From contig NZ_CP089924.1 in the NCBI RefSeq assembly GCF_021284765.1, positions 3,428,001 to 3,492,000 of the forward strand: a stretch of DNA of 64,000 nucleotides, in the 5' to 3' direction. Positions 1 to 64,000 of this stretch are shown here, in pieces. The position numbers and the translations under genes were made by a program. The notes under the pieces are model-generated. The model was given only the letters and a program-made list of their open reading frames with translations, searched no databases and had not been told where the DNA came from. The DNA is from Lysobacter sp. 5GHs7-4 (lineage in GTDB: Bacteria > Pseudomonadota > Gammaproteobacteria > Xanthomonadales > Xanthomonadaceae). How positions within the stretch are numbered: the stretch's first letter is position 1; each line of letters starts with the position of its first letter.

Positions 1-33
1 ACACACCGAGGTACTCCGCGAGATCGGAGCCAA

Positions 34-62
34 TCGCGGCTTACGCCGCTCCCACAGAAAGC
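34..62. repeat. REP-like half element
   Basis: Single copy of the dispersed motif CGGCTTACGCCGCTCC followed by CACAGAAAGCAGAG. The same motif recurs at 4194-4374, 9322-9418, in the array at 15908-16660 and in the cluster at 23876-24235. It lies downstream of the phosphate transporter and has no coding potential. Confidence 0.6.
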
Positions 63-95
63 AGAGAGCAGCAACCTCGTCGATGTGCAGACAAC

Positions 96-124
96 AAAAA
101 AGCCCGCATCGCTGCGGGCTTTCT
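96..124 (-). terminator. Rho-independent terminator after the phosphate transporter
   Basis: The stem GCCCGCA/TGCGGGC (102-108 and 113-119) carries A residues on the left and T residues on the right, so it could work in both directions. It sits about 20 bases beyond the stop codon of the minus-strand transporter gene and most likely ends the DUF47-pit transcript. Confidence 0.8.
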
Positions 125-145
125 TATTGGGCGCTTGCGCTTGTC

Positions 146-1267
146 TCAGGACCAGCCCAGCGCGTCGATCAGGCGCCACAGGCCGTAGGCGATGCCGCCG
201 GCGGCGGGGATGGTGAGGATCCACGCCCACACGATGCGCTCGATCACGCCCAGCTTGAGCTTACGCGGGTTCTTGGCGAAGCCCACGCCCATGATGGCGG
301 TGGAGATGCTGTGGGTGGTCGACACCGGCATGCCGAAGTGCGCGGCGGTGACCAGGATGGTCGCCGAGGCGGTTTCCGCGGCGAAGCCGTCGATGGTCTG
401 CAGCTTCACCATCTTGTGGCCCAGGGTCTTGATGATGCGCCAGCCGCCGGCGGCGGTGCCCGCCGCCATGACCAGGGCGCAGGTCGCGATCACCCACTTG
501 TCGATGTCGTCCTTGCCGCCGTCCGGATGCAGGAAGGCCAGCCAGGTCGGCAGGTCGTCGAGGATGCCGGCCGACTGCGCGCCGAAGATCGACAGGGCGA
601 TGATGCCCATGGTCTTCTGCGCGTCCTGGCGGCCGTGGGCGAAGCCCATGTAGGCCGCCGACACCAGCTGCGCCTTGCCGAAGAAGGCGTTGACCCAGCG
701 CGGCTTGGCCATGCGCGCCAGCGGGCCGCCGGCCTTCATCAGCGAGGCGATGATCAGGTACAGCAGGGTGATGATGCCGATGCCGAGCAGGAAGCCCGCC
801 AGCGGCGAGGTGATCATCGGCAGCACCACCTTCCACAGCAGGCCCTTGTTGGTGGTCCAGTCGGCATCGCCGGCCTTGGACCAGATCAGCGCGGTCCAGT
901 TGTTCTGCGACGCCGCCAGCGCCGCGCCGCACAGGCCGCCGATCAGCGCGTGCGAGGACGAGGACGGCAGGCCGCGCCACCAGGTGATCAGGTTCCAGAT
1001 GATCGCGCCCAGCAGGGTGCAGATCAGCACCTGCGAGGTCACGTTGACCACGTCGGTGTCGACCAGGCCCGAGGCGATGGTCTTGGCGACCGCGGTGCCC
1101 ATGAACGCGCCGATCAGGTTGGTGCTGGCGGCCAGCATGATCGCCTGACCGGGCGTCAGCACCTTGGTCGCCACCACGGTGGCGATGGAGTTGGCGGTGT
1201 CGTGGAACCCGTTGATGAACTCGAAGACGAGCGCAGCCAGGATCACGATCAGGACCAGAGTCAGCAT
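146..1267 (-). CDS. pit: PiT-family inorganic phosphate transporter
   Basis: Low-affinity phosphate permease of the inner membrane (PiT family, usually proton- or cation-coupled). The 373-residue protein is almost wholly hydrophobic. The first family repeat carries GFHDTANS at residues 20-27, and the second carries AHGRQDAQKTMG near residue 210. Further conserved stretches are SSSHALIGGL and VSTTHSISTAIMG. In the second repeat the usual Asn-Asp pair reads Gln-Asp, a small departure from the family pattern. The start ATG lies 10 bases after the stop of the DUF47 gene, so the two are probably one transcript, as in many bacteria where the DUF47 protein accompanies Pit. Substrate assignment comes from the family and was not tested. 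Confidence 0.93.
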   Translation of the reverse strand: MLTLVLIVILAALVFEFINGFHDTANSIATVVATKVLTPGQAIMLAASTNLIGAFMGTAVAKTIASGLVDTDVVNVTSQVLICTLLGAIIWNLITWWRGLPSSSSHALIGGLCGAALAASQNNWTALIWSKAGDADWTTNKGLLWKVVLPMITSPLAGFLLGIGIITLLYLIIASLMKAGGPLARMAKPRWVNAFFGKAQLVSAAYMGFAHGRQDAQKTMGIIALSIFGAQSAGILDDLPTWLAFLHPDGGKDDIDKWVIATCALVMAAGTAAGGWRIIKTLGHKMVKLQTIDGFAAETASATILVTAAHFGMPVSTTHSISTAIMGVGFAKNPRKLKLGVIERIVWAWILTIPAAGGIAYGLWRLIDALGWS

Positions 1268-1277
1268 CTGGCGAACC

Positions 1278-1904
1278 TCAGCTGTTCTTCAGCACGATCT
1301 GGTACGCGACCACGCCGGCCTCGCGGCAACGGTCGATGGCCTTCTCCAGGATCTCGAAGAACTCCTTGAGCAGGAACATCTGCAGGTTGTCGAGGCGGCC
1401 GGAGTAGATGTCGCGGTACAGCTCCAGCATCAGGCGGTCGGCCTCGTTCTCCAGCGCGCGCAGCTTTTCGTTGAGCGCCGTCATGCGATCGATGTTCATG
1501 TTGCGCAGATCGTGGACCATGTCCACCACCACCGAGGCGGCCTGCTCCAGCATCGCCGCGCGCGGCGCGAAGTCGATGCCTTCCAGGTGCTGGACGGCCA
1601 GCGAGTAGCGGTCGGCGAACTTCTCGACCTGCTTGGGGATCTTGTACAGGGCCGAGCCCAGCGCCTCGATGTCCTCGCGCTCGATCGGGGTGATGAAGCT
1701 GTCGACCAGGGCGTGGCCGATCTTGTCCGAGGCGGCGCGCTCGCGCTGGCGGGCCAGCTTGAAGGCGTCCAGGGCCGGCTGGCGGTCGCTGGCCTTCATC
1801 ATGCCGTGCAGGGCCTTGGTGCTGTCGTAGGCGGCCTGGGCGGCCTCGTCTAGCAGGGTGTAGAACTGCTGGCCGGAGCCGAAGATGGTCTGCAGGGAAA
1901 ACAT
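1278..1904 (-). CDS. DUF47 family PhoU-like protein (Pit accessory)
   Basis: Cytoplasmic helical protein of 208 residues resembling the PhoU-like DUF47 family, whose members sit next to Pit genes and are thought to modulate phosphate uptake. The sequence is rich in charged helices (for example FADRYSLAVQHLEGIDFAPR and MTALNEKLRALENEADRLML) and lacks membrane segments or a signal peptide. It is the promoter-proximal gene of the two-gene unit with the phosphate transporter. The ATG at 1904 is preceded by AGAGGC, a plausible ribosome-binding site. No metal ligand set is obvious to me. Confidence 0.9.
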   Translation of the reverse strand: MFSLQTIFGSGQQFYTLLDEAAQAAYDSTKALHGMMKASDRQPALDAFKLARQRERAASDKIGHALVDSFITPIEREDIEALGSALYKIPKQVEKFADRYSLAVQHLEGIDFAPRAAMLEQAASVVVDMVHDLRNMNIDRMTALNEKLRALENEADRLMLELYRDIYSGRLDNLQMFLLKEFFEILEKAIDRCREAGVVAYQIVLKNS

Positions 1905-2121
1905 GCGTGAAAGCCTCTAGGTGCCGGCCGCGGACGGTCCGGGGGTGGATCTGCGGGCGAGATTATGACCGTTTGGTGTCAGCTGCGCCCGTCTTGCGGC
2001 CATTCCGGGCCCGAAACCGACCGCTCCCCCTCCGATTCCGGCCCCGGCGCCGCCACTCACGCGGCCGGCGCGGCGGCGCCTGTTAAGATCGGCACCGCGC
2101 ATCCCCCCGCCACCCTATTCC

Positions 2122-2250
2122 ATGGACGACGACCCAACTTCGCCCGCCCGCGCTACCGCGGCCTCCCTGCCTGGCCCGCGGCACACCGCTCACGCCCCTG
2201 GCATCCCCACGTCCAACCCGATGGAGCAGTCCGCATGCTGGAACTGCTGA
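2122..2250 (+). other. possible 42-codon upstream ORF
   Basis: An ATG-initiated reading frame of 42 codons begins at 2122 and stops at 2250, overlapping the start of the CorC-type gene (ATG at 2235) by 16 bases. Its amino-acid composition is unremarkable and Pro/Ala-rich. It could be a leader peptide coupling translation or simply chance in GC-rich DNA. The rest of the 1905-2234 interval shows no other feature I can support. Confidence 0.15.
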
Positions 2251-3572
2251 TCGTCTTGGGCCTGATCGTGCTCAACGCCTTCTTCGCGCTGTCGGAGATG
2301 GCCTTGATGACCTCGCGCAAGCTGCGCCTCAAGCAGATGGCGGAGACCAGCCGCGGCGCGCGCATGGCGCTGGCCCTGGCCGAACACCCGGACAACCTGC
2401 TGTCGACCGTGCAGATCGGCATCACCGCGATCGGCGTGCTGACCGGCACCTTCGGCGGCGAATCGATCGGTCTGGCCATCGCCGGCTGGATCGGCCACAT
2501 CGTCCCCGGCGCGGCCGAATACGCGCGCACCATCGGCATCGGCACCGCGATCACGCTGATCACCGCCGCCAGCGTGATCTTCGGCGAGCTGATTCCCAAG
2601 CGCCTGGCCCTGACCAATCCCGAACGCATCGCCAGCGCGGTCGCGATCCCGCTGTACGGCCTGTCGCGCGTGGCGCGACCAGTGGTGGCCGCCCTGGGGT
2701 CGATCAACCGCCTGGTGCTGCGCATCCTGGGCATCAAGGACGACGCCCGCAGCGAGATCAGCGAAGAGGAAATCCGCCTGCTGGTGACCGAAAGCCACGA
2801 GCAGGGCGTGATCGACGCCGACGAACGCAAGATGATGAACCGCGTGCTCAGCCTGGGCGACCGCACCGCCGAAAGCCTGATGACGCCGCGCACGCGCATC
2901 GCCTGGCTGGACGCCGGCGTGGACTTCGCCGAGAACCTGGCGACCATGCGCGAGCACGCGTATTCGCGCTACCCGGTCTATCGCGACAACGACAGCGACG
3001 TGCTGGGCGTGCTCGAGGTGAAGTCGCTGCTGGACCGTCTGGACCAGACCGCGCCGGACCTGTTCCCCGACCTGCGCCCGCCGCTGTTCGTGTCCGAGTC
3101 CACCCACGCGCTGAAGCTGCTGGAGATCTTCCGCGAGGAGCAGCAGTCGCTGGCGCTGGTGGTGGACGAGTACGGCGACGTCACCGGCCTGGTCACGGTC
3201 AACGACCTGATGGGCGCGGTGATCGGACGCATCCAGACCAACGAGACCGACGACGACGCCGCACCGGTGGTCGAGCGCGCCGACGGCTCCTACCTGCTGG
3301 ACGGTTCGCTGGCGCTGGAAGACCTGCGCGAACTGGTCGGCGGCGGCCGTCTGCCGGACGAGGACGAGCACGACTTCCACACCGCCGCCGGCATGGTGAT
3401 CGCGCATTTCGGCCGCATCCCGCACGTGGGCGAGCATTTCGACTGGAGCGGCGTGTGGCGCATCGAGGTGGTCGACCTGGACGGACCGCGCATCGACAAG
3501 CTGCTGTTGCAGCGCATCGCCGCGCCGCGCGAGGACGCCCAGGAACCGGTGGCCGATGACGCCTCCGGCTGA
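2235..3572 (+). CDS. CNNM/CorC-type membrane protein with CBS domains
   Basis: Integral membrane protein of 445 residues from the hemolysin-C/CorC/CNNM group, implicated in magnesium or cobalt efflux and divalent-metal tolerance. The N-terminal CNNM (DUF21) domain covers about residues 1-200, beginning MLELLIVLGLIVLNAFFALS. A CBS pair follows from about 215 (MTPRTRIAWLD) to 335 (VTVNDLMGAVIG), then a CorC-HlyC C-terminal domain (about 345-430). The ATG at 2235 is chosen because it starts the first membrane segment and has GGAG eight bases upstream. The in-frame extension back to 1965 has no family resemblance. Its stop overlaps the ExoD start by 17 bases. Confidence 0.9.
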   Translation: MLELLIVLGLIVLNAFFALSEMALMTSRKLRLKQMAETSRGARMALALAEHPDNLLSTVQIGITAIGVLTGTFGGESIGLAIAGWIGHIVPGAAEYARTIGIGTAITLITAASVIFGELIPKRLALTNPERIASAVAIPLYGLSRVARPVVAALGSINRLVLRILGIKDDARSEISEEEIRLLVTESHEQGVIDADERKMMNRVLSLGDRTAESLMTPRTRIAWLDAGVDFAENLATMREHAYSRYPVYRDNDSDVLGVLEVKSLLDRLDQTAPDLFPDLRPPLFVSESTHALKLLEIFREEQQSLALVVDEYGDVTGLVTVNDLMGAVIGRIQTNETDDDAAPVVERADGSYLLDGSLALEDLRELVGGGRLPDEDEHDFHTAAGMVIAHFGRIPHVGEHFDWSGVWRIEVVDLDGPRIDKLLLQRIAAPREDAQEPVADDASG

Positions 3573-4194
3573 CCGCGAGCCGCCGGCGCCCGAGGCCGGC
3601 ACACGCGCGCTGCTGGACGAGTTCGCCTCCGGCGACCCGACGCAGGTGCTGCGCCTGGGCGACGTGCTGTCGGGCCTGGGCGAGCGCTCGTTCGGCATGC
3701 TGCTGTTCGTCTCCACCATCCCGGCCTTCATCCCGATCCCGGGCGTCGGTGGCGCGGTCAGCGGCCCGCTGGTGATCCTGATCGGCCTGCAGCTGCTGGT
3801 CGGGCTGCGCAAGCCTTGGCTGCCCGGTTTTTTGGCCCGGCGCGGCCCGCATCGCCACGCCATGGCGCGTTTCCGCAATCTGCTTTCGCCGTGGCTGACG
3901 CGGTTGGAAAAGCTGGTGCGCCCGCGCTCGCCGGCCCTGCTCGACCACCGTCTGGCCAGCGCGTTCACCGGCCTGCTGCTGGTGCTGCTGGGCGTGCTGC
4001 TGTCGCTGCCGATCCCGTTCACCAACTTCCTGTTCGGCGCGCTGCTGCTGCTGTTCGCGTTCGCCCTGCTGGAGCGCGACGGCCGCCTGATGGCCGTGGC
4101 CTGGGGCGTGGGCTCGATCGCGGTGGCGGTGTTCGGCGTGCTGTCCGGCAGCCTGGCGACCCTGATCGGCGGCTGGATCGATAGGCTGACCTGA
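3556..4194 (+). CDS. ExoD family exopolysaccharide-associated membrane protein
   Basis: Protein of 212 residues with the ExoD family layout: a soluble N-terminal stretch containing VLRLGDVLSGLGERSFGMLL, then several hydrophobic segments with the conserved IPAFIPIPGVGGAVSGP and LLSLPIPFTNFLFGALLLL. In rhizobia ExoD affects exopolysaccharide production and alkali tolerance, but its biochemical activity is unknown. The start overlaps the preceding CorC-type gene by 17 bases, which suggests co-expression of two inner-membrane proteins. There is no signal peptide. Confidence 0.85.
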   Translation: MTPPADREPPAPEAGTRALLDEFASGDPTQVLRLGDVLSGLGERSFGMLLFVSTIPAFIPIPGVGGAVSGPLVILIGLQLLVGLRKPWLPGFLARRGPHRHAMARFRNLLSPWLTRLEKLVRPRSPALLDHRLASAFTGLLLVLLGVLLSLPIPFTNFLFGALLLLFAFALLERDGRLMAVAWGVGSIAVAVFGVLSGSLATLIGGWIDRLT

Positions 4195-4374
4195 CGCCGC
4201 TCCCACAGAAAACAGAAGCCCGTGCATTGGGGTAGGAGCGGCGTGAGCCGCGACCGCGCCAACGAAGGGCCGGCGGAGCCCTCGGCAAGACGTCGCGGCC
4301 GCGGCGGCGACGGGATAGGCAGTTGCACGGAATGCCGAGGTTCGCGGTCGCGGCTCACGCCGCTCCTACCCCAA
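4194..4374. repeat. REP-like palindrome with perfect 32-nt arms
   Basis: The arms at 4227-4258 and 4343-4374 are exact reverse complements over 32 bases (core GGTAGGAGCGGCGTGAGCCG). They are separated by 84 bases that themselves contain GC-rich inverted sequence. A further half copy with CGCTCCCACAGAAAACAG lies at 4195-4217. The element separates the convergent ExoD and GGDEF-EAL genes and fills this 194-base gap. Confidence 0.85.
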
Positions 4375-4388
4375 GGCAGAACGACGCG

Positions 4389-6521
4389 TTAGCCCAGCAG
4401 GGTCAGGAACTCTTCGCCGGCGACCGGATGGCCCAGCCAATAGCCCTGGGCGAGGTCGCAGCCGCGCTCGCGCAGCACCGCGTACTGGCCTTCCTTCTCC
4501 ACGCCCTCGGCGACCACGGTGATGCCCAGCGAATGCGCCATGGCGATGATCGCCGTGGTCAGCGCCAGGTCGTCGGGATCGCGCAGCACGTCGGCGATGA
4601 AGCTGCGGTCGATCTTCACGCCGTCCACCGGCACCCGGCGCAGGTGGCTGAGGCCGGAGAAACCGGTGCCGAAATCGTCCAGCCACACCTTCACACCGCT
4701 CGCGCGCAGACGCGCCAGCAGGCTGCTGGCATGGGCCTCGTCGCCGATCACCGCGGTCTCGGTGAGTTCCAGATGCAGGCGGTTCGCGGTCAGGCCGGTT
4801 TCGTGCAGGCAGGCCGCGACCACGTTGGGCAGGTCGCCGCTGCGCAGCTGACGCGGCGACACGTTGACCGACACGAACAAGGGCTCCGCGCCCGGACGCG
4901 CCTGCTGCCAGGTCACCGCGTCCTGGCAGGCCGCGCGCAGCACCTGCGGGCCCAGGGTTTCGATCAGGCCGCTCTGCTCGGCCACGTCGATGAACACCGA
5001 CGGCGCGACCAGGCCCTGCTCGGGATGCTTCCAGCGCAGCAATGCTTCGGCGCCGACCATGGCGCCGTCGCCGAGGCGGTACACCGGCTGGTAGACCAGG
5101 CTGAGCTCGCCGCGGTCCCAGGCACCGCGCAATTCGTGCTCCAGATGCACGCGGCGTTCCACCGCCTGGTCCATGGCGCGGCTGTAGAAGCGGTAGCAGT
5201 TCTTGCCGGCCACCTTGGCCTGGTACATGGCGATGTCGCCGTTCTTCATCAGCGCGGTCGCGCCGGACGCGTCCTCGGGGAACAAGGTCACGCCGATCGA
5301 GGTGCCCAGGAACACCTGGCGGTCGTGGACCACGATCGGCTGACCCAGCTCGGCCACCAGCACGTCGGCCAGATGGCTGGCGCGCGCGCGCACCCCGCCC
5401 TCGTGGCCGTCGCCGTCCTGCACCAGGATCACGAACTCGTCGCCGCCGAAGCGCGCCAGCAGCGCGTCCTCGCCGCCCAGGCGGGTCACGGTTTCCTGGA
5501 TGCGGTTGGCGAACTGCAGCAGCACGTCGTCGCCGGCGTCGTGGCCGAGGGTGTCGTTGACGCGCTTGAAATCGTCGATGTCGGCGAACAGCAGCCCCAG
5601 CTGGCGGCCGGCGCCGCGCAACTGCAGCAGACGCTGGTCCAGGCTTTCGCGGAACGCCAGGCGGTTGGCCAGGCCGGTCAGCGCATCGGTGTAGGCCATG
5701 CGCCGGATGTCGCGGTCGTGGCGCGCCAGGCTCTGGCTCATGCGCCCGAACGCGCGCATCAGGTCGCCGACTTCGTCGTGGCGGTTGCTGGCCGGCGTGC
5801 TGGTATCGAAATGGCCGGCCTCGATTTCCATCGACGCGTCGGCGAGCTGGCGGATCGGCTGCACCAGGAAGCGCTGGATCAGGTAGACCATCAGCGCGCC
5901 CAGCGCGAGCAGACCGGCGGCGAGCAGGCCGATCCACAGCATGTGCTGCTGGGCCAGCGCGTCCAGGCGGCCGCGCAGGCTGCCCAGCGCCTGGTCCTGG
6001 AACTGGTGCACGGTCTTGAGGTCGTAGCCCACGCGCACGCCGCCCAGGCGCTCGTCGCCGATCATGATCGGCGCCGACACGTCCATCACGGTCTCGCTGG
6101 ACTGGGTGTGCAGCTTGCGCGCGGCGATCACCTCGAACGCCATCGGGTCGTCCATGCGCTTGCCGTAGCTCGGGATCTCCTCGCTGCCGTCGTGGACGAT
6201 GTTGCCTTCGTTGTCGTAGACCAGCACGTAGCTGATCCCGGGATTGCGCAGGGTCGCGCGGCTGAGCACGCCGACCGCGTCCAGATCGAAGTAGTACAGC
6301 GGGTTGGCCAGCGATTCGGCCAGCTGCGAGACCATGCCCTCGCTGTGGCGCTTGAGGTTGTCGGCGATCATGCCGCTCATGGCCTGGCGGCTGACCCCGA
6401 CCACTTCGCGCTGCATGCTTTCCTGACGGTTGAGCAGCAGCACGATCAGCGCCAGCACCACCAGCAGGGCCACGGCCATCATGGCCAGGAACTTGGCCTG
6501 CAAGCCGAAGCGCAGCTTCAT
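4389..6521 (-). CDS. membrane-bound GGDEF-EAL cyclic-di-GMP enzyme
   Basis: Bifunctional-type diguanylate cyclase/phosphodiesterase of 710 residues. It has an N-terminal membrane segment (about 7-28), a periplasmic sensor region (about 35-190), a second membrane segment (about 195-215), a HAMP linker, a GGDEF domain and an EAL domain. The signature ARFGGDEFVIL is intact near residue 360, while the RxxD inhibitory site upstream appears degenerate. The EAL side keeps GAEALLRWKHP, DDFGTGFSGLSHLR and VAEGVEKEGQ, so both activities could be present. The ATG at 6521 overlaps the stop of the PhnD-like gene by 4 bases, implying translational coupling. I infer that the binding protein feeds a signal to the periplasmic domain. 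Confidence 0.93.
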   Translation of the reverse strand: MKLRFGLQAKFLAMMAVALLVVLALIVLLLNRQESMQREVVGVSRQAMSGMIADNLKRHSEGMVSQLAESLANPLYYFDLDAVGVLSRATLRNPGISYVLVYDNEGNIVHDGSEEIPSYGKRMDDPMAFEVIAARKLHTQSSETVMDVSAPIMIGDERLGGVRVGYDLKTVHQFQDQALGSLRGRLDALAQQHMLWIGLLAAGLLALGALMVYLIQRFLVQPIRQLADASMEIEAGHFDTSTPASNRHDEVGDLMRAFGRMSQSLARHDRDIRRMAYTDALTGLANRLAFRESLDQRLLQLRGAGRQLGLLFADIDDFKRVNDTLGHDAGDDVLLQFANRIQETVTRLGGEDALLARFGGDEFVILVQDGDGHEGGVRARASHLADVLVAELGQPIVVHDRQVFLGTSIGVTLFPEDASGATALMKNGDIAMYQAKVAGKNCYRFYSRAMDQAVERRVHLEHELRGAWDRGELSLVYQPVYRLGDGAMVGAEALLRWKHPEQGLVAPSVFIDVAEQSGLIETLGPQVLRAACQDAVTWQQARPGAEPLFVSVNVSPRQLRSGDLPNVVAACLHETGLTANRLHLELTETAVIGDEAHASSLLARLRASGVKVWLDDFGTGFSGLSHLRRVPVDGVKIDRSFIADVLRDPDDLALTTAIIAMAHSLGITVVAEGVEKEGQYAVLRERGCDLAQGYWLGHPVAGEEFLTLLG

Positions 6522-7528
6522 TCGACCTCCGACCGGACCTGGGCGACGCCGGTGCCGATGCGCTGCAGCGCCTTGGCCGACGCCGGATCGATCGGCATGA
6601 AGCGGGTGGTCTTGAAGAAGCGCAACAATGCCTCGCCCGCGTCGGGGTCGCCGGCCGCGTCCAGCAGCACTTCGCGCAAGCGCGCCTCGACCTTGGGGTC
6701 GATGTCGCCGCGCACCACCTCGACCGCGCGCGGGTAGTCGCCGGTGCGGCCGATCTCGATCATGTCGCGACGGAACGCCGGCGGCATGCGCCGCGGATTG
6801 TCCCAGTCCAGGTTGCTCATCACGCCCACGTCGACGAGGCGTTTGTGGACCCAGGTGGAGATATTGAGCTCCGAGCGCGCGAACAGGTAGCCGACCTCGC
6901 CGTGCTGGATGCGGTCGGTCGGCGACAGCAGGATTTCCAGGCTCAGGCCGCGGTCCAGCAGTTCGGCCACAGGCACGAAGTAGGCGCTGGTCGAGGACGG
7001 GCGCTGGAAGGCCACGCTGTGGCCGCGCAGATCGTCCAGCGAGCGCAGGCCGCTGTCGCGGCGGGCGAAGAACACGCTGTGGTAATGGCTGGTGCCGTCG
7101 CGCTCGGTCAGCAGCAAGGGCTGGGCATCGGCGCGCTGCTTGAGCAGCATCGCCGTGCCGGCGGTCTCGGTGACCCAGTCGACCCGGCCGCGGCGCAGGT
7201 AGCTGGCCATCTGCTGCGAGTCCTTGGCCATCAGGATCCGGCCTTCGCGGATGCCGACGTTGGCCATGCGCGGGACCACGTAATCCAGCAGCGGCTTGAG
7301 TTGTTCGTAATGGGCCTTGGGATCGTCGCTGATCCGGCCCAGCACCAGCACCGCCCCGGGATCGCTGTCGGCCGACTGCGCCGGGACCGGCACCGACAGC
7401 CCCGCGGCCGCCAGCGCGAGCCCGAGCAGGACAGCGATGCAACGCGCGCTAGCGATCAAGAAAGTGACTCGTCGGGACTGCCCGCCGCAGCGTAATCGAA
7501 ACCGGGGCCGGCCGATACCACTTCGCAC
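6518..7528 (-). CDS. PhnD-like periplasmic substrate-binding protein
   Basis: Protein of about 336 residues with a signal-type hydrophobic stretch (IAVLLGLALAAAGLSVPVPA) followed by a phosphate/phosphonate ABC-type binding fold. Recognisable stretches are LGRISDDPKAHYEQLKPLLDYV, RRGRVDWVTETAGTAMLL and LDDLRGHSVAFQRPSSTSAYF. No ABC permease or ATPase lies nearby. Instead its stop overlaps the start of the GGDEF-EAL gene, so a sensory role is more likely than transport. The listed start is a GTG at 7528 and leaves an Arg-rich leader; an internal TTG nearer the hydrophobic segment is an alternative. The ligand is unknown. Confidence 0.82.
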   Translation of the reverse strand: MRSGIGRPRFRLRCGGQSRRVTFLIASARCIAVLLGLALAAAGLSVPVPAQSADSDPGAVLVLGRISDDPKAHYEQLKPLLDYVVPRMANVGIREGRILMAKDSQQMASYLRRGRVDWVTETAGTAMLLKQRADAQPLLLTERDGTSHYHSVFFARRDSGLRSLDDLRGHSVAFQRPSSTSAYFVPVAELLDRGLSLEILLSPTDRIQHGEVGYLFARSELNISTWVHKRLVDVGVMSNLDWDNPRRMPPAFRRDMIEIGRTGDYPRAVEVVRGDIDPKVEARLREVLLDAAGDPDAGEALLRFFKTTRFMPIDPASAKALQRIGTGVAQVRSEVE

Positions 7529-7558
7529 GGTCCGGGCGTTGCGCCCCGCCGCACGCGC

Positions 7559-8332
7559 TCAACGGCGCTGACCGGCCAGCATCGCCATGCGCTCGGCGTC
7601 GGCGAGGATGCCGCGCAACAGGCGCACCTCGCGCTCGTCCAGCTCGGCGCGCAGGTACAGCCGGCGCAGCTTGCGCATGGCCGATTCCGGCGCGCGCCCC
7701 TTGTGGAAGTCGATCGCGTCCAGGGTCTCGCCCAACTGGGTGAAGAAGCCCTCCAGCTGCGCGTGCGAAGCCGGCGGATCGTCGCGGACCGGCGCCGCCG
7801 CGGCCGGCGCGGCCGCCAGCGCGCTCATGCGCAGCTCGTAGGCCAGCACCTGCACCGCCGCGGCCAGGTTCAGGGAGCTGTAGTCGGGATTGGCCGGGAT
7901 GTGCACGGCCGCGTGGCACAGCTGCAGCTCCTCGTTCTCCAGGCCGGTGCGCTCGCGCCCGAACACCAGCGCCACTTCGGCCCCGCCCGCGGCCTCGGCC
8001 AGCAGGCGGCCGGCGGCCTCACGCGGATCGTGCTGCTCCAGCTGCACCCGGCGGCTGCGCGCGGTGCAGCCCAGCACCAGACGGCAGTCGCTCAGCGCCT
8101 CGGTCAGGGTCGGGACTATGGTCGCGGCCGCCAGCACGTCGTCGGCGCCGGCGGCCAGGGCCGCCGATTCGTGGTTGGGCGCCTTCTCCGGCGCCACCAG
8201 GAACAGCCGGGACAGGCCCATGGTCTTCATCGCGCGGGCCGCGGAGCCGATATTGCCGGGATGCTGGGTGCCCACCAGCACGATGCGCAGCCGCGAGAGG
8301 TCGGTTGGGTCGGGTTTGGGATCGTTCGCCAT
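7559..8332 (-). CDS. trmJ: tRNA (cytidine/uridine-2'-O-)-methyltransferase TrmJ
   Basis: SPOUT-class methyltransferase of 257 residues that 2'-O-methylates position 32 in several tRNAs, using S-adenosylmethionine. Family motifs are clear: GTQHPGNIGSAARAMKTMGL near the start, VFGRERTGLENEEL and PANPDYSSLNLAAAVQ forming the knot, and a C-terminal helical tail ending MLAGQRR. The ATG at 8332 starts MANDPKPDP shortly before motif 1. The frame stays open further upstream, but that part overlaps the divergent suhB and shows no family resemblance. The divergent suhB-trmJ pairing is common in gammaproteobacteria. Confidence 0.95.
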   Translation of the reverse strand: MANDPKPDPTDLSRLRIVLVGTQHPGNIGSAARAMKTMGLSRLFLVAPEKAPNHESAALAAGADDVLAAATIVPTLTEALSDCRLVLGCTARSRRVQLEQHDPREAAGRLLAEAAGGAEVALVFGRERTGLENEELQLCHAAVHIPANPDYSSLNLAAAVQVLAYELRMSALAAAPAAAAPVRDDPPASHAQLEGFFTQLGETLDAIDFHKGRAPESAMRKLRRLYLRAELDEREVRLLRGILADAERMAMLAGQRR

Positions 8333-8425
8333 GCGCAATGGTAAACTCCCCGCCCCGGCCATAGCGCCGGTTCGTTCTTTCAGCCCGCCAGCCCGTCCCC
8401 CACCTCCGTTCCGAGGCCGTTCGCC

Positions 8426-9244
8426 ATGCAGAAACCCGCCGTCACCCTCATGGTCAAGGCCGCCCGCGCCGCCGGTAACGTGTTGCTCCGCCACATGTAC
8501 CGCCTGGACGCGCTGAACGTGGTCGAGAAGGACCGGATGGACTACGCCAGCGAAGTCGACAGCCTGGCCGAGGCCGAGATCATCAAGGAATTCCGCCGTT
8601 CCACGCCCGACTACGCCATCCTGGGCGAGGAGAACGGCTCGATCGGCAGCGGCCGTTTCACCTGGGTCATCGACCCGCTGGACGGCACCAGCAACTACCT
8701 GCGCGGCATTCCGCACTTCTGCGTGTCCATCGCCCTGGTCGAGGCCGGCGAGCCGGTCCACGGCGTGATCTTCGATCCGCTGCGCAACGAGCTGTTCACC
8801 GCCAGCCGCGGCAGCGGCACCCAGCTCAACGAAAAGCGCGTGCGCGTGGCCGACCGCAAGGATCTCAACGGCACCATGATCGTCACCGGCTTCCCGCCGC
8901 GCGAGCGCCCGCGCGCCAGCGCCCACCTCAAGTGCGTGGATTCGCTGCTGACCGAGGCCGAGGACATCCGCCGCACCGGTTCGGCCGCGCTGGACCTGGC
9001 CTATGTGGCCTGCGGCCGCGCCGACGCCTATTTCGAAGCCGGAGTGAAGCCCTGGGACATCGCCGCGGGCGCGCTGATGGTGCGCGAGGCCGGCGGCAAG
9101 GTCAGCGATTTCCGCGGCCGCGGCACCGGCCCCATGGATTCGCGCGGCCTCGCCGGCCGCCAATTGGTCGCCGGCAACCTCAAGGTCTGCGATGCGCTGC
9201 AGAACCGCATCGTCAACACCGGGTACGCGGCCGCGTTCGACTGA
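8426..9244 (+). CDS. suhB: inositol-1-monophosphatase family protein (SuhB)
   Basis: Magnesium-dependent phosphatase of 272 residues. The metal-binding signatures are present: LGEENG near residue 68, [15 protein letters not shown] near 85 and [15 protein letters not shown] near 210. In enteric bacteria SuhB also acts in rRNA antitermination complexes; whether it does so here cannot be told from sequence. It is divergent from trmJ across a 93-base intergenic region and is followed by a strong terminator at 9277-9306. Confidence 0.95.
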
Positions 9245-9276
9245 GTGGAGTCGCCTCCCCGGCGGCAGGCCGCGTC

Positions 9277-9306
9277 AAAAAAAGCCGCGCTCATGCGCGG
9301 CTTTTT
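9277..9306 (+). terminator. Rho-independent terminator of suhB
   Basis: A-rich left flank, stem AAGCCGCGC/GCGCGGCTT with a short TCAT-type loop, then a run of T on the plus strand. It begins 33 bases after the suhB stop codon. Confidence 0.88.
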
Positions 9307-9321
9307 GCTGGGGAGCCCTCA

Positions 9322-9418
9322 GCTTTCTGTGGGAGCGGCGTGAGCCGAGATTCGCTCCGAACTCGCGGGATCTGGCTCGAATGGGGTAATCGCGGCTCAC
9401 GCCGCTCCCACAGAAAGC
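9322..9418. repeat. REP-like inverted pair
   Basis: Two 26-base arms (9322-9347 and 9393-9418) are exact reverse complements containing GGGAGCGGCGTGAGCCG, separated by 45 bases. Same family as the palindrome at 4227-4374. It lies between the convergent suhB and secF genes, between their terminators. Confidence 0.85.
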
Positions 9419-9444
9419 GAAAACAGGCGGACCCGGCAGCAACG

Positions 9445-9472
9445 AAAAAGGCCGCGCATCGCGCGGCCTCTT
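9445..9472 (-). terminator. Rho-independent terminator of secF
   Basis: Stem GGCCGCGC/GCGCGGCC with a three-base loop. Read on the minus strand it is followed by CTTTTTCG. It lies 36 bases beyond the secF stop and ends the yajC-secD-secF transcript. Confidence 0.8.
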
Positions 9473-9507
9473 CGTGCCCGGGGCCGTAGCCCCGTAAGCG
9501 ACCGGAC

Positions 9508-10464
9508 TCAGGGACGGCGCGCCAGCGCCGCCTCGTCCTTGGCCTTGGGCATCAAGTCCTGCTTGCTCACCTTCAGCCAGCCCATGGTCAGCAGCGGGCA
9601 GGCGACGAAGATCGACGACAGGGTGCCGATGATGATGCCCAGCATCTGCGAAATCGCCATGCCTTCCAGCGAACCGCCGCCGTACAGGTACAGCGCGAAC
9701 ACGGTCAGGAACGCCACGAACGAGGTGATCACCGTACGCGACAGCGTCTGGTTGATCGACTTGTTGAGGATGGTTTCCGGATCGGCGCGCATGGTGCGGA
9801 AGTTCTCGCGCACGCGGTCGAACACCACGATGGTGTCGTTGATCGAGTAGCCCATCACCGACAGGATGCCGGCCAGCACGGTCAGGTCGAACTCGTGGCC
9901 GAACAGCGCGAACCAGCCCGCCACCACGATCACGTCGTGCAGGGTGGTCAGCACCGCGGCGACCGCGAACTTCTTCTCGAAGCGGAACGAGATGTAGATC
10001 AGGAAGCCGACCACCACGAACAGCAGCGCCCAGATGCCGTTGGCCGCCAGGTCGCGGCCGACCTGCGGGCCGACGTAGCCGCCGCCCTTGATCTTGCCGG
10101 GATTGTCGGCCGTGGACGCGATCGACTGGACTTCGTTGATGGTGTTGCCGGCGACCTTGCCGTCGCCGCCGCCCTTGGGCTGCAGACGGATCAGCAGCTC
10201 GTTGCCGGTGCCGAAGGTCTGCACCTGGGCGCTGGTGTAGCCGGCCGCGTCCAGGCGCGAGCGGATGCCGTCGACGTCGACCGGCTTGGCGAAGCTGAGC
10301 TCGACGCTGGTGCCGCCGGTGAAGTCCAGGGCGAAGTTGAAGCCCTTGACCGCAATGGCGCCGATCGCGACGAACATCATCAGGGCGGCGACCACCATCG
10401 AGACCCAGCGCAGGCGCAGGAAATCGATGTTGCTGCCGTAAGGGAACACGTTGAAGGGTTTCAT
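9508..10464 (-). CDS. secF: protein translocase subunit SecF
   Basis: Inner-membrane partner of SecD in the Sec auxiliary complex, which uses the proton-motive force to help complete protein export. The 318-residue protein has the expected N-terminal membrane segment, periplasmic loop with FALDFTGGTSVELSF, and a block of five membrane segments. That block carries LAGILSVMGYSINDTIVVFDRVREN, the proton-conduction signature of RND-type SecF. It begins 13 bases after secD and is the last gene of the yajC-secD-secF unit. Confidence 0.97.
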   Translation of the reverse strand: MKPFNVFPYGSNIDFLRLRWVSMVVAALMMFVAIGAIAVKGFNFALDFTGGTSVELSFAKPVDVDGIRSRLDAAGYTSAQVQTFGTGNELLIRLQPKGGGDGKVAGNTINEVQSIASTADNPGKIKGGGYVGPQVGRDLAANGIWALLFVVVGFLIYISFRFEKKFAVAAVLTTLHDVIVVAGWFALFGHEFDLTVLAGILSVMGYSINDTIVVFDRVRENFRTMRADPETILNKSINQTLSRTVITSFVAFLTVFALYLYGGGSLEGMAISQMLGIIIGTLSSIFVACPLLTMGWLKVSKQDLMPKAKDEAALARRP

Positions 10465-10477
10465 GTCGCGTGCTCCG

Positions 10478-12346
10478 TCAGATCGCGATCGATTTCAGCT
10501 TGCGACGACCGCCGTAGATCAGCGTCGCGATGCCACGCGACACGGATACCGCCGTGTAGGCGGAGGTGGCGATGCCGAGCATCAGGGTGATACCGAAACC
10601 GCGCAGCGGACCGGTGCCGAACACCGCCATCGCCAGACCGGCGAGGAAGGCGGTGACGTTGGCGTCGATGATGGTGCCCGAGGCGTGTTCGTAGCCGCTG
10701 GCGATCGCCGCCTGCGCGGGCAGGCCGGCACGCAACTCCTCTCTTATTCGTTCGTTGATCAGCACGTTGGCGTCGACCGACATGCCCACCGTCAGCGCGA
10801 TGCCGGCCAGGCCCGGCAGGGTCATGGTGGCGCCGAACAGCGACATCAGCGCGACCACCATCAGTAGGTTGATCAGCAGCGCCAGGCAGGTGATCACGCC
10901 GAACATGCGGTAGTAGACCAGGAAGAAGATCAGCGCGAAGGCGAACGAGAAGCTGACCGCCTTCAAGCCGCGCGCGACGTTCTCGGCGCCCAGGCTGGGG
11001 CCGACCACGCGCTCTTCGATGAAGTCCATCGGCGCGGCCAGCGAACCGGCGCGCAGCAGCAGGGCCAGGTCGGAGGCTTCCTGCTGGCTGCCCAGGCCGT
11101 TGGTGTTGAATTCCTTGCTGAAGACGCCCTGGATGGTGGCGACGTTGATCACTTCCTCGCTGATGCGGGTCGAACGCACTTCCTTGCCGTCGACCGTGCG
11201 CACCTCGGGGATGCGCTCGATGTAGACCACCGCCATCGGCTTGCCGACGTGCTCGGTGGTGTAGTCGAACATGCGCTGGCCGCCGACGCCGTTCAGGCGG
11301 ATCTGCACCGCGGGCGTGCCGCTTTGCGAGTCGAACGCGGCGGTGGCGCCGATCAGCTGGTCGCCGGAGGCGATCACGCGCTTGTTGAGCAGGATCGGGA
11401 TCGGCTTGCCGTCCGGACCGGTCTCGCGACGGAAGTAGATGCGCGCTTCCGGCGGCACGCTGCCGCTGCGCAGGGCTTCCTGGGCGTCGCCCTCGACCAC
11501 GCCGCGGTATTCCAGCGTGGCGGTGGCGCCGAGAATGCGCTTGGCCTGGGCGGTGTCCTGGATGCCGGGCAGCTGGACCACGATGCGGTCGTTGCCCTGG
11601 CGCTGGATGATCGGCTCGGCCACGCCGAGCTGATTGACGCGGTTGCGCAGGGTACCGACGTTCTGCTCCACCGCCTCGGCCTGCATGCGCAGCAGCTCGG
11701 CCTCCGGCACCTGGATCTCGACGGTGTTGCCGACCACGTTCTGGACCAGCAGCGGCTGGCCCTTGGCGACGATCTCGCGCGCCTTGTCGGCGTCGGCCGC
11801 ATTGGCGACGGTGACGACGATGCTGTTGTTGGCGCGGCGCTCGACCGACTCGTAACGCACGCGGCCGTCGCGCAGGCTGACCCGCACGTCTTCGGCGGTG
11901 GCGTCCAGGCGCTTGTCCAGCGCGGACTTCTGGTCGACCTGCATCAGGAAGTGCACGCCGCCCTGCAAGTCCAGGCCCAACTGCATGGGCTTGGCCTTGA
12001 TCGTCTCCAGCCAGCCCGGCACGGTCGAGGCCAGGTTCAGCGCGACCACGTAGTCGCTGCCGAGCGGATCGCGCAGCAAGTCGGCGACCTTGGTCTGGCT
12101 GTCGTTGTTGGTCAGGCGGACCAGCAGGTTGCCTTCCTTTTCGATCGCCACCGACTTGGTCGGCACGCCCGCCTTGCCCAGCGTGTCGACGATGCGCTTG
12201 CGCAGCGCTTCGTCCACGGCCGCGCCGCGGGCCGAGGTGACCTGCACCGACGGATCCTGCGGAAACACGTTAGGCAACGCATACAGCGCGCTGAGCAGCA
12301 AGACTACGAGGATGGCCAGATATTTCCAGCGCGAGTAAGTCAGCAT
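10478..12346 (-). CDS. secD: protein translocase subunit SecD
   Basis: Large SecDF subunit of 622 residues. Order of parts: N-terminal membrane segment (WKYLAILVVLLLSALYALPN), a long periplasmic region with LGLDLQGGVHFLMQVD (P1 head) and P4-type sequence, then five membrane segments. These contain GIALTVGMSVDANVLINERI, with the conserved Asp needed for proton-driven export. Placed between yajC and secF, all on the minus strand, in the classic gene order. In this secretion-rich group the complex would support export of the many enzymes and lipoproteins seen in the window. Confidence 0.97.
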   Translation of the reverse strand: MLTYSRWKYLAILVVLLLSALYALPNVFPQDPSVQVTSARGAAVDEALRKRIVDTLGKAGVPTKSVAIEKEGNLLVRLTNNDSQTKVADLLRDPLGSDYVVALNLASTVPGWLETIKAKPMQLGLDLQGGVHFLMQVDQKSALDKRLDATAEDVRVSLRDGRVRYESVERRANNSIVVTVANAADADKAREIVAKGQPLLVQNVVGNTVEIQVPEAELLRMQAEAVEQNVGTLRNRVNQLGVAEPIIQRQGNDRIVVQLPGIQDTAQAKRILGATATLEYRGVVEGDAQEALRSGSVPPEARIYFRRETGPDGKPIPILLNKRVIASGDQLIGATAAFDSQSGTPAVQIRLNGVGGQRMFDYTTEHVGKPMAVVYIERIPEVRTVDGKEVRSTRISEEVINVATIQGVFSKEFNTNGLGSQQEASDLALLLRAGSLAAPMDFIEERVVGPSLGAENVARGLKAVSFSFAFALIFFLVYYRMFGVITCLALLINLLMVVALMSLFGATMTLPGLAGIALTVGMSVDANVLINERIREELRAGLPAQAAIASGYEHASGTIIDANVTAFLAGLAMAVFGTGPLRGFGITLMLGIATSAYTAVSVSRGIATLIYGGRRKLKSIAI

Positions 12347-12404
12347 CGATTGCCCCTGCGGCGGCCACCCCGGCCGCCGTGCTTCAAAGTGTCGTGGCGC
12401 CGGC

Positions 12405-12761
12405 TCAGGCCGACTTCAAGGTGCCCTTGGGCAGTACGTTACCGATCGCGCCCTTCTGCACGCGGATGCGCACGTTGTCGGCGACTTCGATGGTGATGAA
12501 GCTCTCGCCGATGTCCGTCACGGTGCCGGCGATGCCGCCGTTGGTCAGCACTTCGTCGCCCTTGGCGAGCTTTTCCAGCATGCCGCGGTGTTCCTTGGCG
12601 CGCTTCATCTGCGGGCGGATCATCAGGAAGTACATGATCGCGATCAGGATGATGGGCATCAGCAGGCCGCCGAGGCCGCCGCCGAACAGTCCGCCGCCGG
12701 CGGGCGCGCCGGCCGCAGCCTGGGCGTGAGCGGGAGCGATCAGAAGGTCGAGCAGGTTCAT
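12405..12761 (-). CDS. yajC: preprotein translocase subunit YajC
   Basis: Small membrane protein of 118 residues that associates with SecDF. One membrane segment (LLMPIILIAIMYFLMIRPQ, about residues 31-49) is followed by the typical cytoplasmic domain GDEVLTNGGIAGTVTDIGESFITIEV. The N-terminus carries a Gly/Ala-rich stretch typical of xanthomonads. It is first of the yajC-secD-secF run and lies 340 bases from tgt, with repeat elements between. Confidence 0.96.
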   Translation of the reverse strand: MNLLDLLIAPAHAQAAAGAPAGGGLFGGGLGGLLMPIILIAIMYFLMIRPQMKRAKEHRGMLEKLAKGDEVLTNGGIAGTVTDIGESFITIEVADNVRIRVQKGAIGNVLPKGTLKSA

Positions 12762-12977
12762 GTACGAAAGTCCTGAAACGAAAATAGCCGGGGATTATGC
12801 CACGGCCGGATCGGGGCCATGGGCGGGCCCGGAATGGGCCCTGGCGCACGGTTTTTGGGGTGGAGAGCCTGGCCGGCTCGGGTGCGAAGGCCTTGGAATA
12901 GGCTTTGGCACCAGAGCGTGCGCCCCCGAACGGAAAGGTCGGGGTTGCGCGGGGGCCCTCACCCCTGCCCACCCCGG

Positions 12978-13057
12978 CCCGACCGCAGAGCGGTCGGGCG
13001 TTCGGTGCCGCGCGAGCCAGTGGCTCGCAAACGCGGCCCCTCACCCCGCTGCGCGGG
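12978..13057. repeat. multi-hairpin intergenic element, copy a
   Basis: First hairpin CCCGACCGC-AGA-GCGGTCGGG (12978-12998), then the conserved GCGTTCG. A nested stem follows, with outer pairing CCGCG/CGCGG (13008-13012 with 13032-13036), inner hairpin CGAGCC-AGT-GGCTCG and bulge CAAA. After that come CTCACCCC and a third small hairpin CCCGC-TGC-GCGGG. Three further copies lie at 16010, 16513 and 29027 with different stem sequences but the same pairing. It sits between tgt and yajC and is the main content of the 12762-13101 gap. Confidence 0.7.
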
Positions 13058-13067
13058 AGAGGGGGGC

Positions 13068-13095
13068 AAAGAGTCCGCCCGCTATGCGGGCGGAC
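13068..13095 (-). terminator. probable terminator of tgt
   Basis: Perfect stem GTCCGCCCGC/GCGGGCGGAC (13073-13082 and 13086-13095) with a three-base loop. On the minus strand it is followed by TCTTTG. It lies six bases beyond the tgt stop codon. The T tract is short, so efficiency is uncertain. Confidence 0.6.
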
Positions 13096-13101
13096 GATCT
13101 C

Positions 13102-14298
<1,197 letters not shown>

Positions 14299-14380
14299 TC
14301 ATGGGGGTATCGCCGCGCTCCGGAACGGCCCATGGCGTCCGGGCTGCGTATCGGAACGAATGCGTCGGACGCCTGCCGCA

Positions 14381-15424
14381 TCACGCCTGCGGCCACAGCA
14401 GCATGGCGTCGCCGTAGGAGAAGAAGCGGTAGCGCTGCGCGATCGCATGCGCATAGGCGTCGAACACGCGCTGCTGGCCGGCGAAGGCCGACACCATCAT
14501 CAGCAGCGTGCTTTCCGGCAGATGGAAGTTGGTGACCATCGCGTCGACCGAACGGATCCGGTAGCCCGGCAGGATGAACAGCCGGGTCTCGCCGGCGTAG
14601 GGCTGCAGTTCGCCGTCGCGCATCGCCGATTCCAGCGCGCGCACCACCGTCGTACCCACCGCGATCACCCGGCCGCCGGCCGCGCGCGTGCGCCGCACCT
14701 GCTCGACCAGACCGGCGCCGACGTTGAGCCACTCGCTGTGCATCACGTGCTGGTCGAGGCTGTCCACGCGCACCGGCTGGAAGGTGCCGGCGCCGACGTG
14801 CAGGGTGACGTGGCCGAATTCGATGCCGCGTTCGCGCAGGCGCTGCAGCAGGGCCTCGTCGAAATGCAGGCCGGCGGTGGGCGCGGCCACGGCGCCGACC
14901 TCGCGCGCGAACACGGTCTGGTAGCGCTCGTCGTCGTCGCGGCCGGGCTCGCGCTGGATGTAAGGCGGCAACGGCAGGCGGCCGGCGTGCAGCAGCCAGC
15001 TTTCCAGCGAATCGCCATGCGGCTGATCGTGCAGGTGGAACTGCAGCAGATAGAACTCGCCCTCGCGGCCCAGCACCTCGGCTTCGCCGCCGGCGTCCAG
15101 GGCGATGCGCGCGCCGGCCTTGGGCGACTTGCTCACGCCCAGCTGCGCGCGCGCCTGGGCGCCCGCGAGCAGACGCTCGATCAGGATCTCGACGCGGCCG
15201 CCGCTGCTCTTGTGGCCGTACAGCCGGGCCGGAATCACCCGGGTGTCGTTGAACACCAGCAGGTCGCCCGGCGCCAGCAACTGCGGCAGTTCGCCGAAGG
15301 CGCGGTCCTCGAACGCAGCCGGCGCGCGCGGCACCTGCAATAGGCGGCTGGCGGAGCGCTCGGCGAGCGGGGCCTGGGCGATCAGTTCCGGCGGCAGCTC
15401 GTAATGGAAATCGGATTTTTTCAA
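14381..15424 (-). CDS. queA: S-adenosylmethionine:tRNA ribosyltransferase-isomerase QueA
   Basis: Enzyme of 347 residues that transfers and isomerises the ribosyl group of S-adenosylmethionine onto preQ1-tRNA, making epoxyqueuosine. Conserved stretches include DFHYELPPELIAQAPLAERS, LLVFNDTRVIPARL, PTAGLHFDEALL and TNFHLPESTLLMMVSAFAG. No ATG fits: homologues begin at KKSDFHY, and the codon before that is TTG at 15424, so a TTG start is chosen. An ATG 114 bases upstream would add a Pro-rich stretch without family resemblance. The frame stays open for another 222 bases upstream through a hexanucleotide repeat, which I regard as non-coding. tgt follows 172 bases downstream. Confidence 0.93.
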   Translation of the reverse strand: MKKSDFHYELPPELIAQAPLAERSASRLLQVPRAPAAFEDRAFGELPQLLAPGDLLVFNDTRVIPARLYGHKSSGGRVEILIERLLAGAQARAQLGVSKSPKAGARIALDAGGEAEVLGREGEFYLLQFHLHDQPHGDSLESWLLHAGRLPLPPYIQREPGRDDDERYQTVFAREVGAVAAPTAGLHFDEALLQRLRERGIEFGHVTLHVGAGTFQPVRVDSLDQHVMHSEWLNVGAGLVEQVRRTRAAGGRVIAVGTTVVRALESAMRDGELQPYAGETRLFILPGYRIRSVDAMVTNFHLPESTLLMMVSAFAGQQRVFDAYAHAIAQRYRFFSYGDAMLLWPQA

Positions 15425-15658
15425 ACGGGTCGTCTCGGTCGGCGGCGTAGGCCGCGATCGGGTCTGGGGAAGAAGTACGGCCGGGCCAGCCGGCCGGGCG
15501 CCAGGGACGACGGCAGGCACCGGCGTCGCGACCGCCATTATCGGCCGCTTAGGGGCCTGGGGGCAAAAAACGCCCGCCCGCGCGCCTGGACAGCGGCCAG
15601 GCAGAGCGGATGAGGGGAGTCTGAGGAGGGCGAGCCGCCCTGACCAAGCCTGACGGAC

Positions 15659-15713
<55 letters not shown>

Positions 15714-15886
15714 AGTTTGCTCCGGCATTGAAGTCCATAGAACCGAAGCCACACGACCACTCCCAGACCCGAAGGGCGGCGCGCAGGACGCGCGCCGTTT
15801 TTCGATAAGACAGGGATGTCTTATCGAAAAATCCCGGCGCCAGAACCGAAGCCACACGGGAGCTCCTGGCTCGGACCCTTCTCTTT

Positions 15887-15921
15887 GGTTACTTTCTCTT
15901 GGGTCAGCAAGAGAAAGTGAC
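15887..15921. repeat. long hairpin GGTTACTTTCTCTTG / CAAGAGAAAGTGACC
   Basis: Arms at 15887-15901 and 15907-15921 pair over about 15 bases with one mismatch or wobble. Part of the arm sequence (CAAGAGAAAGTGACC) recurs at 16196. There is no T tract, so it is not an obvious terminator. Confidence 0.7.
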
Positions 15922-16009
15922 CCGCATGCGCAGCAGGCGGAAGCCTTTGACCTTCGGTCAAAAGAAGCAGAAACAACAGCAAGAGCAAATCCTCCCCAAC
16001 CCGCCCGGC

Positions 16010-16088
16010 CAACAGGCACAGCCTGTTGTCGTTCACCCGTGCACGAACCTGCGGTTCGTAAACGCACGGCTTCACCCTTTGTCAAAGG
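16010..16088. repeat. multi-hairpin intergenic element, copy c
   Basis: First hairpin CAACAGGC-ACA-GCCTGTTG (16010-16028), then TCGTTCA. Nested stem: outer CCGTGC/GCACGG (16037-16042 with 16064-16069), inner ACGAACC-TGC-GGTTCGT, bulge AAAC. It ends with TTCACCC and CCTTT-GTC-AAAGG. The inner stem has A-T pairs where copies a and b have G-C pairs. Confidence 0.7.
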
Positions 16089-16512
16089 AGGGAGCTAAAA
16101 GCGCAACGCCGGGATCTGGAGGCCATCGGAACCGGATAGGCTCGATAGCCGGGATTCGCGGTCGCGGCTCACGCCGCTCCTACAGAGAGCGCCGGCAAGA
16201 GAAAGTGACCCGCATGCGCAGCAGGCGGAAGCCGTTGACCTTCGGTCAGAAGCAGCGAAACAACAGCAACAGCAAATCCTCCCCAACCCTCCTTTGTCAA
16301 AGGAGGGAGCTAAAAGCGCAACGCCGGGATCTGGAGGCCATCGGAACCGGATAGGCTCGATAGCCGGGATTCGCGGTCGCGGCTTACGCCGCTCCTACAG
16401 AGAGCGCGAGCAAGAGAATGGGGCGTGCATGCGCAGCAGGCGGACGCCTTCGACCTTCGGTCAGAAGCAGCAGAAACAACAGCAAGAGCGAATCTTCCCC
16501 AACCCGCCTGGC

Positions 16513-16592
16513 CAACAGGCACAGCCTGCCGGCGTTTAGCCGTACACGAACCTACGGTTCGTAAACGCACGGCTTCACCCTTTTCCAAAGGA
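16513..16592. repeat. multi-hairpin intergenic element, copy d
   Basis: Degenerate copy of the element at 16010. The first stem keeps five pairs around loop ACA before mismatches. The inner hairpin ACGAACC-TAC-GGTTCGT (16546-16562) is intact, and the outer stem (16540-16545 with 16567-16572) has one mismatch. TTCACCC and CCTTTTCCAAAGG follow. Confidence 0.6.
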
Positions 16593-16668
16593 GGGAGCTA
16601 AAAGCGCGACGCAGGAGCTTGAAGGCCATCGGAGCCGGATAGGCGCGATAGCCGGAACCGGTCTGGCC

Positions 16669-17271
16669 CTACAACCAGCCGTTCTGACGCGCCTGCCGAT
16701 AGGCCTCGATGCGGTTGCCGGCGCCGAGCTTGCCGATCGCCTCGGACAGGTAGTTACGCACCGTACCCTGGCTCAAGTGCAGGCGCTGGCCGATCTCGGC
16801 CGTGGTCACGCCCTCGCCCGCCAGGCGCAGCACCTGGCGCTCGCGCTCGGTCAGCGGGTCTTCCTCGCCCCAGGCCGCCACCGCCAACTGCGGATCGATG
16901 GCGCGGCCGCCGCGATGGACCTGGCGCAGAGCGTCGGCGAGCTGTTCGGCCGGCGCGTCCTTGAGCAGGTAACCGCGCACGCCGGCGTCCAGCGCGCGGC
17001 GCAGGTAACCGCTGCGGCCGAAGGTGGTGACGATCACCACGCGCGTGTCCAGGCCGGATTCGCGCATGCGCTGGGCCAGCTCGATGCCCGTCATGCGCGG
17101 CATTTCGATATCGGTCACCAGCAAGTCCGGCTGCAGCCGCTGCACCGCCGCCCAGGCCGCTTCGCCGTCGCCGACCGCGGCCACGACTTCGAGGTCGGAC
17201 TCCAGGTTCAGCAGCGCCGCCAGGGCGCCGCGCACCATCGCCTGATCCTCGGCCAGCACCAGTCGGATCAT
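16669..17271 (-). CDS. NarL/LuxR-type response regulator (DesR-like)
   Basis: Response regulator of 200 residues: receiver domain (about 1-120) with phospho-acceptor Asp54 in LLVTDIEMPRMTG, then a LuxR-type helix-turn-helix (LTERERQVLRLAGEGVTTAEIGQRL, about 137-195). Its ATG overlaps the stop of the histidine kinase gene by 4 bases, so the two form a translationally coupled pair. Architecture resembles DesK/DesR-type systems, but no obvious target gene lies beside it and the stimulus is unknown. Confidence 0.92.
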   Translation of the reverse strand: MIRLVLAEDQAMVRGALAALLNLESDLEVVAAVGDGEAAWAAVQRLQPDLLVTDIEMPRMTGIELAQRMRESGLDTRVVIVTTFGRSGYLRRALDAGVRGYLLKDAPAEQLADALRQVHRGGRAIDPQLAVAAWGEEDPLTERERQVLRLAGEGVTTAEIGQRLHLSQGTVRNYLSEAIGKLGAGNRIEAYRQARQNGWL

Positions 17272-18437
17272 GCCGCTCCCCGTTCGTTGAAAGTGCGCGC
17301 CAGCGCCGGCGCGTCGTCGCCGCGGCGCGCGGCGGCCAACGCCTCGCGCGGCAGGACCAGGCGCAGGCGCGTGCCGGCGCCGGGCGGACTGTCGACTTCG
17401 ACGCTGCCGCCGACCGCGCGCAGGCGCTCGCGCATGCCGGTCAGGCCGTGGCCTTCACGGCCGGCGCCGCCGCGGCCGTCGTCGGCAATCAGCAGGCTCA
17501 GGCCGCCGCGCGCCTCGTCGATCAGCTCCACCTCGACCCGGGTCGCGCCGGCATGGCGCAGCACATTGGTCACCGACTCGCGCAACGCCAGGGTCAGCGC
17601 GGTCTCCAGCTTTTCCGGAATCTCCACCGGCGCCAGCCGATGGTCGAGGCTGATCTCGGCGCCGAGCAGCGCCAGGCGCGCGGCCGCCAGTTCGGCCTGC
17701 AGGCCGCTGGCGCGGATCCCGGCCACCGCCTCGCGCACCTGGGTCAGCGCTTCGCGCGCGACCCGTTCGACCTCGCCGATCTGGGCGCGCGCGCCCTGCG
17801 GATCGCGTTCGAACAGGCGCGCGGCCAGTTGCGTCTTCAGCACCACCAGCGACAGGGTGTGGCCGAGCACGTCGTGCAGATCGCGGCCGATGCGCTCGCG
17901 TTCGGCCAGACTGGCCAGGCGCCGAACTTCGTCCTGGGTCAGGCGCAGCTCGGCGTTGCGCAGCTCGCGGTTGCGGATGCTGACCACGCCCACCAGCACC
18001 AGCGTGGCCACGATCACGTTGATCACGTAGGTCGACACCGGCATCGCCTCGGCCGGCAGGAACCGGTAGAAGCACAGCCCCTCGATCGCCATCAGCGTCA
18101 CGGTCAGCGCCAGCGCGCGCACCGGCGGCAGGCTGGCCGCGCCCATGCCGACGGCGTAGATCACGTAGGCCGCACCGGACCCCATCGGCATGGTGAGGAA
18201 GCCCAGCGCCGCCACCGCCAGCGTCAGCGCCAGGCGCCGGCGCCGCGAGACCGCGTAGTGATGGGCGAAGTACAGCGCCACGAACACCAGCGCCGCGCCG
18301 ACGAAGACGGCCACCGCGCGCAGCGGCACCACCGGCCAATAGAACAACGGCACGAACGCGAAGATCAGATACAGCAACGACACCCAACGCCAGACCGGCG
18401 GGTGTTCGTGGGCTTGGATCAGGGCCTTGATGCGCAT
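17268..18437 (-). CDS. membrane sensor histidine kinase (DesK-like)
   Basis: Kinase of 389 residues. The N-terminal half holds about five or six membrane segments with short loops (WRWVSLLYLIFAFVPLFYW through TYVINVIVATLVLVGVVSI). A HisKA_3 dimerisation helix with phospho-acceptor His (ERIGRDLHDVLGHTLSL) follows, then an ATPase domain ending GLTGMRERLRAVGGSVEV. The lack of a large periplasmic domain suggests sensing within the membrane, as for DesK, though this is inference. The start ATG at 18437 opens MRIKALIQAHEHPP; upstream in-frame sequence lacks family features. Confidence 0.92.
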   Translation of the reverse strand: MRIKALIQAHEHPPVWRWVSLLYLIFAFVPLFYWPVVPLRAVAVFVGAALVFVALYFAHHYAVSRRRRLALTLAVAALGFLTMPMGSGAAYVIYAVGMGAASLPPVRALALTVTLMAIEGLCFYRFLPAEAMPVSTYVINVIVATLVLVGVVSIRNRELRNAELRLTQDEVRRLASLAERERIGRDLHDVLGHTLSLVVLKTQLAARLFERDPQGARAQIGEVERVAREALTQVREAVAGIRASGLQAELAAARLALLGAEISLDHRLAPVEIPEKLETALTLALRESVTNVLRHAGATRVEVELIDEARGGLSLLIADDGRGGAGREGHGLTGMRERLRAVGGSVEVDSPPGAGTRLRLVLPREALAAARRGDDAPALARTFNERGAA

Positions 18438-18510
18438 TCGGTGTTTCCTTCGCTGCCGCGACTGTAAGTAATCCGGCGCCAAAAGTTCAGGGTGGCGCGT
18501 TGCGAAACGC

Positions 18511-18566
18511 AAAAAACCGGTCGCGCGCGGCGGGCCGAGGGAGGCGGACCCGACGCGCGCGACCGG
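18511..18566 (-). terminator. Rho-independent terminator of the amidohydrolase gene
   Basis: Perfect 13-base arms CCGGTCGCGCGCG and CGCGCGCGACCGG (18517-18529 and 18554-18566) flank a 24-base loop. On the minus strand the stem is followed by six T. It lies ten bases past the amidohydrolase stop. The unusually long loop is the only oddity. Confidence 0.8.
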
Positions 18567-18575
18567 TGCCACGGC

Positions 18576-20369
18576 TCAGCGCAGTTCCACCGCCTCGATG
18601 GCGAAGGCGAACGGGCCCGGCGCGGCCGCCGCCAGCGAGATGCCGCGCAAGCGGCTCAGGTCGACGTTGGGCAGGCTGGCCAGCGGCACCTTGATTTCGC
18701 GCCACTCGCTCCCGGTTTCGACCTGCTGCATGCCCGGGCGGCCGTACATGTCGGCGCCGGAGAACACCAGCAGGGTCAGCGGCTTGCCGTCGCCGCGCAC
18801 GCGCAGCACCAGTTCGCGCACGCCGCCGGCATCGGTGGCGGCCATCGGCTCGACGCCCGGGAACAGGATCGCGCCGGCCCAGGCGTTGGGCGACCCGGCG
18901 ACGACTTCGCCGGCCACTTCCAGCGCCGCACCGCCGTCGCGACCGCGGCCGACGGCCAGCTTGGATTGCGAGCGGCCGCCGATCATTTGGTCGGTGGTCG
19001 CCGACCAGTTCGGCGACGGCTGGCCGTCGCGCGACAGCTCGACCGCGCCGACGCCGACGCGCGGCATCGGCTTGTCGGCCACGCGCGCCACGCTGTAGCC
19101 GTTCTTCCACACCGTGCGGATCGCGCGTGTGGCGGTGATGTCGGTGCCGGGATCGCCGTCGACCAGCACCAGGTCGGCGCGCAGCCCGGGCGCGATGCGG
19201 CCGCGATCGCTCAGGCCGAAGCGTTCGGCCGGCGCCGAGGTCGCCGCGCGCAGCGCTTCCAGCGGGCTCAGGCCGGCCTGCACCAACAGGGCCAGTTCGG
19301 CGTGCTGGCTGGCGCCGTGGGTGGTGCCGGGATTGCCGGCATCGGTGCCGGCCAACAGCGTCACGCCGGCCGCATGCAGACGGCGCACGTTCTCCAGCGC
19401 GTTGGGCAGGTGCTGGTCGATGTCCTTGGGCAAGGGGAAGGTCTGGTTCAGCGCGTCCTTCTGCGCCGGCTGCAGCATCGGCGCGATACGCGGATCGGCC
19501 GCCAGCTTGGCGCCCTCGCCCGCGCGCGACAGGGTCGCCATCACGCTCAGGGTCGGCGTGACGAAGGCGCCACGGCGCTTGATCGCCGCGACCAGGGTCT
19601 CGTCCGCAACGCGGTCGCTGTAGACGTGGATCAGGCCGTCGGCGCCGGCATCGATCACCTTCTGCGCGTCTTTGACCTGGGCCACGTGCACCATCGCCAG
19701 CTTCTTTTGCCGGTGCGCGGCGGCGATCGTGGCCTGCACGGACGCGTCCGACAGGGTCGGGATGCGCGGCTTGCCGCTGTAGGCGGCGCCGTCGTCGACC
19801 ACCAGCTTGATGTAGTCCGAGCCCTCGCCGATGCGGTCGCGCACGAAGCCCTCGGCCTGGGCGGGATCGTCCAGGGTCGGGATCGCCAGGCCGTACTCGG
19901 TGCCGTGGCCGCCCTTGGCGGTGACCAGGGTGCCGGCCGACCACAGGTCGGCGCGGTCGCTGCGCGCGTGGCCCTCGCGCTCCTTGCGCGCCTCGGCGAT
20001 CAGGCGGTGGTCGGTGAACATGTCCAGCTCGGTGGTGACGCCGAAGCGCAGGGCATCGCGGCGCGCCTCGCCGTAGCTGTGGGTATGGGCGTCGATCAGA
20101 CCGGGCAGCAGGGTGCCGCCAGCGCCCTCCACCACCGGCACGCCGGCCGGAATCGCCAGCTTCGGGCCGATCGCGGCGATGCGGCCGTCGCGCACCAGCA
20201 CGGTGGTGGTCGGCAGCATGCGCTGGCCGTCGAACACGCGCACGTCGCGGATGGCGACGTCGTCGCCGCCGTCGCCGGCCGGCTCGGCAGCGCCAGCGGC
20301 GCCGCTCAGGGCGACCAGCACCAGCACGCTCAGCCAACGGGGTTTGGGAAGGTTCATCTGCAGCTCCAT
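18576..20369 (-). CDS. exported amidohydrolase with C-terminal CIA30-like domain
   Basis: Protein of 597 residues with an N-terminal signal-type segment (WLSVLVLVALSGAAGAAEPA). The amidohydrolase domain (about 45-430) holds the metal motif LIDAHTHSYGEARRDAL, an internal LAMVHVAQ His, LLAGTDAGNPGTTHG and closing LRADLVLVDGDPGTDI. Such enzymes hydrolyse amides, dipeptides or related bonds with one or two metals; the substrate cannot be predicted. The last 150 or so residues (GGRSQSKLAVGR through FAFAIEAVELR) look like a beta-sandwich of the CIA30/carbohydrate-binding type, an uncommon fusion. It is divergent from the class III aminotransferase gene. Confidence 0.85.
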   Translation of the reverse strand: MELQMNLPKPRWLSVLVLVALSGAAGAAEPAGDGGDDVAIRDVRVFDGQRMLPTTTVLVRDGRIAAIGPKLAIPAGVPVVEGAGGTLLPGLIDAHTHSYGEARRDALRFGVTTELDMFTDHRLIAEARKEREGHARSDRADLWSAGTLVTAKGGHGTEYGLAIPTLDDPAQAEGFVRDRIGEGSDYIKLVVDDGAAYSGKPRIPTLSDASVQATIAAAHRQKKLAMVHVAQVKDAQKVIDAGADGLIHVYSDRVADETLVAAIKRRGAFVTPTLSVMATLSRAGEGAKLAADPRIAPMLQPAQKDALNQTFPLPKDIDQHLPNALENVRRLHAAGVTLLAGTDAGNPGTTHGASQHAELALLVQAGLSPLEALRAATSAPAERFGLSDRGRIAPGLRADLVLVDGDPGTDITATRAIRTVWKNGYSVARVADKPMPRVGVGAVELSRDGQPSPNWSATTDQMIGGRSQSKLAVGRGRDGGAALEVAGEVVAGSPNAWAGAILFPGVEPMAATDAGGVRELVLRVRGDGKPLTLLVFSGADMYGRPGMQQVETGSEWREIKVPLASLPNVDLSRLRGISLAAAAPGPFAFAIEAVELR

Positions 20370-20455
20370 GGGGGCCGGCGCGGCCGGCTTCGGGGTGCGC
20401 TCACTGTCGCGATCCGCCCCGCGGCCCGGCAGTGGACGCCGTCACCGGGGCCCCA

Positions 20456-20467
20456 TGACAGCTGTCA
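20456..20467. promoter_or_regulatory. candidate operator palindrome TGACAGCTGTCA
   Basis: Perfect 12-base palindrome in the 386-base gap between the divergent amidohydrolase and aminotransferase genes. It lies about 22 bases upstream of the proposed -35 of the latter. The pattern fits a dimeric regulator site; the regulator is unknown. Confidence 0.35.
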
Positions 20468-20489
20468 CCCGGCCCGGGCGCTTAGGGGG

Positions 20490-20518
20490 TTATCGCCGTG
20501 CCGCGGACGTGGTAAACT
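20490..20518 (+). promoter_or_regulatory. putative sigma-70-type promoter of the aminotransferase gene
   Basis: TTATCG (20490-20495) and TAAACT (20513-20518) are separated by 17 bases. If used, the transcript would have a leader of roughly 230 bases. That leader contains the stem GCCCGGCC/GGCCGGGC near 20687 followed by CTGTTCTTC. I do not recognise a known riboswitch in it. Confidence 0.35.
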
Positions 20519-20755
20519 CACCCAAGCTATTGAATTGAAACGAAAAACACTCACGGCGCCGCCTGCCTTGGCAGGCCGCTGCGGGTTTACTCGTTTCAGC
20601 CCATGCGTGTTTCGACCTGCATGAAGGGCGGCGCTTGGCGACCCGACAACAAACCCGGGGCGCTGCAACTGCGAGCGCCCGGCCACGGAGGCCGGGCCTG
20701 TTCTTCATCCCACGATGCTTCGGCCGGACTGCCGACGACCATTGGAGATCTTGCG

Positions 20756-22252
20756 ATGACCCTGCTCAGCCCTCTCGCGCCGCTGCGTGCCCATGCCGGC
20801 GCGCGCCGCACCACCGGCCTGGACGACGCCACCGTGGCGCGCTTCGCCGCCAGCCATCCGGAGCTGATCGAAGCCATCGAGGCCGCCGCCGCCGAATACG
20901 AGGCCGTGCGCGCCGACATCGCCGACCTGCTGGACCTGGACGAAGACGCGCAGATCCGCGCCATCCAGGGCGGCTACGTCAATTTCTACACCGACGACGG
21001 CGTCAACCCCTACGTCGCGCTGGTCGCGCGCGGCCCGTGGATCGTCACCCTCAAGGGCGCGGTGCTGCACGACTCCGGCGGCTACGGCATGCTCGGTTTC
21101 GGCCACACCCCGGGCGCGGTGATCGCGGCCATGGCCAAGCCGCAGGCGATGGCCAACATCATGACCCCGTCGCTGTCGCAGCTGCGCTTCGAGCGCGCCC
21201 TGCGCGGCGCCATCGGCGTCGAGCGCGGCGGCTGCCCCTACGCGCGCTTCCTGTGCCTGAACTCGGGTTCGGAATCGGTGTCGCTGGCCGCGCGCATCGC
21301 CGACGTCAACACCAAGCTGATGACCGACCCGGGCGCCAAGTACGCCGGCCGCGCGATCAAGCGCGTGGTGGTCAAGGGCAGCTTCCACGGCCGCACCGAG
21401 CGCCCGGCGCTGTATTCGGATTCCTCGCGCAAGGCCTACGTGCAGTACCTGGCCAGCTTCCGCAACGAGGACTCGGTGATCACCGTCGAGCCCTACGACA
21501 TCGACGCGCTCAACAAGGTCTTCGCCGACGCCGACGCCAACGGCTGGTTCATCGAGGCGATGTTCCTGGAGCCGGTGATGGGCGAAGGCGACCCGGGCCG
21601 CGGCGTGCCGCCGGGGTTCTACGCCGCCGCGCGCGCGCTCACCCGCGATCACGGCTCGCTGCTGCTGATCGACTCGATCCAGGCCGGCCTGCGCGCGCAC
21701 GGCGTGCTGTCGATCATCGACTACCCGGGCTTCGAAGGCCTGGACGCGCCGGACATGGAGACCTACTCCAAGGCGCTCAACGCCGGCCAGTACCCGCTGT
21801 CGGTGCTGGCGGTCGGCGAACGCGCCGCCTCGCTGTACCGCAAGGGTTTGTACGGCAACACCATGACCACCAATCCGCGCGCGCTGGACGTGGCGGTGAC
21901 GGTGCTGTCGCAGGTGACGCCGGAGCTGCGCGAGAACATCCGCGCGCGCGGCGCCGAGGCGCTGCAGAAGCTGGAGAAGCTCAAGGGCGAACTCGGCGGC
22001 CTGATCACCAAGGTCCAGGGCACCGGCTTGCTGTTCTCCTGCGAGCTGGCGCCGCAGTTCAAGTGCTTCGGCGCCGGCTCCACCGAGGAATGGCTGCGCG
22101 AGCGCGGCATCGGCGTGATCCACGGCGGCGTCAATTCGCTGCGCTTCACGCCCAACTTCACCATCACCAGCGAAGAGATCGACCTGCTGGTGTCGATGGT
22201 GGGCCGCGCGCTCAAGGAAGGCCCGCGCGCGCAGCAGGCCGCCGCGGCCTGA
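20756..22252 (+). CDS. class III PLP-dependent aminotransferase
   Basis: Cytoplasmic enzyme of 498 residues with the fold-type I, class III aminotransferase layout: PLP-site stretch LCLNSGSESVSLAARIAD (about 165-180), FHGRTERPALYSD, LLLIDSIQAGLRAHGVLSI and the probable PLP-binding Lys in ETYSKALNAGQYPLSVLAVG (about 340). Members act on acetylornithine, GABA, diamines or similar amines; I cannot choose a substrate. The ATG at 20756 has GGAG nine bases upstream; the in-frame sequence before it lacks family resemblance. Two small unknown genes follow on the same strand. Confidence 0.88.
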   Translation: MTLLSPLAPLRAHAGARRTTGLDDATVARFAASHPELIEAIEAAAAEYEAVRADIADLLDLDEDAQIRAIQGGYVNFYTDDGVNPYVALVARGPWIVTLKGAVLHDSGGYGMLGFGHTPGAVIAAMAKPQAMANIMTPSLSQLRFERALRGAIGVERGGCPYARFLCLNSGSESVSLAARIADVNTKLMTDPGAKYAGRAIKRVVVKGSFHGRTERPALYSDSSRKAYVQYLASFRNEDSVITVEPYDIDALNKVFADADANGWFIEAMFLEPVMGEGDPGRGVPPGFYAAARALTRDHGSLLLIDSIQAGLRAHGVLSIIDYPGFEGLDAPDMETYSKALNAGQYPLSVLAVGERAASLYRKGLYGNTMTTNPRALDVAVTVLSQVTPELRENIRARGAEALQKLEKLKGELGGLITKVQGTGLLFSCELAPQFKCFGAGSTEEWLRERGIGVIHGGVNSLRFTPNFTITSEEIDLLVSMVGRALKEGPRAQQAAAA

Positions 22253-22343
22253 GCCTCGCAAACGGCGGAAAGCGCGCGCAGGCCGCTTCCCGCACGCCGC
22301 GGGCTTGCCTACACTCAGCGCTGACTTGATGGGAGTACGCGGA

Positions 22344-22586
22344 ATGATCCGTTTGTCGAACAAGGACACCGGCGCCGACATCGGCGAGATCAGCGAAGAG
22401 GAACTGCAGATCCTGGTCGCCGCGCTGGAGGAAGAAGACAGCAAGGACCAGAACTACTGGATCGACCACGCCACCGTCGACATGATCGAGATCGACCATC
22501 TCAACGCCGGCTCGCTGATCACCGTGCTGCGCGCGGCCATCGGCAGCGGCGAAGGCGTCGAAATCCAGTACGTGCGCACGGCCTGA
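22344..22586 (+). CDS. small acidic conserved-type protein
   Basis: Acidic, cysteine-free protein of 80 residues (SEEELQILVAALEEEDSKDQ, DHATVDMIEIDHLNAGSLIT) with no signal peptide or membrane segment. The ATG at 22344 has GGGAG eight bases upstream; an ATG at 22329 would add five residues. I do not recognise the function. It follows the aminotransferase by 91 bases and could share its transcript. Confidence 0.65.
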   Translation: MIRLSNKDTGADIGEISEEELQILVAALEEEDSKDQNYWIDHATVDMIEIDHLNAGSLITVLRAAIGSGEGVEIQYVRTA

Positions 22587-22648
22587 GCCGACGCGCGTAG
22601 CGGCCGCGGCGGCGACGCCGCGGTCCTTCGCGAACACTCGCCACGCCC

Positions 22649-22960
22649 ATGGCGCTCGATCTGATCCAGGCCCGGCACGACCGCGACGCGCCCTACTCGC
22701 AGCGCAGTTTCGCCATCGACGAATCCCTGCACGCGCAGCTGCTGGCCGGCGCGCAACCGCGCGCCGACTATCCCTTGCTGCACAAGATGCGCGACTACTA
22801 CGCCGACACCACGTTCCTGCTCGGCGAACTGCGCGATCTGAATGCGGAACTGGCGCGCGTGGCCGTGCGCTGCGCCGATCCGGCGCAGGTGCGCGCGCTG
22901 CAGGACTTCGTGGAAGCCGCGTTCGCCGACGGCGATAACCTCTACGCTTGCGCCGATTGA
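22649..22960 (+). CDS. hypothetical protein, 103 aa
   Basis: Soluble, mostly helical protein (DYPLLHKMRDYYADTTFLLGELRDLNAELARVAVRC). It lacks a signal peptide and I recognise no domain. Codon use matches its neighbours, and it lies 62 bases after the small acidic protein gene on the same strand. Immediately downstream begins a G-rich repeat. Confidence 0.6.
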   Translation: MALDLIQARHDRDAPYSQRSFAIDESLHAQLLAGAQPRADYPLLHKMRDYYADTTFLLGELRDLNAELARVAVRCADPAQVRALQDFVEAAFADGDNLYACAD

Positions 22961-22969
22961 GCAGCTTGC

Positions 22970-23090
22970 CCCTTTGAAAATGGGGGGGGGCTAGGGGGGA
23001 TTTGCTTTTGCTCCACCGTCGAACGCAAAAGCAAAAGCAAAAACACCCCCCGCGTCGCTACGCGCCGCCGTCCCCTTTTCCAAAGGGGGC
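22970..23090. repeat. C/G-run intergenic repeat, copy i
   Basis: Contains CCCCTTTGAAAATGGGG, GGCTAGGGGGGATTTGCTTTTG, an inverted AAAGCAAAAGCAAAAAC block at about 23026-23044 and CCCCTTTTCCAAAGGGGG at 23072-23089. The same unit appears at 54097-54134 (inverted) and 54374-54413. The whole 22961-23214 gap upstream of upp is of this type; I see no clear promoter in it. Confidence 0.75.
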
Positions 23091-23214
23091 CAATCCAAGC
23101 GCCGCGCGGCTCCCCCTTTATTGAGGGCGCAACCCAAGCGCGGCTTGCTTCGCGTCGCACTACCGTCAATGCTTGCGCCATGCCCCCGCCGGCGCAACAC
23201 AAACAAGGCCGCCC

Positions 23215-23850
23215 ATGAAAATCGTCGAAGTCCGCCATCCGCTGGTCCAGCACAAGCTCGGCCTGATGCGCCGCGCCGGCAACAGCACCAAGGAATTCCG
23301 CGAACTCGCATCCGAGGTCGCGACCCTGCTGACCTACGAAGCCACCGCCGATCTGGAAACCGAGGAAGCGGTGATCGAAGGCTGGGCCGGCCCGGTCACC
23401 ATCCGCCGCATCAAGGGCGCCAAGGTCACCCTGGTGCCGATCCTGCGCGCCGGTCTGGGCATGCTGACCGGCGTGCTGGAGCTGATCCCCTCGGCCAAGG
23501 TCGGCGTGGTCGGCCTGCAGCGTGACGAACGCACCCTGCAGCCGGTCGGCTACTACGAAAAACTCACCGGCCGCATGGACGAGCGCACCGCGCTGATCCT
23601 CGACCCGATGCTGGCCACCGGCGGCACCCTGATCGCGACCGTGGACATGCTCAAGGCCGCGGGCTGCCGCCGCATCAAGGGCCTGTTCCTGGTCGCCGCG
23701 CCGGAGGGCCTGCGCGCCCTGGAAGCCCGCCATCCCGACGTCGAGGTCTACACCGCCTCGGTCGACGAGCGCCTCAACGAGGTCGGCTACATCCTGCCCG
23801 GCCTGGGCGACGCCGGCGACAAGATCTTCGGCACCAAGCACGAGGCTTGA
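23215..23850 (+). CDS. upp: uracil phosphoribosyltransferase
   Basis: Pyrimidine salvage enzyme of 211 residues that makes UMP from uracil and PRPP. Typical features: start [42 protein letters not shown], the PRPP-binding [21 protein letters not shown] and the uracil-binding tail [24 protein letters not shown]. The ATG at 23215 matches the family start; an upstream in-frame start would only add an unrelated 14-residue leader. Confidence 0.97.
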
Positions 23851-23875
23851 GCGCCGGACCGCTAGGGCACGCAAG

Positions 23876-24235
23876 GCTCAAGCCTCTCCCACAGATATCG
23901 CAGCACCAAGGCTTTGGGGTAGGAGCGGCGTAAGCCGCGACTACGACGCAGCGCGCAAGCACCGCAGCGCCTGCTTTCTGTGGGAGCGACCTGAGTCGCG
24001 ATGAGCTTCGCTCACGGTCGGCCTGCCATGGGCCGACGCGCTATGGACCGTGGCTCCAACCTAGGCCGCGGCAATCGCGGCTTACGCCGCTCCCACAGAA
24101 ATCGCGGAACAAGGGATCGCGGCTCTAACCACAGATGCGGCAATCGCGGCTCACGCCGCTCCCTCAGAAAGCCCAGGTTGCGCCGCGAATGGCTACTACG
24201 CGGTCGCGGCTTGCGCCGTTCCTGCGGTGAGATGC
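23876..24235. repeat. cluster of REP-like elements
   Basis: At least five copies in alternating orientation: about 23916-23940, 23974-24000, 24073-24102, 24142-24171 and 24199-24225. Cores read GGAGCGGCGTAAGCCGCGA or TCGCGGCTCACGCCGCTCC with small variations. They occupy the 415-base gap between the convergent upp and TMEM43-like genes. I see no gene in this gap. Confidence 0.8.
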
Positions 24236-24265
24236 GGGATGTGCGCGGCGCATGGCCGCGCGGTC

Positions 24266-25051
24266 TTAAGCCGTCTTATCGTCGGACCCGAGCGCGCGCG
24301 CCTTGGCGCGGCGCCTGCGCCGCCCGACCAGCGCGATCGCGATCACCAGCGCGCCGCCGCCGAACCACGGCCAGATCCGATGCGCGCCCTCGGCTTCGGG
24401 GGCGGCCACCGGCGCCGGCACCGGCGCCGCGTTCAAGGCCGCCGCCGCGGTCGCCGCCGACATCCGCCAGCGGCCGTCGACCAGTTCCACCTTGCCTTCC
24501 AGCGGCGGCAGGCGCAGTTCGCGCCAGCTCACGCGCAGATCGCCGATCTGCGGATCCAGCGGATTTTCCGCGCTGCCCAAACCGTCGCCTTCGGGCTGAA
24601 ACGTCGCCGCCAGATTGGCCGGCAGGCGCGAGAAATTCGGCCGGAACATCCGCCACTCGCCCAGCCCCTGCAGCACCGCGGCTTCGATCGGTCGCCCGTC
24701 CAGGCTGGCCGAGTCCGACCACCAGCGCCGGTTCTCCAGCGGCAGCGACGGCGGATTCTCGTGGCCGGGCGCATAGCCCTGCGAATCGATGCGTCCGGCG
24801 TTCCACACCCGCTCGTAACCGGCGGCGGTGGCGCGCCATTGGTACATCTCGACCTGGCGGTCGAGACCGAACTGGCGCGTGCTCACGCCGAACTCGCGGT
24901 CGCGCAACGTGGCGGCGGTGCGCGGCTCGCCCACCGGCTCGGTCGCGACCGGCGGGGCGGCGCTGTCGCGCGCGGGCGCGGGCGTCTGCGCCGCGGTCGC
25001 GGCGACGAACAACGCGATCGGCAGCAGGAGCGCCGCCCGCATCGACCTCAT
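24266..25051 (-). CDS. TMEM43-like (DUF1625) membrane protein, short form
   Basis: Protein of 261 residues with a signal-type N-terminus ([18 protein letters not shown]) and one C-terminal membrane segment (about 226-243) followed by a basic tail. The middle holds the TMEM43 pattern: [36 protein letters not shown] and [10 protein letters not shown]. Bacterial TMEM43 homologues as I know them are longer with several C-terminal membrane segments; here that part is reduced to a single segment. Its ATG overlaps the stop of the MBL-fold gene by 4 bases. Function is unknown. Confidence 0.65.
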
Positions 25052-25938
25052 GCAGCCAGGGCCCGCGCGTACAGGACCGGAACTTCGTGCGCGGTGCCGA
25101 ACTTGCCCTTGTCGTCGCGCACCACCTGCGCCAGCGCGCAGCCCGGGTCGTGAGTGAAGAACAGATGCACGTTGCGTTCCAGCTTGTCGGCGAGGAAGGA
25201 CTTCTTCTCGTCGATCAGCAACTCGGCGTTGCGGTCGTAGCCCATGGTGATGGGCACGTGCACCCAGGGCCGGCCCGGAATCAGGTCGGCGCAGAACACC
25301 ACCCCGCCGTGCGGATGCCCGGCGACCGTGTCGGGCCCGACGATCTCGGCCAGCATCAGCCCCGGCGTGTGGCCGTCGCTGTAATGGAAACGCACGCTCT
25401 GGCCCAGGGTCTTGGAGTACTCGCCCTCGACCAGTTCCAGACGGCCGGTGGCCTCAAGCAGGCCCGGCAACTCCGGTATGAAGCTCGCGCGATCGCGCGC
25501 ATGCGGCTGCAGCGCGCGCTCGTAATGCGCGCGCCCGACCAGGTAGCTCGCGTTGGGGAACAGCAGCCGCGGCGCCTGGCCTTCGGCCCAGGGCGCGAGC
25601 AGGCCGCCGGCATGATCGAAATGCAGGTGCGACAGCACCACCACGTCGATGTCTTCGGGCGCGAAACCGGCCTGCGCCAGCGAATCCAGCAGCACGTGGC
25701 GCTCCTCGACCACGCCGTAGCGCTCGCGCAGCTTGGGCTCGAAGAAAGCGCCGATGCCGGCCTCGAACAACACGGTCTTGCCGGCCAGCGGGCTGGCGAG
25801 CAAGGCGCGGCAGGCCAGCTCGATGCGGTTCTGCTCGTCCGGCGGCGACCACTTCGACCACATCGCGCGCGGCGCGTTGCCGAACATGGCGCCGCCGTCG
25901 AGCTTCTGGCTGTTACCCAATACCGACCAAAGTTTCAT
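25048..25938 (-). CDS. MBL-fold metallohydrolase
   Basis: Metallo-beta-lactamase-fold hydrolase of 296 residues without signal peptide. The zinc signature HLHFDHAGG lies near residue 105, a further ligand in [11 protein letters not shown] near 190 and the Asp ligand in [17 protein letters not shown] near the end supplies a conserved His. The family includes lactonases and other hydrolases; no substrate is implied by sequence alone. The ATG at 25938 ([11 protein letters not shown]) is chosen over an upstream in-frame start. Coupled to the TMEM43-like gene. Confidence 0.88.
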
Positions 25939-26103
25939 CGCCGTCACCCAGGAAGAACGAGACACGGATGCGGGCGCCGTTGCGATCCCGCAAACCCGGG
26001 CGCGCCGCCGCTATAGGGTAACTCCGCCGGCGTTAGCGCCGCGATAGCGCGGGCAACGCTGCGTTGCGCGGCTTGCGCGCCGGCGCCGCGACGCGTGCGC
26101 CGC

Positions 26104-26688
26104 TCAATCCTGCGGCGTGGCCACGGTGGCGAAATGGAACACGAATTCGCCGGCCTTGCCGTTGTCGCCGGTGACCCGGATCGGCGCCAGGCTGCCGTCG
26201 GGGCGCAGCTTGGCGCTGCCGCTGGCGCTGCTGCGGCTGATCAGGCCCGAGGTATGCCCGGTGATCTTGATGCGCATCTCCTGGCCCGGCACCAGCACCA
26301 CGCGCGCGATCGACGGATCGCTGGGGCGCGGCAACGCGATCGCCTCGGGGCCGGTGTCTACGTAATCGCGCGAGGCCAGCGAGAACAGGCCTTCGCCGCC
26401 GCCCTCGATCTCGAACGACCAGGCGGTGCTGCCGCCGGTGCCGTCGTCGATGACCTCGATCTGCTTGAGCGTCAGCAGCACCGCGGTCTTGCGCGGCGCC
26501 TGCGGCGCGGAGGCGGGCGCCACGGCGGCCGGCTTGGCCGGCACAGCGGTGGCCGGCGTCTTCGCGTCGCTGCCGATCCAGTCGCGCACGTTGTTGACCA
26601 GCGTGGTCAGGCCGACCAGAAACGCGAGCACCGCGACCGAAATCGCCGGCACACGCGTGTACCAGGGCTTGTCCTGTTGATCGCTCAC
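26104..26688 (-). CDS. membrane-anchored protein of unknown function
   Basis: Protein of 194 residues with one N-terminal membrane segment (VPAISVAVLAFLVGLTTLVNNV, about 13-34), an Ala/Pro-rich linker and a probable beta-rich domain (LTLKQIEVIDDGTGGSTAWSFEI to EFVFHFATVATPQD). The soluble domain should face the periplasm. I do not recognise the family. It is followed 165 bases downstream by the MBL-fold gene on the same strand. Confidence 0.6.
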   Translation of the reverse strand: MSDQQDKPWYTRVPAISVAVLAFLVGLTTLVNNVRDWIGSDAKTPATAVPAKPAAVAPASAPQAPRKTAVLLTLKQIEVIDDGTGGSTAWSFEIEGGGEGLFSLASRDYVDTGPEAIALPRPSDPSIARVVLVPGQEMRIKITGHTSGLISRSSASGSAKLRPDGSLAPIRVTGDNGKAGEFVFHFATVATPQD

Positions 26689-26785
26689 CGTCCGCCCCTG
26701 TTGATCGCATCGCCCGTGGTAGGCGAAATCTACTGCACCGCGCGCTACGGCTCTAGCGTGGCGCGCGTCTTGCCCGCTTCCCGCC

Positions 26786-28510
<1,725 letters not shown>

Positions 28511-28515
28511 CGTGT

Positions 28516-28764
28516 TCACTCCTGTTGCAAACGCTGCAGCTTGGCCAGCAGCTGCTCGTGGGATTCGGGATGGGCCGGATCGTTGTCGATGCATTCGACC
28601 GGACAGACGACCACGCACTGCGGCTCGTCGTAATGGCCGACGCATTCGGTGCAGCGCGCCGGATCGATCATGTAAATGGTTTCGCCCTGCGCGATCGCCT
28701 GATTCGGGCAGGCCGGTTCGCAGACGTCGCAGTTGACGCAGAGTTCGTTGATGCGCAGGGACAT
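28516..28764 (-). CDS. YfhL-type 2[4Fe-4S] ferredoxin
   Basis: Ferredoxin of 82 residues with two cluster motifs: CVNCDVCEPACPNQAI (about 9-24) and CTECVGHYDEPQCVVVCP with the insertion between cysteines typical of the YfhL/Allochromatium group. It supplies low-potential electrons to partners that cannot be identified here. In many xanthomonads coaD or rsmD lies close by, as here. The stop is 5 bases before the ggt start, so the two are probably co-transcribed. Confidence 0.92.
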   Translation of the reverse strand: MSLRINELCVNCDVCEPACPNQAIAQGETIYMIDPARCTECVGHYDEPQCVVVCPVECIDNDPAHPESHEQLLAKLQRLQQE

Positions 28765-29026
28765 TGGGGGGACTATGCCACTCGATGCGGGGATTTTCGC
28801 ATTGCTGGGGCCGTTTGGGCGGTGGCCGGCGGGTGACGTGGCGGGATGCTGTATTGCTAGAGGGGCGCGGATGCTGTGATGGGCGCTGGTAGGCCCAAGG
28901 ACGGCGATGACCGTCTGGCGTCGGCGACTCGACAATGTGGCCGCGCCTTGCGCACCGGCTTTAAGGGGTATTGTCATTGCGCGGAGTCGCTGGCTTGAGA
29001 CCATGCCAGCGATTTGGGCCGCCCAG

Positions 29027-29109
29027 CCCTAGCGCATAGCGCTAGGGCGTTCGCGAGCGCACGAGCCAGTGGCTCGTAAGCGCGCTCGCTCACCCCCGCC
29101 TACGCGGGG
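29027..29109. repeat. multi-hairpin intergenic element, copy b
   Basis: First hairpin CCCTAGCGC-ATA-GCGCTAGGG (29027-29047), then GCGTTCG. Nested stem: outer GCGAGCGC/GCGCTCGC (29053-29060 with 29082-29089), inner ACGAGCC-AGT-GGCTCGT. After CTCACCC comes the third hairpin CCCCGC-CTAC-GCGGGG (29094-29109). It lies in the 28765-29160 gap; the rest of that gap shows no gene. Confidence 0.72.
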
Positions 29110-29111
29110 AT

Positions 29112-29161
29112 GACGATCCGGCAAAGGCGTGGCCGCCGATGGCGGCCACGCGCCGGATCGT
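29112..29161. repeat. long palindrome at the 3' end of a lipoprotein gene
   Basis: Nested arms GACGATCCGGC/GCCGGATCGTC and GCGTGGCCGCC/GGCGGCCACGC around loop GAT form a stem of over 20 pairs with a small internal bulge. It abuts the stop codon of the minus-strand lipoprotein gene. There is no T tract, so its role in termination is uncertain. Confidence 0.65.
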
Positions 29162-29667
29162 CACTTCACTTCAATAAACGAATACTCGACGCCGTACGGG
29201 GTGACCGCGGCCTTGACGCGTTCGCTGTCGGCGGCGGCGCCGATGAACAGCACCTTCACGCCCTTCATCGGCGGGGTTTCCTTGGTCGGCGCCGGGAAGG
29301 CGGCGATGATCAGGTCGGCCATCTTGGCCGAGGCCGGCGAGCCGTAGGCCAGCAGGGTGCCTTCGACGATGCCGCGCGCGACGTCGAGCTTGGCCTTGTC
29401 GGTCTGGCGCTCGAAGTAGCCCTGGAAGTCGGCGCTGCTCTCGGCCGGCAGGTAGTACAGGTACGGGCTGACGGTGATGCCTTCGGCGTCGACCTTGCGC
29501 TTGACCACGTCGGTCAGGTACTTGCTCCACTCGGCGTCGCCGCTGGTGGTGGGCGCGGTCAGCGGGGCTTGCACGGCGGCGGCCGGCGCGGCTTCTTCCT
29601 TCTTGCACGCGGCCACGAAGGGCAGCGCGAGGCAGGCGATCAGCATCAGGCGGGAGGTGGTGTTCAT
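29161..29667 (-). CDS. putative lipoprotein of unknown function
   Basis: Protein of 168 residues with a signal peptide and lipobox ending at Cys21 (LPFVAAC), so the mature form should be lipid-anchored. The remainder (WSKYLTDVVKRKVDAEGITVSPYLYYLPAES, KGVKVLFIGAAADSERVKAAV) is soluble with no domain I recognise. It follows coaD by 22 bases on the same strand and may be co-transcribed. Confidence 0.75.
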   Translation of the reverse strand: MNTTSRLMLIACLALPFVAACKKEEAAPAAAVQAPLTAPTTSGDAEWSKYLTDVVKRKVDAEGITVSPYLYYLPAESSADFQGYFERQTDKAKLDVARGIVEGTLLAYGSPASAKMADLIIAAFPAPTKETPPMKGVKVLFIGAAADSERVKAAVTPYGVEYSFIEVK

Positions 29668-29689
29668 CGGGATCCCCGTGTGTTGGAAG

Positions 29690-30968
<1,279 letters not shown>

Positions 30969-31033
30969 CGGGAGCGTGGCGAGGCCGGTGCTAGCATGTG
31001 CGCATTCTCGCGCATTCGTGACGCTTCCCCCTG

Positions 31034-32248
31034 ATGATCGGTTTTTTCCGCCGCAAGAAGCCCGAAACTCCCGCCAGCGAAGCCCGCCTCAGCACCGAGG
31101 AACTGGCCGCCGCGTTTCCATCGGCGCAGGCCCCGTCGGCGCAGCCCCCGGCTGCGACCGAAGCCGTCGTCGAATCGCCCGCCGCCGAGCTTCCGGCCGA
31201 CGTTCCAGCCACCGAACCGGTCCCGGCCGAGGTGATCGCCGCCGCGTTCGAGGTCGATGCGCAAGCGGCACAGGCCGTGGCCGCCGACGCCCTCGTCGCC
31301 GACGCGCCCACAGCGGCGCCCGCCCCCGCCGGCAAGCCCGGCTGGCGCGAACGCCTGCGCGGCAGCGCCTTCGCGCGCAGCCTGGGCGGACTGTTCTCGC
31401 GCAATCCCAAGCTCGACGACGACCTGCTGGACGAAATCGAAACCGCGCTGATCACCGCCGACGTCGGCGTCACCGCGACCAGCCAACTGGTCGAAGGCCT
31501 GCGCCGACGCATGAAGGCGCGCGAGTTCGCCGACGCGCCCGCCCTGCTCACCGCCTTGCGCGCCGAGCTGATCGCGCTGCTGCGTCCGGTCGCGCAGCCG
31601 CTGCGCATCGATCCCGGCGCGCGCCCGTTCGTGCTGCTGACCGTCGGCGTCAACGGCGTCGGCAAGACCACCACCATCGGCAAGCTGGCCAAGCGCTACC
31701 GCGACGAGAACCGCGCGCTGATGCTGGCCGCCGGCGACACCTTCCGCGCCGCCGCGGTCGCGCAGTTGCAGACCTGGGGCGAGCGCAACGGCGTGCCGGT
31801 GATCGCCCAGGGACAAAACGCCGACGCGGCCTCGGTCGCGTTCGACGCGCTGCAGGCGGCCAAGGCGCGCGGCATGGAAGTACTGATCGCCGACACCGCC
31901 GGCCGCCTGCACACCCAACAGGGCCTGATGGCCGAACTGGGCAAGATCAAGCGCGTGCTGCAGAAGGTCGATGCCGACGCGCCGCACGAAGTGCTGATGG
32001 TGATCGACGGCACCACCGGCCAGAACGCCTTGTCGCAGCTGCGACAGTTCCATGCCGCGGTCGGCGTGACCGGCCTGGTGGTGACCAAACTGGACGGCAC
32101 CGCCAAGGGCGGCGTGGTGTTCGCGCTGGCGCGCGAGTTCGGCATCCCGATCCGCTACGCCGGCATCGGCGAGCGCCCTGAAGATTTGCGCGTGTTCGAC
32201 GCCGAAGCCTTCGTCGACGCGCTGCTGCCCGAAGCGCTGGGCGCCTGA
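31034..32248 (+). CDS. ftsY: signal recognition particle receptor FtsY
   Basis: GTPase of 404 residues that docks ribosome-SRP complexes at the membrane. An Ala/Pro/Glu-rich acidic A domain (about 1-110) precedes the N domain (GWRERLRGSAFARSLGGLF) and the G domain with GVNGVGKTTTIGKLAKRYR near residue 205, GDTFRAAAVAQLQTW, ADTAGRLHTQQGLMAEL and TKLDGTAKGGVVFALA. Followed after 20 bases by an unknown membrane-anchored protein. Confidence 0.97.
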   Translation: MIGFFRRKKPETPASEARLSTEELAAAFPSAQAPSAQPPAATEAVVESPAAELPADVPATEPVPAEVIAAAFEVDAQAAQAVAADALVADAPTAAPAPAGKPGWRERLRGSAFARSLGGLFSRNPKLDDDLLDEIETALITADVGVTATSQLVEGLRRRMKAREFADAPALLTALRAELIALLRPVAQPLRIDPGARPFVLLTVGVNGVGKTTTIGKLAKRYRDENRALMLAAGDTFRAAAVAQLQTWGERNGVPVIAQGQNADAASVAFDALQAAKARGMEVLIADTAGRLHTQQGLMAELGKIKRVLQKVDADAPHEVLMVIDGTTGQNALSQLRQFHAAVGVTGLVVTKLDGTAKGGVVFALAREFGIPIRYAGIGERPEDLRVFDAEAFVDALLPEALGA

Positions 32249-32268
32249 TCCCGGCCGCCGGCGCGCGC

Positions 32269-33552
32269 ATGGTCGCCGACACCGCCACGCCCGCCGGACC
32301 GGCGCCGCGCAGACGCGCGCGCCGGCTATTGAAGACGCTCGCGTTGTTGGGCGTGCTGGCGGTACTGGCGCTGGCCTGGGTCTCGCGCCCGAACCGCGCC
32401 GCCGCGCTGATCCTGGACCGCGCCGGCGCCGCGCTGGGCCTGGAGATCAGCGCCGCCGGCGCCAGCGAGTACCGCTTGCGCGGCACGCCGATGCTGCTGG
32501 TGCGCGACGTGGTCGTGCGCGAACCCGGTGCGGCCACGCCGCTGCTCAGCGCGCGCCGCATCCAGCTGTCGCTGCCGTGGTCGACGATCCGCAGCGCCGG
32601 CGATGCGCTCACCGTCGAGCGCGTGGAACTGGACGCGCCGCTGCTGAACCTGCCGGCGCTGCAGCACTGGCTGGCGAGCCGCCCGCCGTCGACGCAGACG
32701 CGCATCCCCACGCTGACCGACGGCCTGCGCATCGTCGACGGGCGCCTGATCAATCACGACTGGCGCATCGAAGCCATCCACGCCGACCTGCCCGCGCTGT
32801 ATCCGGACCGGCCGGTGCGCGCGCGCCTGCGCGGCCGTTATCTGGACGCGCCGCTGGCGATTCCGTTCGATCTGGCGGTGGCCTTGTCGCGACCGGCGCC
32901 GGCGGCCGGGCTCGGCGCCAACGGCCGCATTGCGATCGAGCAATCCGGCTGGCGCCTGCCGGCGACGGTGGCGCTGTCCGGGCCGCTGCGCATCGGCGAC
33001 GACGAACTCACCATCGTGCCGGCGCGGCTGGGCGCGGCGGCGAGCTACGAATCCGGCGACACCCGCCTGCCGTTCGCGTTGGGCCTGCACGGTCCGCTGA
33101 AGTTCGACGAAGCGGTGTGGTCGCTGGAGCCGGTCGCGCTGGCGCTGCGCGCGCGCGGCGCGGCGGACAATCCGATTCCCAGCCTCGACGCGCAAGGCGC
33201 GCTCGCCCTGGGCCGGCGCCTGGTGCTGCAACTGGACGGCCGGCTCGCGTCCTGGCCGCAGGCCTGGCCTGCGCTACCGGCACCGCTGGACGCCACCGCG
33301 CCGCTGCCGTTCGAACTGCGCTATGTCGGCCGCCCCGATTTGTCCGAAACCGTCGGCCTGCGCCTGAGCCAAGACCAGACCCAGGCCGACAGCGAATTCC
33401 GCCTGCCCGCGATGCTGGCCTGGATCGACACCGGCAACCGCGGCGCGCCGCTGCCGCCGCTGCGCGCGCGCCTGCGCACGCCCAAGCTGGAAATCTCCGG
33501 CGCGACCTTGGAAGGTGTGGAAGTCGAGCTCGGCGACGAGGACCTGCCGTGA
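32269..33552 (+). CDS. AsmA/GspN-like membrane-anchored protein
   Basis: Protein of 427 residues with one N-terminal membrane segment (LLKTLALLGVLAVLALAWV, about 21-39) and a long beta-rich periplasmic part with repeated LRIVDGRLINHDWRI and LTVERVELDAPLLNLPAL type strands. The style resembles AsmA-like or type II secretion N-type proteins, but this is a pattern impression. It ends where the mutY frame begins, with a possible GTG start overlapping its stop codon. Confidence 0.6.
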   Translation: MVADTATPAGPAPRRRARRLLKTLALLGVLAVLALAWVSRPNRAAALILDRAGAALGLEISAAGASEYRLRGTPMLLVRDVVVREPGAATPLLSARRIQLSLPWSTIRSAGDALTVERVELDAPLLNLPALQHWLASRPPSTQTRIPTLTDGLRIVDGRLINHDWRIEAIHADLPALYPDRPVRARLRGRYLDAPLAIPFDLAVALSRPAPAAGLGANGRIAIEQSGWRLPATVALSGPLRIGDDELTIVPARLGAAASYESGDTRLPFALGLHGPLKFDEAVWSLEPVALALRARGAADNPIPSLDAQGALALGRRLVLQLDGRLASWPQAWPALPAPLDATAPLPFELRYVGRPDLSETVGLRLSQDQTQADSEFRLPAMLAWIDTGNRGAPLPPLRARLRTPKLEISGATLEGVEVELGDEDLP

Positions 33553-33584
33553 GCCGAACCGCCAGCGCTAAAGCGCCAGCCGCC

Positions 33585-34643
33585 ATGACCATGGACACCG
33601 ACACCGACGCATTCGCCAGCCGCCTGCTGCGCTGGTTCGACGTGTCCGGCCGCCATGACCTGCCCTGGCAGCATCCGCGCACGCCCTACCGGGTGTGGCT
33701 GTCGGAAATCATGCTGCAGCAGACCCAGGTCAAGACCGCCGCGCCGTATTTCGAACGCTTCGTCGCCGCCCTGCCCTCGCTGTCCGCACTGGCCGCGGCG
33801 CCGCAGGACCAAGTGCTGGCGCTGTGGTCGGGCCTGGGCTACTACGCCCGCGCGCGCAATCTGCACGCCGCTGCGCAGCGCTGCGTCGAACTGCACGGCG
33901 GCGAACTGCCGCGCGACCTGGATGCGCTGACCGCCCTGCCCGGCATCGGCCGCAGCACCGCCGCCGCGATCCTGTCGCAGGCCTGGGGCGACCGCCACGC
34001 CATCCTCGACGGCAACGTCAAGCGCGTGCTCACGCGCTACCACGGCGTCGCCGGTTACCCCGGACTGCCCGCAGTCGAAAAACAGCTGTGGGCGCTGGCG
34101 CAGTCGCATCTGCCCGACGCGCGCATGGCCGACTACACCCAGGCGCAGATGGACCTGGGCGCGACCCTGTGCACGCGCGCCGATCCGGCCTGCGTGCTGT
34201 GCCCCTTGCAAGACGACTGCGTCGCACGCCGCGAAGGCCGCGTCGCCGACCTGCCCACGCCCAAGCCCGGCAAGGTCGCGCCGCAGCGTCATGCGCAGGT
34301 GCTGTGGCTGATCGACGCGCAGGACCGCGTGCTGCTGCAGAAGCGTCCGCCGGCCGGCATCTGGGCCTCGCTGTGGACCCTGCCGCAAGCCGACGACGCC
34401 GACGCCGCGCAGGCCTGGCTGCGCGCGCACACGCGCGCCGATTTCGCCGCCGCCGAAGCGCTGGCGCCGATCGCGCACGCCTTCAGCCACTACAAGCTGG
34501 AACTGCAGCCGCTGCGCTGGCGCGGCATCGCCCTGAGCGACGCGGTGGGCGACAATGCCGACCTGCGCTGGGTCGCGCGCGCGGAGTTGTCCGAACTGGG
34601 CATCCCCGCGCCGATCCGCAAGCTGCTGGAAGGCAGCCGCTAG
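33585..34643 (+). CDS. mutY: A/G-specific adenine DNA glycosylase MutY
   Basis: Base-excision repair enzyme that removes adenine opposite 8-oxoguanine. With the ATG at 33585 it has 352 residues; a GTG at 33549 overlapping the previous stop would add 12. Features: catalytic region [12 protein letters not shown], helix-hairpin-helix [31 protein letters not shown], the [4Fe-4S] pattern C-x6-C-x2-C-x5-C in [17 protein letters not shown], and a C-terminal NUDIX-like domain ([19 protein letters not shown]). Followed by yggX, its usual neighbour. Confidence 0.95.
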
Positions 34644-34707
34644 CGATTCCGTATCGCCCACACTTCACGCTCGCGGCTTACCTCGCGAGCCGCCAACAGG
34701 AACTCCG

Positions 34708-34980
34708 ATGCCCCGCACCGTCCATTGCGAATACGAACACCGCGACACCGACGGCCTGGACTTCGTGCCCTGGCCCGGCCCGCTGGGCAAGCGCGTCTAC
34801 GCGCACATCGGCAAGACCGCCTGGGCGGCCTGGCTGGCGCACCAGACCATGCTGATCAACGAGAACCGGCTGTCGCCGCTGGACCCCAAGCACCGCGCGT
34901 TTCTGGAAACGGAGATGGAGAAATTCCTGTTCGGCGGCGGCGCCGACAAGCCGGCCGGCTACGTCGCGCCGGAGAGCTGA
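34708..34980 (+). CDS. yggX: probable Fe(II)-trafficking/oxidative damage protection protein YggX
   Basis: Protein of 90 residues with the family pattern [22 protein letters not shown] at the start and [20 protein letters not shown] near the end. YggX is linked to protection of iron-sulphur proteins from oxidants. The ATG at 34708 has AGGA a few bases upstream. The mutY-yggX order is conserved across gammaproteobacteria, and MutY itself is an iron-sulphur protein. Confidence 0.95.
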
Positions 34981-34996
34981 CCGGCGCGGCAGCCGC

Positions 34997-35473
34997 TTAC
35001 TTGCCGTCCTGCGGCGTCACGCCGTCGTCGCGCGATTCCGGCACCGTGCCGGCCTCACGCCGGTCGCGCTGCGCCTGCTTGATCGCCTTGACGTCCAGCG
35101 GACGGATCTGACCGATGTGGCAGGGGAACGGCAGCGCGCCCTGGCCCAGCACCATCACCTTGTCGAAGCGCGCATAGACCCGGCCGGCCTGATTGCTGAC
35201 CGTGATCGCCGAGGCGAAATCCAGGTCCGAGCAGCGCCCCTGCAGTTCCAGCAGATAGGCCTGATTGGGACGCGTCCACACCGCCAGCGCGCTGTCCCCC
35301 AGCGGGGTCCAGCCGTCCAGCCGGCCGTAGTACTGGAAGGCCGGCACCGGCGCGCCGGCGTGGGCGCGGTACAAGGCCAGCCGGTCGGCGTCGCGCATCT
35401 TGGGGTCGGTCGCGCAGGCGCTCATCGCGAACAGCGCCAGCGCGGCGGATACGGCGAATACATAGCGTTTCAT
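34997..35473 (-). CDS. putative lipoprotein (DUF6491-like)
   Basis: Protein of 158 residues with lipobox Cys20 (FAMSAC). The mature part contains VPAFQYYGRLDGWTPLGDSALAVWTRPNQAYLLEL and FPCHIGQIRPLDVKAIK, resembling the DUF6491 family common in xanthomonads; the family name is from memory. The ATG at 35473 begins the signal peptide. It is convergent with yggX, 16 bases apart. Function is unknown. Confidence 0.75.
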   Translation of the reverse strand: MKRYVFAVSAALALFAMSACATDPKMRDADRLALYRAHAGAPVPAFQYYGRLDGWTPLGDSALAVWTRPNQAYLLELQGRCSDLDFASAITVSNQAGRVYARFDKVMVLGQGALPFPCHIGQIRPLDVKAIKQAQRDRREAGTVPESRDDGVTPQDGK

Positions 35474-35658
35474 GACGGCTCCTGAGGAAGGCGTACAGTC
35501 CATGCCTGCGAGTGCATACCGATGGGCTCCGGCACCATCATGCGCCGCTGCCGGCACACCGCGCGGTCCCGGCCGCGCGTCGTTCAGCGCACAGGCGGCT
35601 TGCCAGATCGTTCGGCGCTCCGTATCATCCCGCTCCTCATCACGGCCTGCCGTGAAAT

Positions 35659-35734
35659 GGCCGGGTAGCTCAGTTGGTAGAGCAGGGGATTGAAAATCCC
35701 CGTGTCGGGGGTTCGATTCCCTCCCCGGCCACCA
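35659..35734 (+). tRNA. tRNA-Phe (GAA)
   Basis: Complete 76-base cloverleaf: acceptor GGCCGGG/CCCGGCC, anticodon stem GGGGA/TCCCC with loop TTGAAAA (anticodon GAA at 35692-35694), T arm GGGGGTTCGATTCCCTC, and encoded CCA at 35732-35734. It is the only tRNA gene in the window. A terminator follows. Confidence 0.97.
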
Positions 35735-35757
35735 TTTCGCAAGCCTTGAACCGTCAA

Positions 35758-35787
35758 CCCCGCATGGCGCCCGCCCTGCGGGGTTTT
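35758..35787 (+). terminator. Rho-independent terminator of tRNA-Phe
   Basis: Stem CCCCGCA/TGCGGGG (35758-35764 and 35777-35783) followed by TTTTCTGTTT, 24 bases past the tRNA. Confidence 0.85.
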
Positions 35788-35892
35788 CTGTTTAGGGCCC
35801 GCGGCCTGCCCGCGACGCCTGTTTCGATCCGCGGTCCGGGTGCCCTGCCCGCCGCCTGCATCAATTTCCGGTCCCGCCTCGTATAGGTCCGC

Positions 35893-36729
35893 ATGGCATC
35901 CACCGTGCGAGCGCCCATGGCCCGTCAATCCCACCCCACCGGGCGTGCCGCCCTGTTCGGCCTGTTGTGCTGCGTCTGGGGCGCGGCCGGCGCGGGCCCG
36001 GTCGAGCGCTACGACGGCCTGGCCTATGCCCGCGACGGCGCCCGCCTGCTCTACCGGGAAACCCATTGGCGCTACGCCGAGCAGGGCGTGGGGCATCGGC
36101 TCGTGCTCTATCGCTGCCCGGGCGGCGAGGCGTTCGCGCGCAAGCGCGTGGTCGACGGCGCCAGCGCGGCGGCGCCCGACTTCGATTTCAGCGACGGCCG
36201 CGACGGCTACCGCGAAGGCGTGCGCAGCCGCGGCGACGGGCGCGAGGTCTACGTGCAGGACGGCGCGCGCGCGCCGCTGCGCAGCCGCGCCCTGAGCCTG
36301 CCGCGCGACGCGGTCATCGATGCCGGTTTCGATGCCATGGTGCGCGCACGCTGGGACGCGCTCTCGCCAGGCCGCGCGATCGCCGTTCCGTTCCTGCTGC
36401 CCAGCCGCTTCGACTTCCTCGATCTGAAACTCGCCGCGGCCGCACCGGCGCGTGTGGACGGCCGAGGCGCGCGACGCCTGCGCATGTCGCTGGACCGCTG
36501 GTACGGCTTCGCGATACCGGCCATCGAGCTCACCTACGCGGACGCGGACCGGCGCTTGTTGGAGTTCCGCGGCATAGGCACGATCCGCGATCGTCGCGGC
36601 CGTCATCTCGACGTACGCATCGCCTTCCCCGCCGATGCGGTTAGCCATGACGCGACGCGCGCCGAGGTCGAACGCGCCACCACGATGCCGCTGGCGCGCA
36701 ACTGCGGCGCCGGATCGCCGTCGGTATGA
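35893..36729 (+). CDS. exported protein of unknown function
   Basis: Protein of 278 residues with a signal-type segment (RAALFGLLCCVWGAAGAGP). The mature part begins VERYDGLAYARDGARLLYRETHWRY and contains FDFSDGRDGYREG and FLLPSRFDFLDLKLAAAAP. I recognise no catalytic motif. An ATG 24 bases downstream is an alternative start. Its stop lies 156 bases before the ECF sigma-factor start, so it could be a first member of that unit or independent. Confidence 0.7.
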   Translation: MASTVRAPMARQSHPTGRAALFGLLCCVWGAAGAGPVERYDGLAYARDGARLLYRETHWRYAEQGVGHRLVLYRCPGGEAFARKRVVDGASAAAPDFDFSDGRDGYREGVRSRGDGREVYVQDGARAPLRSRALSLPRDAVIDAGFDAMVRARWDALSPGRAIAVPFLLPSRFDFLDLKLAAAAPARVDGRGARRLRMSLDRWYGFAIPAIELTYADADRRLLEFRGIGTIRDRRGRHLDVRIAFPADAVSHDATRAEVERATTMPLARNCGAGSPSV

Positions 36730-36884
36730 AGCGCATGTCCGCGGTCTCGGCGCATCCCTCCGCCCTGCCTTCACCACGCGCGCGGCGCCGATGGCATATA
36801 GTCGCCGCGCGTTGGGGTCGCATGCCGTCAGGCCTTGCCGCCGTCCCCGCGACTCCTACCCGCTTGGTCCTCACAGGTGCAGGA

Positions 36885-37460
36885 ATGCCCGAGTCTCCGC
36901 AACGCCAGCGCACTCCGGAAAGCGAACGCCTCGATGGCCTCTTGGGCGATGTCGCCGGCGGCGATCGCGGGGCCTTCGAAGCCTTGTACCGCGCCACTTC
37001 CGGCAAGCTGCTGGGCGTATGCCTGCGCGTGCTGCCCGACCGCGCCGAGGCCGAGGACGTGCTGCAGGAGGTCTACGCCAGCGTCTGGCGCAAGGCGGTG
37101 CAGTTCGACGCGCAGCGCGCCAGCGCCATCACCTGGCTGGCGATGATCGCGCGCAACAAGGCCATCGATCGCGCCCGCGCCTTGCCGGCGCCGCAGCGCA
37201 CCGCCTCGATCGAGCTCGCCGACGAAATCGCCGATCACGCGGCCACACCGCTGCAGCAAGCGGAGGCCGCGAACGATCAGAGTCGGCTGGAAATCTGCAT
37301 GCAGCGTCTGGAAGCGCGCCGACGCGCGCTGATCCGCACCGCGTTCTTCGACGGCGCGACCTATGAAGAACTGGCGGCCCGGATCGGTTCGCCGCTGGGC
37401 TCGGTCAAGAGCTGGATCCGTCGCGGTCTGAGCCAACTGCGGGCGTGCCTGGAATCATGA
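36885..37460 (+). CDS. ECF-type RNA polymerase sigma factor
   Basis: Sigma factor of 191 residues with region 2 (FEALYRATSGKLLGVCLRVLPDRAEAEDVLQEVYASVWRKA) and region 4 (RRALIRTAFFDGATYEELAARIGSPLGSVKSWIRRGLSQLRACL). The ATG at 36885 gives the usual ECF length; the frame is open back to 36726, overlapping the previous stop, but that extension lacks family sequence. Its stop overlaps the anti-sigma start by 4 bases. It probably directs transcription of its own operon, as is usual for this group. No consensus ECF promoter is clear to me. Confidence 0.93.
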   Translation: MPESPQRQRTPESERLDGLLGDVAGGDRGAFEALYRATSGKLLGVCLRVLPDRAEAEDVLQEVYASVWRKAVQFDAQRASAITWLAMIARNKAIDRARALPAPQRTASIELADEIADHAATPLQQAEAANDQSRLEICMQRLEARRRALIRTAFFDGATYEELAARIGSPLGSVKSWIRRGLSQLRACLES

Positions 37461-38227
37461 GCGCCCAAGACCCTCGCTTCGACGACGAGACCGGGCCCGA
37501 GCCGCCGGATTCGGATACGCACGCCGCCGAGTACGTGCTGGGCGTGCTCGATGCGCGGCAGCGTCTGCAGGCGCAGGCGCGCATCGCCGCCGATCCCGAG
37601 TTCGCGCGCGCGGTGACGGATTGGGAGCGGCGCCTGGCCGCGCTCCTGGACGAAATCGCGCCCGTCGACGTGCCCGCGCATCTGTGGCCACGCCTGCGCA
37701 CCCGTTTGGGCTGGTCGCCGGTAGGCGAGCCCGCTCGCGGGATCTGGCAGAACCTTGGTTTCTGGCGCACCGCCACCGCGGTCGCCGCCGCGGCTGCGCT
37801 GGCGGCGGTGTTCGTGGGCCGCCTGCCGCAGACGCCGACGCCGACACCGCCGGTAACGCCGCCGATCGCGGTGGAACCGGCCGAGCAGGCCAAGCCGGTC
37901 ACCACCCTGGCGCACGACGACGGCACGCCGGGCTGGCTGGCGTCGCTGGACATCAAACAGGGCAAGGTTCTGATGGTGCCGGTGCCCGCGCCCGCCGATG
38001 CCCAGGGCCGCGTGCCCGAGCTGTGGCTGATTCCGGCTGGCGAAGCGCCGCGCTCCCTGGGCCTGGTGTCGATCGACAAGGCGCATACGGTCGCGGTGCC
38101 CAAGGACTTGCTGCGCGCGCTCAAGGCCGGCTCGACCCTGGCGATCACCCTGGAGCCCGCGGGCGGCGCGCCGCAGGGCGTCCCGACCGGCCCCATCGTC
38201 GCCAAGGGCGGTCTGCAGACGATCTGA
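37457..38227 (+). CDS. RskA-type membrane anti-sigma factor
   Basis: Protein of 256 residues. A cytoplasmic N-terminal sigma-binding region (HAAEYVLGVLDARQRLQAQAR) comes first, then one membrane segment (about 97-117, TAVAAAAALAAVFVG). A periplasmic RskA-like C-terminal domain follows (GWLASLDIKQGKVLMVPVPAP, GRVPELWLIPAGEAPRSLGLV). There is no HxxxCxxC zinc motif, so it differs from ChrR-type zinc anti-sigma factors. It likely holds the sigma factor inactive until an envelope signal triggers release; the signal is unknown. Confidence 0.9.
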   Translation: MSAQDPRFDDETGPEPPDSDTHAAEYVLGVLDARQRLQAQARIAADPEFARAVTDWERRLAALLDEIAPVDVPAHLWPRLRTRLGWSPVGEPARGIWQNLGFWRTATAVAAAAALAAVFVGRLPQTPTPTPPVTPPIAVEPAEQAKPVTTLAHDDGTPGWLASLDIKQGKVLMVPVPAPADAQGRVPELWLIPAGEAPRSLGLVSIDKAHTVAVPKDLLRALKAGSTLAITLEPAGGAPQGVPTGPIVAKGGLQTI

Positions 38228-38295
38228 TCGCGGCGGTGCATCCGCCGCGGGCGTGGCCCCGTACCTCCAGATGACACGCTCATCGGGAGAGTTTC

Positions 38296-39294
38296 ATGCC
38301 GCAGCCGCCGTCCACGCCCTCCTCCGCCAGCGCGGTCGCGGCGGCCGGGCCCGTGCGCCGCCGTCGCTGGTCGGTGCTGTGGCGCTGGGTCGATACCCGC
38401 GCCGGCGACGACGACGGCATGCCCGGCGATGGCATGCGCGACAACGAGGAACGCATCGACTGGCTGCGCGCCTCGCCGTTTCTGGCCATGCATTTGGCCT
38501 GCGTGGCGGTGTTGTGGGTCGGCGTGTCGCCGATCGCGCTGGCGGTGGCGGCGGCGTTGTACGCCTTGCGCATGTTCGCCCTGACCGCGTTCTATCACCG
38601 CTACTTTTCGCACCGCACGTTCCGCACCTCGCGCGCGGTGCAATTTTTGTTCGCCCTGATCGGCGCGTCCTGCGTGCAACGCGGACCGTTGTGGTGGGCC
38701 GCGCACCATCGCAACCACCATCGCCATACCGAGACCGCGCTGGACCCGCATTCGCCCAGCGTGCATGGCTTTCTTTGGAGCCATGTCGGCTGGTTCCTGA
38801 CCCCGCATGCGTTCCGCACGGATCTGTCGCGCGTGCCCGATCTGGCGCGCTATCCGGAACTGCGTTGGTTGGACCGGTACGACACCGCGGTACCCGTCGC
38901 GCTGGCCGCCTCGCTTTACGGCGCGGGCGTGTTGCTGGAGCGTTATGCACCGGCCCTGGGCACCAGCGGCGGACAGATGCTGGTCTGGGGCTTCTTCGTC
39001 TCGACCACGGTGCTGTTCCACTGCACGGTGACGATCAACTCGCTCGCCCACCGCTACGGCACGCGCCGTTTCGATACCGCTGACGACAGCCGCAATAATT
39101 TCTGGCTGGCGCTGATCACCTTCGGCGAAGGCTGGCACAACAACCATCACTTCTTCCCCGGCACGGTCCGGCAAGGCTTCCGCTGGTGGGAGGTCGATCT
39201 GACCTGGTACGCGTTGCGCGCGATGGCCGTGCTGGGCCTGGTGCGCGATCTCAAGCCGATTCCCGAATGGGTCGCGGCGAAGGCGCGGGGCTGA
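38296..39294 (+). CDS. membrane fatty-acyl desaturase
   Basis: Di-iron acyl-CoA/acyl-lipid desaturase of 332 residues. Three histidine clusters are present: HRYFSH, HHRNHH and HNNHH (in GEGWHNNHHFFP), the delta-9 type spacing. Four membrane segments alternate with them. It introduces double bonds into acyl chains with oxygen, providing the unsaturated substrates that CFA-type enzymes need. The ATG at 38296 has GGGAGAG upstream. It begins 68 bases after the anti-sigma gene and 3 bases before the next gene. Confidence 0.92.
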   Translation: MPQPPSTPSSASAVAAAGPVRRRRWSVLWRWVDTRAGDDDGMPGDGMRDNEERIDWLRASPFLAMHLACVAVLWVGVSPIALAVAAALYALRMFALTAFYHRYFSHRTFRTSRAVQFLFALIGASCVQRGPLWWAAHHRNHHRHTETALDPHSPSVHGFLWSHVGWFLTPHAFRTDLSRVPDLARYPELRWLDRYDTAVPVALAASLYGAGVLLERYAPALGTSGGQMLVWGFFVSTTVLFHCTVTINSLAHRYGTRRFDTADDSRNNFWLALITFGEGWHNNHHFFPGTVRQGFRWWEVDLTWYALRAMAVLGLVRDLKPIPEWVAAKARG

Positions 39295-39297
39295 GCC

Positions 39298-40605
39298 ATG
39301 CGCATCGCGGTGATCGGATCGGGCATCGCCGGCTTGGCATCGGCCTGGCTGCTGTCGCGCCGGCACGAGGTGACCCTGTTCGAGAGCAACGGCTATCTCG
39401 GCGGTCATACCCATACCCACGACATCGAATTGCACGGCCGCCGTTACGCCATCGACAGCGGCTTCATCGTTCACAACCCGCGTCACTATCCGCTGCTTAC
39501 CCGCCTGTTCCGCGAGCTCGGCGTGGCGACGCAGCCGACCACGATGAGTTTCTCGGTGCGCAACGAGGCCAGCGGGCTGGAGTACAACGCCTCGACCCTG
39601 GACGCGCTGTTCTGCCAGCGCCGCAATCTGGCGTCGCCGCGCTTCCTGGGCATGGTCGCCGACCTGTTGCGCTTCTACCGCCAGGCGCCGGCTTTGCTGG
39701 ACGGCGACGGCGACGGGCCCACGCTGGGCGACTACCTGAGCGAACACCGTTACGGCGCCGCCTTCCGCGACGAGCATCTGGTGCCGATGGCATCGGCCTT
39801 GTGGTCGGCGCCCAGCGCCGCGGTGCTGGCCTTCCCCGCGCGCTACCTGGTTCGCTTCATGGCCAACCACCAGATGCTGCAAGTCGCCGGACGCCCGCAA
39901 TGGGCGGTGGTGCGCGGCGGCTCGGCGCGCTACGTCGATGCCCTGCGCGCGCGCTGGCGCGTGCAGGAACGCCTGGGCTGCGCGGTACGCACGCTGCGTC
40001 GCGACGCCGAGGCCGTCGAGATCGAGAGCGCGCATGGCAGCGAACGCTACGATCACGCGGTCCTGGCCTGCCACAGCGATCAAGCGCTGGCCTTGCTCGC
40101 CGATGCCGATCCACGCGAGCGCGAGATCCTCGGCGCGATTCCCTACCAGGCCAATGTAGCGGTGCTGCACACCGATGCCGCGATGCTGCCGCGCCAGCGC
40201 AAGGCCTGGGCGGCATGGAACGCCTGCGTGTCGCGCGATCCCAACGAGGCCTGCTCCGTCAGCTACTGCATGAACCTGCTGCAGGGCATCGACGCGCCCG
40301 ACCCCTTCGTGGTCACGCTCAACCGCGCCGCCGCGATCGATCCCGCGCGCGTGCTGCGCCGGCTGCAATACGCGCATCCCGTCTACAGTCACGCCTCGGT
40401 GGCCGCGCAGGCGCGCAAGCCCGAGATCCAGGGCCGGCGCCGCACCTGGTTCGCAGGCGCCTACTGGGGCTGGGGTTTCCACGAGGACGGCATGCGCAGC
40501 GCGGTCGAGGTCGCGCAGGCCTTGGACGCCCCCTGGGAAACGGCGACGGTGCCCGCGGCCGAGGTCGCGGCCATAGCGCCCGGCCTGGCGGAGTTGGTCG
40601 CGTGA
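39298..40605 (+). CDS. FAD-dependent oxidoreductase (amine-oxidase-like)
   Basis: Flavoprotein of 435 residues with an N-terminal Rossmann site (IAVIGSGIAGLASAWLLSRR, then VTLFESNGYLGGHTHT) and a closing WFAGAYWGWGFHEDGMRSAVEV that completes the FAD site. This family accompanies DUF1365 and CFA synthase genes in many proteobacteria. Related flavoenzymes desaturate methylated fatty acyl chains in the Rhodobacter furan-fatty-acid route, as I recall, so a lipid substrate is more likely than an amine. The stop overlaps the next start (GTGA). Confidence 0.88.
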   Translation: MRIAVIGSGIAGLASAWLLSRRHEVTLFESNGYLGGHTHTHDIELHGRRYAIDSGFIVHNPRHYPLLTRLFRELGVATQPTTMSFSVRNEASGLEYNASTLDALFCQRRNLASPRFLGMVADLLRFYRQAPALLDGDGDGPTLGDYLSEHRYGAAFRDEHLVPMASALWSAPSAAVLAFPARYLVRFMANHQMLQVAGRPQWAVVRGGSARYVDALRARWRVQERLGCAVRTLRRDAEAVEIESAHGSERYDHAVLACHSDQALALLADADPREREILGAIPYQANVAVLHTDAAMLPRQRKAWAAWNACVSRDPNEACSVSYCMNLLQGIDAPDPFVVTLNRAAAIDPARVLRRLQYAHPVYSHASVAAQARKPEIQGRRRTWFAGAYWGWGFHEDGMRSAVEVAQALDAPWETATVPAAEVAAIAPGLAELVA

Positions 40606-41399
40606 ACCGCGCCGACGCGCCGCTGCACAGCGCCGTCTACGAGGGCGTGGTACGCCATCGCCGTTTTCGGCCGCATGCGCATCGCTTCGAGTACCGCATC
40701 GCCCAGCTCTATCTGGACCTGTCCGAACTCGACCGCGTGTTCGCGGGCCGTCGGCTGTGGTCGGTGGACCGCCCCAATCTGGCCGAATTCCGGCGCAGCG
40801 ATTACCTCGGACCGGCCTCCCTGCCGCTTGACGAAGCGGTGCGCCAGCGCGTCGAGCACATCAGCGGCCGTCGTCCGCTCGGTCCGATCCGCCTGCTCAC
40901 CCACCTGCGTTACGCCGGATATGTCTTCAACCCGGTCAGCTTCTACTACTGCCACGACCCCGACGGCGCGCTGGATTGCGTGCTGGCCGAGATCACCAAC
41001 ACGCCCTGGCGCGAGCGCCACGCCTATGTGCTGCCGGTGCGCGAGGCGCGCCGGCACGGGCGCGCCTTGAGCTGGGGCTTCGACAAGCGTTTCCACGTCT
41101 CGCCCTTCATGCCGATGCGGCGCCGCTACGACTGGCGGTTCACGCCGCCGGACCAGGACTTGCACGTGCGCATGCAGGTACGCGACGCGCACGGCGTCGA
41201 GTTCGACGCCGGCCTGCACCTGCAGCGCCAGGCCTTGGACGCGGGCGCGCTCGCGCGCGTGCTGTGGCGCTATCCGCTGATGACCGCGCGCGTGGTCGGC
41301 GCGATCCATTGGCAGGCCCTGCGCCTTTGGCTGAAGCGAAATCCGGTTTACGACCATCCCGATCACGACCATCCCGATTTGCAACGAGGACCGCCATGA
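40602..41399 (+). CDS. DUF1365 domain protein
   Basis: Protein of 265 residues matching DUF1365: YEGVVRHRRFRPHAHRFEYRI at the start, RLLTHLRYAGYVFNPVSFYYC, NTPWRERHAYVLP and DKRFHVSPFMPMRRRYDWRF. The family is nearly always found between the FAD oxidoreductase and CFA synthase and probably acts on the same lipid, but no reaction is established to my knowledge. The GTG at 40602 overlaps the previous stop. The stop overlaps the CFA start (ATGA). Confidence 0.9.
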   Translation: MNRADAPLHSAVYEGVVRHRRFRPHAHRFEYRIAQLYLDLSELDRVFAGRRLWSVDRPNLAEFRRSDYLGPASLPLDEAVRQRVEHISGRRPLGPIRLLTHLRYAGYVFNPVSFYYCHDPDGALDCVLAEITNTPWRERHAYVLPVREARRHGRALSWGFDKRFHVSPFMPMRRRYDWRFTPPDQDLHVRMQVRDAHGVEFDAGLHLQRQALDAGALARVLWRYPLMTARVVGAIHWQALRLWLKRNPVYDHPDHDHPDLQRGPP

Positions 41400-42673
41400 A
41401 CACCACCGCATCCGCACTCGCAGGCCCGGCCGCGGGCTACGGCGCCGGCGTACGCTTTCTGCGCAAGCGCCTGCTCGCGCGACTGCGCGGTCTGGAACAC
41501 GGCCGCCTGGTGCTGGAGGACGCCTGCGGCAGGGTCGAGTTCGGCCTGCCGGCGGCGCAGCGCCCGGCTTTGCAAGTTCATCTGAGCGTGCGCGATCCGC
41601 GCTTCTATCAGGCGGTCGCCAGCAACGGCAGCGTCGGCGCCGGCGAGGCCTACATGGACGGCTATTGGGACTGCGACGATCCGGTCGCGCTGATCCGGCT
41701 GCTGCTGCGCAATCGCGAACGCCTGGACGCCATGGAGCGCGGCGGCGCGCGTCTGGGCGGATGGGCGATGCGCGCCTGGCATGCCCTGCGCCGCAACACG
41801 CGCGCAGGCAGCCGTCGCAACATCGCCGCGCACTACGACCTGGGCAACGAATTCTTCGCCCTGTTCCTGTCGTCAGACCTCATGTACTCGTCGGCGGTGT
41901 GGGAAGGCGGCGACGACACCCTGGAAACCGCGTCCAGGCGCAAGCTGGACCTGATCTGCGCCAAGCTGGATCTGCGCCCCGGCGACCGCGTGATCGAGAT
42001 CGGCAGCGGCTGGGGCGGTTTCGCCGTGCATGCGGCGCGCCACTACGGCTGCCACGTCACCACCACCACGATCTCCGGCGAGCAGTACGCGCTGGCTCAG
42101 GCGCGCGTCGCCGAGGCCGGCCTCGGCGATCGCGTCGAGGTGCTGCGTCAGGACTATCGCGATCTGCGCGGGCAATACGACAAGCTGGTCTCGATCGAAA
42201 TGGTCGAGGCCATCGGCGCCAGCTACCTCGACAGCTACTTCGCACAGATCGGGCGGCTGTTGCGCCCGGGCGGGCGCGCCCTGATCCAGGCCATCACGAT
42301 CGAGGATCACCGCTATACGCAGGCCCTGAAGTCTGTCGACTTCATCAAGCGCCACGTATTCCCAGGCAGTTTCATTCCTTCGATAGCGGCCCTGCTCGCG
42401 GCCAAGACACGCGCCAGCGACCTGGCCCTGATCCGCCTGGACGATTACGGCAGTTCGTACGCGCGCACCCTGCAGGCCTGGCGCCAGCGCTTTCTCGCGC
42501 AGCTCGCGCAGGTGCGCGCGCAAGGCCACGACGAGCGCTTCATCCGCATGTGGGAGCACTACCTGGTCTATTGCGAAGGCGGTTTCCGCGAAGCCTCCAT
42601 CGGCGTCGCCCAGTTGCTGTTCGCACGCCCGGGCATCGGCGCGGACGCGGCGCGCACGGAGGCCTCGGCGTGA
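41396..42673 (+). CDS. cfa: cyclopropane-fatty-acyl-phospholipid synthase
   Basis: S-adenosylmethionine-dependent enzyme of 425 residues acting on unsaturated chains in membrane phospholipids. Present: AHYDLGNEFFALFLSSDLMYSSAVW, SAM motif VIEIGSGWGGFAVHAARHYG, SIEMVEAIGASYLDSYF, and the C-terminal YCEGGFREASIG with the cysteine found in true CFA synthases. Whether it forms cyclopropanes or methyl-branched chains cannot be told. Both ends overlap neighbouring genes by 4 bases, so it is firmly in the operon. Confidence 0.93.
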   Translation: MNTTASALAGPAAGYGAGVRFLRKRLLARLRGLEHGRLVLEDACGRVEFGLPAAQRPALQVHLSVRDPRFYQAVASNGSVGAGEAYMDGYWDCDDPVALIRLLLRNRERLDAMERGGARLGGWAMRAWHALRRNTRAGSRRNIAAHYDLGNEFFALFLSSDLMYSSAVWEGGDDTLETASRRKLDLICAKLDLRPGDRVIEIGSGWGGFAVHAARHYGCHVTTTTISGEQYALAQARVAEAGLGDRVEVLRQDYRDLRGQYDKLVSIEMVEAIGASYLDSYFAQIGRLLRPGGRALIQAITIEDHRYTQALKSVDFIKRHVFPGSFIPSIAALLAAKTRASDLALIRLDDYGSSYARTLQAWRQRFLAQLAQVRAQGHDERFIRMWEHYLVYCEGGFREASIGVAQLLFARPGIGADAARTEASA

Positions 42674-43227
42674 GCTTCTGGAGCAACCTGATCGGCTATC
42701 AACTGGTCTGGTTCGCCGCCGTGATCGGCGCCGGGCGCGGCACGCCGTGGCCGGGCACGATCGCCGCCGCGTTGTTCGTCGCTTGGCAGCTGTCGTCCGC
42801 GGGTCGCGCGCGCGAATGGCGTTTGCTGGTCGCGGCCGTGGCCGCGGGGGCGCTGGTCGACGGCGCCCTGGCCTGGTCGGGTCTGGCGCATTACGCGGCC
42901 GCGCGGCCGGCGCTGCCGGGCGGCGGCGCGCCGCTGTGGATCCTGGCGCTGTGGTCGGCGTTCGCGCTGACCCTGACCCAGTCGCTGTCGGCCCTGCGCG
43001 CACGCCTCTGGCTGGCGGCCGTGCTCGGCGCGATCGGCGCGCCGCTGGCCTACCTGGGCGCGGCACGCGGTTGGCAGGCGGTGAGCTTCGCCGCCCCGGT
43101 CTGGCCCGGCGTACTGGCCCTGGCCATCGGCTGGGCCGTGGCGCTGACGCTGTTGGCGCGCCTGGCCCAGCGGATGGGGCGCACCGACGGCGCGGTCACC
43201 GCGCCGGTGCTAAGGAGTCGACGATGA
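42670..43227 (+). CDS. DUF2878 membrane protein
   Basis: Hydrophobic protein of 185 residues with about five membrane segments (NLIGYQLVWFAAVIGAG, TIAAALFVAWQLSS, LWILALWSAFALTLTQSLSAL, GVLALAIGWAVALTLLARL). The start GTG overlaps the CFA stop. The DUF2878 family occurs in CFA/DUF1365 operons; function is unknown. The stop overlaps the DUF1295 start. Confidence 0.85.
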   Translation: MSFWSNLIGYQLVWFAAVIGAGRGTPWPGTIAAALFVAWQLSSAGRAREWRLLVAAVAAGALVDGALAWSGLAHYAAARPALPGGGAPLWILALWSAFALTLTQSLSALRARLWLAAVLGAIGAPLAYLGAARGWQAVSFAAPVWPGVLALAIGWAVALTLLARLAQRMGRTDGAVTAPVLRSRR

Positions 43228-44027
43228 ACCCCTGGTGGTCGCTGGCGATGGTCTGGCTGGGCGCGGCGCTGGCGATGAGCGTGGGCTGGCGTTGGCAGCG
43301 CCAGCGACACAACGCGGGCATCGTCGATGCGATCTGGGCCGCGGGCGTCGGAGGCAGTGCGGTGCTGCTGGCCGTGCTGGGCGATGGCGCGCCGCTGCCG
43401 CGCGCGCTGCTCGCGCTGCTCGGCGGCGTTTGGGGGTTGCGTCTGGCGCTGCATCTGTGGCGGCGCGTGCGCGGCGAAGCGGAGGACGGCCGCTATCGCC
43501 ATTTGCGCGCGCACTGGCAGGGCCATCAGGGCAAGTTCTGGCTGTTCTTCCAGTTCCAGGCCGTGCTGGTGGTGCTGTTCGCGTTGCCGTTCGCGGCGGT
43601 GGCGCGCAATCCTGTGGCCGCGCCCACGCTGTGGACAGCGCTGGGCGTGACGATCTGGGGACTGAGCGTGGCCGGCGAAGCCATCGCCGACCGCCAGCTG
43701 GCGCGTTTTCGCGCCGATCCCGGCAACCGCGGCCGTACCTGCCGGACCGGTTTGTGGCGCTACTCGCGCCACCCCAACTACTTCTTCGAATGGACGCACT
43801 GGTTCGCCTATGTGGCGCTGGCGGTGGGATCGCCCTGGGCCTGGCTGGCCTGGAGCGGCCCGCTGGTGATGTACCTGTTCCTGCGCTGGATCAGCGGCGT
43901 GCCTTACACCGAAGCGCAGGCGCTGCGCACGCGCGGCGAGGACTACCGCGCCTATCAACGCAGCACGCCGATGCTGATCCCCTGGTTTCCGCGCAACGAC
44001 GCCAACGACAAGAGGACCGCCCCATGA
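43224..44027 (+). CDS. DUF1295 steroid-5-alpha-reductase-like membrane protein
   Basis: Protein of 267 residues with about six membrane segments. The C-terminal GLWRYSRHPNYFFEWTHWFAYVALAVG and YTEAQALRTRGEDYRAYQRSTP place it in the DUF1295/isoprenylcysteine-methyltransferase-like fold, whose members include NADPH-dependent double-bond reductases. In this operon a role in reducing or modifying an acyl-chain double bond is a fair inference. Start and stop overlap neighbours by 4 bases. Confidence 0.88.
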   Translation: MNPWWSLAMVWLGAALAMSVGWRWQRQRHNAGIVDAIWAAGVGGSAVLLAVLGDGAPLPRALLALLGGVWGLRLALHLWRRVRGEAEDGRYRHLRAHWQGHQGKFWLFFQFQAVLVVLFALPFAAVARNPVAAPTLWTALGVTIWGLSVAGEAIADRQLARFRADPGNRGRTCRTGLWRYSRHPNYFFEWTHWFAYVALAVGSPWAWLAWSGPLVMYLFLRWISGVPYTEAQALRTRGEDYRAYQRSTPMLIPWFPRNDANDKRTAP

Positions 44028-45109
44028 ACCGCAGCGCCGTCGCCGACGAACTCGAACACGACCTGCCCGCCCCGGGCGTGCTGGGCTGGGCCGAACGCGG
44101 CAAAGTGCCCGACGCATTGCTGCGCGCCGGCATCCGCCGCTTGTGCGCGCAGCGCCTTAGCGAGGAACGGCGCGGCGGCCTTGAGCAACGCGCGCATCGC
44201 TACCAGCAGCGCATCGAACAACTGCGACGCAGTCCGGTGGCCATCCACACCGATGCCGCCAATGCTCAGCACTACGAACTGCCGCCGGCGTTCTTCAAGC
44301 TGTGCCTGGGACGCCGGCTCAAGTACTCGGGCTGCTACTACGCGCGCGGCGACGAGAGCCTGGACCAGGCCGAGGACGCCATGCTGGCGCTGTACGGCGA
44401 ACGCGCCGAGTTGCGCGACGGCCAGCGCATCCTCGAACTCGGCTGCGGCTGGGGGTCGCTGACGCTGTGGATGGCCGAGCGCTATCCGCACGCGCGCATC
44501 ACCGCGGTGTCGAACTCGCAGGCGCAGCGCGCGCATATCGAGGCGCAGTGCCGTCAACGCGGGCTGTTCAACGTCGAAGTGCTGACCCAGGACGTCAACC
44601 GGCTGGAGCTGCCCGAGCAGCGCTACGACCGCTGCGTGTCGGTGGAGATGTTCGAGCACATGCGCAACTACGAGCTGCTGATGCGGCGCATCTCGCGCTG
44701 GCTGGCGCCGGGCGGCAAGTTGTTCGTGCATATCTTCGCCCACCGCGAACTGCTGTATCCGTTCGAGACCCAGGGCGAGGACAACTGGATGGGCCGTCAT
44801 TTCTTCACCGGCGGTCTGATGCCCGCCGCCGACACCCTGTTGTGGTTTCAGGACGAGCTGCGTATCGAACAGCGCTGGCAGGTCGACGGCCGCCATTACC
44901 AGCGCACCGCCGACCATTGGCTGCGCAACCAGGACCAGCGCCGCGAAGAGGTCATGACGGTCCTGCGCGAGGCCTATGGCGCCCAGGCCGGACTGTGGTT
45001 TCAGCGTTGGCGCATGTTCTGGATGGCTTGCGCGGAAATGTTCGGCTATGCCGATGGGCAGGAATGGCTGGTGGCCCACTACCGCTTCGTACGCGATCCC
45101 TCCGCTTGA
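44024..45109 (+). CDS. second CFA-like SAM-dependent methyltransferase
   Basis: Protein of 361 residues distinct from the CFA synthase upstream. It has NAQHYELPPAFFKLCLGRRLKYSGCYY, SAM motif ILELGCGWGSLTLWMAERYP, and VSVEMFEHMRNYELLMRRISRWL, but no YCEGGF region; instead it ends GLWFQRWRMFWMACAEMFGY. This variety resembles CFA/coclaurine-methyltransferase-like enzymes found with DUF1295. Having two different CFA-type enzymes in one operon suggests a product needing two methyl-transfer or ring steps, or two substrates. Confidence 0.88.
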   Translation: MNRSAVADELEHDLPAPGVLGWAERGKVPDALLRAGIRRLCAQRLSEERRGGLEQRAHRYQQRIEQLRRSPVAIHTDAANAQHYELPPAFFKLCLGRRLKYSGCYYARGDESLDQAEDAMLALYGERAELRDGQRILELGCGWGSLTLWMAERYPHARITAVSNSQAQRAHIEAQCRQRGLFNVEVLTQDVNRLELPEQRYDRCVSVEMFEHMRNYELLMRRISRWLAPGGKLFVHIFAHRELLYPFETQGEDNWMGRHFFTGGLMPAADTLLWFQDELRIEQRWQVDGRHYQRTADHWLRNQDQRREEVMTVLREAYGAQAGLWFQRWRMFWMACAEMFGYADGQEWLVAHYRFVRDPSA

Positions 45110-45127
45110 GCCCAGGAGCCTGTCGAC

Positions 45128-45667
45128 ATGGCCGCACACCGAATTGCGCTGATCCTCGCCAGTCTGATCGCCGGCTGCTCGGGCAACGTGCGCCCGATCG
45201 CACCGGTGGCGGAGGTCGATCTGGATCGCTTCATGGGCGACTGGTACGTGATCGCCCATATCCCCTCGCGCCCTGAGCGCGAGGCTTACAACGCGATCGA
45301 GAACTACCGGCGCGCGGACGACGGCAGGATCCTGACCCGCTTCCGCTATCGCGACGGCGGATTCGATCGTCCCGTCGAGACCATGCACCCGGTCGGCACG
45401 GTCAAGGCCGGCACCGGCAACGCGGTCTGGGGCATGCAGTTCGTGTGGCCGATCCAGGCCGAATACGTGGTCGTCTATCTGAGCCCTGACTACTCCCAGA
45501 CCATCATCGGGCGCAGCAAGCGCGACTACGCCTGGATCATGGCGCGCGGCCCGACCCTGTCCGAGGCGGATTACCAGGCCCATCTGGCGCGCCTGCGCGA
45601 GCTGGGCTACTCCCTGGACGGCCTGCGCAAGGTGCCGCAGGTCTGGCCGGAGCCCGCCGCGCCCTGA
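45128..45667 (+). CDS. outer-membrane lipocalin (Blc-type lipoprotein)
   Basis: Lipoprotein of 179 residues, lipobox Cys17 (ASLIAGC). The lipocalin signature is VDLDRFMGDWYVIAHIPS near residue 35, with IENYRRADDGRILTRFRYRDGG and IIGRSKRDYAWIMARGPTLSE following. Blc binds fatty acids and lysophospholipids and is induced by envelope stress in enteric bacteria. It is the last gene of the lipid operon, 18 bases after the methyltransferase, and fits a role in carrying modified acyl chains. Confidence 0.92.
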   Translation: MAAHRIALILASLIAGCSGNVRPIAPVAEVDLDRFMGDWYVIAHIPSRPEREAYNAIENYRRADDGRILTRFRYRDGGFDRPVETMHPVGTVKAGTGNAVWGMQFVWPIQAEYVVVYLSPDYSQTIIGRSKRDYAWIMARGPTLSEADYQAHLARLRELGYSLDGLRKVPQVWPEPAAP

Positions 45668-45683
45668 AACCCGGTTGCCGGGC

Positions 45684-45711
45684 AAAAAGAGGGCCCGGCG
45701 AAGGCCGGGCC
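45684..45711. terminator. hairpin after the lipocalin gene
   Basis: Stem GGCCCGGC/GCCGGGCC (45692-45699 and 45704-45711) with an A-rich left flank, so the T tract appears on the minus strand. It could end the minus-strand subtilase transcript as a second terminator; for the plus-strand operon there is no T run. Confidence 0.5.
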
Positions 45712-45833
45712 AGTCTCGCCGGAACGGCGAGGGGGATGCGGTGAGTTCCACTGCCTGCTCTAAAGGCCCCAACGCGGCCGGCCGCGACGAGCGGCCACGC
45801 GGTGCGGGAACGCGAGCGGCGGGACGATCTGCC

Positions 45834-45867
45834 AAAAAAACGGGCATCCGCTACGACCCGGATGCCC
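45834..45867 (-). terminator. Rho-independent terminator of the subtilase gene
   Basis: Stem CGGGCATCCG/CGGATGCCC (about 45841-45867) followed on the minus strand by seven T (45840-45834). It lies about 90 bases past the subtilase stop. Confidence 0.8.
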
Positions 45868-45958
45868 CCGATAAATCGGCAGAGAGCTTGCGGAGAGAAA
45901 GAAACCGGAGCGCTACTGGCCTTCCCGTGCCGTCCTTGGCCGGGAAAGCCGGGGGGAT

Positions 45959-47350
45959 TCAATAGCCTTGCGCGACCTGCGCGGCCTCGTAGGCGTCGAC
46001 ATGGCCGCTGCCGACCTCGAACGGCAGACGGCCGGCCATGGGATTGGCCGTGGCGGTCAGGATCTGCTTGACCTCGGCCGGGGTGAGCGCCGGATTGGCC
46101 TCCAGCAGCAGGGCGACGATGCCGGCCACGTGCGGGGTCGCCATCGAGGTGCCGCTCATGTGGGTATAGAACAGCGCCTTGGCGCCCAGCGACGCATCCT
46201 GCTGCGCGGCCAGCAGCGGCAGCACACCGGTCAAGGCGCGGGTCGAGACGATGTCGACGCCGGTCGCCACCAGGCTGGGCTGGTTGGTGTAGGTCCAGGT
46301 GCTGCCGTCGGCCATGTTGAAGCTGCCGGTCTCGCCCGGATTGCCGCGCGAGGAGAAGTCGGCCAGGGTGCCGTCCTTGTTGCCGGCGCCGACCGAGATC
46401 ACCCAGGGCGCCTGCGCGTAGGGGTTGTGGGTATTCGCGCCGGGGCCGTCGTTGCCGGCCGCGAACACGCTGACGATGCCGCGCTTGTAGGCCTCGTAGC
46501 TGGCGACGTTGACCGGGTCGGTGGGATCGAACGCGCCCGAGGTGCCCCAGGAATTGGAGATCACCCGGATCGGCGCGGCGAAGCTGTTCTGCTTGCTGAT
46601 CGCGTAGTCGTAGCCGCCGACCGCGTCCAGGATCGAGATCACCGCGCCGGAACCGTAGCCGACCAGGTCGGCGCCGGTGGCGACACCGCGGTACAGGCCG
46701 GCCGACTGCGCGCCGCTGCCGCCGACGGTGCCGGCGCAATGGGTGCCGTGGCCGGAGCCCAGATCGGTGTTGAGCTGGTTCTCCAGCACCACCACCGGCA
46801 GGAAATCCAGCACCGAATGCAGGTTGGTCAGCGCCTGCACGTTCTGCACCACGCGCACGCCGTACTTGAGGTCGGCATGGGTGGCGTCGATGCCGGAGTC
46901 GTTGATCATCACCGTCACGCCGCGCCCGGTGTAGGGCGTGGTGCGGCCGAAATCGCCAGGATTGGCCTGCACCCGATTGACCCCGGACAGCTCGCGCGCC
47001 TCCTGGTTGTAGTACTCCAGGTTGCGGTTGAGGTGGATCGCGCGCACGTCGCTGCGCTGCGCCAGGGCGCGGATCTGCGCCGGCGTCGCCAGCGCGCCGG
47101 CGATCGGCAGGTTGCGCATGCTGATGCCCTTGCCGATGCCCAGGCTGCGCAGCGCCTGCAGCTGGGTCGCGCTGACCGGGCTGCGCTGGTCGTAGGACAC
47201 CACGACTTCTAGCTTGTCCAGAGCGCCGACGGTGCCGAGTACGCGGTTCAGGGCCGAATCGATATGAGCGCCGGCCAGGGCCATGCCGCTGGCCATCATG
47301 CCCACGGCCAGCGCGGACAGCTTGAGGAAGTTACGGCGGGTGCGATGCAT
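45959..47350 (-). CDS. S8 family serine peptidase with Tat-type signal
   Basis: Subtilisin-like protease of 463 residues. The N-terminus [20 protein letters not shown] matches the twin-arginine signal pattern. A propeptide-like region ([18 protein letters not shown] to [10 protein letters not shown], about 45-125) follows. The catalytic triad is intact: Asp in [13 protein letters not shown] (about 152), His in [10 protein letters not shown] (about 203) and Ser in [12 protein letters not shown] (about 401), with the oxyanion Asn in SNSWG. Export of a folded protease by Tat would be unusual, since most secreted subtilases use Sec. The ATG at 47350 is placed at the signal peptide. Confidence 0.9.
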
Positions 47351-47582
47351 GCAGTGGGTTCTCCATGGGTCTGCGAACGGCGCCGGAGCGATGCGGGGGA
47401 CCGGCACCCGCACCTTGGCCGGCCGCTTCGGGGTCCAGCCATCCGGATGAACGCCCAAACGCCCTGGGGGAAAATCCCTAGAGACGCAGGCGGGTCACGC
47501 GGAGTACGCTCGGCGCATGCCGTTGCTCTGTCTGCGCCCACGGCGGACGCCGACCTGGGCCACGGTCCACGGGGGGTGTGAC

Positions 47583-48416
47583 ATGGCGAAGTGGGCGTGG
47601 AGCGCGCTGCTGGCGGCGGTGCTGTGGTGCGGGGCCGAACCGGCCCGGGCGCAATCGCTGCCGGTGAACGTCACCGTGTCGGGCAACGAGGCCAACGCCT
47701 ACGTCGGCCTGCCCGGCCTGACCATCCTGGACCTGAGCCTGGAGTTCGAGAACGCCCAGGGCCTGAACGCGAACAGTCTGGGCATCGGCGCCAAGGTGGT
47801 CAGCCCGCTCAGCCCGCTGCTGCAGGGGCGGCTGCCCAGCCTCAACCTGACCTCGCTGACCGCGGCCCTGCCGATCCTGATCACCGTGCAGCCGCCGGCC
47901 AACGGCGGCCTGCGCTTCACCGGCACCGGTCGGGTCGAGCTGCATACGCACGTGCTGCCCTACGCGCTGGGCAGCTCGCTGCGCTTGTTCAAGGCGCCGC
48001 TGGGCGGCCCGTTCCAGGACATCACCGACGAGATCGCCCAGGGCAGCGTGCGCGCGCGCGGCACCTACGGCGGCTTCTCGCAGTTCCTGATCCTGATCGA
48101 CCTGCGCCCGACCGGCATGGTCATCGACGAGAAGATCCAGCGCCTGCGCAACCGCGTCGCCCTGTTGCCGGCGCCGCAGCAAGCGGCCTACACCGCGCTG
48201 CTGGACGACACCGAGGACGCGCTGGACAACGACGACTACCCGGCCGCGATCGCCGCCGTCGACGGCGTCCGCAGCCTGGCCCAGTCCCAGGCCGGCACCA
48301 CCCTGCCCAACGAATGGCGCGCCGACCTGAGCACCACCAACCACGCTGGGGAACTGATCGCCGGCGCCGCCACCCTGCGCTTCAGCGTGATCTACCAGCG
48401 CGATTACGGACAGTGA
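47583..48416 (+). CDS. exported protein of unknown function
   Basis: Protein of 277 residues with a signal peptide (SALLAAVLWCGAEPARAQ). The mature region contains VNVTVSGNEANAYVGLPGL, LRFTGTGRVELHTHVLPYALGSSLRLF and ARGTYGGFSQFLILIDLRP. It is probably beta-rich. I recognise no domain. The ATG at 47583 has a GGGGG stretch 10 bases upstream and starts the signal peptide. It is divergent from the subtilase and 44 bases before the FHA-GAF gene. Confidence 0.72.
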   Translation: MAKWAWSALLAAVLWCGAEPARAQSLPVNVTVSGNEANAYVGLPGLTILDLSLEFENAQGLNANSLGIGAKVVSPLSPLLQGRLPSLNLTSLTAALPILITVQPPANGGLRFTGTGRVELHTHVLPYALGSSLRLFKAPLGGPFQDITDEIAQGSVRARGTYGGFSQFLILIDLRPTGMVIDEKIQRLRNRVALLPAPQQAAYTALLDDTEDALDNDDYPAAIAAVDGVRSLAQSQAGTTLPNEWRADLSTTNHAGELIAGAATLRFSVIYQRDYGQ

Positions 48417-48460
48417 TGCGCATTCGCAATAGGACCGCCGGCCGCGCTTAAGATGCGCCC

Positions 48461-49336
48461 ATGCCGGCGCGCCTGATCGCCTACCCGCCCGAAACCGCCG
48501 CGATCACGCGCTGGATCGCAGTGGGCGGACGCTTGCGCATCGGCCGCGCCGCCGACTGCGACCTGGTGCTGGAACACCCCTCGGTGTCGCGCGTCCACGC
48601 CGAACTCAGCCACGACGGCCAGCGCTGGCAACTGCGCGACTTGGGCAGCAAGAACGGCAGCCACATCGACGGCATCGCGATCGACGACGCTGCCCTGGCG
48701 CTGCCGTGCTGGCTGCGCTTCGGCGACGTCCACTGCGATCTGGCCGAATTCAACGACGCCCAGAGCAACGGCCTGCGCCTGCGCCAGCAGCAACGCCGGG
48801 ATTTTTCGCTGGCCCTGACCCGCCGCGTCGGCGCCGAGGCCGACCACACCCGTCTGCCCGACGAGGTGCTGCGCGGCGTGGTCGAACTGGCCGACTGCAG
48901 CCGCGGCTTCCTGCTGCTGGCCAGCGGCGGCGACTACGTCGTGCGCGCCAGCGTGGTGCTGGACCCGGCCGCGCTGCGCTCGCGGGTGTTCTCCGGCAGC
49001 ATCGGCGCGGTCGAACGCGCGCTGGCGCAGCGCCAGCCGGTGGTGGTCAACGAGGTCGCGCGCAGCGACTGGGCGGCCGAGCGCGCGTCCATCGTCGACA
49101 GCGGTCTGAAAAGCCTGATCTGCCTGCCTTTGCTGGACGGCCCGCGCACCCTGGGCGCGATCTACGCCGACCGCCGCACGCCGGGCGAGCCGATCACCCA
49201 GTTCGACTTGGAGCTGCTGAGCGCGTTCGCCGAAAGCGCCGCGCTGTGGCTGCTCGCGCGCAGCGCGGTGGAGGCATTGGACGATGCGCCGCGTTGGAGC
49301 ACGATAGTGGCGGGCCCGCACGGCAGCACACCATGA
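48461..49336 (+). CDS. FHA and GAF domain protein
   Basis: Cytoplasmic protein of 291 residues. The FHA domain (about 22-90) has LRIGRAADCDLVLEHPSVSRVHAEL and LGSKNGSHIDG, the phosphothreonine-binding signature. A GAF domain (about 125-275, GFLLLASGGDYVVRASVV, GSIGAVERALAQRQPVVVNEV, DLELLSAFAESAALWLLAR) follows. It is coupled to the Ser/Thr kinase gene by an ATGA overlap, so it is likely a phospho-reader or regulator of that kinase. Confidence 0.9.
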   Translation: MPARLIAYPPETAAITRWIAVGGRLRIGRAADCDLVLEHPSVSRVHAELSHDGQRWQLRDLGSKNGSHIDGIAIDDAALALPCWLRFGDVHCDLAEFNDAQSNGLRLRQQQRRDFSLALTRRVGAEADHTRLPDEVLRGVVELADCSRGFLLLASGGDYVVRASVVLDPAALRSRVFSGSIGAVERALAQRQPVVVNEVARSDWAAERASIVDSGLKSLICLPLLDGPRTLGAIYADRRTPGEPITQFDLELLSAFAESAALWLLARSAVEALDDAPRWSTIVAGPHGSTP

Positions 49337-52300
49337 CCGATCCTTCCGCGGCCACCGCTACCGGGCTATACGCACAGCAGCGGCTGGCGCCGGGGACGCT
49401 ATTGGCCGGCCGCTTCCGGATCGAGGCGGTGCTGGGGGTCGGCGGCATGGGCGTGGTGTATCGCGCCACCGATCTCACCTTGGACGTACCGGTAGCGCTC
49501 AAGCTGCTGCGCCCGGAACTGGCCACGCGCGCCGACGCCTTCGAGCGCTTCCGCCAGGAACTGCTGATGGCGCGGCAGGTGTCCAGCCCGCGCGTGGTGC
49601 GCATCCACGACCTCGCCCAGCACGACGGCCAATGGCTGATCGGCATGGACTACATCGACGGCGAATCGCTGGACCGCAAGCTAGACCGCGAAGGCCCGCT
49701 GCCGATCGACGACGCGGTGCGGATCGCGCAGCAGATCGCCCAGGGCCTGAGCGCGGCGCACGCGCGCGGCGTGATCCATCGCGATCTCAAGCCGGCCAAC
49801 GTGTTGATCGATCGCGCCGGCGACGCTTACATCACCGACTTCGGCGTCGCCCGCTCGCTGGCCAGCACCGGCCTGACCCAATCCGGCGCCGTGGTCGGCA
49901 CGCCCGACTATCTCTCGCCCGAACAGGCGCGCGGCGACACCGTCGACGCGCGCAGCGATCTCTACGCGCTGGGCCTGATCCTCTACGAAATGCTCGCCGG
50001 CGCCCTGCCCTTCGCCGGCGGCACCGTGCACGAAGTATTGGCGCAACGCATGCTGCGCGCGCCGGCGCCGGTCACCAAACAGCGGCCGCAGACGCCGGCC
50101 TGGCTGGCGCGCCTGACCGACCGCCTGCTGCGCCCGCAGCCCGCGCACCGCCTGCGCAGCGCCGACGAAGTCGTGCGCGCGCTGGAACTACGCAAGCTGG
50201 CGCGCGACTACCGCCCGCGCCGCGGCGCGTGGCTGACGTTGGCGGCGATGCTCGCGCTGCTGTCCGCCGGCGGCGCCTGGTGGTGGTGGCGCGCGCAAAC
50301 GCCGCCGGTGCCGGAGGGCGTCGCCGCGGTCGCGCCGCTGCACCGCCTGCTGGTGCTACCGGTGTACGCGCCCGACGATGCCGATCTCATGCCCGCCCAC
50401 CGCGCCGCGCTGGCCGCGCAACTGCGCGGCGCCCTGTCCGGTGCGCCCGGCCTGGCCGTGGTCGACGAGGACCGCACCCAGCAGGCGCTGCGCCAGCTCG
50501 ACCCGACCGGCACCGCGATCCTCGATCCGGCCGCGTTGCGCCGCACCGTCGGCGCCGATCGCGTGCTGCACGTGGCGCTGCGCCGCGAGGGCGCGCACTG
50601 GCTGGCCCATGCCGAACTGGACGACGAGCGCGGCGTCGCCCATCGCAGCGCCGGCAAGGGGGCCACGCCGCTGGCCGCATTCGCCGCGCTGCCCGCCGAT
50701 GCGGGGTTCCGCCGCGACCTCGGCCTGAGCGCGCCATTGCCGCTGCACCTGCCCGCCGAGAGCGTGCTGGAAGCCTATGGCGAAGGCCTGCGCGCACGCC
50801 AGGACAGCGCCCCGGTGGAGGCGCTGGCCGCGTTCCGCAAGGCGGTCGACCAGGCGCCGGAATTCGCGCCGGCGTGGTGGGGCGCGGCCGAAGCCGCGCA
50901 GGCCATCGGCGACATCGACGCGGCCTACGACGCCATCGAACGCGGCCAGCGCGTAACCGCCGGCGCGCCGGCCACGCTGCGCCGCCGTTTCGTTGCCGAA
51001 CGCGCCCTGCTCGACGGCGACGCCGAGGCCGCCGCGCGCGAATGGCGCGCGCAGTTGCAGGCCACGCCCGACGACACCCGCGCCGAACTCGAACTGGCGC
51101 GCGCGCTCGGCGCCGGCGGCGACCTGGCCGGCGCGGTCAAGCAACTGCAGACCCTGACCGCGCGCGACGCCAACGATCCGCGCGCTTGGTACGAACTGGG
51201 CAAGTTCTCGATCCTGCACGGCCAGGCGCGGCGCGCGGTAGACGACTACCTGGTGCGCGCGCTGGTGTTGTACAAGCGCAGCGGCAACCGCTACGGCGAG
51301 GCCGAAACCGTCAACGCGCTGGGCATCGGCTACAGCCGTCTGGGCCAGAACGACCATGCCCAGGAGCAGTACCGCAAGGCGGTCGAACTGCGCGGCGCGG
51401 TCGGCAACCGCCGCGGCCTGGCGACCAGCCTGCGCAACCTGGGCAACGTGCTGTCGCTGTCGGGCCGTTACGACGAAGCCGCGGCCAGCCTGGAACAGGC
51501 GCGCAAACTGCACCTGGCGCTGGACGACCGCCACGGCCTGGCCGCGGTCGACAGCGAACTGGGCCTGCTCGCCGAGGAGCGCGGCGACTACCCGGCGGCG
51601 CTGGCCGCGTTCAAGCTCGCGCTGCAGGGCTGGCAGCAGACCGGCGACGACCAGGGCACCGCGCAGGCGCTCAACGACATCGGCTTCGCCCATTACCAGC
51701 TCGGCGCTTACGACGACGCCCAGGCCTACCTATCGCAGTCGGCCGGCGCGTACGACAAGCTGGGCGACCAGACCGGGCGCATCCGCACCTCGCAGAACCT
51801 GGGCCTGCTCGCGGTCGCGCGCGGCCAATGGAACGCCGCCGAGCAGCGGCTGCAGCGCGCGCTGGCCGATGCCGAACGCGAACAGATGGTCGAGGAGGCC
51901 GCAGTCAGCCGCCGCAATCTGGCCGAACTGGCGCTGCTGCAAGGCCGTTACGACGAGGCCCTGAATCAAGCCGGCAAGGCCGAGGCGCTGTTCCGCCAGC
52001 GCCAGGATCCGCGCGGCATCGCCGACGCCGGACTGCTGCGTGCGCAGACCCTGATCGCGGCCGGCGCGCGGCCGGACGCCGGCAAGGCCTTGGACGCGAT
52101 CGCCGCATCGGTCGCGCAGGCCCCGGCCGAACAGCGCGGCATCGATGCCCTGCTGCGCGCCGAACTCGCGCGCCAGGGCGGCGACGGCAAAGCCGCCGCG
52201 CAGCACCTGGCCGCCGCGCGCCGCTACGCCGACGCCTCCGGCGTGCGTCTGCTGCGCCTGCAGGTCGGCCTGGAAGCGATCAAGGCCGGCGCCGGCGCCG

Positions 52301-52650
52301 CCACGATCGGCGCCGAAGTCGCCGCGCTGGGCAACGTCGCCCTGCGCCTGGACTGGGCCGAGGCCGCGATCGTCCAGGACCTGGGCGCGCGCGATGCCGG
52401 CGCCGCGGTCAAACGCTATCGCGAGATCCAGCCGCTGCTGCGTCGCGGCGACTACGCCGGCGCGTTCCGCCTGCACGAGCTGGGCGCGCAGGCGCTGACC
52501 CAGGCCGGCGACGCCGCGGCCGCCGCGCGCGCGCGCGACGACGCCGTGGCCGCGCTGCAGCGCGTGCGCGAACGCCTGCCCGCGCCGCTGCGCGGCGGTT
52601 TCGACAGCGCCCCGCAGATCGCCCGCCTCGATCCGGTACGCAAACCCTGA
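49333..52650 (+). CDS. membrane Ser/Thr protein kinase with TPR sensor region
   Basis: Protein of 1105 residues. Hanks-type kinase domain (about 26-290): LGVGGMGVVYRATDLTL, VALKLL Lys, VIHRDLKPANVLID (about 150), ITDFGVARS, GTPDYLSPEQARGDTVDARSDLYALG, all catalytic residues present. One membrane segment (LTLAAMLALLSAGGAWWWW, about 300-318). The C-terminal 780 residues include a TPR series from about 640 to 890 (YGEAETVNALGIGYSRLGQNDHA and similar). If the N-terminus is cytoplasmic, the TPR part lies in the periplasm. Coupled to the FHA-GAF gene and followed by a histidine kinase. Confidence 0.93.
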   Translation: MTDPSAATATGLYAQQRLAPGTLLAGRFRIEAVLGVGGMGVVYRATDLTLDVPVALKLLRPELATRADAFERFRQELLMARQVSSPRVVRIHDLAQHDGQWLIGMDYIDGESLDRKLDREGPLPIDDAVRIAQQIAQGLSAAHARGVIHRDLKPANVLIDRAGDAYITDFGVARSLASTGLTQSGAVVGTPDYLSPEQARGDTVDARSDLYALGLILYEMLAGALPFAGGTVHEVLAQRMLRAPAPVTKQRPQTPAWLARLTDRLLRPQPAHRLRSADEVVRALELRKLARDYRPRRGAWLTLAAMLALLSAGGAWWWWRAQTPPVPEGVAAVAPLHRLLVLPVYAPDDADLMPAHRAALAAQLRGALSGAPGLAVVDEDRTQQALRQLDPTGTAILDPAALRRTVGADRVLHVALRREGAHWLAHAELDDERGVAHRSAGKGATPLAAFAALPADAGFRRDLGLSAPLPLHLPAESVLEAYGEGLRARQDSAPVEALAAFRKAVDQAPEFAPAWWGAAEAAQAIGDIDAAYDAIERGQRVTAGAPATLRRRFVAERALLDGDAEAAAREWRAQLQATPDDTRAELELARALGAGGDLAGAVKQLQTLTARDANDPRAWYELGKFSILHGQARRAVDDYLVRALVLYKRSGNRYGEAETVNALGIGYSRLGQNDHAQEQYRKAVELRGAVGNRRGLATSLRNLGNVLSLSGRYDEAAASLEQARKLHLALDDRHGLAAVDSELGLLAEERGDYPAALAAFKLALQGWQQTGDDQGTAQALNDIGFAHYQLGAYDDAQAYLSQSAGAYDKLGDQTGRIRTSQNLGLLAVARGQWNAAEQRLQRALADAEREQMVEEAAVSRRNLAELALLQGRYDEALNQAGKAEALFRQRQDPRGIADAGLLRAQTLIAAGARPDAGKALDAIAASVAQAPAEQRGIDALLRAELARQGGDGKAAAQHLAAARRYADASGVRLLRLQVGLEAIKAGAGAATIGAEVAALGNVALRLDWAEAAIVQDLGARDAGAAVKRYREIQPLLRRGDYAGAFRLHELGAQALTQAGDAAAAARARDDAVAALQRVRERLPAPLRGGFDSAPQIARLDPVRKP

Positions 52651-52660
52651 CCCCGCCACC

Positions 52661-53377
52661 ATGGACGAGCTGGCCACCCTGCGCAGGCAATACCAGGAAC
52701 TGCTGGAGCGGCTGGAGCGCAACGAGCGCGAATTTCGCCGTCTCGGGCGCGCGGTCTGGCGCGTGCAGGAGGACGAACGCCGCCGCCTGGCGCGCGAGCT
52801 GCACGACGGTATCGGCCAGAACCTGACCGTGCTCAAGCACCGCCTGGGCCAGCTCGACGACGCCCTGCCCGCCGACCGCGACGACGCCCGCGCCGCCCTG
52901 GCCACCGCCCTGGCGCTGTGCGGCGACACCCTGCAGGACACGCGCGAGCTCTCGCGCCTGCTGCGTCCGCCCATCCTCGACGACCTCGGCCTGGAAGCGG
53001 CGCTGCGCTGGCTGGTGCGCAGCCAGGCCGAGGCCTGCGGCGCGCGCATCGACCTGGACATCGACCCGCTGCCGGCGCTGGACGGCGAATTGCAGACCCT
53101 GCTGTTCCGGGTCGCCCAGGAGGCGCTCAACAACGCCGCCAAGCATGCCCAGGCCGCGCATATTCACGTGCAACTGACCGCGCGCGACGGAGGATTGCAG
53201 TTGCGCGTGCACGACGACGGCCGCGGCTGCGAACCGGAGCAGGCGCTGCAGACCGGCGGCAGCGGCCTGGGCGGCATGCGCGAGCGCCTGCGCCTGTACG
53301 GCGGCCTGTTGCAGTTGCGCAGCGCGCCGGGCGAAGGTTTGCGCCTGAGCGCGCGCGTGCCGTTGACGCCACCCTGA
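52661..53377 (+). CDS. soluble sensor histidine kinase (HisKA_3)
   Basis: Short kinase of 238 residues with no membrane segment or sensor domain. An N-terminal coiled coil (LRRQYQELLERLERNEREFRRLGRAVW) leads into the HisKA_3 phospho-acceptor ERRRLARELHDGIGQNLTVLK, then an ATPase domain with EALNNAAKHAQAA, DDGRGC and GLGGMRERLRLYGG. Lacking its own input module, it may be driven by a partner, the neighbouring kinase or FHA-GAF protein being obvious candidates. It starts 10 bases after the Ser/Thr kinase. Confidence 0.9.
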   Translation: MDELATLRRQYQELLERLERNEREFRRLGRAVWRVQEDERRRLARELHDGIGQNLTVLKHRLGQLDDALPADRDDARAALATALALCGDTLQDTRELSRLLRPPILDDLGLEAALRWLVRSQAEACGARIDLDIDPLPALDGELQTLLFRVAQEALNNAAKHAQAAHIHVQLTARDGGLQLRVHDDGRGCEPEQALQTGGSGLGGMRERLRLYGGLLQLRSAPGEGLRLSARVPLTPP

Positions 53378-53423
53378 ACGCCGGCGCTTGACGCGCGTCG
53401 GACACACGAGCAGCGTAAGCACC

Positions 53424-54074
53424 ATGGGGAACAAAACCGTGCGCGTGCTGATCGCCGACGACCACACCATGGTCCGGGAAAGCCTGGTCGGCCTGCTGCA
53501 GGCCGAGGGCGACGTGCAGGTCGTGGCGCAAGCCGCCGACGGCCTGGAAACGCTGGAAAAAGCCGTCGCGACCCGGCCCGACGTGGTCATCACCGACATC
53601 TCGATGCCGCGTTTGAATGGCATCGAAGTGGTGCGCCGGTTGTGCGAAGCGCTGCCCGACACGCGCGTGCTGGTGCTGACCATGCACCAGGAAAACGAAT
53701 ACGTGCTGCAGGCGGTGCGCGTCGGCGCCTCCGGCTACATGGTCAAGGACAGCGCCGCCGCCGAACTGCTGGCCGCGGTGCGCGGCGTGCACGCCGGCCA
53801 CGGCTACTTCGGCCCGCAGGCCGCGCGCGCGCTGGCCGAACAGTTGCAACACCCCGAACGCGACCTCGGCGACCCCTACGGCCGCCTGACCGCGCGCGAG
53901 CGCGAGGTGTTCCACCTGATCGCCGAAGGCCACACCACCAAGGAAATCGCGCGCGAACTGACGATCAGCGTCAAGACCGCCGAGAACCACCGCGCCCGCG
54001 TGCTGGCCAAGCTGGACGTGCGCAACACCGCGGAGCTGGTGCGGTATGCGTTGCGTAAGGGCTTGGTGGATTGA
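53424..54074 (+). CDS. NarL/LuxR-type response regulator
   Basis: Response regulator of 216 residues: receiver domain with Asp58 in DVVITDISMPRLNG, then a LuxR-type DNA-binding domain (LTAREREVFHLIAEGHTTKEIARELTI). The ATG at 53424 gives the family start MGNKTVRVLIADDH; the frame is open 36 bases upstream with no family resemblance. It is the partner of the preceding kinase and ends the signalling unit. Confidence 0.92.
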   Translation: MGNKTVRVLIADDHTMVRESLVGLLQAEGDVQVVAQAADGLETLEKAVATRPDVVITDISMPRLNGIEVVRRLCEALPDTRVLVLTMHQENEYVLQAVRVGASGYMVKDSAAAELLAAVRGVHAGHGYFGPQAARALAEQLQHPERDLGDPYGRLTAREREVFHLIAEGHTTKEIARELTISVKTAENHRARVLAKLDVRNTAELVRYALRKGLVD

Positions 54075-54103
54075 GGGGCGGGCGGTAGCGGGGAAGGCAA
54101 AAG

Positions 54104-54413
54104 CAAAAGCAAATCCCCCCTAGCCCCCCTTTTCCAAAGGGGGAACAAAAGCGCAATGGCGGCAGTGCCGGCAGCGAACTTGCGTCTGCCTCGATCGCCG
54201 CGCGCCTCGCTCGGTCGCCTGTTTCGCTACCACCCGCTTCGCTTCCCGCCTGCTTCGCTCGCCGCGCACTTCGCTTCCCGCCTGCTTCGCTTGTCGCCTA
54301 CCACGGCTGCGGTGGCTTCGCCTGCCGCTCGCGTTTGCCGCGTCCGCGCGAACACCCGGCACTCGCCGGCGCATTCCCCCCTTTTTAGAGGGGCTAGGGG
54401 GGATTTGCTTTTG
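54104..54413. repeat. MITE-like interval with 24-bp perfect inverted ends
   Basis: The ends at 54104-54127 and 54390-54413 are exact reverse complements (core GGGGCTAGGGGGGATTTGC). They enclose 262 bases without a gene, including a 23-base direct repeat of the CTTCGCTTCCCGCC type at 54237-54259 and 54269-54291. No target-site duplication is visible. The same end unit occurs at 22986-23010. The 54075-54504 gap holds no gene that I can support. Confidence 0.6.
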
Positions 54414-54504
54414 TCTCTGTTTCCCGAACCCACCCCGCCCCTCAGCCCCACCCTACGCCGTAGTATCCTCAACGCCCCATTACGGCATACGGCGGAGCGG
54501 CAGC

Positions 54505-54990
54505 ATGAAGGCGATGCGTTGGACTCGTGGACTGGCCCTGGCGGCCTGCGTGCTGTTGCTGGCCGCGTGCATCGGCGGCCCGGTGCGGCGCGTGTCCGAG
54601 CCGGCCGCGCGCATCCAGCAGCTCACCGTGCGCGCCGACGGCAGCTGGTCGGCCGAGCTGCGCATCGAGAACTTCAGCAGCATCCCGATGGTGTTCGACC
54701 GCTACGACCTGGCCCTGAGCCTGGGTAGCGACGAAGCCGGCCGCCTGCAAGGCACGCCGGCGCTGTCGATCGGCCCGGAGTCCGCCGACGTGATCGTGGT
54801 CGAACTGCGCCCCAGCGGCGCGGCCAAGCTGGCCGTGGCCGACGCGCTGGCCGGCGGCCGCAGCCTGACGTACACGCTCAAGGGCAGCCTCGACGCGACG
54901 CCGGACGAAGCCAAGAAGTCGCGCAACTTCGCCATCGACCGCAGCAGCGCGCTCAGCCCCGCGCCCGGCCTGCCCGGCGTGCTGCGGTAA
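54505..54990 (+). CDS. LEA14-like lipoprotein
   Basis: Protein of 161 residues with signal peptide and lipobox Cys22 (LLLAAC). The mature part ARIQQLTVRADGSWSAELRIENFSSIPMVFDRYDLAL resembles the LEA type 2 (WHy) beta-sandwich, linked to desiccation or stress tolerance. The distinctive feature is a relaxed ligand-free beta fold, so function is open. It lies 92 bases before the acyl-CoA dehydrogenase. Confidence 0.75.
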   Translation: MKAMRWTRGLALAACVLLLAACIGGPVRRVSEPAARIQQLTVRADGSWSAELRIENFSSIPMVFDRYDLALSLGSDEAGRLQGTPALSIGPESADVIVVELRPSGAAKLAVADALAGGRSLTYTLKGSLDATPDEAKKSRNFAIDRSSALSPAPGLPGVLR

Positions 54991-55082
54991 CGCCGCGATT
55001 CGGGATTCGCATCCCGCTGCGTCTTGATCGATAGCCGTCTCTTCTCCGCCCCTTCCCCATTCCCATTCGAATACCGCCGCCC

Positions 55083-56873
55083 ATGAGCACCTATAAAGCC
55101 CCCCTCGCCGACATGCGTTTCGCCCTGTACGACGTGCTCGGCGCCGAAGCCGCGTTCCAACGCATGGGCTTCGCCGACGCCACGCGCGATGTGCTGGACG
55201 CGGTACTAGACGAAGGCGCGCGCTTCACCGAAACCGTGCTGGCCCCGCTCAACCGCGCCGGCGACGAAATCGGCTGCAGCTACGACAAGGCCAGCGGCGC
55301 GGTGACCACGCCGCCCGGCTTCAAGCAGGCCTACGCGCAGTACGTCGACGGCGGCTGGGCCGGCCTGGTCTCGCCCAGCGAGTTCGGCGGCCAGGGCCTG
55401 CCGCACGCGGCCGGCGTGCCGCTGAAGGAAATGATCGACGCGGCCAACCTGGCCTGGGGCAACTTCCCGCTGCTCTCGCACGGCGCCACCGAAGCGCTGA
55501 TCCACCACGGCGAAGCCTGGCAGCAGGAGGTGTTCCTCAAGCCGCTGGTCGAAGGCCGCTGGACCGGCACCATGTGCCTCACCGAACCGCATTGCGGCAC
55601 CGACCTGGGCCTGCTCAAGACTCGCGCCGAACCGCAGGACGACGGCAGCTATTCGATCACCGGCACCAAGATCTTCATCACCGCCGGCGAGCACGACTTC
55701 ACCGACAACATCGTCCACCTGGTGCTGGCGCGCCTGCCGGACGCCCCCGCGGGCAGCAAGGGCATCTCGCTGTTCGTGGTGCCCAAGGTGCGCGTCGCGC
55801 GCGACGGCAGCACCGGCGGCGCCAACGCGGTGCGCTGCGGCGCGCTGGAACACAAGATGGGCATCCACGGCTCGGCCACCTGCGTGATGAATTTCGACGG
55901 TGCGCAGGGCTATCTGGTCGGCCAGCCGCACAAGGGCCTGATGGGCATGTTCACCATGATGAACACCGCCCGCCTCGCGGTCGGCCTGCAAGGCCTGGGC
56001 CTGTCGGACCGCGCTTATCAGAACGCGCTGAACTACGCGCGCGAGCGCCTGCAGATGCGCTCCCTGTCGGGCGCGAAGTTCCCCGACAAGCCGGCCGACC
56101 CGATCATCGTCCACCCCGACGTGCGGCGCATGCTGCTGACCTGCAAGGCGCTGATCGAAGGCAGCCGCGTGATGGGCTACCACGGCGCCCTGCTGGTCGA
56201 CATCGCCCACCACGCCGACGATGCCGCCGAGCGCGAGCGCGCCGACGCCTGGGTCGGCTTCATGACGCCGATCGTCAAGGCCTGCCTCACCGAGTGGGGC
56301 GTGGAATGCACCTACCACGCGCTGCAGTGCTACGGCGGCCACGGCTACATCGCCGAGCACGGCATGGAACAGCTCGCGCGCGACGCCCGCATCACCACCT
56401 TGTACGAAGGCACCACCGGCATCCAGGCGCTGGACCTGCTGGGCCGCAAGATCATGCAGCAGCAAGGCGCCGGCCTGCGCGTGATGCTGGAGGAGATCGA
56501 AACCTTCTGCGCCGCCAACGAAGCCAACGCCGCGGTCGCCGAGTTCATCGCGCCGCTGCGCGAGCAGGCCACGCAATGGCAGCAGCTGACCATGCAGATC
56601 GGCCAGCGCGCGGTCGCCGACGCCGACGAAGTGGGCGCAGCCGCCTACGACTACCTGATGTACTCGGGCTATGTCGCGCTGGCCTACTGGTGGGCGCGCA
56701 GCGTCGCCGCCAGCGAAGCCTCGTCGCAGTCGGAGCGCTTCAAGGCCGGCAAGCGCGAAACCGCGCGCTTCTATTTCGCGCGCCTGCTGCCGCGCACCCG
56801 CGCCCACGCGCAGGCCATCGCCGCACCGCTGTCCAGCCTGACCGCGCTCGACGCCGAAGCCTTCGACGCCTGA
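55083..56873 (+). CDS. acyl-CoA dehydrogenase
   Basis: Flavoenzyme of 596 residues catalysing the first oxidation of fatty-acid beta-oxidation. The layout is the large FadE-like form: an N-terminal helical domain, MCLTEPHCGTDLGLLKTRA and GTKIFITAGEHDF in the middle domain, then CYGGHGYIAEHGMEQLARDARITTLYEGTTGIQALDLLGRK with the catalytic Glu, and a C-terminal extension with ACAD-C-type helices. Chain length preference is unknown. Codon use matches its neighbours. Confidence 0.92.
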   Translation: MSTYKAPLADMRFALYDVLGAEAAFQRMGFADATRDVLDAVLDEGARFTETVLAPLNRAGDEIGCSYDKASGAVTTPPGFKQAYAQYVDGGWAGLVSPSEFGGQGLPHAAGVPLKEMIDAANLAWGNFPLLSHGATEALIHHGEAWQQEVFLKPLVEGRWTGTMCLTEPHCGTDLGLLKTRAEPQDDGSYSITGTKIFITAGEHDFTDNIVHLVLARLPDAPAGSKGISLFVVPKVRVARDGSTGGANAVRCGALEHKMGIHGSATCVMNFDGAQGYLVGQPHKGLMGMFTMMNTARLAVGLQGLGLSDRAYQNALNYARERLQMRSLSGAKFPDKPADPIIVHPDVRRMLLTCKALIEGSRVMGYHGALLVDIAHHADDAAERERADAWVGFMTPIVKACLTEWGVECTYHALQCYGGHGYIAEHGMEQLARDARITTLYEGTTGIQALDLLGRKIMQQQGAGLRVMLEEIETFCAANEANAAVAEFIAPLREQATQWQQLTMQIGQRAVADADEVGAAAYDYLMYSGYVALAYWWARSVAASEASSQSERFKAGKRETARFYFARLLPRTRAHAQAIAAPLSSLTALDAEAFDA

Positions 56874-56985
56874 TCGCATCGCGACACCCGCGCGGCCACG
56901 GACGGCCGCGCACTGGGACGCACCCGCGCCCCGCATCGCATCGGCTACCCAAATCGTCATCAAACGGGTATAAGCTGATATCCCG

Positions 56986-57693
56986 ATGGAGACCGATAGA
57001 GCGAACCTACGCTTGGTCCGAACCGGAACCCACGCAGAGCGACTGCTGCGTGAGCCGGAAATCCTCGGTGTCTCCGGCCTGGACCTGGCCCAGCGCTACG
57101 CGCACCCCCGCCCTCCCAGCGACCGCCTCAACGCCGTGCGACTGCTGTCGCTGGATGCGCACGGTCGTGTGCTGGACTGGATGAACTGGCAGGAAGCGAC
57201 CTGTCTGTACGTGCGCGGCGCGGTGGCCTGGACCCTGGGCGATCCCTGCCTGCGCGTGCACGGCGGCACCAGCCGCCTCAGCGGCGAACAAAGCCTGATC
57301 GAACTGCATCCGATCGTCGCCGCGCGCGGCCATGCGCGCAGCCACGCGCTCGATCCCACGCCGGCCCTGACCAACGCCGCGCTGTTCGCGCGCGACGACT
57401 ATCTGTGCCTGTACTGCGGCCGCGACTTCAACCGTCCGCACCTGACCCGCGATCACGTGGTCCCGGTGTCCAAGGGCGGCCGCGACATCTGGGAAAACGT
57501 GGTCGCCGCCTGCTTCCACTGCAACTCGCGCAAGGGTAACCGCACCCCGCAGCAGGCCGGCATGCCGCTGCTGGCCGTGCCGTACCGCCCGAGCTGGGTC
57601 GAGCACTTGATCCTGTCCAACCGCAACATCCTCGCCGACCAGATGGCGTTCCTGCGCAACCAGCTGCCCAAGAACTCGCGCCTGCCCGGCTGA
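56986..57693 (+). CDS. HNH endonuclease family protein
   Basis: Protein of 235 residues. The C-terminal half has the HNH fold with zinc-binding cysteines: CLYCGRDFNRPHLTRDHVVPVSKGGRD, then ENVVAACFHCNSRKGNRTPQ. The N-terminal half (VRLLSLDAHGRVLDWMNWQEA, VRGAVAWTLGD) is typical of the chromosomal HNH proteins common in proteobacteria. There is no sign of a mobile element beside it, so it may be a housekeeping nuclease rather than a restriction or phage enzyme. Confidence 0.88.
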   Translation: METDRANLRLVRTGTHAERLLREPEILGVSGLDLAQRYAHPRPPSDRLNAVRLLSLDAHGRVLDWMNWQEATCLYVRGAVAWTLGDPCLRVHGGTSRLSGEQSLIELHPIVAARGHARSHALDPTPALTNAALFARDDYLCLYCGRDFNRPHLTRDHVVPVSKGGRDIWENVVAACFHCNSRKGNRTPQQAGMPLLAVPYRPSWVEHLILSNRNILADQMAFLRNQLPKNSRLPG

Positions 57694-57953
57694 GCCGCGG
57701 CCACGCGCGGGCGCGCGCCGTGACGCCCGCGCCATGCACCGCCGCATCCGCAGGGTTCGCCTTAGCCGATCCGGCCGCGCCGGAAGCCGCGTTTGGCGCC
57801 GACTTTGCGCGGCAAGCCGTGACGCCGGTCGCGATCTGCCGGCTAGCTGAGTGGGCACCTGCCGAAGAACGCTGGTTTGCGACGCGTTGCGCGCGTTGAC
57901 GACATCATTGCGGTCCGCAACACTCGTCCACCTCAGTAACGACGGACGAAAAA

Positions 57954-59123
57954 ATGGCTCTGACCCTCGGTCTGACCGGCATGGACCCGGCGACGGAGAC
58001 CGCGCTGCAGGCGGCCTTCAAGGATGCCAACGCCCGCCTCGGCGGCCGCTGGCAGCTGCTGCCCGAGAGCCAGGCCGACTACGTCGTCGTGGACATGGAC
58101 AGCATGTACGGCCCGATGAGCTGGCTGCGTCTGCATGCCGCGGGCAAAAGCGTGATCGCGCTGACCGGCGCGCCGCGCACGCAGGCCGACTATCGTCTCG
58201 GCCAGCCGTTCGACACCCAGGCTATCGGCGATTTGTTACGCGAGATCGCGACCCAGGCCGGCCAGCCGCTGGAGGCCGCATCCGCCGCACCGGCGATCGC
58301 CAGCGCGCCCGCCGCGCCGAGCCCAGCGCCGGCCGCGCCCAAGCCGGCACCGGCGCCCGCGCCGGTCGAAGCCACCCTGGATCGCGCAGTCGAGATTCCG
58401 CTGGGCGTCGCGCCTGCGGCGCCCGCGCCCGCGCCCGTGCGTGCACCGGCACCGGCCCCTGCGCCTGCACCGGTGGCCGCGGCCGCACCTGCCGCACCCG
58501 CACCTGCCCCGCCCGCTCCCGCTCCCGCACCGGCACCTGCGCCTGCGACACCCGCGCCGGCCGTCGCCAGCGGCGAGTCGCTGCTGGTCTGGCTGACGTC
58601 CGGCCGCCTGCGCGGCCGCGTGCGCCTGCGCGGCGACGAACCGCTGCTGATCGACGCCGAGCAGCGCCAGTACCACGGCCCCTCGGCGCTGAAGCCGCTG
58701 TCGGCCTATTTCGAGAAGAACGCGACCGCCGCCGACTTCATCGCCGTCGACGACAAGACCTGGACCATGACCGTCGCGCCGCTGGGCGAGGCCATGCCGC
58801 TCGCGCGCCTGGTCTGGTTCGGCAGCCTGCTCGCCGGCCACGGCGCGCTGGCGCCCGGCTACGACCCGCAGCGCCGCTACCAGATGGTCAAGTGGCCGCA
58901 GACCGAGCGCGAGTTCCCCAAGCACTTCCGCATCGCCACGGTGATGATGAAGGGCCCGGCGACGCTGGCCGAGATCACCGAGGCCAGCGGCGTGCCCGCG
59001 GCCGACGTCGCCGACTTCGTCAACGCCAACCTCGCCACCGGCTTCGCCGAGCCCGAAGCCGAGCCCGATCCGGCCGAACCGGCCAAGGCCGGCGGCCTGT
59101 TCGGACGCCTGCGCGGACGCTGA
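57954..59123 (+). CDS. Pro/Ala-rich protein of unknown function
   Basis: Protein of 389 residues in three parts. The N-terminal domain (about 1-100, LGLTGMDPATETALQAAFKDA, YVVVDMDSMYGPMSW, SVIALTGAP) resembles a receiver-type alpha/beta fold. A long Pro-Ala linker (about 105-205) follows. The C-terminal domain (about 205-370, LLVWLTSGRLRGRVRLRGDE, YFEKNATAADFIAVDDKTWTM) has a helical tail that looks like a DNA-binding-type bundle (PATLAEITEASGVPAADVADFVN). No signal peptide. I do not recognise the family. Confidence 0.7.
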   Translation: MALTLGLTGMDPATETALQAAFKDANARLGGRWQLLPESQADYVVVDMDSMYGPMSWLRLHAAGKSVIALTGAPRTQADYRLGQPFDTQAIGDLLREIATQAGQPLEAASAAPAIASAPAAPSPAPAAPKPAPAPAPVEATLDRAVEIPLGVAPAAPAPAPVRAPAPAPAPAPVAAAAPAAPAPAPPAPAPAPAPAPATPAPAVASGESLLVWLTSGRLRGRVRLRGDEPLLIDAEQRQYHGPSALKPLSAYFEKNATAADFIAVDDKTWTMTVAPLGEAMPLARLVWFGSLLAGHGALAPGYDPQRRYQMVKWPQTEREFPKHFRIATVMMKGPATLAEITEASGVPAADVADFVNANLATGFAEPEAEPDPAEPAKAGGLFGRLRGR

Positions 59124-59240
59124 TCGCCAGCCCTCCAGGCGCGGCCGCAGCGGCCGCGCCTGAATCCGCATGCCGCCGCTTCTTGCCCACCTCACACAGG
59201 GGCGGGACAATGACCGACTGAACGCCAGAATCCGTCGGTA

Positions 59241-61148
59241 ATGATCGATCCGCAGCGCTACCCACGCCTTTCCCGTATCCACGTGCCCGCCGACCTGCGC
59301 CAGTTCGGCGAAGACGAACTGCCGGCGATCGCCGAGGAATTGCGCGCCTACCTGATCGAACAGGTCGCCCTGGTCGGCGGCCACTTCGGTGCGGGCCTGG
59401 GCGTGATCGAACTGACCGTGGCCCTGCACTGGCTGTTCGAGACGCCGAACGACCGCCTGGTCTGGGACGTCGGCCACCAGTGCTATCCGCACAAGATCCT
59501 CACCGGCCGCCGCGACGAGATCCACACCGTCAAGCAGAAGGACGGCGTCGCGCCGTTCCCCAAGCGCGAGGAATCCGAATACGACACCTTCGGCGTCGGC
59601 CACAGCTCGACCTCGATCTCGGCCGCGCTGGGCATGGCCATCGCGCTGCAGCGCGCCGGCGACGAGCGCAAGGTGGTGGCGGTGATCGGCGACGGCGCGA
59701 TGACCGCCGGCATGGCCTTCGAGGCGCTGGCCCACGCCGGCGGCATGACCGATCCCGAGCCGAACCTGCTGGTGATCCTCAACGACAACCAGATGTCGAT
59801 CTCGGAGAACGTCGGCGGCGTCACCCGCATGCTCGGTCGCCTCACCGGCAGCCGCACCCTCAACGCGCTGCGCGAAGGCGGCAAGAAGCTGCTCGGCGAC
59901 AAGCGCAAGCCGGCGGCCAAGTTCGTGCGCCGCTGGGAAGAACACTGGAAGGGCATGTTCGTGCCCTCGACCTTCTTCGAGGAAGTCGGCTTCCACTACA
60001 CCGGCCCGATCGACGGGCACGATCTGCCGGCCCTGCTCGGCGCGATGAAGACGCTCAAGACCCTCAAGGGTCCGCAGCTGCTGCACATCATCACCACCAA
60101 GGGCAAAGGCTACGAACTGGCCGAGGGCGACCAGATCGGCTACCACGCCGTCGGCCCCTTCGATCCGGAGAAGGGACTGGTCAGCAAGCCCGGCGCCAAG
60201 AAGCCGACCTACACCGACGTGTTCGGCGAATGGCTGTGCGACATGGCCGCCGACGACGACAAGCTGCTGGGCATCACGCCGGCGATGCGCGAAGGCTCCG
60301 GCCTGGTGCGTTTCAGCAAGGAATACCCCACGCGCTACTTCGACGTCGCCATCGCCGAACAGCACGCGGTCACCCTGGCCGCGGGCATGGCCTGCGAAGG
60401 CGCCAAGCCGGTGGTGGCGATCTATTCGACCTTCCTGCAGCGCGGCTACGACCAACTGGTGCACGACGTCGCCATCCAGAACCTGGACGTGCTGTTCGCG
60501 ATCGACCGCGGCGGCGTGGTCGGCCCCGACGGCGCCACCCATGCCGGCAATCTCGATCTGTCCTACCTGCGCTGCGTGCCCAACATGGTGGTGATGGCGC
60601 CGGCCGACGAGGACGAGTGCCGCAAGATGCTCAGCACCGGTCACCGCTACGAAGGCCCGGCCGCGGTGCGCTACCCGCGCGGCACCGGCCCCGGCGTGCC
60701 GGTGCAGCCCACCCTGGACACCCTGGCGATCGGCAAGGCCGAGCTGCGCCGCCACGGCAGCCGCATCGCCCTGCTCGCGTTCGGCGCGATCGTGCCGGCG
60801 GCCGAACAGGTCGCGGCCGAGTTCGGCCTGAGCCTGGTCAACATGCGCTTCGTCAAACCGCTGGACCGCGCGCTGATCCTGGAACTGGCCAAGAGCCACC
60901 GCGGCTTCGTGACGCTGGAAGACAACGTGGTCGCCGGCGGCGCCGGCAGCGGCGTGGCCGAGTTGCTCGCGGCCGAAGGCATCGTCCTGCCCGTCCTGCA
61001 CCTGGGCCTGCCCGACGAGTTCCAGCACCACGCCAGCCGCGAACAGCTGCTGTCCGAAGCCGGCCTCGACGCCGCCGGCATCCGCCGCGCCGTGCTCGCG
61101 CGCTGGCCGGAGCTGCAGGACGCGCCACCGCGCAGCGCGGCGCTCTGA
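59241..61148 (+). CDS. dxs: 1-deoxy-D-xylulose-5-phosphate synthase
   Basis: Thiamin-diphosphate enzyme of 635 residues that opens the non-mevalonate isoprenoid pathway from pyruvate and glyceraldehyde-3-phosphate. Typical features: [68 protein letters not shown] and [13 protein letters not shown] (thiamin site), then [17 protein letters not shown] and [15 protein letters not shown] in the pyrimidine half. The ATG at 59241 gives [13 protein letters not shown]. Confidence 0.97.
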
Positions 61149-61170
61149 GCACAGGCGCGTCTGGCGACGC

Positions 61171-61207
61171 GCCGTAGGATGCGCTGGACGCAGCGCAGCG
61201 CACGCTG
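61171..61207. repeat. GTAGGATGCG-type dispersed repeat, copy 1
   Basis: GCCGTAGGATGCGCTGGACG followed by CAGCGCAGCGCACGCTG just after dxs. The second copy is at 61555-61590. Confidence 0.7.
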
Positions 61208-61248
61208 AAGCGATGCATGCGCAAGGGTTGCATGACCTGCAACCGGAT

Positions 61249-61512
61249 CTAGGCCAGACCCAAGCCTCGCTCCACCAGGCGTATCGCTTCGGCGACGGTA
61301 TCGGCCGTGCGGCGGATGGTGTCCTCATCCGTCTCGAACAGAAATGGGCAACTCCCTGCGCCCGACTCCAATTGCACCTCGTAAGGGGTGGACGCGTGAC
61401 GGAAGAACCAAAGGCCATCGTCGTCACCGGGATGCCGAACCTTCAGCTGCTCGGCTATCAAATCCGGATGAGCCGCCTTCAATGTCTGGATGATCAGATC
61501 GATATCGCGCAT
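61249..61512 (-). CDS. small protein of unknown function
   Basis: Soluble protein of 87 residues (MRDIDLIIQTLKAAHPDLIAE, DGLWFFRHASTPYEVQLESG, DTIRRTADTVAEAIRLVERG) with no signal peptide. It is acidic, and no family is recognised. It is flanked by two copies of the GTAGGATGCG repeat, so it could be a cargo gene between repeats or a chance arrangement. Confidence 0.55.
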   Translation of the reverse strand: MRDIDLIIQTLKAAHPDLIAEQLKVRHPGDDDGLWFFRHASTPYEVQLESGAGSCPFLFETDEDTIRRTADTVAEAIRLVERGLGLA

Positions 61513-61554
61513 CTTCGCTTCCTGGAAGTCGGCGCCTCAGCCTAGCGCCGAAGA

Positions 61555-61590
61555 GCCGTAGGATGCGGTGAGCGCAGCGAACCGCATCGC
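61555..61590. repeat. GTAGGATGCG-type dispersed repeat, copy 2
   Basis: GCCGTAGGATGCGGTGAGCG followed by CAGCGAACCGCATCGC. With copy 1 (61171-61207) it brackets the small 87-residue gene. Confidence 0.7.
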
Positions 61591-61601
61591 CCACGCCTCA
61601 C

Positions 61602-61931
61602 TCAGCCCAGCAGCACCGCCGACGCCACGCCGCTGAGCAACACGATCACGGCCAGCTTGGCGCTGACCTTGGGCCACAGCGTCAGGCACAACGACCAGGC
61701 CAGCGCCGACAGCATCAGCACCACCGCCCAGAAGACGGGCCCGAACTCCCAGCCCTTCCACGCCGCAAAACCGGCGAACGCCGCCACGTGCAGCGCCCAG
61801 CCCAAGCCGCGCCACAGACGTGCGCGACGCAGGTCGTAGCGACCGGCAAACGCCTGCGCGTAATGCTTCTCCATGCCCAGGCTGAGCAGGCACCAGGCCA
61901 GCAACGACACCGAAAATCCCAACCACAACAT
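61602..61931 (-). CDS. DUF3325 membrane protein
   Basis: Hydrophobic protein of 109 residues with about three membrane segments (GFSVSLLAWCLLSLGMEKHYAQAF, LHVAAFAGFAAWKG, FWAVVLMLSALAWSLCLTLW). DUF3325 proteins occur in iron-uptake operons with PepSY and DUF3649 genes. The ATG at 61931 follows the PepSY stop by 11 bases, so it is the last gene of that unit. Confidence 0.85.
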   Translation of the reverse strand: MLWLGFSVSLLAWCLLSLGMEKHYAQAFAGRYDLRRARLWRGLGWALHVAAFAGFAAWKGWEFGPVFWAVVLMLSALAWSLCLTLWPKVSAKLAVIVLLSGVASAVLLG

Positions 61932-61942
61932 GCGCGCCCTCC

Positions 61943-63502
61943 TCAGCGCTCGGCCAGCGCGGCATCGCGCTCGCCGCCGCGCGCACGCGTGCGTTCGGCG
62001 ACGGGACGACGCGTCGCGGCGCGCGAGCGCAGCGCCAGGACGGCGAACGCCAGCGCCAGGCCCAGCGCGGTCAGATCCACCGCCGCCAGCGCCCAATCGC
62101 CGCGCGCGAGGCTGGCGAACAGATGCCCCTTGGGCGCGGTCGCCAGATTGACCAGCGGAATCGCCGTCAGCGCGATCGCATTCAAGGCGAAGTAACGCCG
62201 CCACCCCGCCTTGCGCACCGACGGCAGGCAGGCGTACAGCGCAGCCAGGATCCACACCGCGCAAAACGCGCCGATCTCCCAGCTCGCGCGCGCGGCCGCG
62301 TCGGCCGGCACCAGCCGATTGGCGATCAGCAACGCCGCGCAGCCCAGCGGCATGCCGCCGACCACGCCCAGGTTCAGGCTCTGCACCAGGCCATAGCCCG
62401 ACAGCGCGCCGGCCTCGGCGACCTTCTTGGCGCGCTTGTTGACCCACACCTGCATGCCGCTGGCCAGCATCACGCAGCCGCCCAGGCCCATGAAGAAATA
62501 CAGCCAGCGCAAGGCGCTGCCGCCCCACTGCGCCATGTGCAGACCGCCGAGGAAGGTGTAGACCTTGTAGCCGGTGGCCGAGGGCTTGGAGCTGTGCAGG
62601 AACCGGCCGTCGTTGGCGTCGTAGACGACCTGATCGAAGTTCCAGGCCACATGGCGGCTGTGATCGCCGCCGAAGGCGATGGTCGCGCTGCTGTCGTCGG
62701 GGTGATGCACGTTGACCCAGGTCGGCGCCATGCCCAGGCGGCGGGTGGCATCGGCGATCAGCGTGTCGACCGGATACAGCCTGGCCAGCGGCTTGCCGGT
62801 CTCGGGACGCTCGTAGCTGTCGCCGGCCTCGGCGAAGAACTTCTCCGCGTCGCTGTTATAGGCGACCTGCACCCCGGCGAACATGTAGGAAGCGACGAAG
62901 ATCGCCACGCCGGTGTAGGCGATCATCAGATGGAACGGCAACCCGAGTACGCCGGTGAGGTTGTGCCCGTCCAGCCAGGCGCGTTGGCCGCCGGCCTGGG
63001 GTCGGAAGGTGAAGAAGTCCTTGAAGATGCGCTTGTGGATCACGATGCCGGTGACGATCGCGACCAGCATGAACATGCCCGCGATCCCGACCAGGTACAT
63101 GCCGATCGTGCCCGCATGCAGGTTGTAGTGCAGGGTGAAGAAGAAATCGCCGCCGGCGGTCGCGGGCAGCGGCGCGCCCGTGGCTGGGTTAAGCGAGCGT
63201 TCTTCGAAACTGCCGTCGTCGTAATAGACGTAGGCCGTGGTCGCATGGTCGCGTTCGGTGGGCGCCAGCACGTAAAACGCATGCGCATGCGGTTTTGCGT
63301 CGCGCTGCGCGGCCGCCACCGCGGGCGCGAAGCTCAGCGGCGCGCTCGGCGCATCGTGCAGCGCCGGCCGCATCCAGTCGCCGATTTCCTTGTCGAAGCA
63401 GGCCAGCGTGCCGCCGACGAAAATCACGAACAGCAGCCAGCCGATGATCAGCCCGGCCCAGGTGTGCAGCCATGCCATCGCTTGCGAGAAGCTGTTCTTC
63501 AT
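61943..63502 (-). CDS. PepSY-associated membrane protein (siderophore-linked reductase type)
   Basis: Protein of 519 residues with four or more membrane segments. It begins SQAMAWLHTWAGLIIGWLLFVIFVGGT, followed by a periplasmic region and the second helix NLHAGTIGMYLVGIAGMFMLVAIVTGIVIHKRIF. Conserved His in the helices may bind heme. PepSY_TM proteins of this kind (FoxB/FpvG type) take part in releasing iron from siderophores. It sits between DUF3649 and DUF3325 genes, 10 and 11 bases apart, downstream of a Fur-box match. Confidence 0.9.
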   Translation of the reverse strand: MKNSFSQAMAWLHTWAGLIIGWLLFVIFVGGTLACFDKEIGDWMRPALHDAPSAPLSFAPAVAAAQRDAKPHAHAFYVLAPTERDHATTAYVYYDDGSFEERSLNPATGAPLPATAGGDFFFTLHYNLHAGTIGMYLVGIAGMFMLVAIVTGIVIHKRIFKDFFTFRPQAGGQRAWLDGHNLTGVLGLPFHLMIAYTGVAIFVASYMFAGVQVAYNSDAEKFFAEAGDSYERPETGKPLARLYPVDTLIADATRRLGMAPTWVNVHHPDDSSATIAFGGDHSRHVAWNFDQVVYDANDGRFLHSSKPSATGYKVYTFLGGLHMAQWGGSALRWLYFFMGLGGCVMLASGMQVWVNKRAKKVAEAGALSGYGLVQSLNLGVVGGMPLGCAALLIANRLVPADAAARASWEIGAFCAVWILAALYACLPSVRKAGWRRYFALNAIALTAIPLVNLATAPKGHLFASLARGDWALAAVDLTALGLALAFAVLALRSRAATRRPVAERTRARGGERDAALAER

Positions 63503-63512
63503 GCGCGCTTGC

Positions 63513-63848
63513 TCATGGCCGGGCGGCGAATTCGGGGAACATCAAGGTCACGCCGTACAACGCCAGCGCCAGCAGCAGCGGCGCGAACACCGCGCGCAGC
63601 GCGCTCTTGGCCGCGAACGCGTACATCGCCGCCGCGCACCACACCGCGAAGCACAACAAGCTGGCGGTGACCACGCGGTCGCTGCGCGAAAACGGCAGCA
63701 CCAGGGTCAGGAACGCGGTCGACCCGTAGGCGAGCAGATAGCCGACCACCACCGCCGCCAGCGCGCGCACGGCGACGTCGATGCGATAGCGCAAGGGCAC
63801 GGTCTTGGGTTTGCGCGCGGCGGGGGCGTGGGCGTGGGCGGTATTCAT
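63513..63848 (-). CDS. DUF3649 membrane protein
   Basis: Protein of 111 residues with about three membrane segments (VAVRALAAVVVGYLLAYGSTAFLTLVLPFS, VTASLLCFAVWCAAAMYAFA, LRAVFAPLLLALALYGVTLMFP). The ATG at 63848 gives MNTAHAHAPAARKPK with His/Ala residues before the first helix. First gene of the iron-linked unit; its promoter region holds the Fur-box match at 63929-63947. Confidence 0.85.
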   Translation of the reverse strand: MNTAHAHAPAARKPKTVPLRYRIDVAVRALAAVVVGYLLAYGSTAFLTLVLPFSRSDRVVTASLLCFAVWCAAAMYAFAAKSALRAVFAPLLLALALYGVTLMFPEFAARP

Positions 63849-63928
63849 GCGGCGACCGGCTGGAAGTACGGCGCGGCGCGCGGCCATGGCCGACGCCGCG
63901 TGGGCGAATCTGGATCGCCAGTCTAATT

Positions 63929-63947
63929 GCTAATGGTTCTCATTAGC
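63929..63947 (-). promoter_or_regulatory. Fur-box-like operator
   Basis: GCTAATGGTTCTCATTAGC agrees with the 19-base Fur consensus (GATAATGATAATCATTATC) at 14 of 19 positions. It is the centre of a perfect 9-5-9 inverted repeat (63927-63949). It lies about 80 bases upstream of the DUF3649 start and should repress the operon when iron is plentiful. A gene beyond the window edge could share it. Confidence 0.7.
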
Positions 63948-64000
63948 AAACTGAGCCGTCACCTCCGCCTGAACGGATTCCCCACCGGCGCGCGCGCGTC

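Follow-up and report, generated by a model that had tools for sequence, protein, structure and literature searches.

The enzymes of furan fatty acid (FuFA) synthesis, UfaM, UfaD and UfaO together with FufM, have been characterised in R. sphaeroides and R. palustris, and the substrate of FufM is the furan 9M5-FuFA and not an 18:1 chain (PMC7380195). In R. sphaeroides, the furan lipid has been proposed to be needed for ChrR turnover. The RpoE/ChrR (ECF11) singlet-oxygen regulon includes the same core targets as the operon described below and uses the promoter frame nnATCC-N16-CGTA (PMC6852236, PMC5507510, PMC4336711). A similar cluster, smlt2375-smlt2367 of S. maltophilia, encodes in order a periplasmic protein, a desaturase, an FAD protein, a hypothetical protein, CfaS, two inner-membrane proteins, CfaS and a lipocalin. 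It is governed by RpoE/ChrR with ChrA, encoded divergently; all nine genes rise 165-697-fold without ChrR, the sigma factor is required, and the word 'furan' does not occur in the main text of the report (PMC11832516).

A different regulatory pair, SigK/RskA (ECF18/ECF19), is known from Mycobacterium and Yersinia; its known target is another one (mpt83/mpt70), and neither 'fatty acid' nor 'cyclopropane' occurs in the paper describing it (PMC7509140). The SigK/RskA-like pair rcc00699/rcc00698 of R. capsulatus occupies the RpoE/ChrR role and is induced by singlet oxygen, but this organism has no homologues of RSP_1090/1091 and hence no FuFA operon to hand over (PMC7074977).

Here we describe a locus that is predicted to combine the two. 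It lies in a 64,000-nucleotide stretch of Lysobacter sp. 5GHs7-4 (contig NZ_CP089924.1), called the window. A sequence-only reading had proposed ten open reading frames on one strand, and all ten are intact, lie on a single strand and carry the named domains according to Pfam. The 4-base overlaps it claimed for most junctions are found at six of nine; the remaining junctions are gaps of 68 nt (anti-sigma factor to desaturase), 3 nt (desaturase to FAD gene) and 18 nt (CFA2 to lipocalin). The unit probably starts one gene earlier than had been thought, at gene X.

35858..35883, forward strand: P1, SigK promoter predicted ahead of gene X, GCATCA-N16-CGTA with one mismatch
35917..36729, forward strand: gene X, predicted to encode a secreted protein (35917 is the preferred start, 35893 the alternative)
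36885..37460, forward strand: SigK-type ECF sigma factor (Pfam; best PDB match SigK 4nqw, 1.3e-29; sigma tree)
37457..38227, forward strand: RskA-type anti-sigma factor (RskA_C 4.5e-22; one transmembrane segment predicted by hydropathy near residue 102)
38238..38263, forward strand: P2, predicted SigK promoter GCATCCGCCGCGGGCGTGGCCCCGTA, 32 nt before the desaturase ATG
38296..39294, forward strand: membrane acyl desaturase, related to acyl-CoA desaturase 1 (FA_desaturase 1.4e-22; 4ymk 1.2e-26)
39298..40605, forward strand: UfaD homologue, by homology an FAD-dependent desaturase of methylated acyl chains
40602..41399 (GTG start), forward strand: UfaO homologue (DUF1365 2.5e-85), by homology O2-dependent furan-ring formation
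41396..42673, forward strand: UfaM homologue (CFA1), SAM-dependent acyl methylase, not CFA synthase (CMAS 8.9e-81; UfaM clade)
42670..43227 (GTG start), forward strand: DUF2878 membrane protein (DUF2878 3.8e-35)
43224..44027, forward strand: DUF1295, predicted membrane NADPH-type C=C reductase (DUF1295 4.8e-67)
44024..45109, forward strand: FufM-like methyltransferase (CFA2) of the FufM/LIME1/CNMT branch, predicted second ring methylation (CMAS 1.4e-37)
45128..45667, forward strand: Blc-type outer-membrane lipocalin (Lipocalin_2 6.3e-39; best PDB match temperature-induced lipocalin 8wb2, 5.1e-14, with Blc entries next)

All four enzyme types of the characterised FuFA pathway (PMC7380195) are thus found, and UfaD, UfaO and UfaM are adjacent and of the same gene types as in R. 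palustris RPA2569-2571. In contrast to that pathway, FufM here shares its operon with the other enzymes, as do gene X, a desaturase, DUF2878, DUF1295 and a lipocalin; the operon is placed under SigK/RskA, and its product is a predicted one. The gene order is that of the nine S. maltophilia genes, with SigK/RskA sitting inside the operon instead of a divergent RpoE/ChrR and ChrA; from this order, gene X would be the counterpart of the periplasmic Smlt2375.

For comparison, 120 loci were taken from DUF1365 matches (nearly all relatives and, from the phylum sample, roughly one for each genus; G180 and G279, whose matches were fragmentary, were excluded), alongside a set of named loci, the best 80 of 571, mostly Lysobacterales. 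With the window included, 119 of 121 loci have an FAD gene no more than 8 kb from DUF1365 and 109 have a CFA1-type gene there, so that the grouping is not due to chance; DUF2878 is near ufaO in 50 of the 121. The operon's own desaturase had been counted as part of an unusual combination. It is in fact ordinary for such operons, as is the FufM-like gene, since a desaturase within 8 kb of ufaO and a FufM-like gene beside it are each present in 74 of the 80 named loci (best 80 of 571).

What does the operon make? DUF1365, an FAD oxidoreductase and a CMAS-type methylase occur in one operon, and by homology the FAD-DUF1365-CFA1 genes appear to match the known FuFA enzymes UfaD-UfaO-UfaM. The window UfaD is 39-41% identical to UfaD of loci whose sigma factor groups with R. 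sphaeroides RpoE. In a tree of CMAS proteins, a UfaM clade of 109 rows (SH-aLRT 99), composed of proteins from DUF1365 loci with the reference UfaM itself absent, is separate from a group of 68 rows with FufM-like proteins and plant coclaurine N-methyltransferase (CNMT), and Cfa stands apart from both. The earlier description of 'two different CFA-like enzymes' is therefore misleading: neither groups with Cfa, and it is the third CMAS protein of the genome that pairs with Cfa synthase 6bqc. At the Cfa positions C139/E239/H266/I268/Y317/H240, CFA1 reads S-E-Q-I-Y-A, and E-Q-I-Y at E239/H266/I268/Y317 occurs in 109 of 182 rows, a number equal to the size of the UfaM clade. The bicarbonate ligands of Cfa are Glu239/His266/Tyr317 (PMC11387697). 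CFA1 does not show the features of a cyclopropane synthase: it has E, Q and Y at the ligand positions, with Q for His266, lacks Cys139 and falls in the UfaM clade outside Cfa. Nor does CFA2, which retains E, H and Y but has G at Cys139 and belongs to the CNMT/FufM clade. CFA2 is closer to plant CNMT 6gkv (E 4.9e-78) than to 6bqc (4.4e-25), which places it in the CNMT/LIME1-type branch in a comparison with RPA0924 and LIME1 themselves outside; FufM has been reported to be 37.87% identical to AT4G33110/LIME1 (PMC10940516). Homology lends good support to the earlier guess of a furan acyl chain. The guess can be narrowed to the dimethyl form, since CFA2 falls in the branch that FufM reportedly resembles. 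We thus predict a dimethyl-FuFA operon under SigK/RskA control.

Two other products have to be weighed. Annotation and the S. maltophilia report would have two genuine cyclopropane synthases with accessory oxidoreductases, making cyclopropane or other carbocyclic chains; both methyltransferases do carry a CMAS domain, and the S. maltophilia authors name CfaS1 and CfaS2 and propose a CFA-type membrane change. We regard this as quite unlikely given the separation of CFA1 and CFA2 from 6bqc, the residues and affinities just described, and a DUF1365 gene that travels with both methyltransferases. In pathways of the BfaAB/Tms type, methylation is followed by reduction by an FAD enzyme. A 10-methyl branched-chain pathway of this kind, with no furan, would use the same enzyme classes, an FAD oxidoreductase and a CMAS-like methylase, and could accommodate DUF1295 as a predicted C=C reductase. 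It is nevertheless very improbable, as DUF1365/UfaO, the ring-forming step in R. sphaeroides, goes with the pair (in loci that were chosen by DUF1365), and FufM acts on a furan rather than on 18:1.

The regulatory module is of the SigK/RskA kind. Like the pairs of Mycobacterium and Yersinia, the window has a sigma factor in the SigK clade with both conserved cysteines, Cys138 and Cys188, and an anti-sigma factor with an RskA_C domain and a transmembrane segment, which is predicted to bind and inhibit its SigK. The ChrR zinc/cupin partner gave no PF12973 match at E <= 0.001 in the genome (G000), the partner being RskA. The RpoE/ChrR signature, TGATCC-N16-CGTA with an R..L helix, is absent from the window, where GCATCC and a W..R helix (W177, R180 of the -35 recognition helix) are found instead; sigma clade and anti-sigma factor both differ from ECF11. 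In the sigma tree, all 18 RskA-linked sigma factors fall in the SigK clade with both cysteines, and the 45 that are ChrR-linked all belong to the RpoE clade and lack these cysteines. Envelope or oxidative stress may be the trigger of the operon.

L052 and L054, the closest two relatives, have the P1 site with an identical mismatch, and an exact GCATCC-N16-CGTA precedes gene X in others; of 73 named loci (best 80 of 571), 64 have an exact P2-type motif in the 300 nt that precede the desaturase match, motif counts being run with spacer controls. GCATCC occurs in 10 of 10 SigK/RskA loci and TGATCC in 34 of 40 classical RpoE/ChrR loci, and the -35 helix covaries with the promoter: R..L with TGATCC, W..R in SigK and H/S/T/N..R in Lysobacterales RpoE (the orphan SigK of L116 counted as SigK, the helix of G339 read by eye). 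Unlinked loci comprise 11 with GCATCC and 12 with TGATCC, from which seven and nine genomes were tested, leaving out G057, G048, G182, G282, G090 and G200; a matching sigma factor was found in all seven GCATCC genomes. Within the named set (best 80 of 571), GCATCC serves 29 of 29 RskA loci and 29 of 30 ChrR loci, and no TGATCC-N16 was found.

That RskA replaces ChrR had been counted in the same unusual combination. The contrast is real and the most interesting part of the locus, but other genomes show it too: 29 named loci have an RskA-type and 30 a ChrR-type anti-sigma factor at the operon, and in the stretch seen none of the 80 (best 80 of 571) has both. On a tree that leaves out L116 for its long branch, L051 as identical to L246, three loci with SigK in trans and 20 loci without recognised anti-sigma factor, regulators were exchanged at least four times at strict support and nine times on the best tree. 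The sigma/anti-sigma cassette appears to have been swapped repeatedly between SigK/RskA and RpoE/ChrR over an unchanged promoter. New here is the RskA/ChrR exchange at one operon with the promoter kept.

This exchange might be overstated even if the FuFA assignment holds, the labels then resulting from whole-operon transfer or from instability of the tree instead of an in-place swap of cassettes. Strict support forces only four changes, where the best tree has nine, achromobacters and a Bordetella inside the group indicate that transfer occurs, and labels were given by the anti-sigma gene, with 4 of 59 labelled loci having no sigma factor above 120 bits in the stretch. We still think this unlikely: the same slot holds lipo-sig-rsk (L220, L222) or lipo-sig-chrR (L264) in Dyella and sig-rsk-des (L223) or sig-chrR-des (L237, L245, L248) in Rhodanobacter, and even one exchange requires the promoter match that is seen. 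Species with opposite regulators are Rhodanobacter spathiphylli and R. panaciterrae in the one genus and Dyella mobilis and D. jiangningensis in the other. Alternatively, SigK/RskA could adjoin the genes without controlling them, P1 and P2 being read by another sigma factor. The pair is indeed unlinked in L046-L048, and the promoter pattern gives few other convincing targets in its own genome. However, the L046-L048 genomes keep SigK elsewhere, each of the 8 unlinked sigK loci has the motif at 299-413 nt upstream of its sigma match, and the missing ChrR cupin match and the helix/promoter covariation leave this explanation with very little probability.

Across Pseudomonadota, the occurrence of DUF1295 is linked to that of FufM and UfaO. 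Of 299 genomes, 26 have a FufM-like gene; 25 of these also have DUF1365 (p 3.5e-9) and 24 have DUF1295 (p 2.7e-22), in Fisher tests that count related genomes as independent, and in 17 of the 26 DUF1295 lies within 1.5 kb. All 20 DUF1295 matches above 140 bits are linked to FufM or UfaO, compared with 2 of the 25 weaker matches. In G323 and G262, DUF1295 and FufM form separate loci, which share their promoter with the ufaD loci of those genomes. In Chlamydomonas, CFA1, CFA2 (CPLD27, 'coclaurine N-methyltransferase'), DUF1365 and DUF1295 show SAK1-dependent singlet-oxygen induction in a gene table (PMC4067076). The predicted structure shares its membrane fold over the whole length with the steroid 5-alpha-reductase/sterol reductase superfamily, which suggests an NADPH-dependent C=C reductase. 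Gene X has no family match in Pfam or NCBIfam; it has 647 homologues overall and is present in 20 of the 121 loci (window included). Its predicted fold (pLDDT 89.6) is periplasmic and LolA/RseB/DUF1849-like.

Taken together, we consider it likely that the operon is stress-inducible, that it serves to make, and probably also to service, dimethylated FuFA on membrane phospholipids, and that it is switched by SigK/RskA and not RpoE/ChrR. The signal would come from the membrane, probably as oxidised lipid or redox stress, and act on RskA and/or on Cys138/Cys188 of SigK. Free SigK would then transcribe P1 (X-sigK-rskA) and P2 (desaturase to lipocalin) via GCATCC-N16-CGTA, a step with strong comparative evidence. 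The desaturase may introduce cis double bonds; by homology to the enzymes of R. sphaeroides and R. palustris, UfaM would methylate the chain, UfaD form the methyl diene and UfaO close the furan with O2. The second ring methyl would come from the FufM-like enzyme, by family with R. palustris FufM. DUF1295 might reduce a C=C in a lipid that derives from the furan, perhaps in the reactive dioxoene that oxidation leaves, while X and the lipocalin might carry or sense modified or damaged lipids in periplasm and outer membrane.

A broader picture, which we hold possible yet doubtful, is that of a complete furan redox device with a plug-in sensor. UfaM, UfaD, UfaO and FufM would build the furan, whose ring would trap singlet oxygen or radicals and open to a reactive dioxoene that DUF1295 reduces in the membrane, with X and the lipocalin carrying or reporting the damage. 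SigK/RskA and RpoE/ChrR would have replaced each other repeatedly as a result of convergence of their -35 recognition helices on a single promoter. In a lineage without ChrR, the furan lipid could not trigger ChrR turnover and would have to be a scavenger or a signal to RskA.

On these observations, a cluster for superoxide tolerance that has until now been called 'CFA-like' can be read anew as a pathway predicted to make dimethyl furan lipids. DUF1295, DUF2878 and the new secreted family (X) are candidates for its missing parts, with bacterial support and, for DUF1295, also from a green alga. Furan lipids are needed for ChrR turnover in the R. sphaeroides proposal, yet of the 59 named loci (best 80 of 571) in which an anti-sigma factor was recognised, 29 have RskA and no ChrR in the stretch seen, so that scavenger and second messenger become testable alternatives. 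Two unrelated sigma/anti-sigma systems, apparently exchanged repeatedly over an unchanged promoter, would present a clean natural experiment in regulatory evolution.

Taken together, the sequence comparisons suggest that the operon in the window is best read as a predicted dimethyl furan fatty acid (FuFA) operon with an exchangeable sensor cassette, that is, a sigma/anti-sigma pair of either SigK/RskA or RpoE/ChrR type. In the pathway described for R. sphaeroides and R. palustris, cis-vaccenate is methylated by UfaM, the methylated diene is the product of UfaD, the furan is closed with O2 by UfaO, and FufM adds the second ring methyl (PMC7380195). The UfaD-UfaO-UfaM trio is matched in the window by the FAD, DUF1365 and CFA1 genes. 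Among 121 loci (mostly one per Pseudomonadota genus plus close relatives), a FAD gene lies within 8 kb of DUF1365 in 119 and a UfaM-type gene in 109. A gammaproteobacterial UfaM, from Halomonas, is already in print (PMC12089945). In L078, a locus of genome G052 adjoining RpoE/ChrR, the DUF1365 match is split into two neighbouring pieces, possibly a decaying UfaO gene.

A tree of 182 CMAS-family proteins separates three groups, UfaM, FufM with plant coclaurine N-methyltransferase (CNMT), and Cfa, with SH-aLRT support of 99-100, no bootstrap and CNMT as a long branch. CFA1 falls into the UfaM group (109 rows) and CFA2 with FufM and CNMT (68 rows); in the Cfa group, E. coli Cfa (6bqc) and the third CMAS protein of the window's genome, at 2346952, form a pair. 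Residues were compared at the E. coli Cfa positions C139/E239/H266/I268/Y317/H240. CEHIYH occurs in five rows (6bqc, 7qos, 5z9o, this third protein and one L122 protein); E-Q-I-Y at E239/H266/I268/Y317 occurs in exactly 109 rows, the size of the UfaM clade, most commonly as SEQIYA (94) or AEQIYA (11). In Cfa the catalytic bicarbonate is held by Glu239, His266 and Tyr317 (PMC11387697); the loss of His266 fits UfaM-type proteins being methylases that would not close a cyclopropane ring. CFA2 reads GEHFYH and matches CNMT at E 4.9e-78; its kinship with FufM is predicted by way of the CNMT/LIME1 branch, and 37.87% identity is reported between Arabidopsis LIME1/AT4G33110 and FufM (PMC10940516). Three FufM-clade proteins, in L212 (G093), L213 (G206) and L215 (G336), have lost the E-H-F-Y usual for the clade (CEHVYQ, CEQVYR and CEQVYQ); as G093 is also without DUF1365, this sub-branch may use another substrate.

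The functions suggested for DUF2878, DUF1295 and X, the predicted secreted protein that probably starts the operon, are conjectures drawn from linkage and fold. A DUF2177 gene appears in the SAK1-dependent singlet-oxygen set of Chlamydomonas (PMC4067076, Table 5). Just 3' of the lipocalin lies a convergent subtilase (45959-47458, minus strand; Peptidase_S8, 1.2e-43), and divergent from X a DUF6491 lipoprotein (35000-35476, minus strand; 1.8e-53) with homologues, among the loci searched, in the two closest relatives only.

The window sigma factor is SigK-like (4nqw, 1.3e-29), with both cysteines aligned; the SigK redox cysteines 133 and 183 are treated in PMC7509140. In the sigma tree, the SigK clade holds all 18 RskA-linked sigmas, each with both cysteines, and one L116 sigma without a recognised anti-sigma. 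The RpoE clade comprises 45 ChrR-linked sigmas, none with these cysteines, and R. sphaeroides RpoE. The ChrR cupin (PF12973) has no match in the window's genome; in five relatives (G011, G024, G303, G152, G029) ChrR accompanies the operon, and none of the five has a SigK-like sigma at E <= 1e-30. Of the best 80 of 571 named loci, most of them from Lysobacterales, an RskA-type gene is present in 29 (next to a SigK-type sigma within the stretch in 27) and a ChrR-type gene in 30 (accompanied in 28 by an RpoE-type sigma above 120 bits); 21 carry neither, and no examined stretch has both. Within these 80, Luteimonas, Rhodanobacter, Dyella and Lysobacter each occur on both sides, and the two cassettes sometimes share one slot within the same genera.

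On a 70-row UfaD/UfaO/UfaM/FufM tree the anti-sigma label switches 9 times; if the tree is restricted to branches with UFboot >= 95 and aLRT >= 80, a minimum of 4 switches remains. A quick preliminary tree of 95 rows had 10 switches, and 7 at strict support. Achromobacter and a Bordetella (L290, L292, L297) carry the SigK/RskA operon within a mostly Lysobacterales operon tree, a placement pointing to transfer between orders. Two same-genus genomes without a DUF1365 match, G014 (L198) and G004 (L203), have a SigK/RskA pair with the motif upstream, which means that the pair can be present before the FuFA operon arrives or after it is lost.

At k=16, GCATCC-Nk-CGTA occurs 57 times, in 31 of the 121 loci; as a control, the other spacers between k=10 and k=23 each yield 1 to 6 matches. 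Counted in the window by itself, the motif does not exceed chance.

GCATCC-N16-CGTA by regulator class
SigK/RskA: 20 matches, 10/10 loci
SigK in trans: 9 matches, 3/3 loci
Lysobacterales RpoE/ChrR: 12 matches, 4/5 loci
Other RpoE/ChrR: 3 matches, 3/40 loci
Without linked regulator: 13 matches, 11/63 loci

The published RpoE/ChrR consensus, TGATCC-N16-CGTA (PMC5507510, PMC4336711), has 57 matches in 34 of the 40 other RpoE/ChrR loci and one occurrence across the 10 SigK/RskA loci. Among the best 80 of 571 named loci it is found in none, and GCATCC-N16-CGTA in 29/29 RskA, 29/30 ChrR and 12/21 other loci. In six loci (L044, L045 (3512-4393), L046, L047, L048, L050) the gene divergent from X has its own GCATCC-N16-CGTA; both scanned copies encode outer-membrane beta-barrels (OMP_b-brl), likely an extra regulon member in large-genome relatives.

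The -35 recognition helix tracks promoter type. Of its two residues considered here, the first is R in 40/40 classical RpoE proteins and the second is L, A or M but never R; TGATCC occurs in 32 of these 40 loci and neither motif in 8. SigK has W..R in 46/46, and Lysobacterales RpoE H/S/T/N..R in 34/34, with GCATCC in 32 and neither motif in 2. Genomes whose sigma had not been inspected beforehand were also tested (7 of 11 available with GCATCC, 9 of 12 with TGATCC): all 7 GCATCC genomes, which have no linked sigma, have a W..R or H..R sigma and no R..L sigma at E <= 1e-18, and 7 of the 9 TGATCC genomes have an R..L sigma, five of them a SigK-like one too; of the others, G105 has no match and G237 SigK only. 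A second SigK-type sigma, L116:14038-14802, is without the cysteines and a recognised anti-sigma; its helix is still W..R, and the nearby FuFA locus carries four GCATCC-N16-CGTA sites.

The smlt2375-smlt2367 cluster of Stenotrophomonas maltophilia codes in turn for a periplasmic protein, a desaturase, an FAD oxidoreductase, a protein annotated as hypothetical, CfaS2, a pair of inner-membrane proteins, CfaS1 and a lipocalin. Mutation of chrR raises every one of the nine genes, by 165- to 697-fold, a rise reversed without the sigma factor, and the main text does not use the word 'furan' (PMC11832516). From order and annotation we infer the same operon as the window's. These data support co-regulation and speak against a simple singlet-oxygen role.

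Our literature search, covering few subscription journals and, for several queries, the top matches of long lists, found no description of SigK/RskA control of these operon genes, of DUF1295 as a FuFA gene or of FuFA in Lysobacterales. R. capsulatus, as described in PMC7074977, has a singlet-oxygen-induced SigK/RskA-like pair where relatives have RpoE/ChrR, a precedent for the replacement, yet without UfaD/UfaO homologues. ChrR turnover in R. sphaeroides requires FuFA genes (PMC6852236); in ChrR-free lineages, scavenging would be separable from this signalling role of FuFA.
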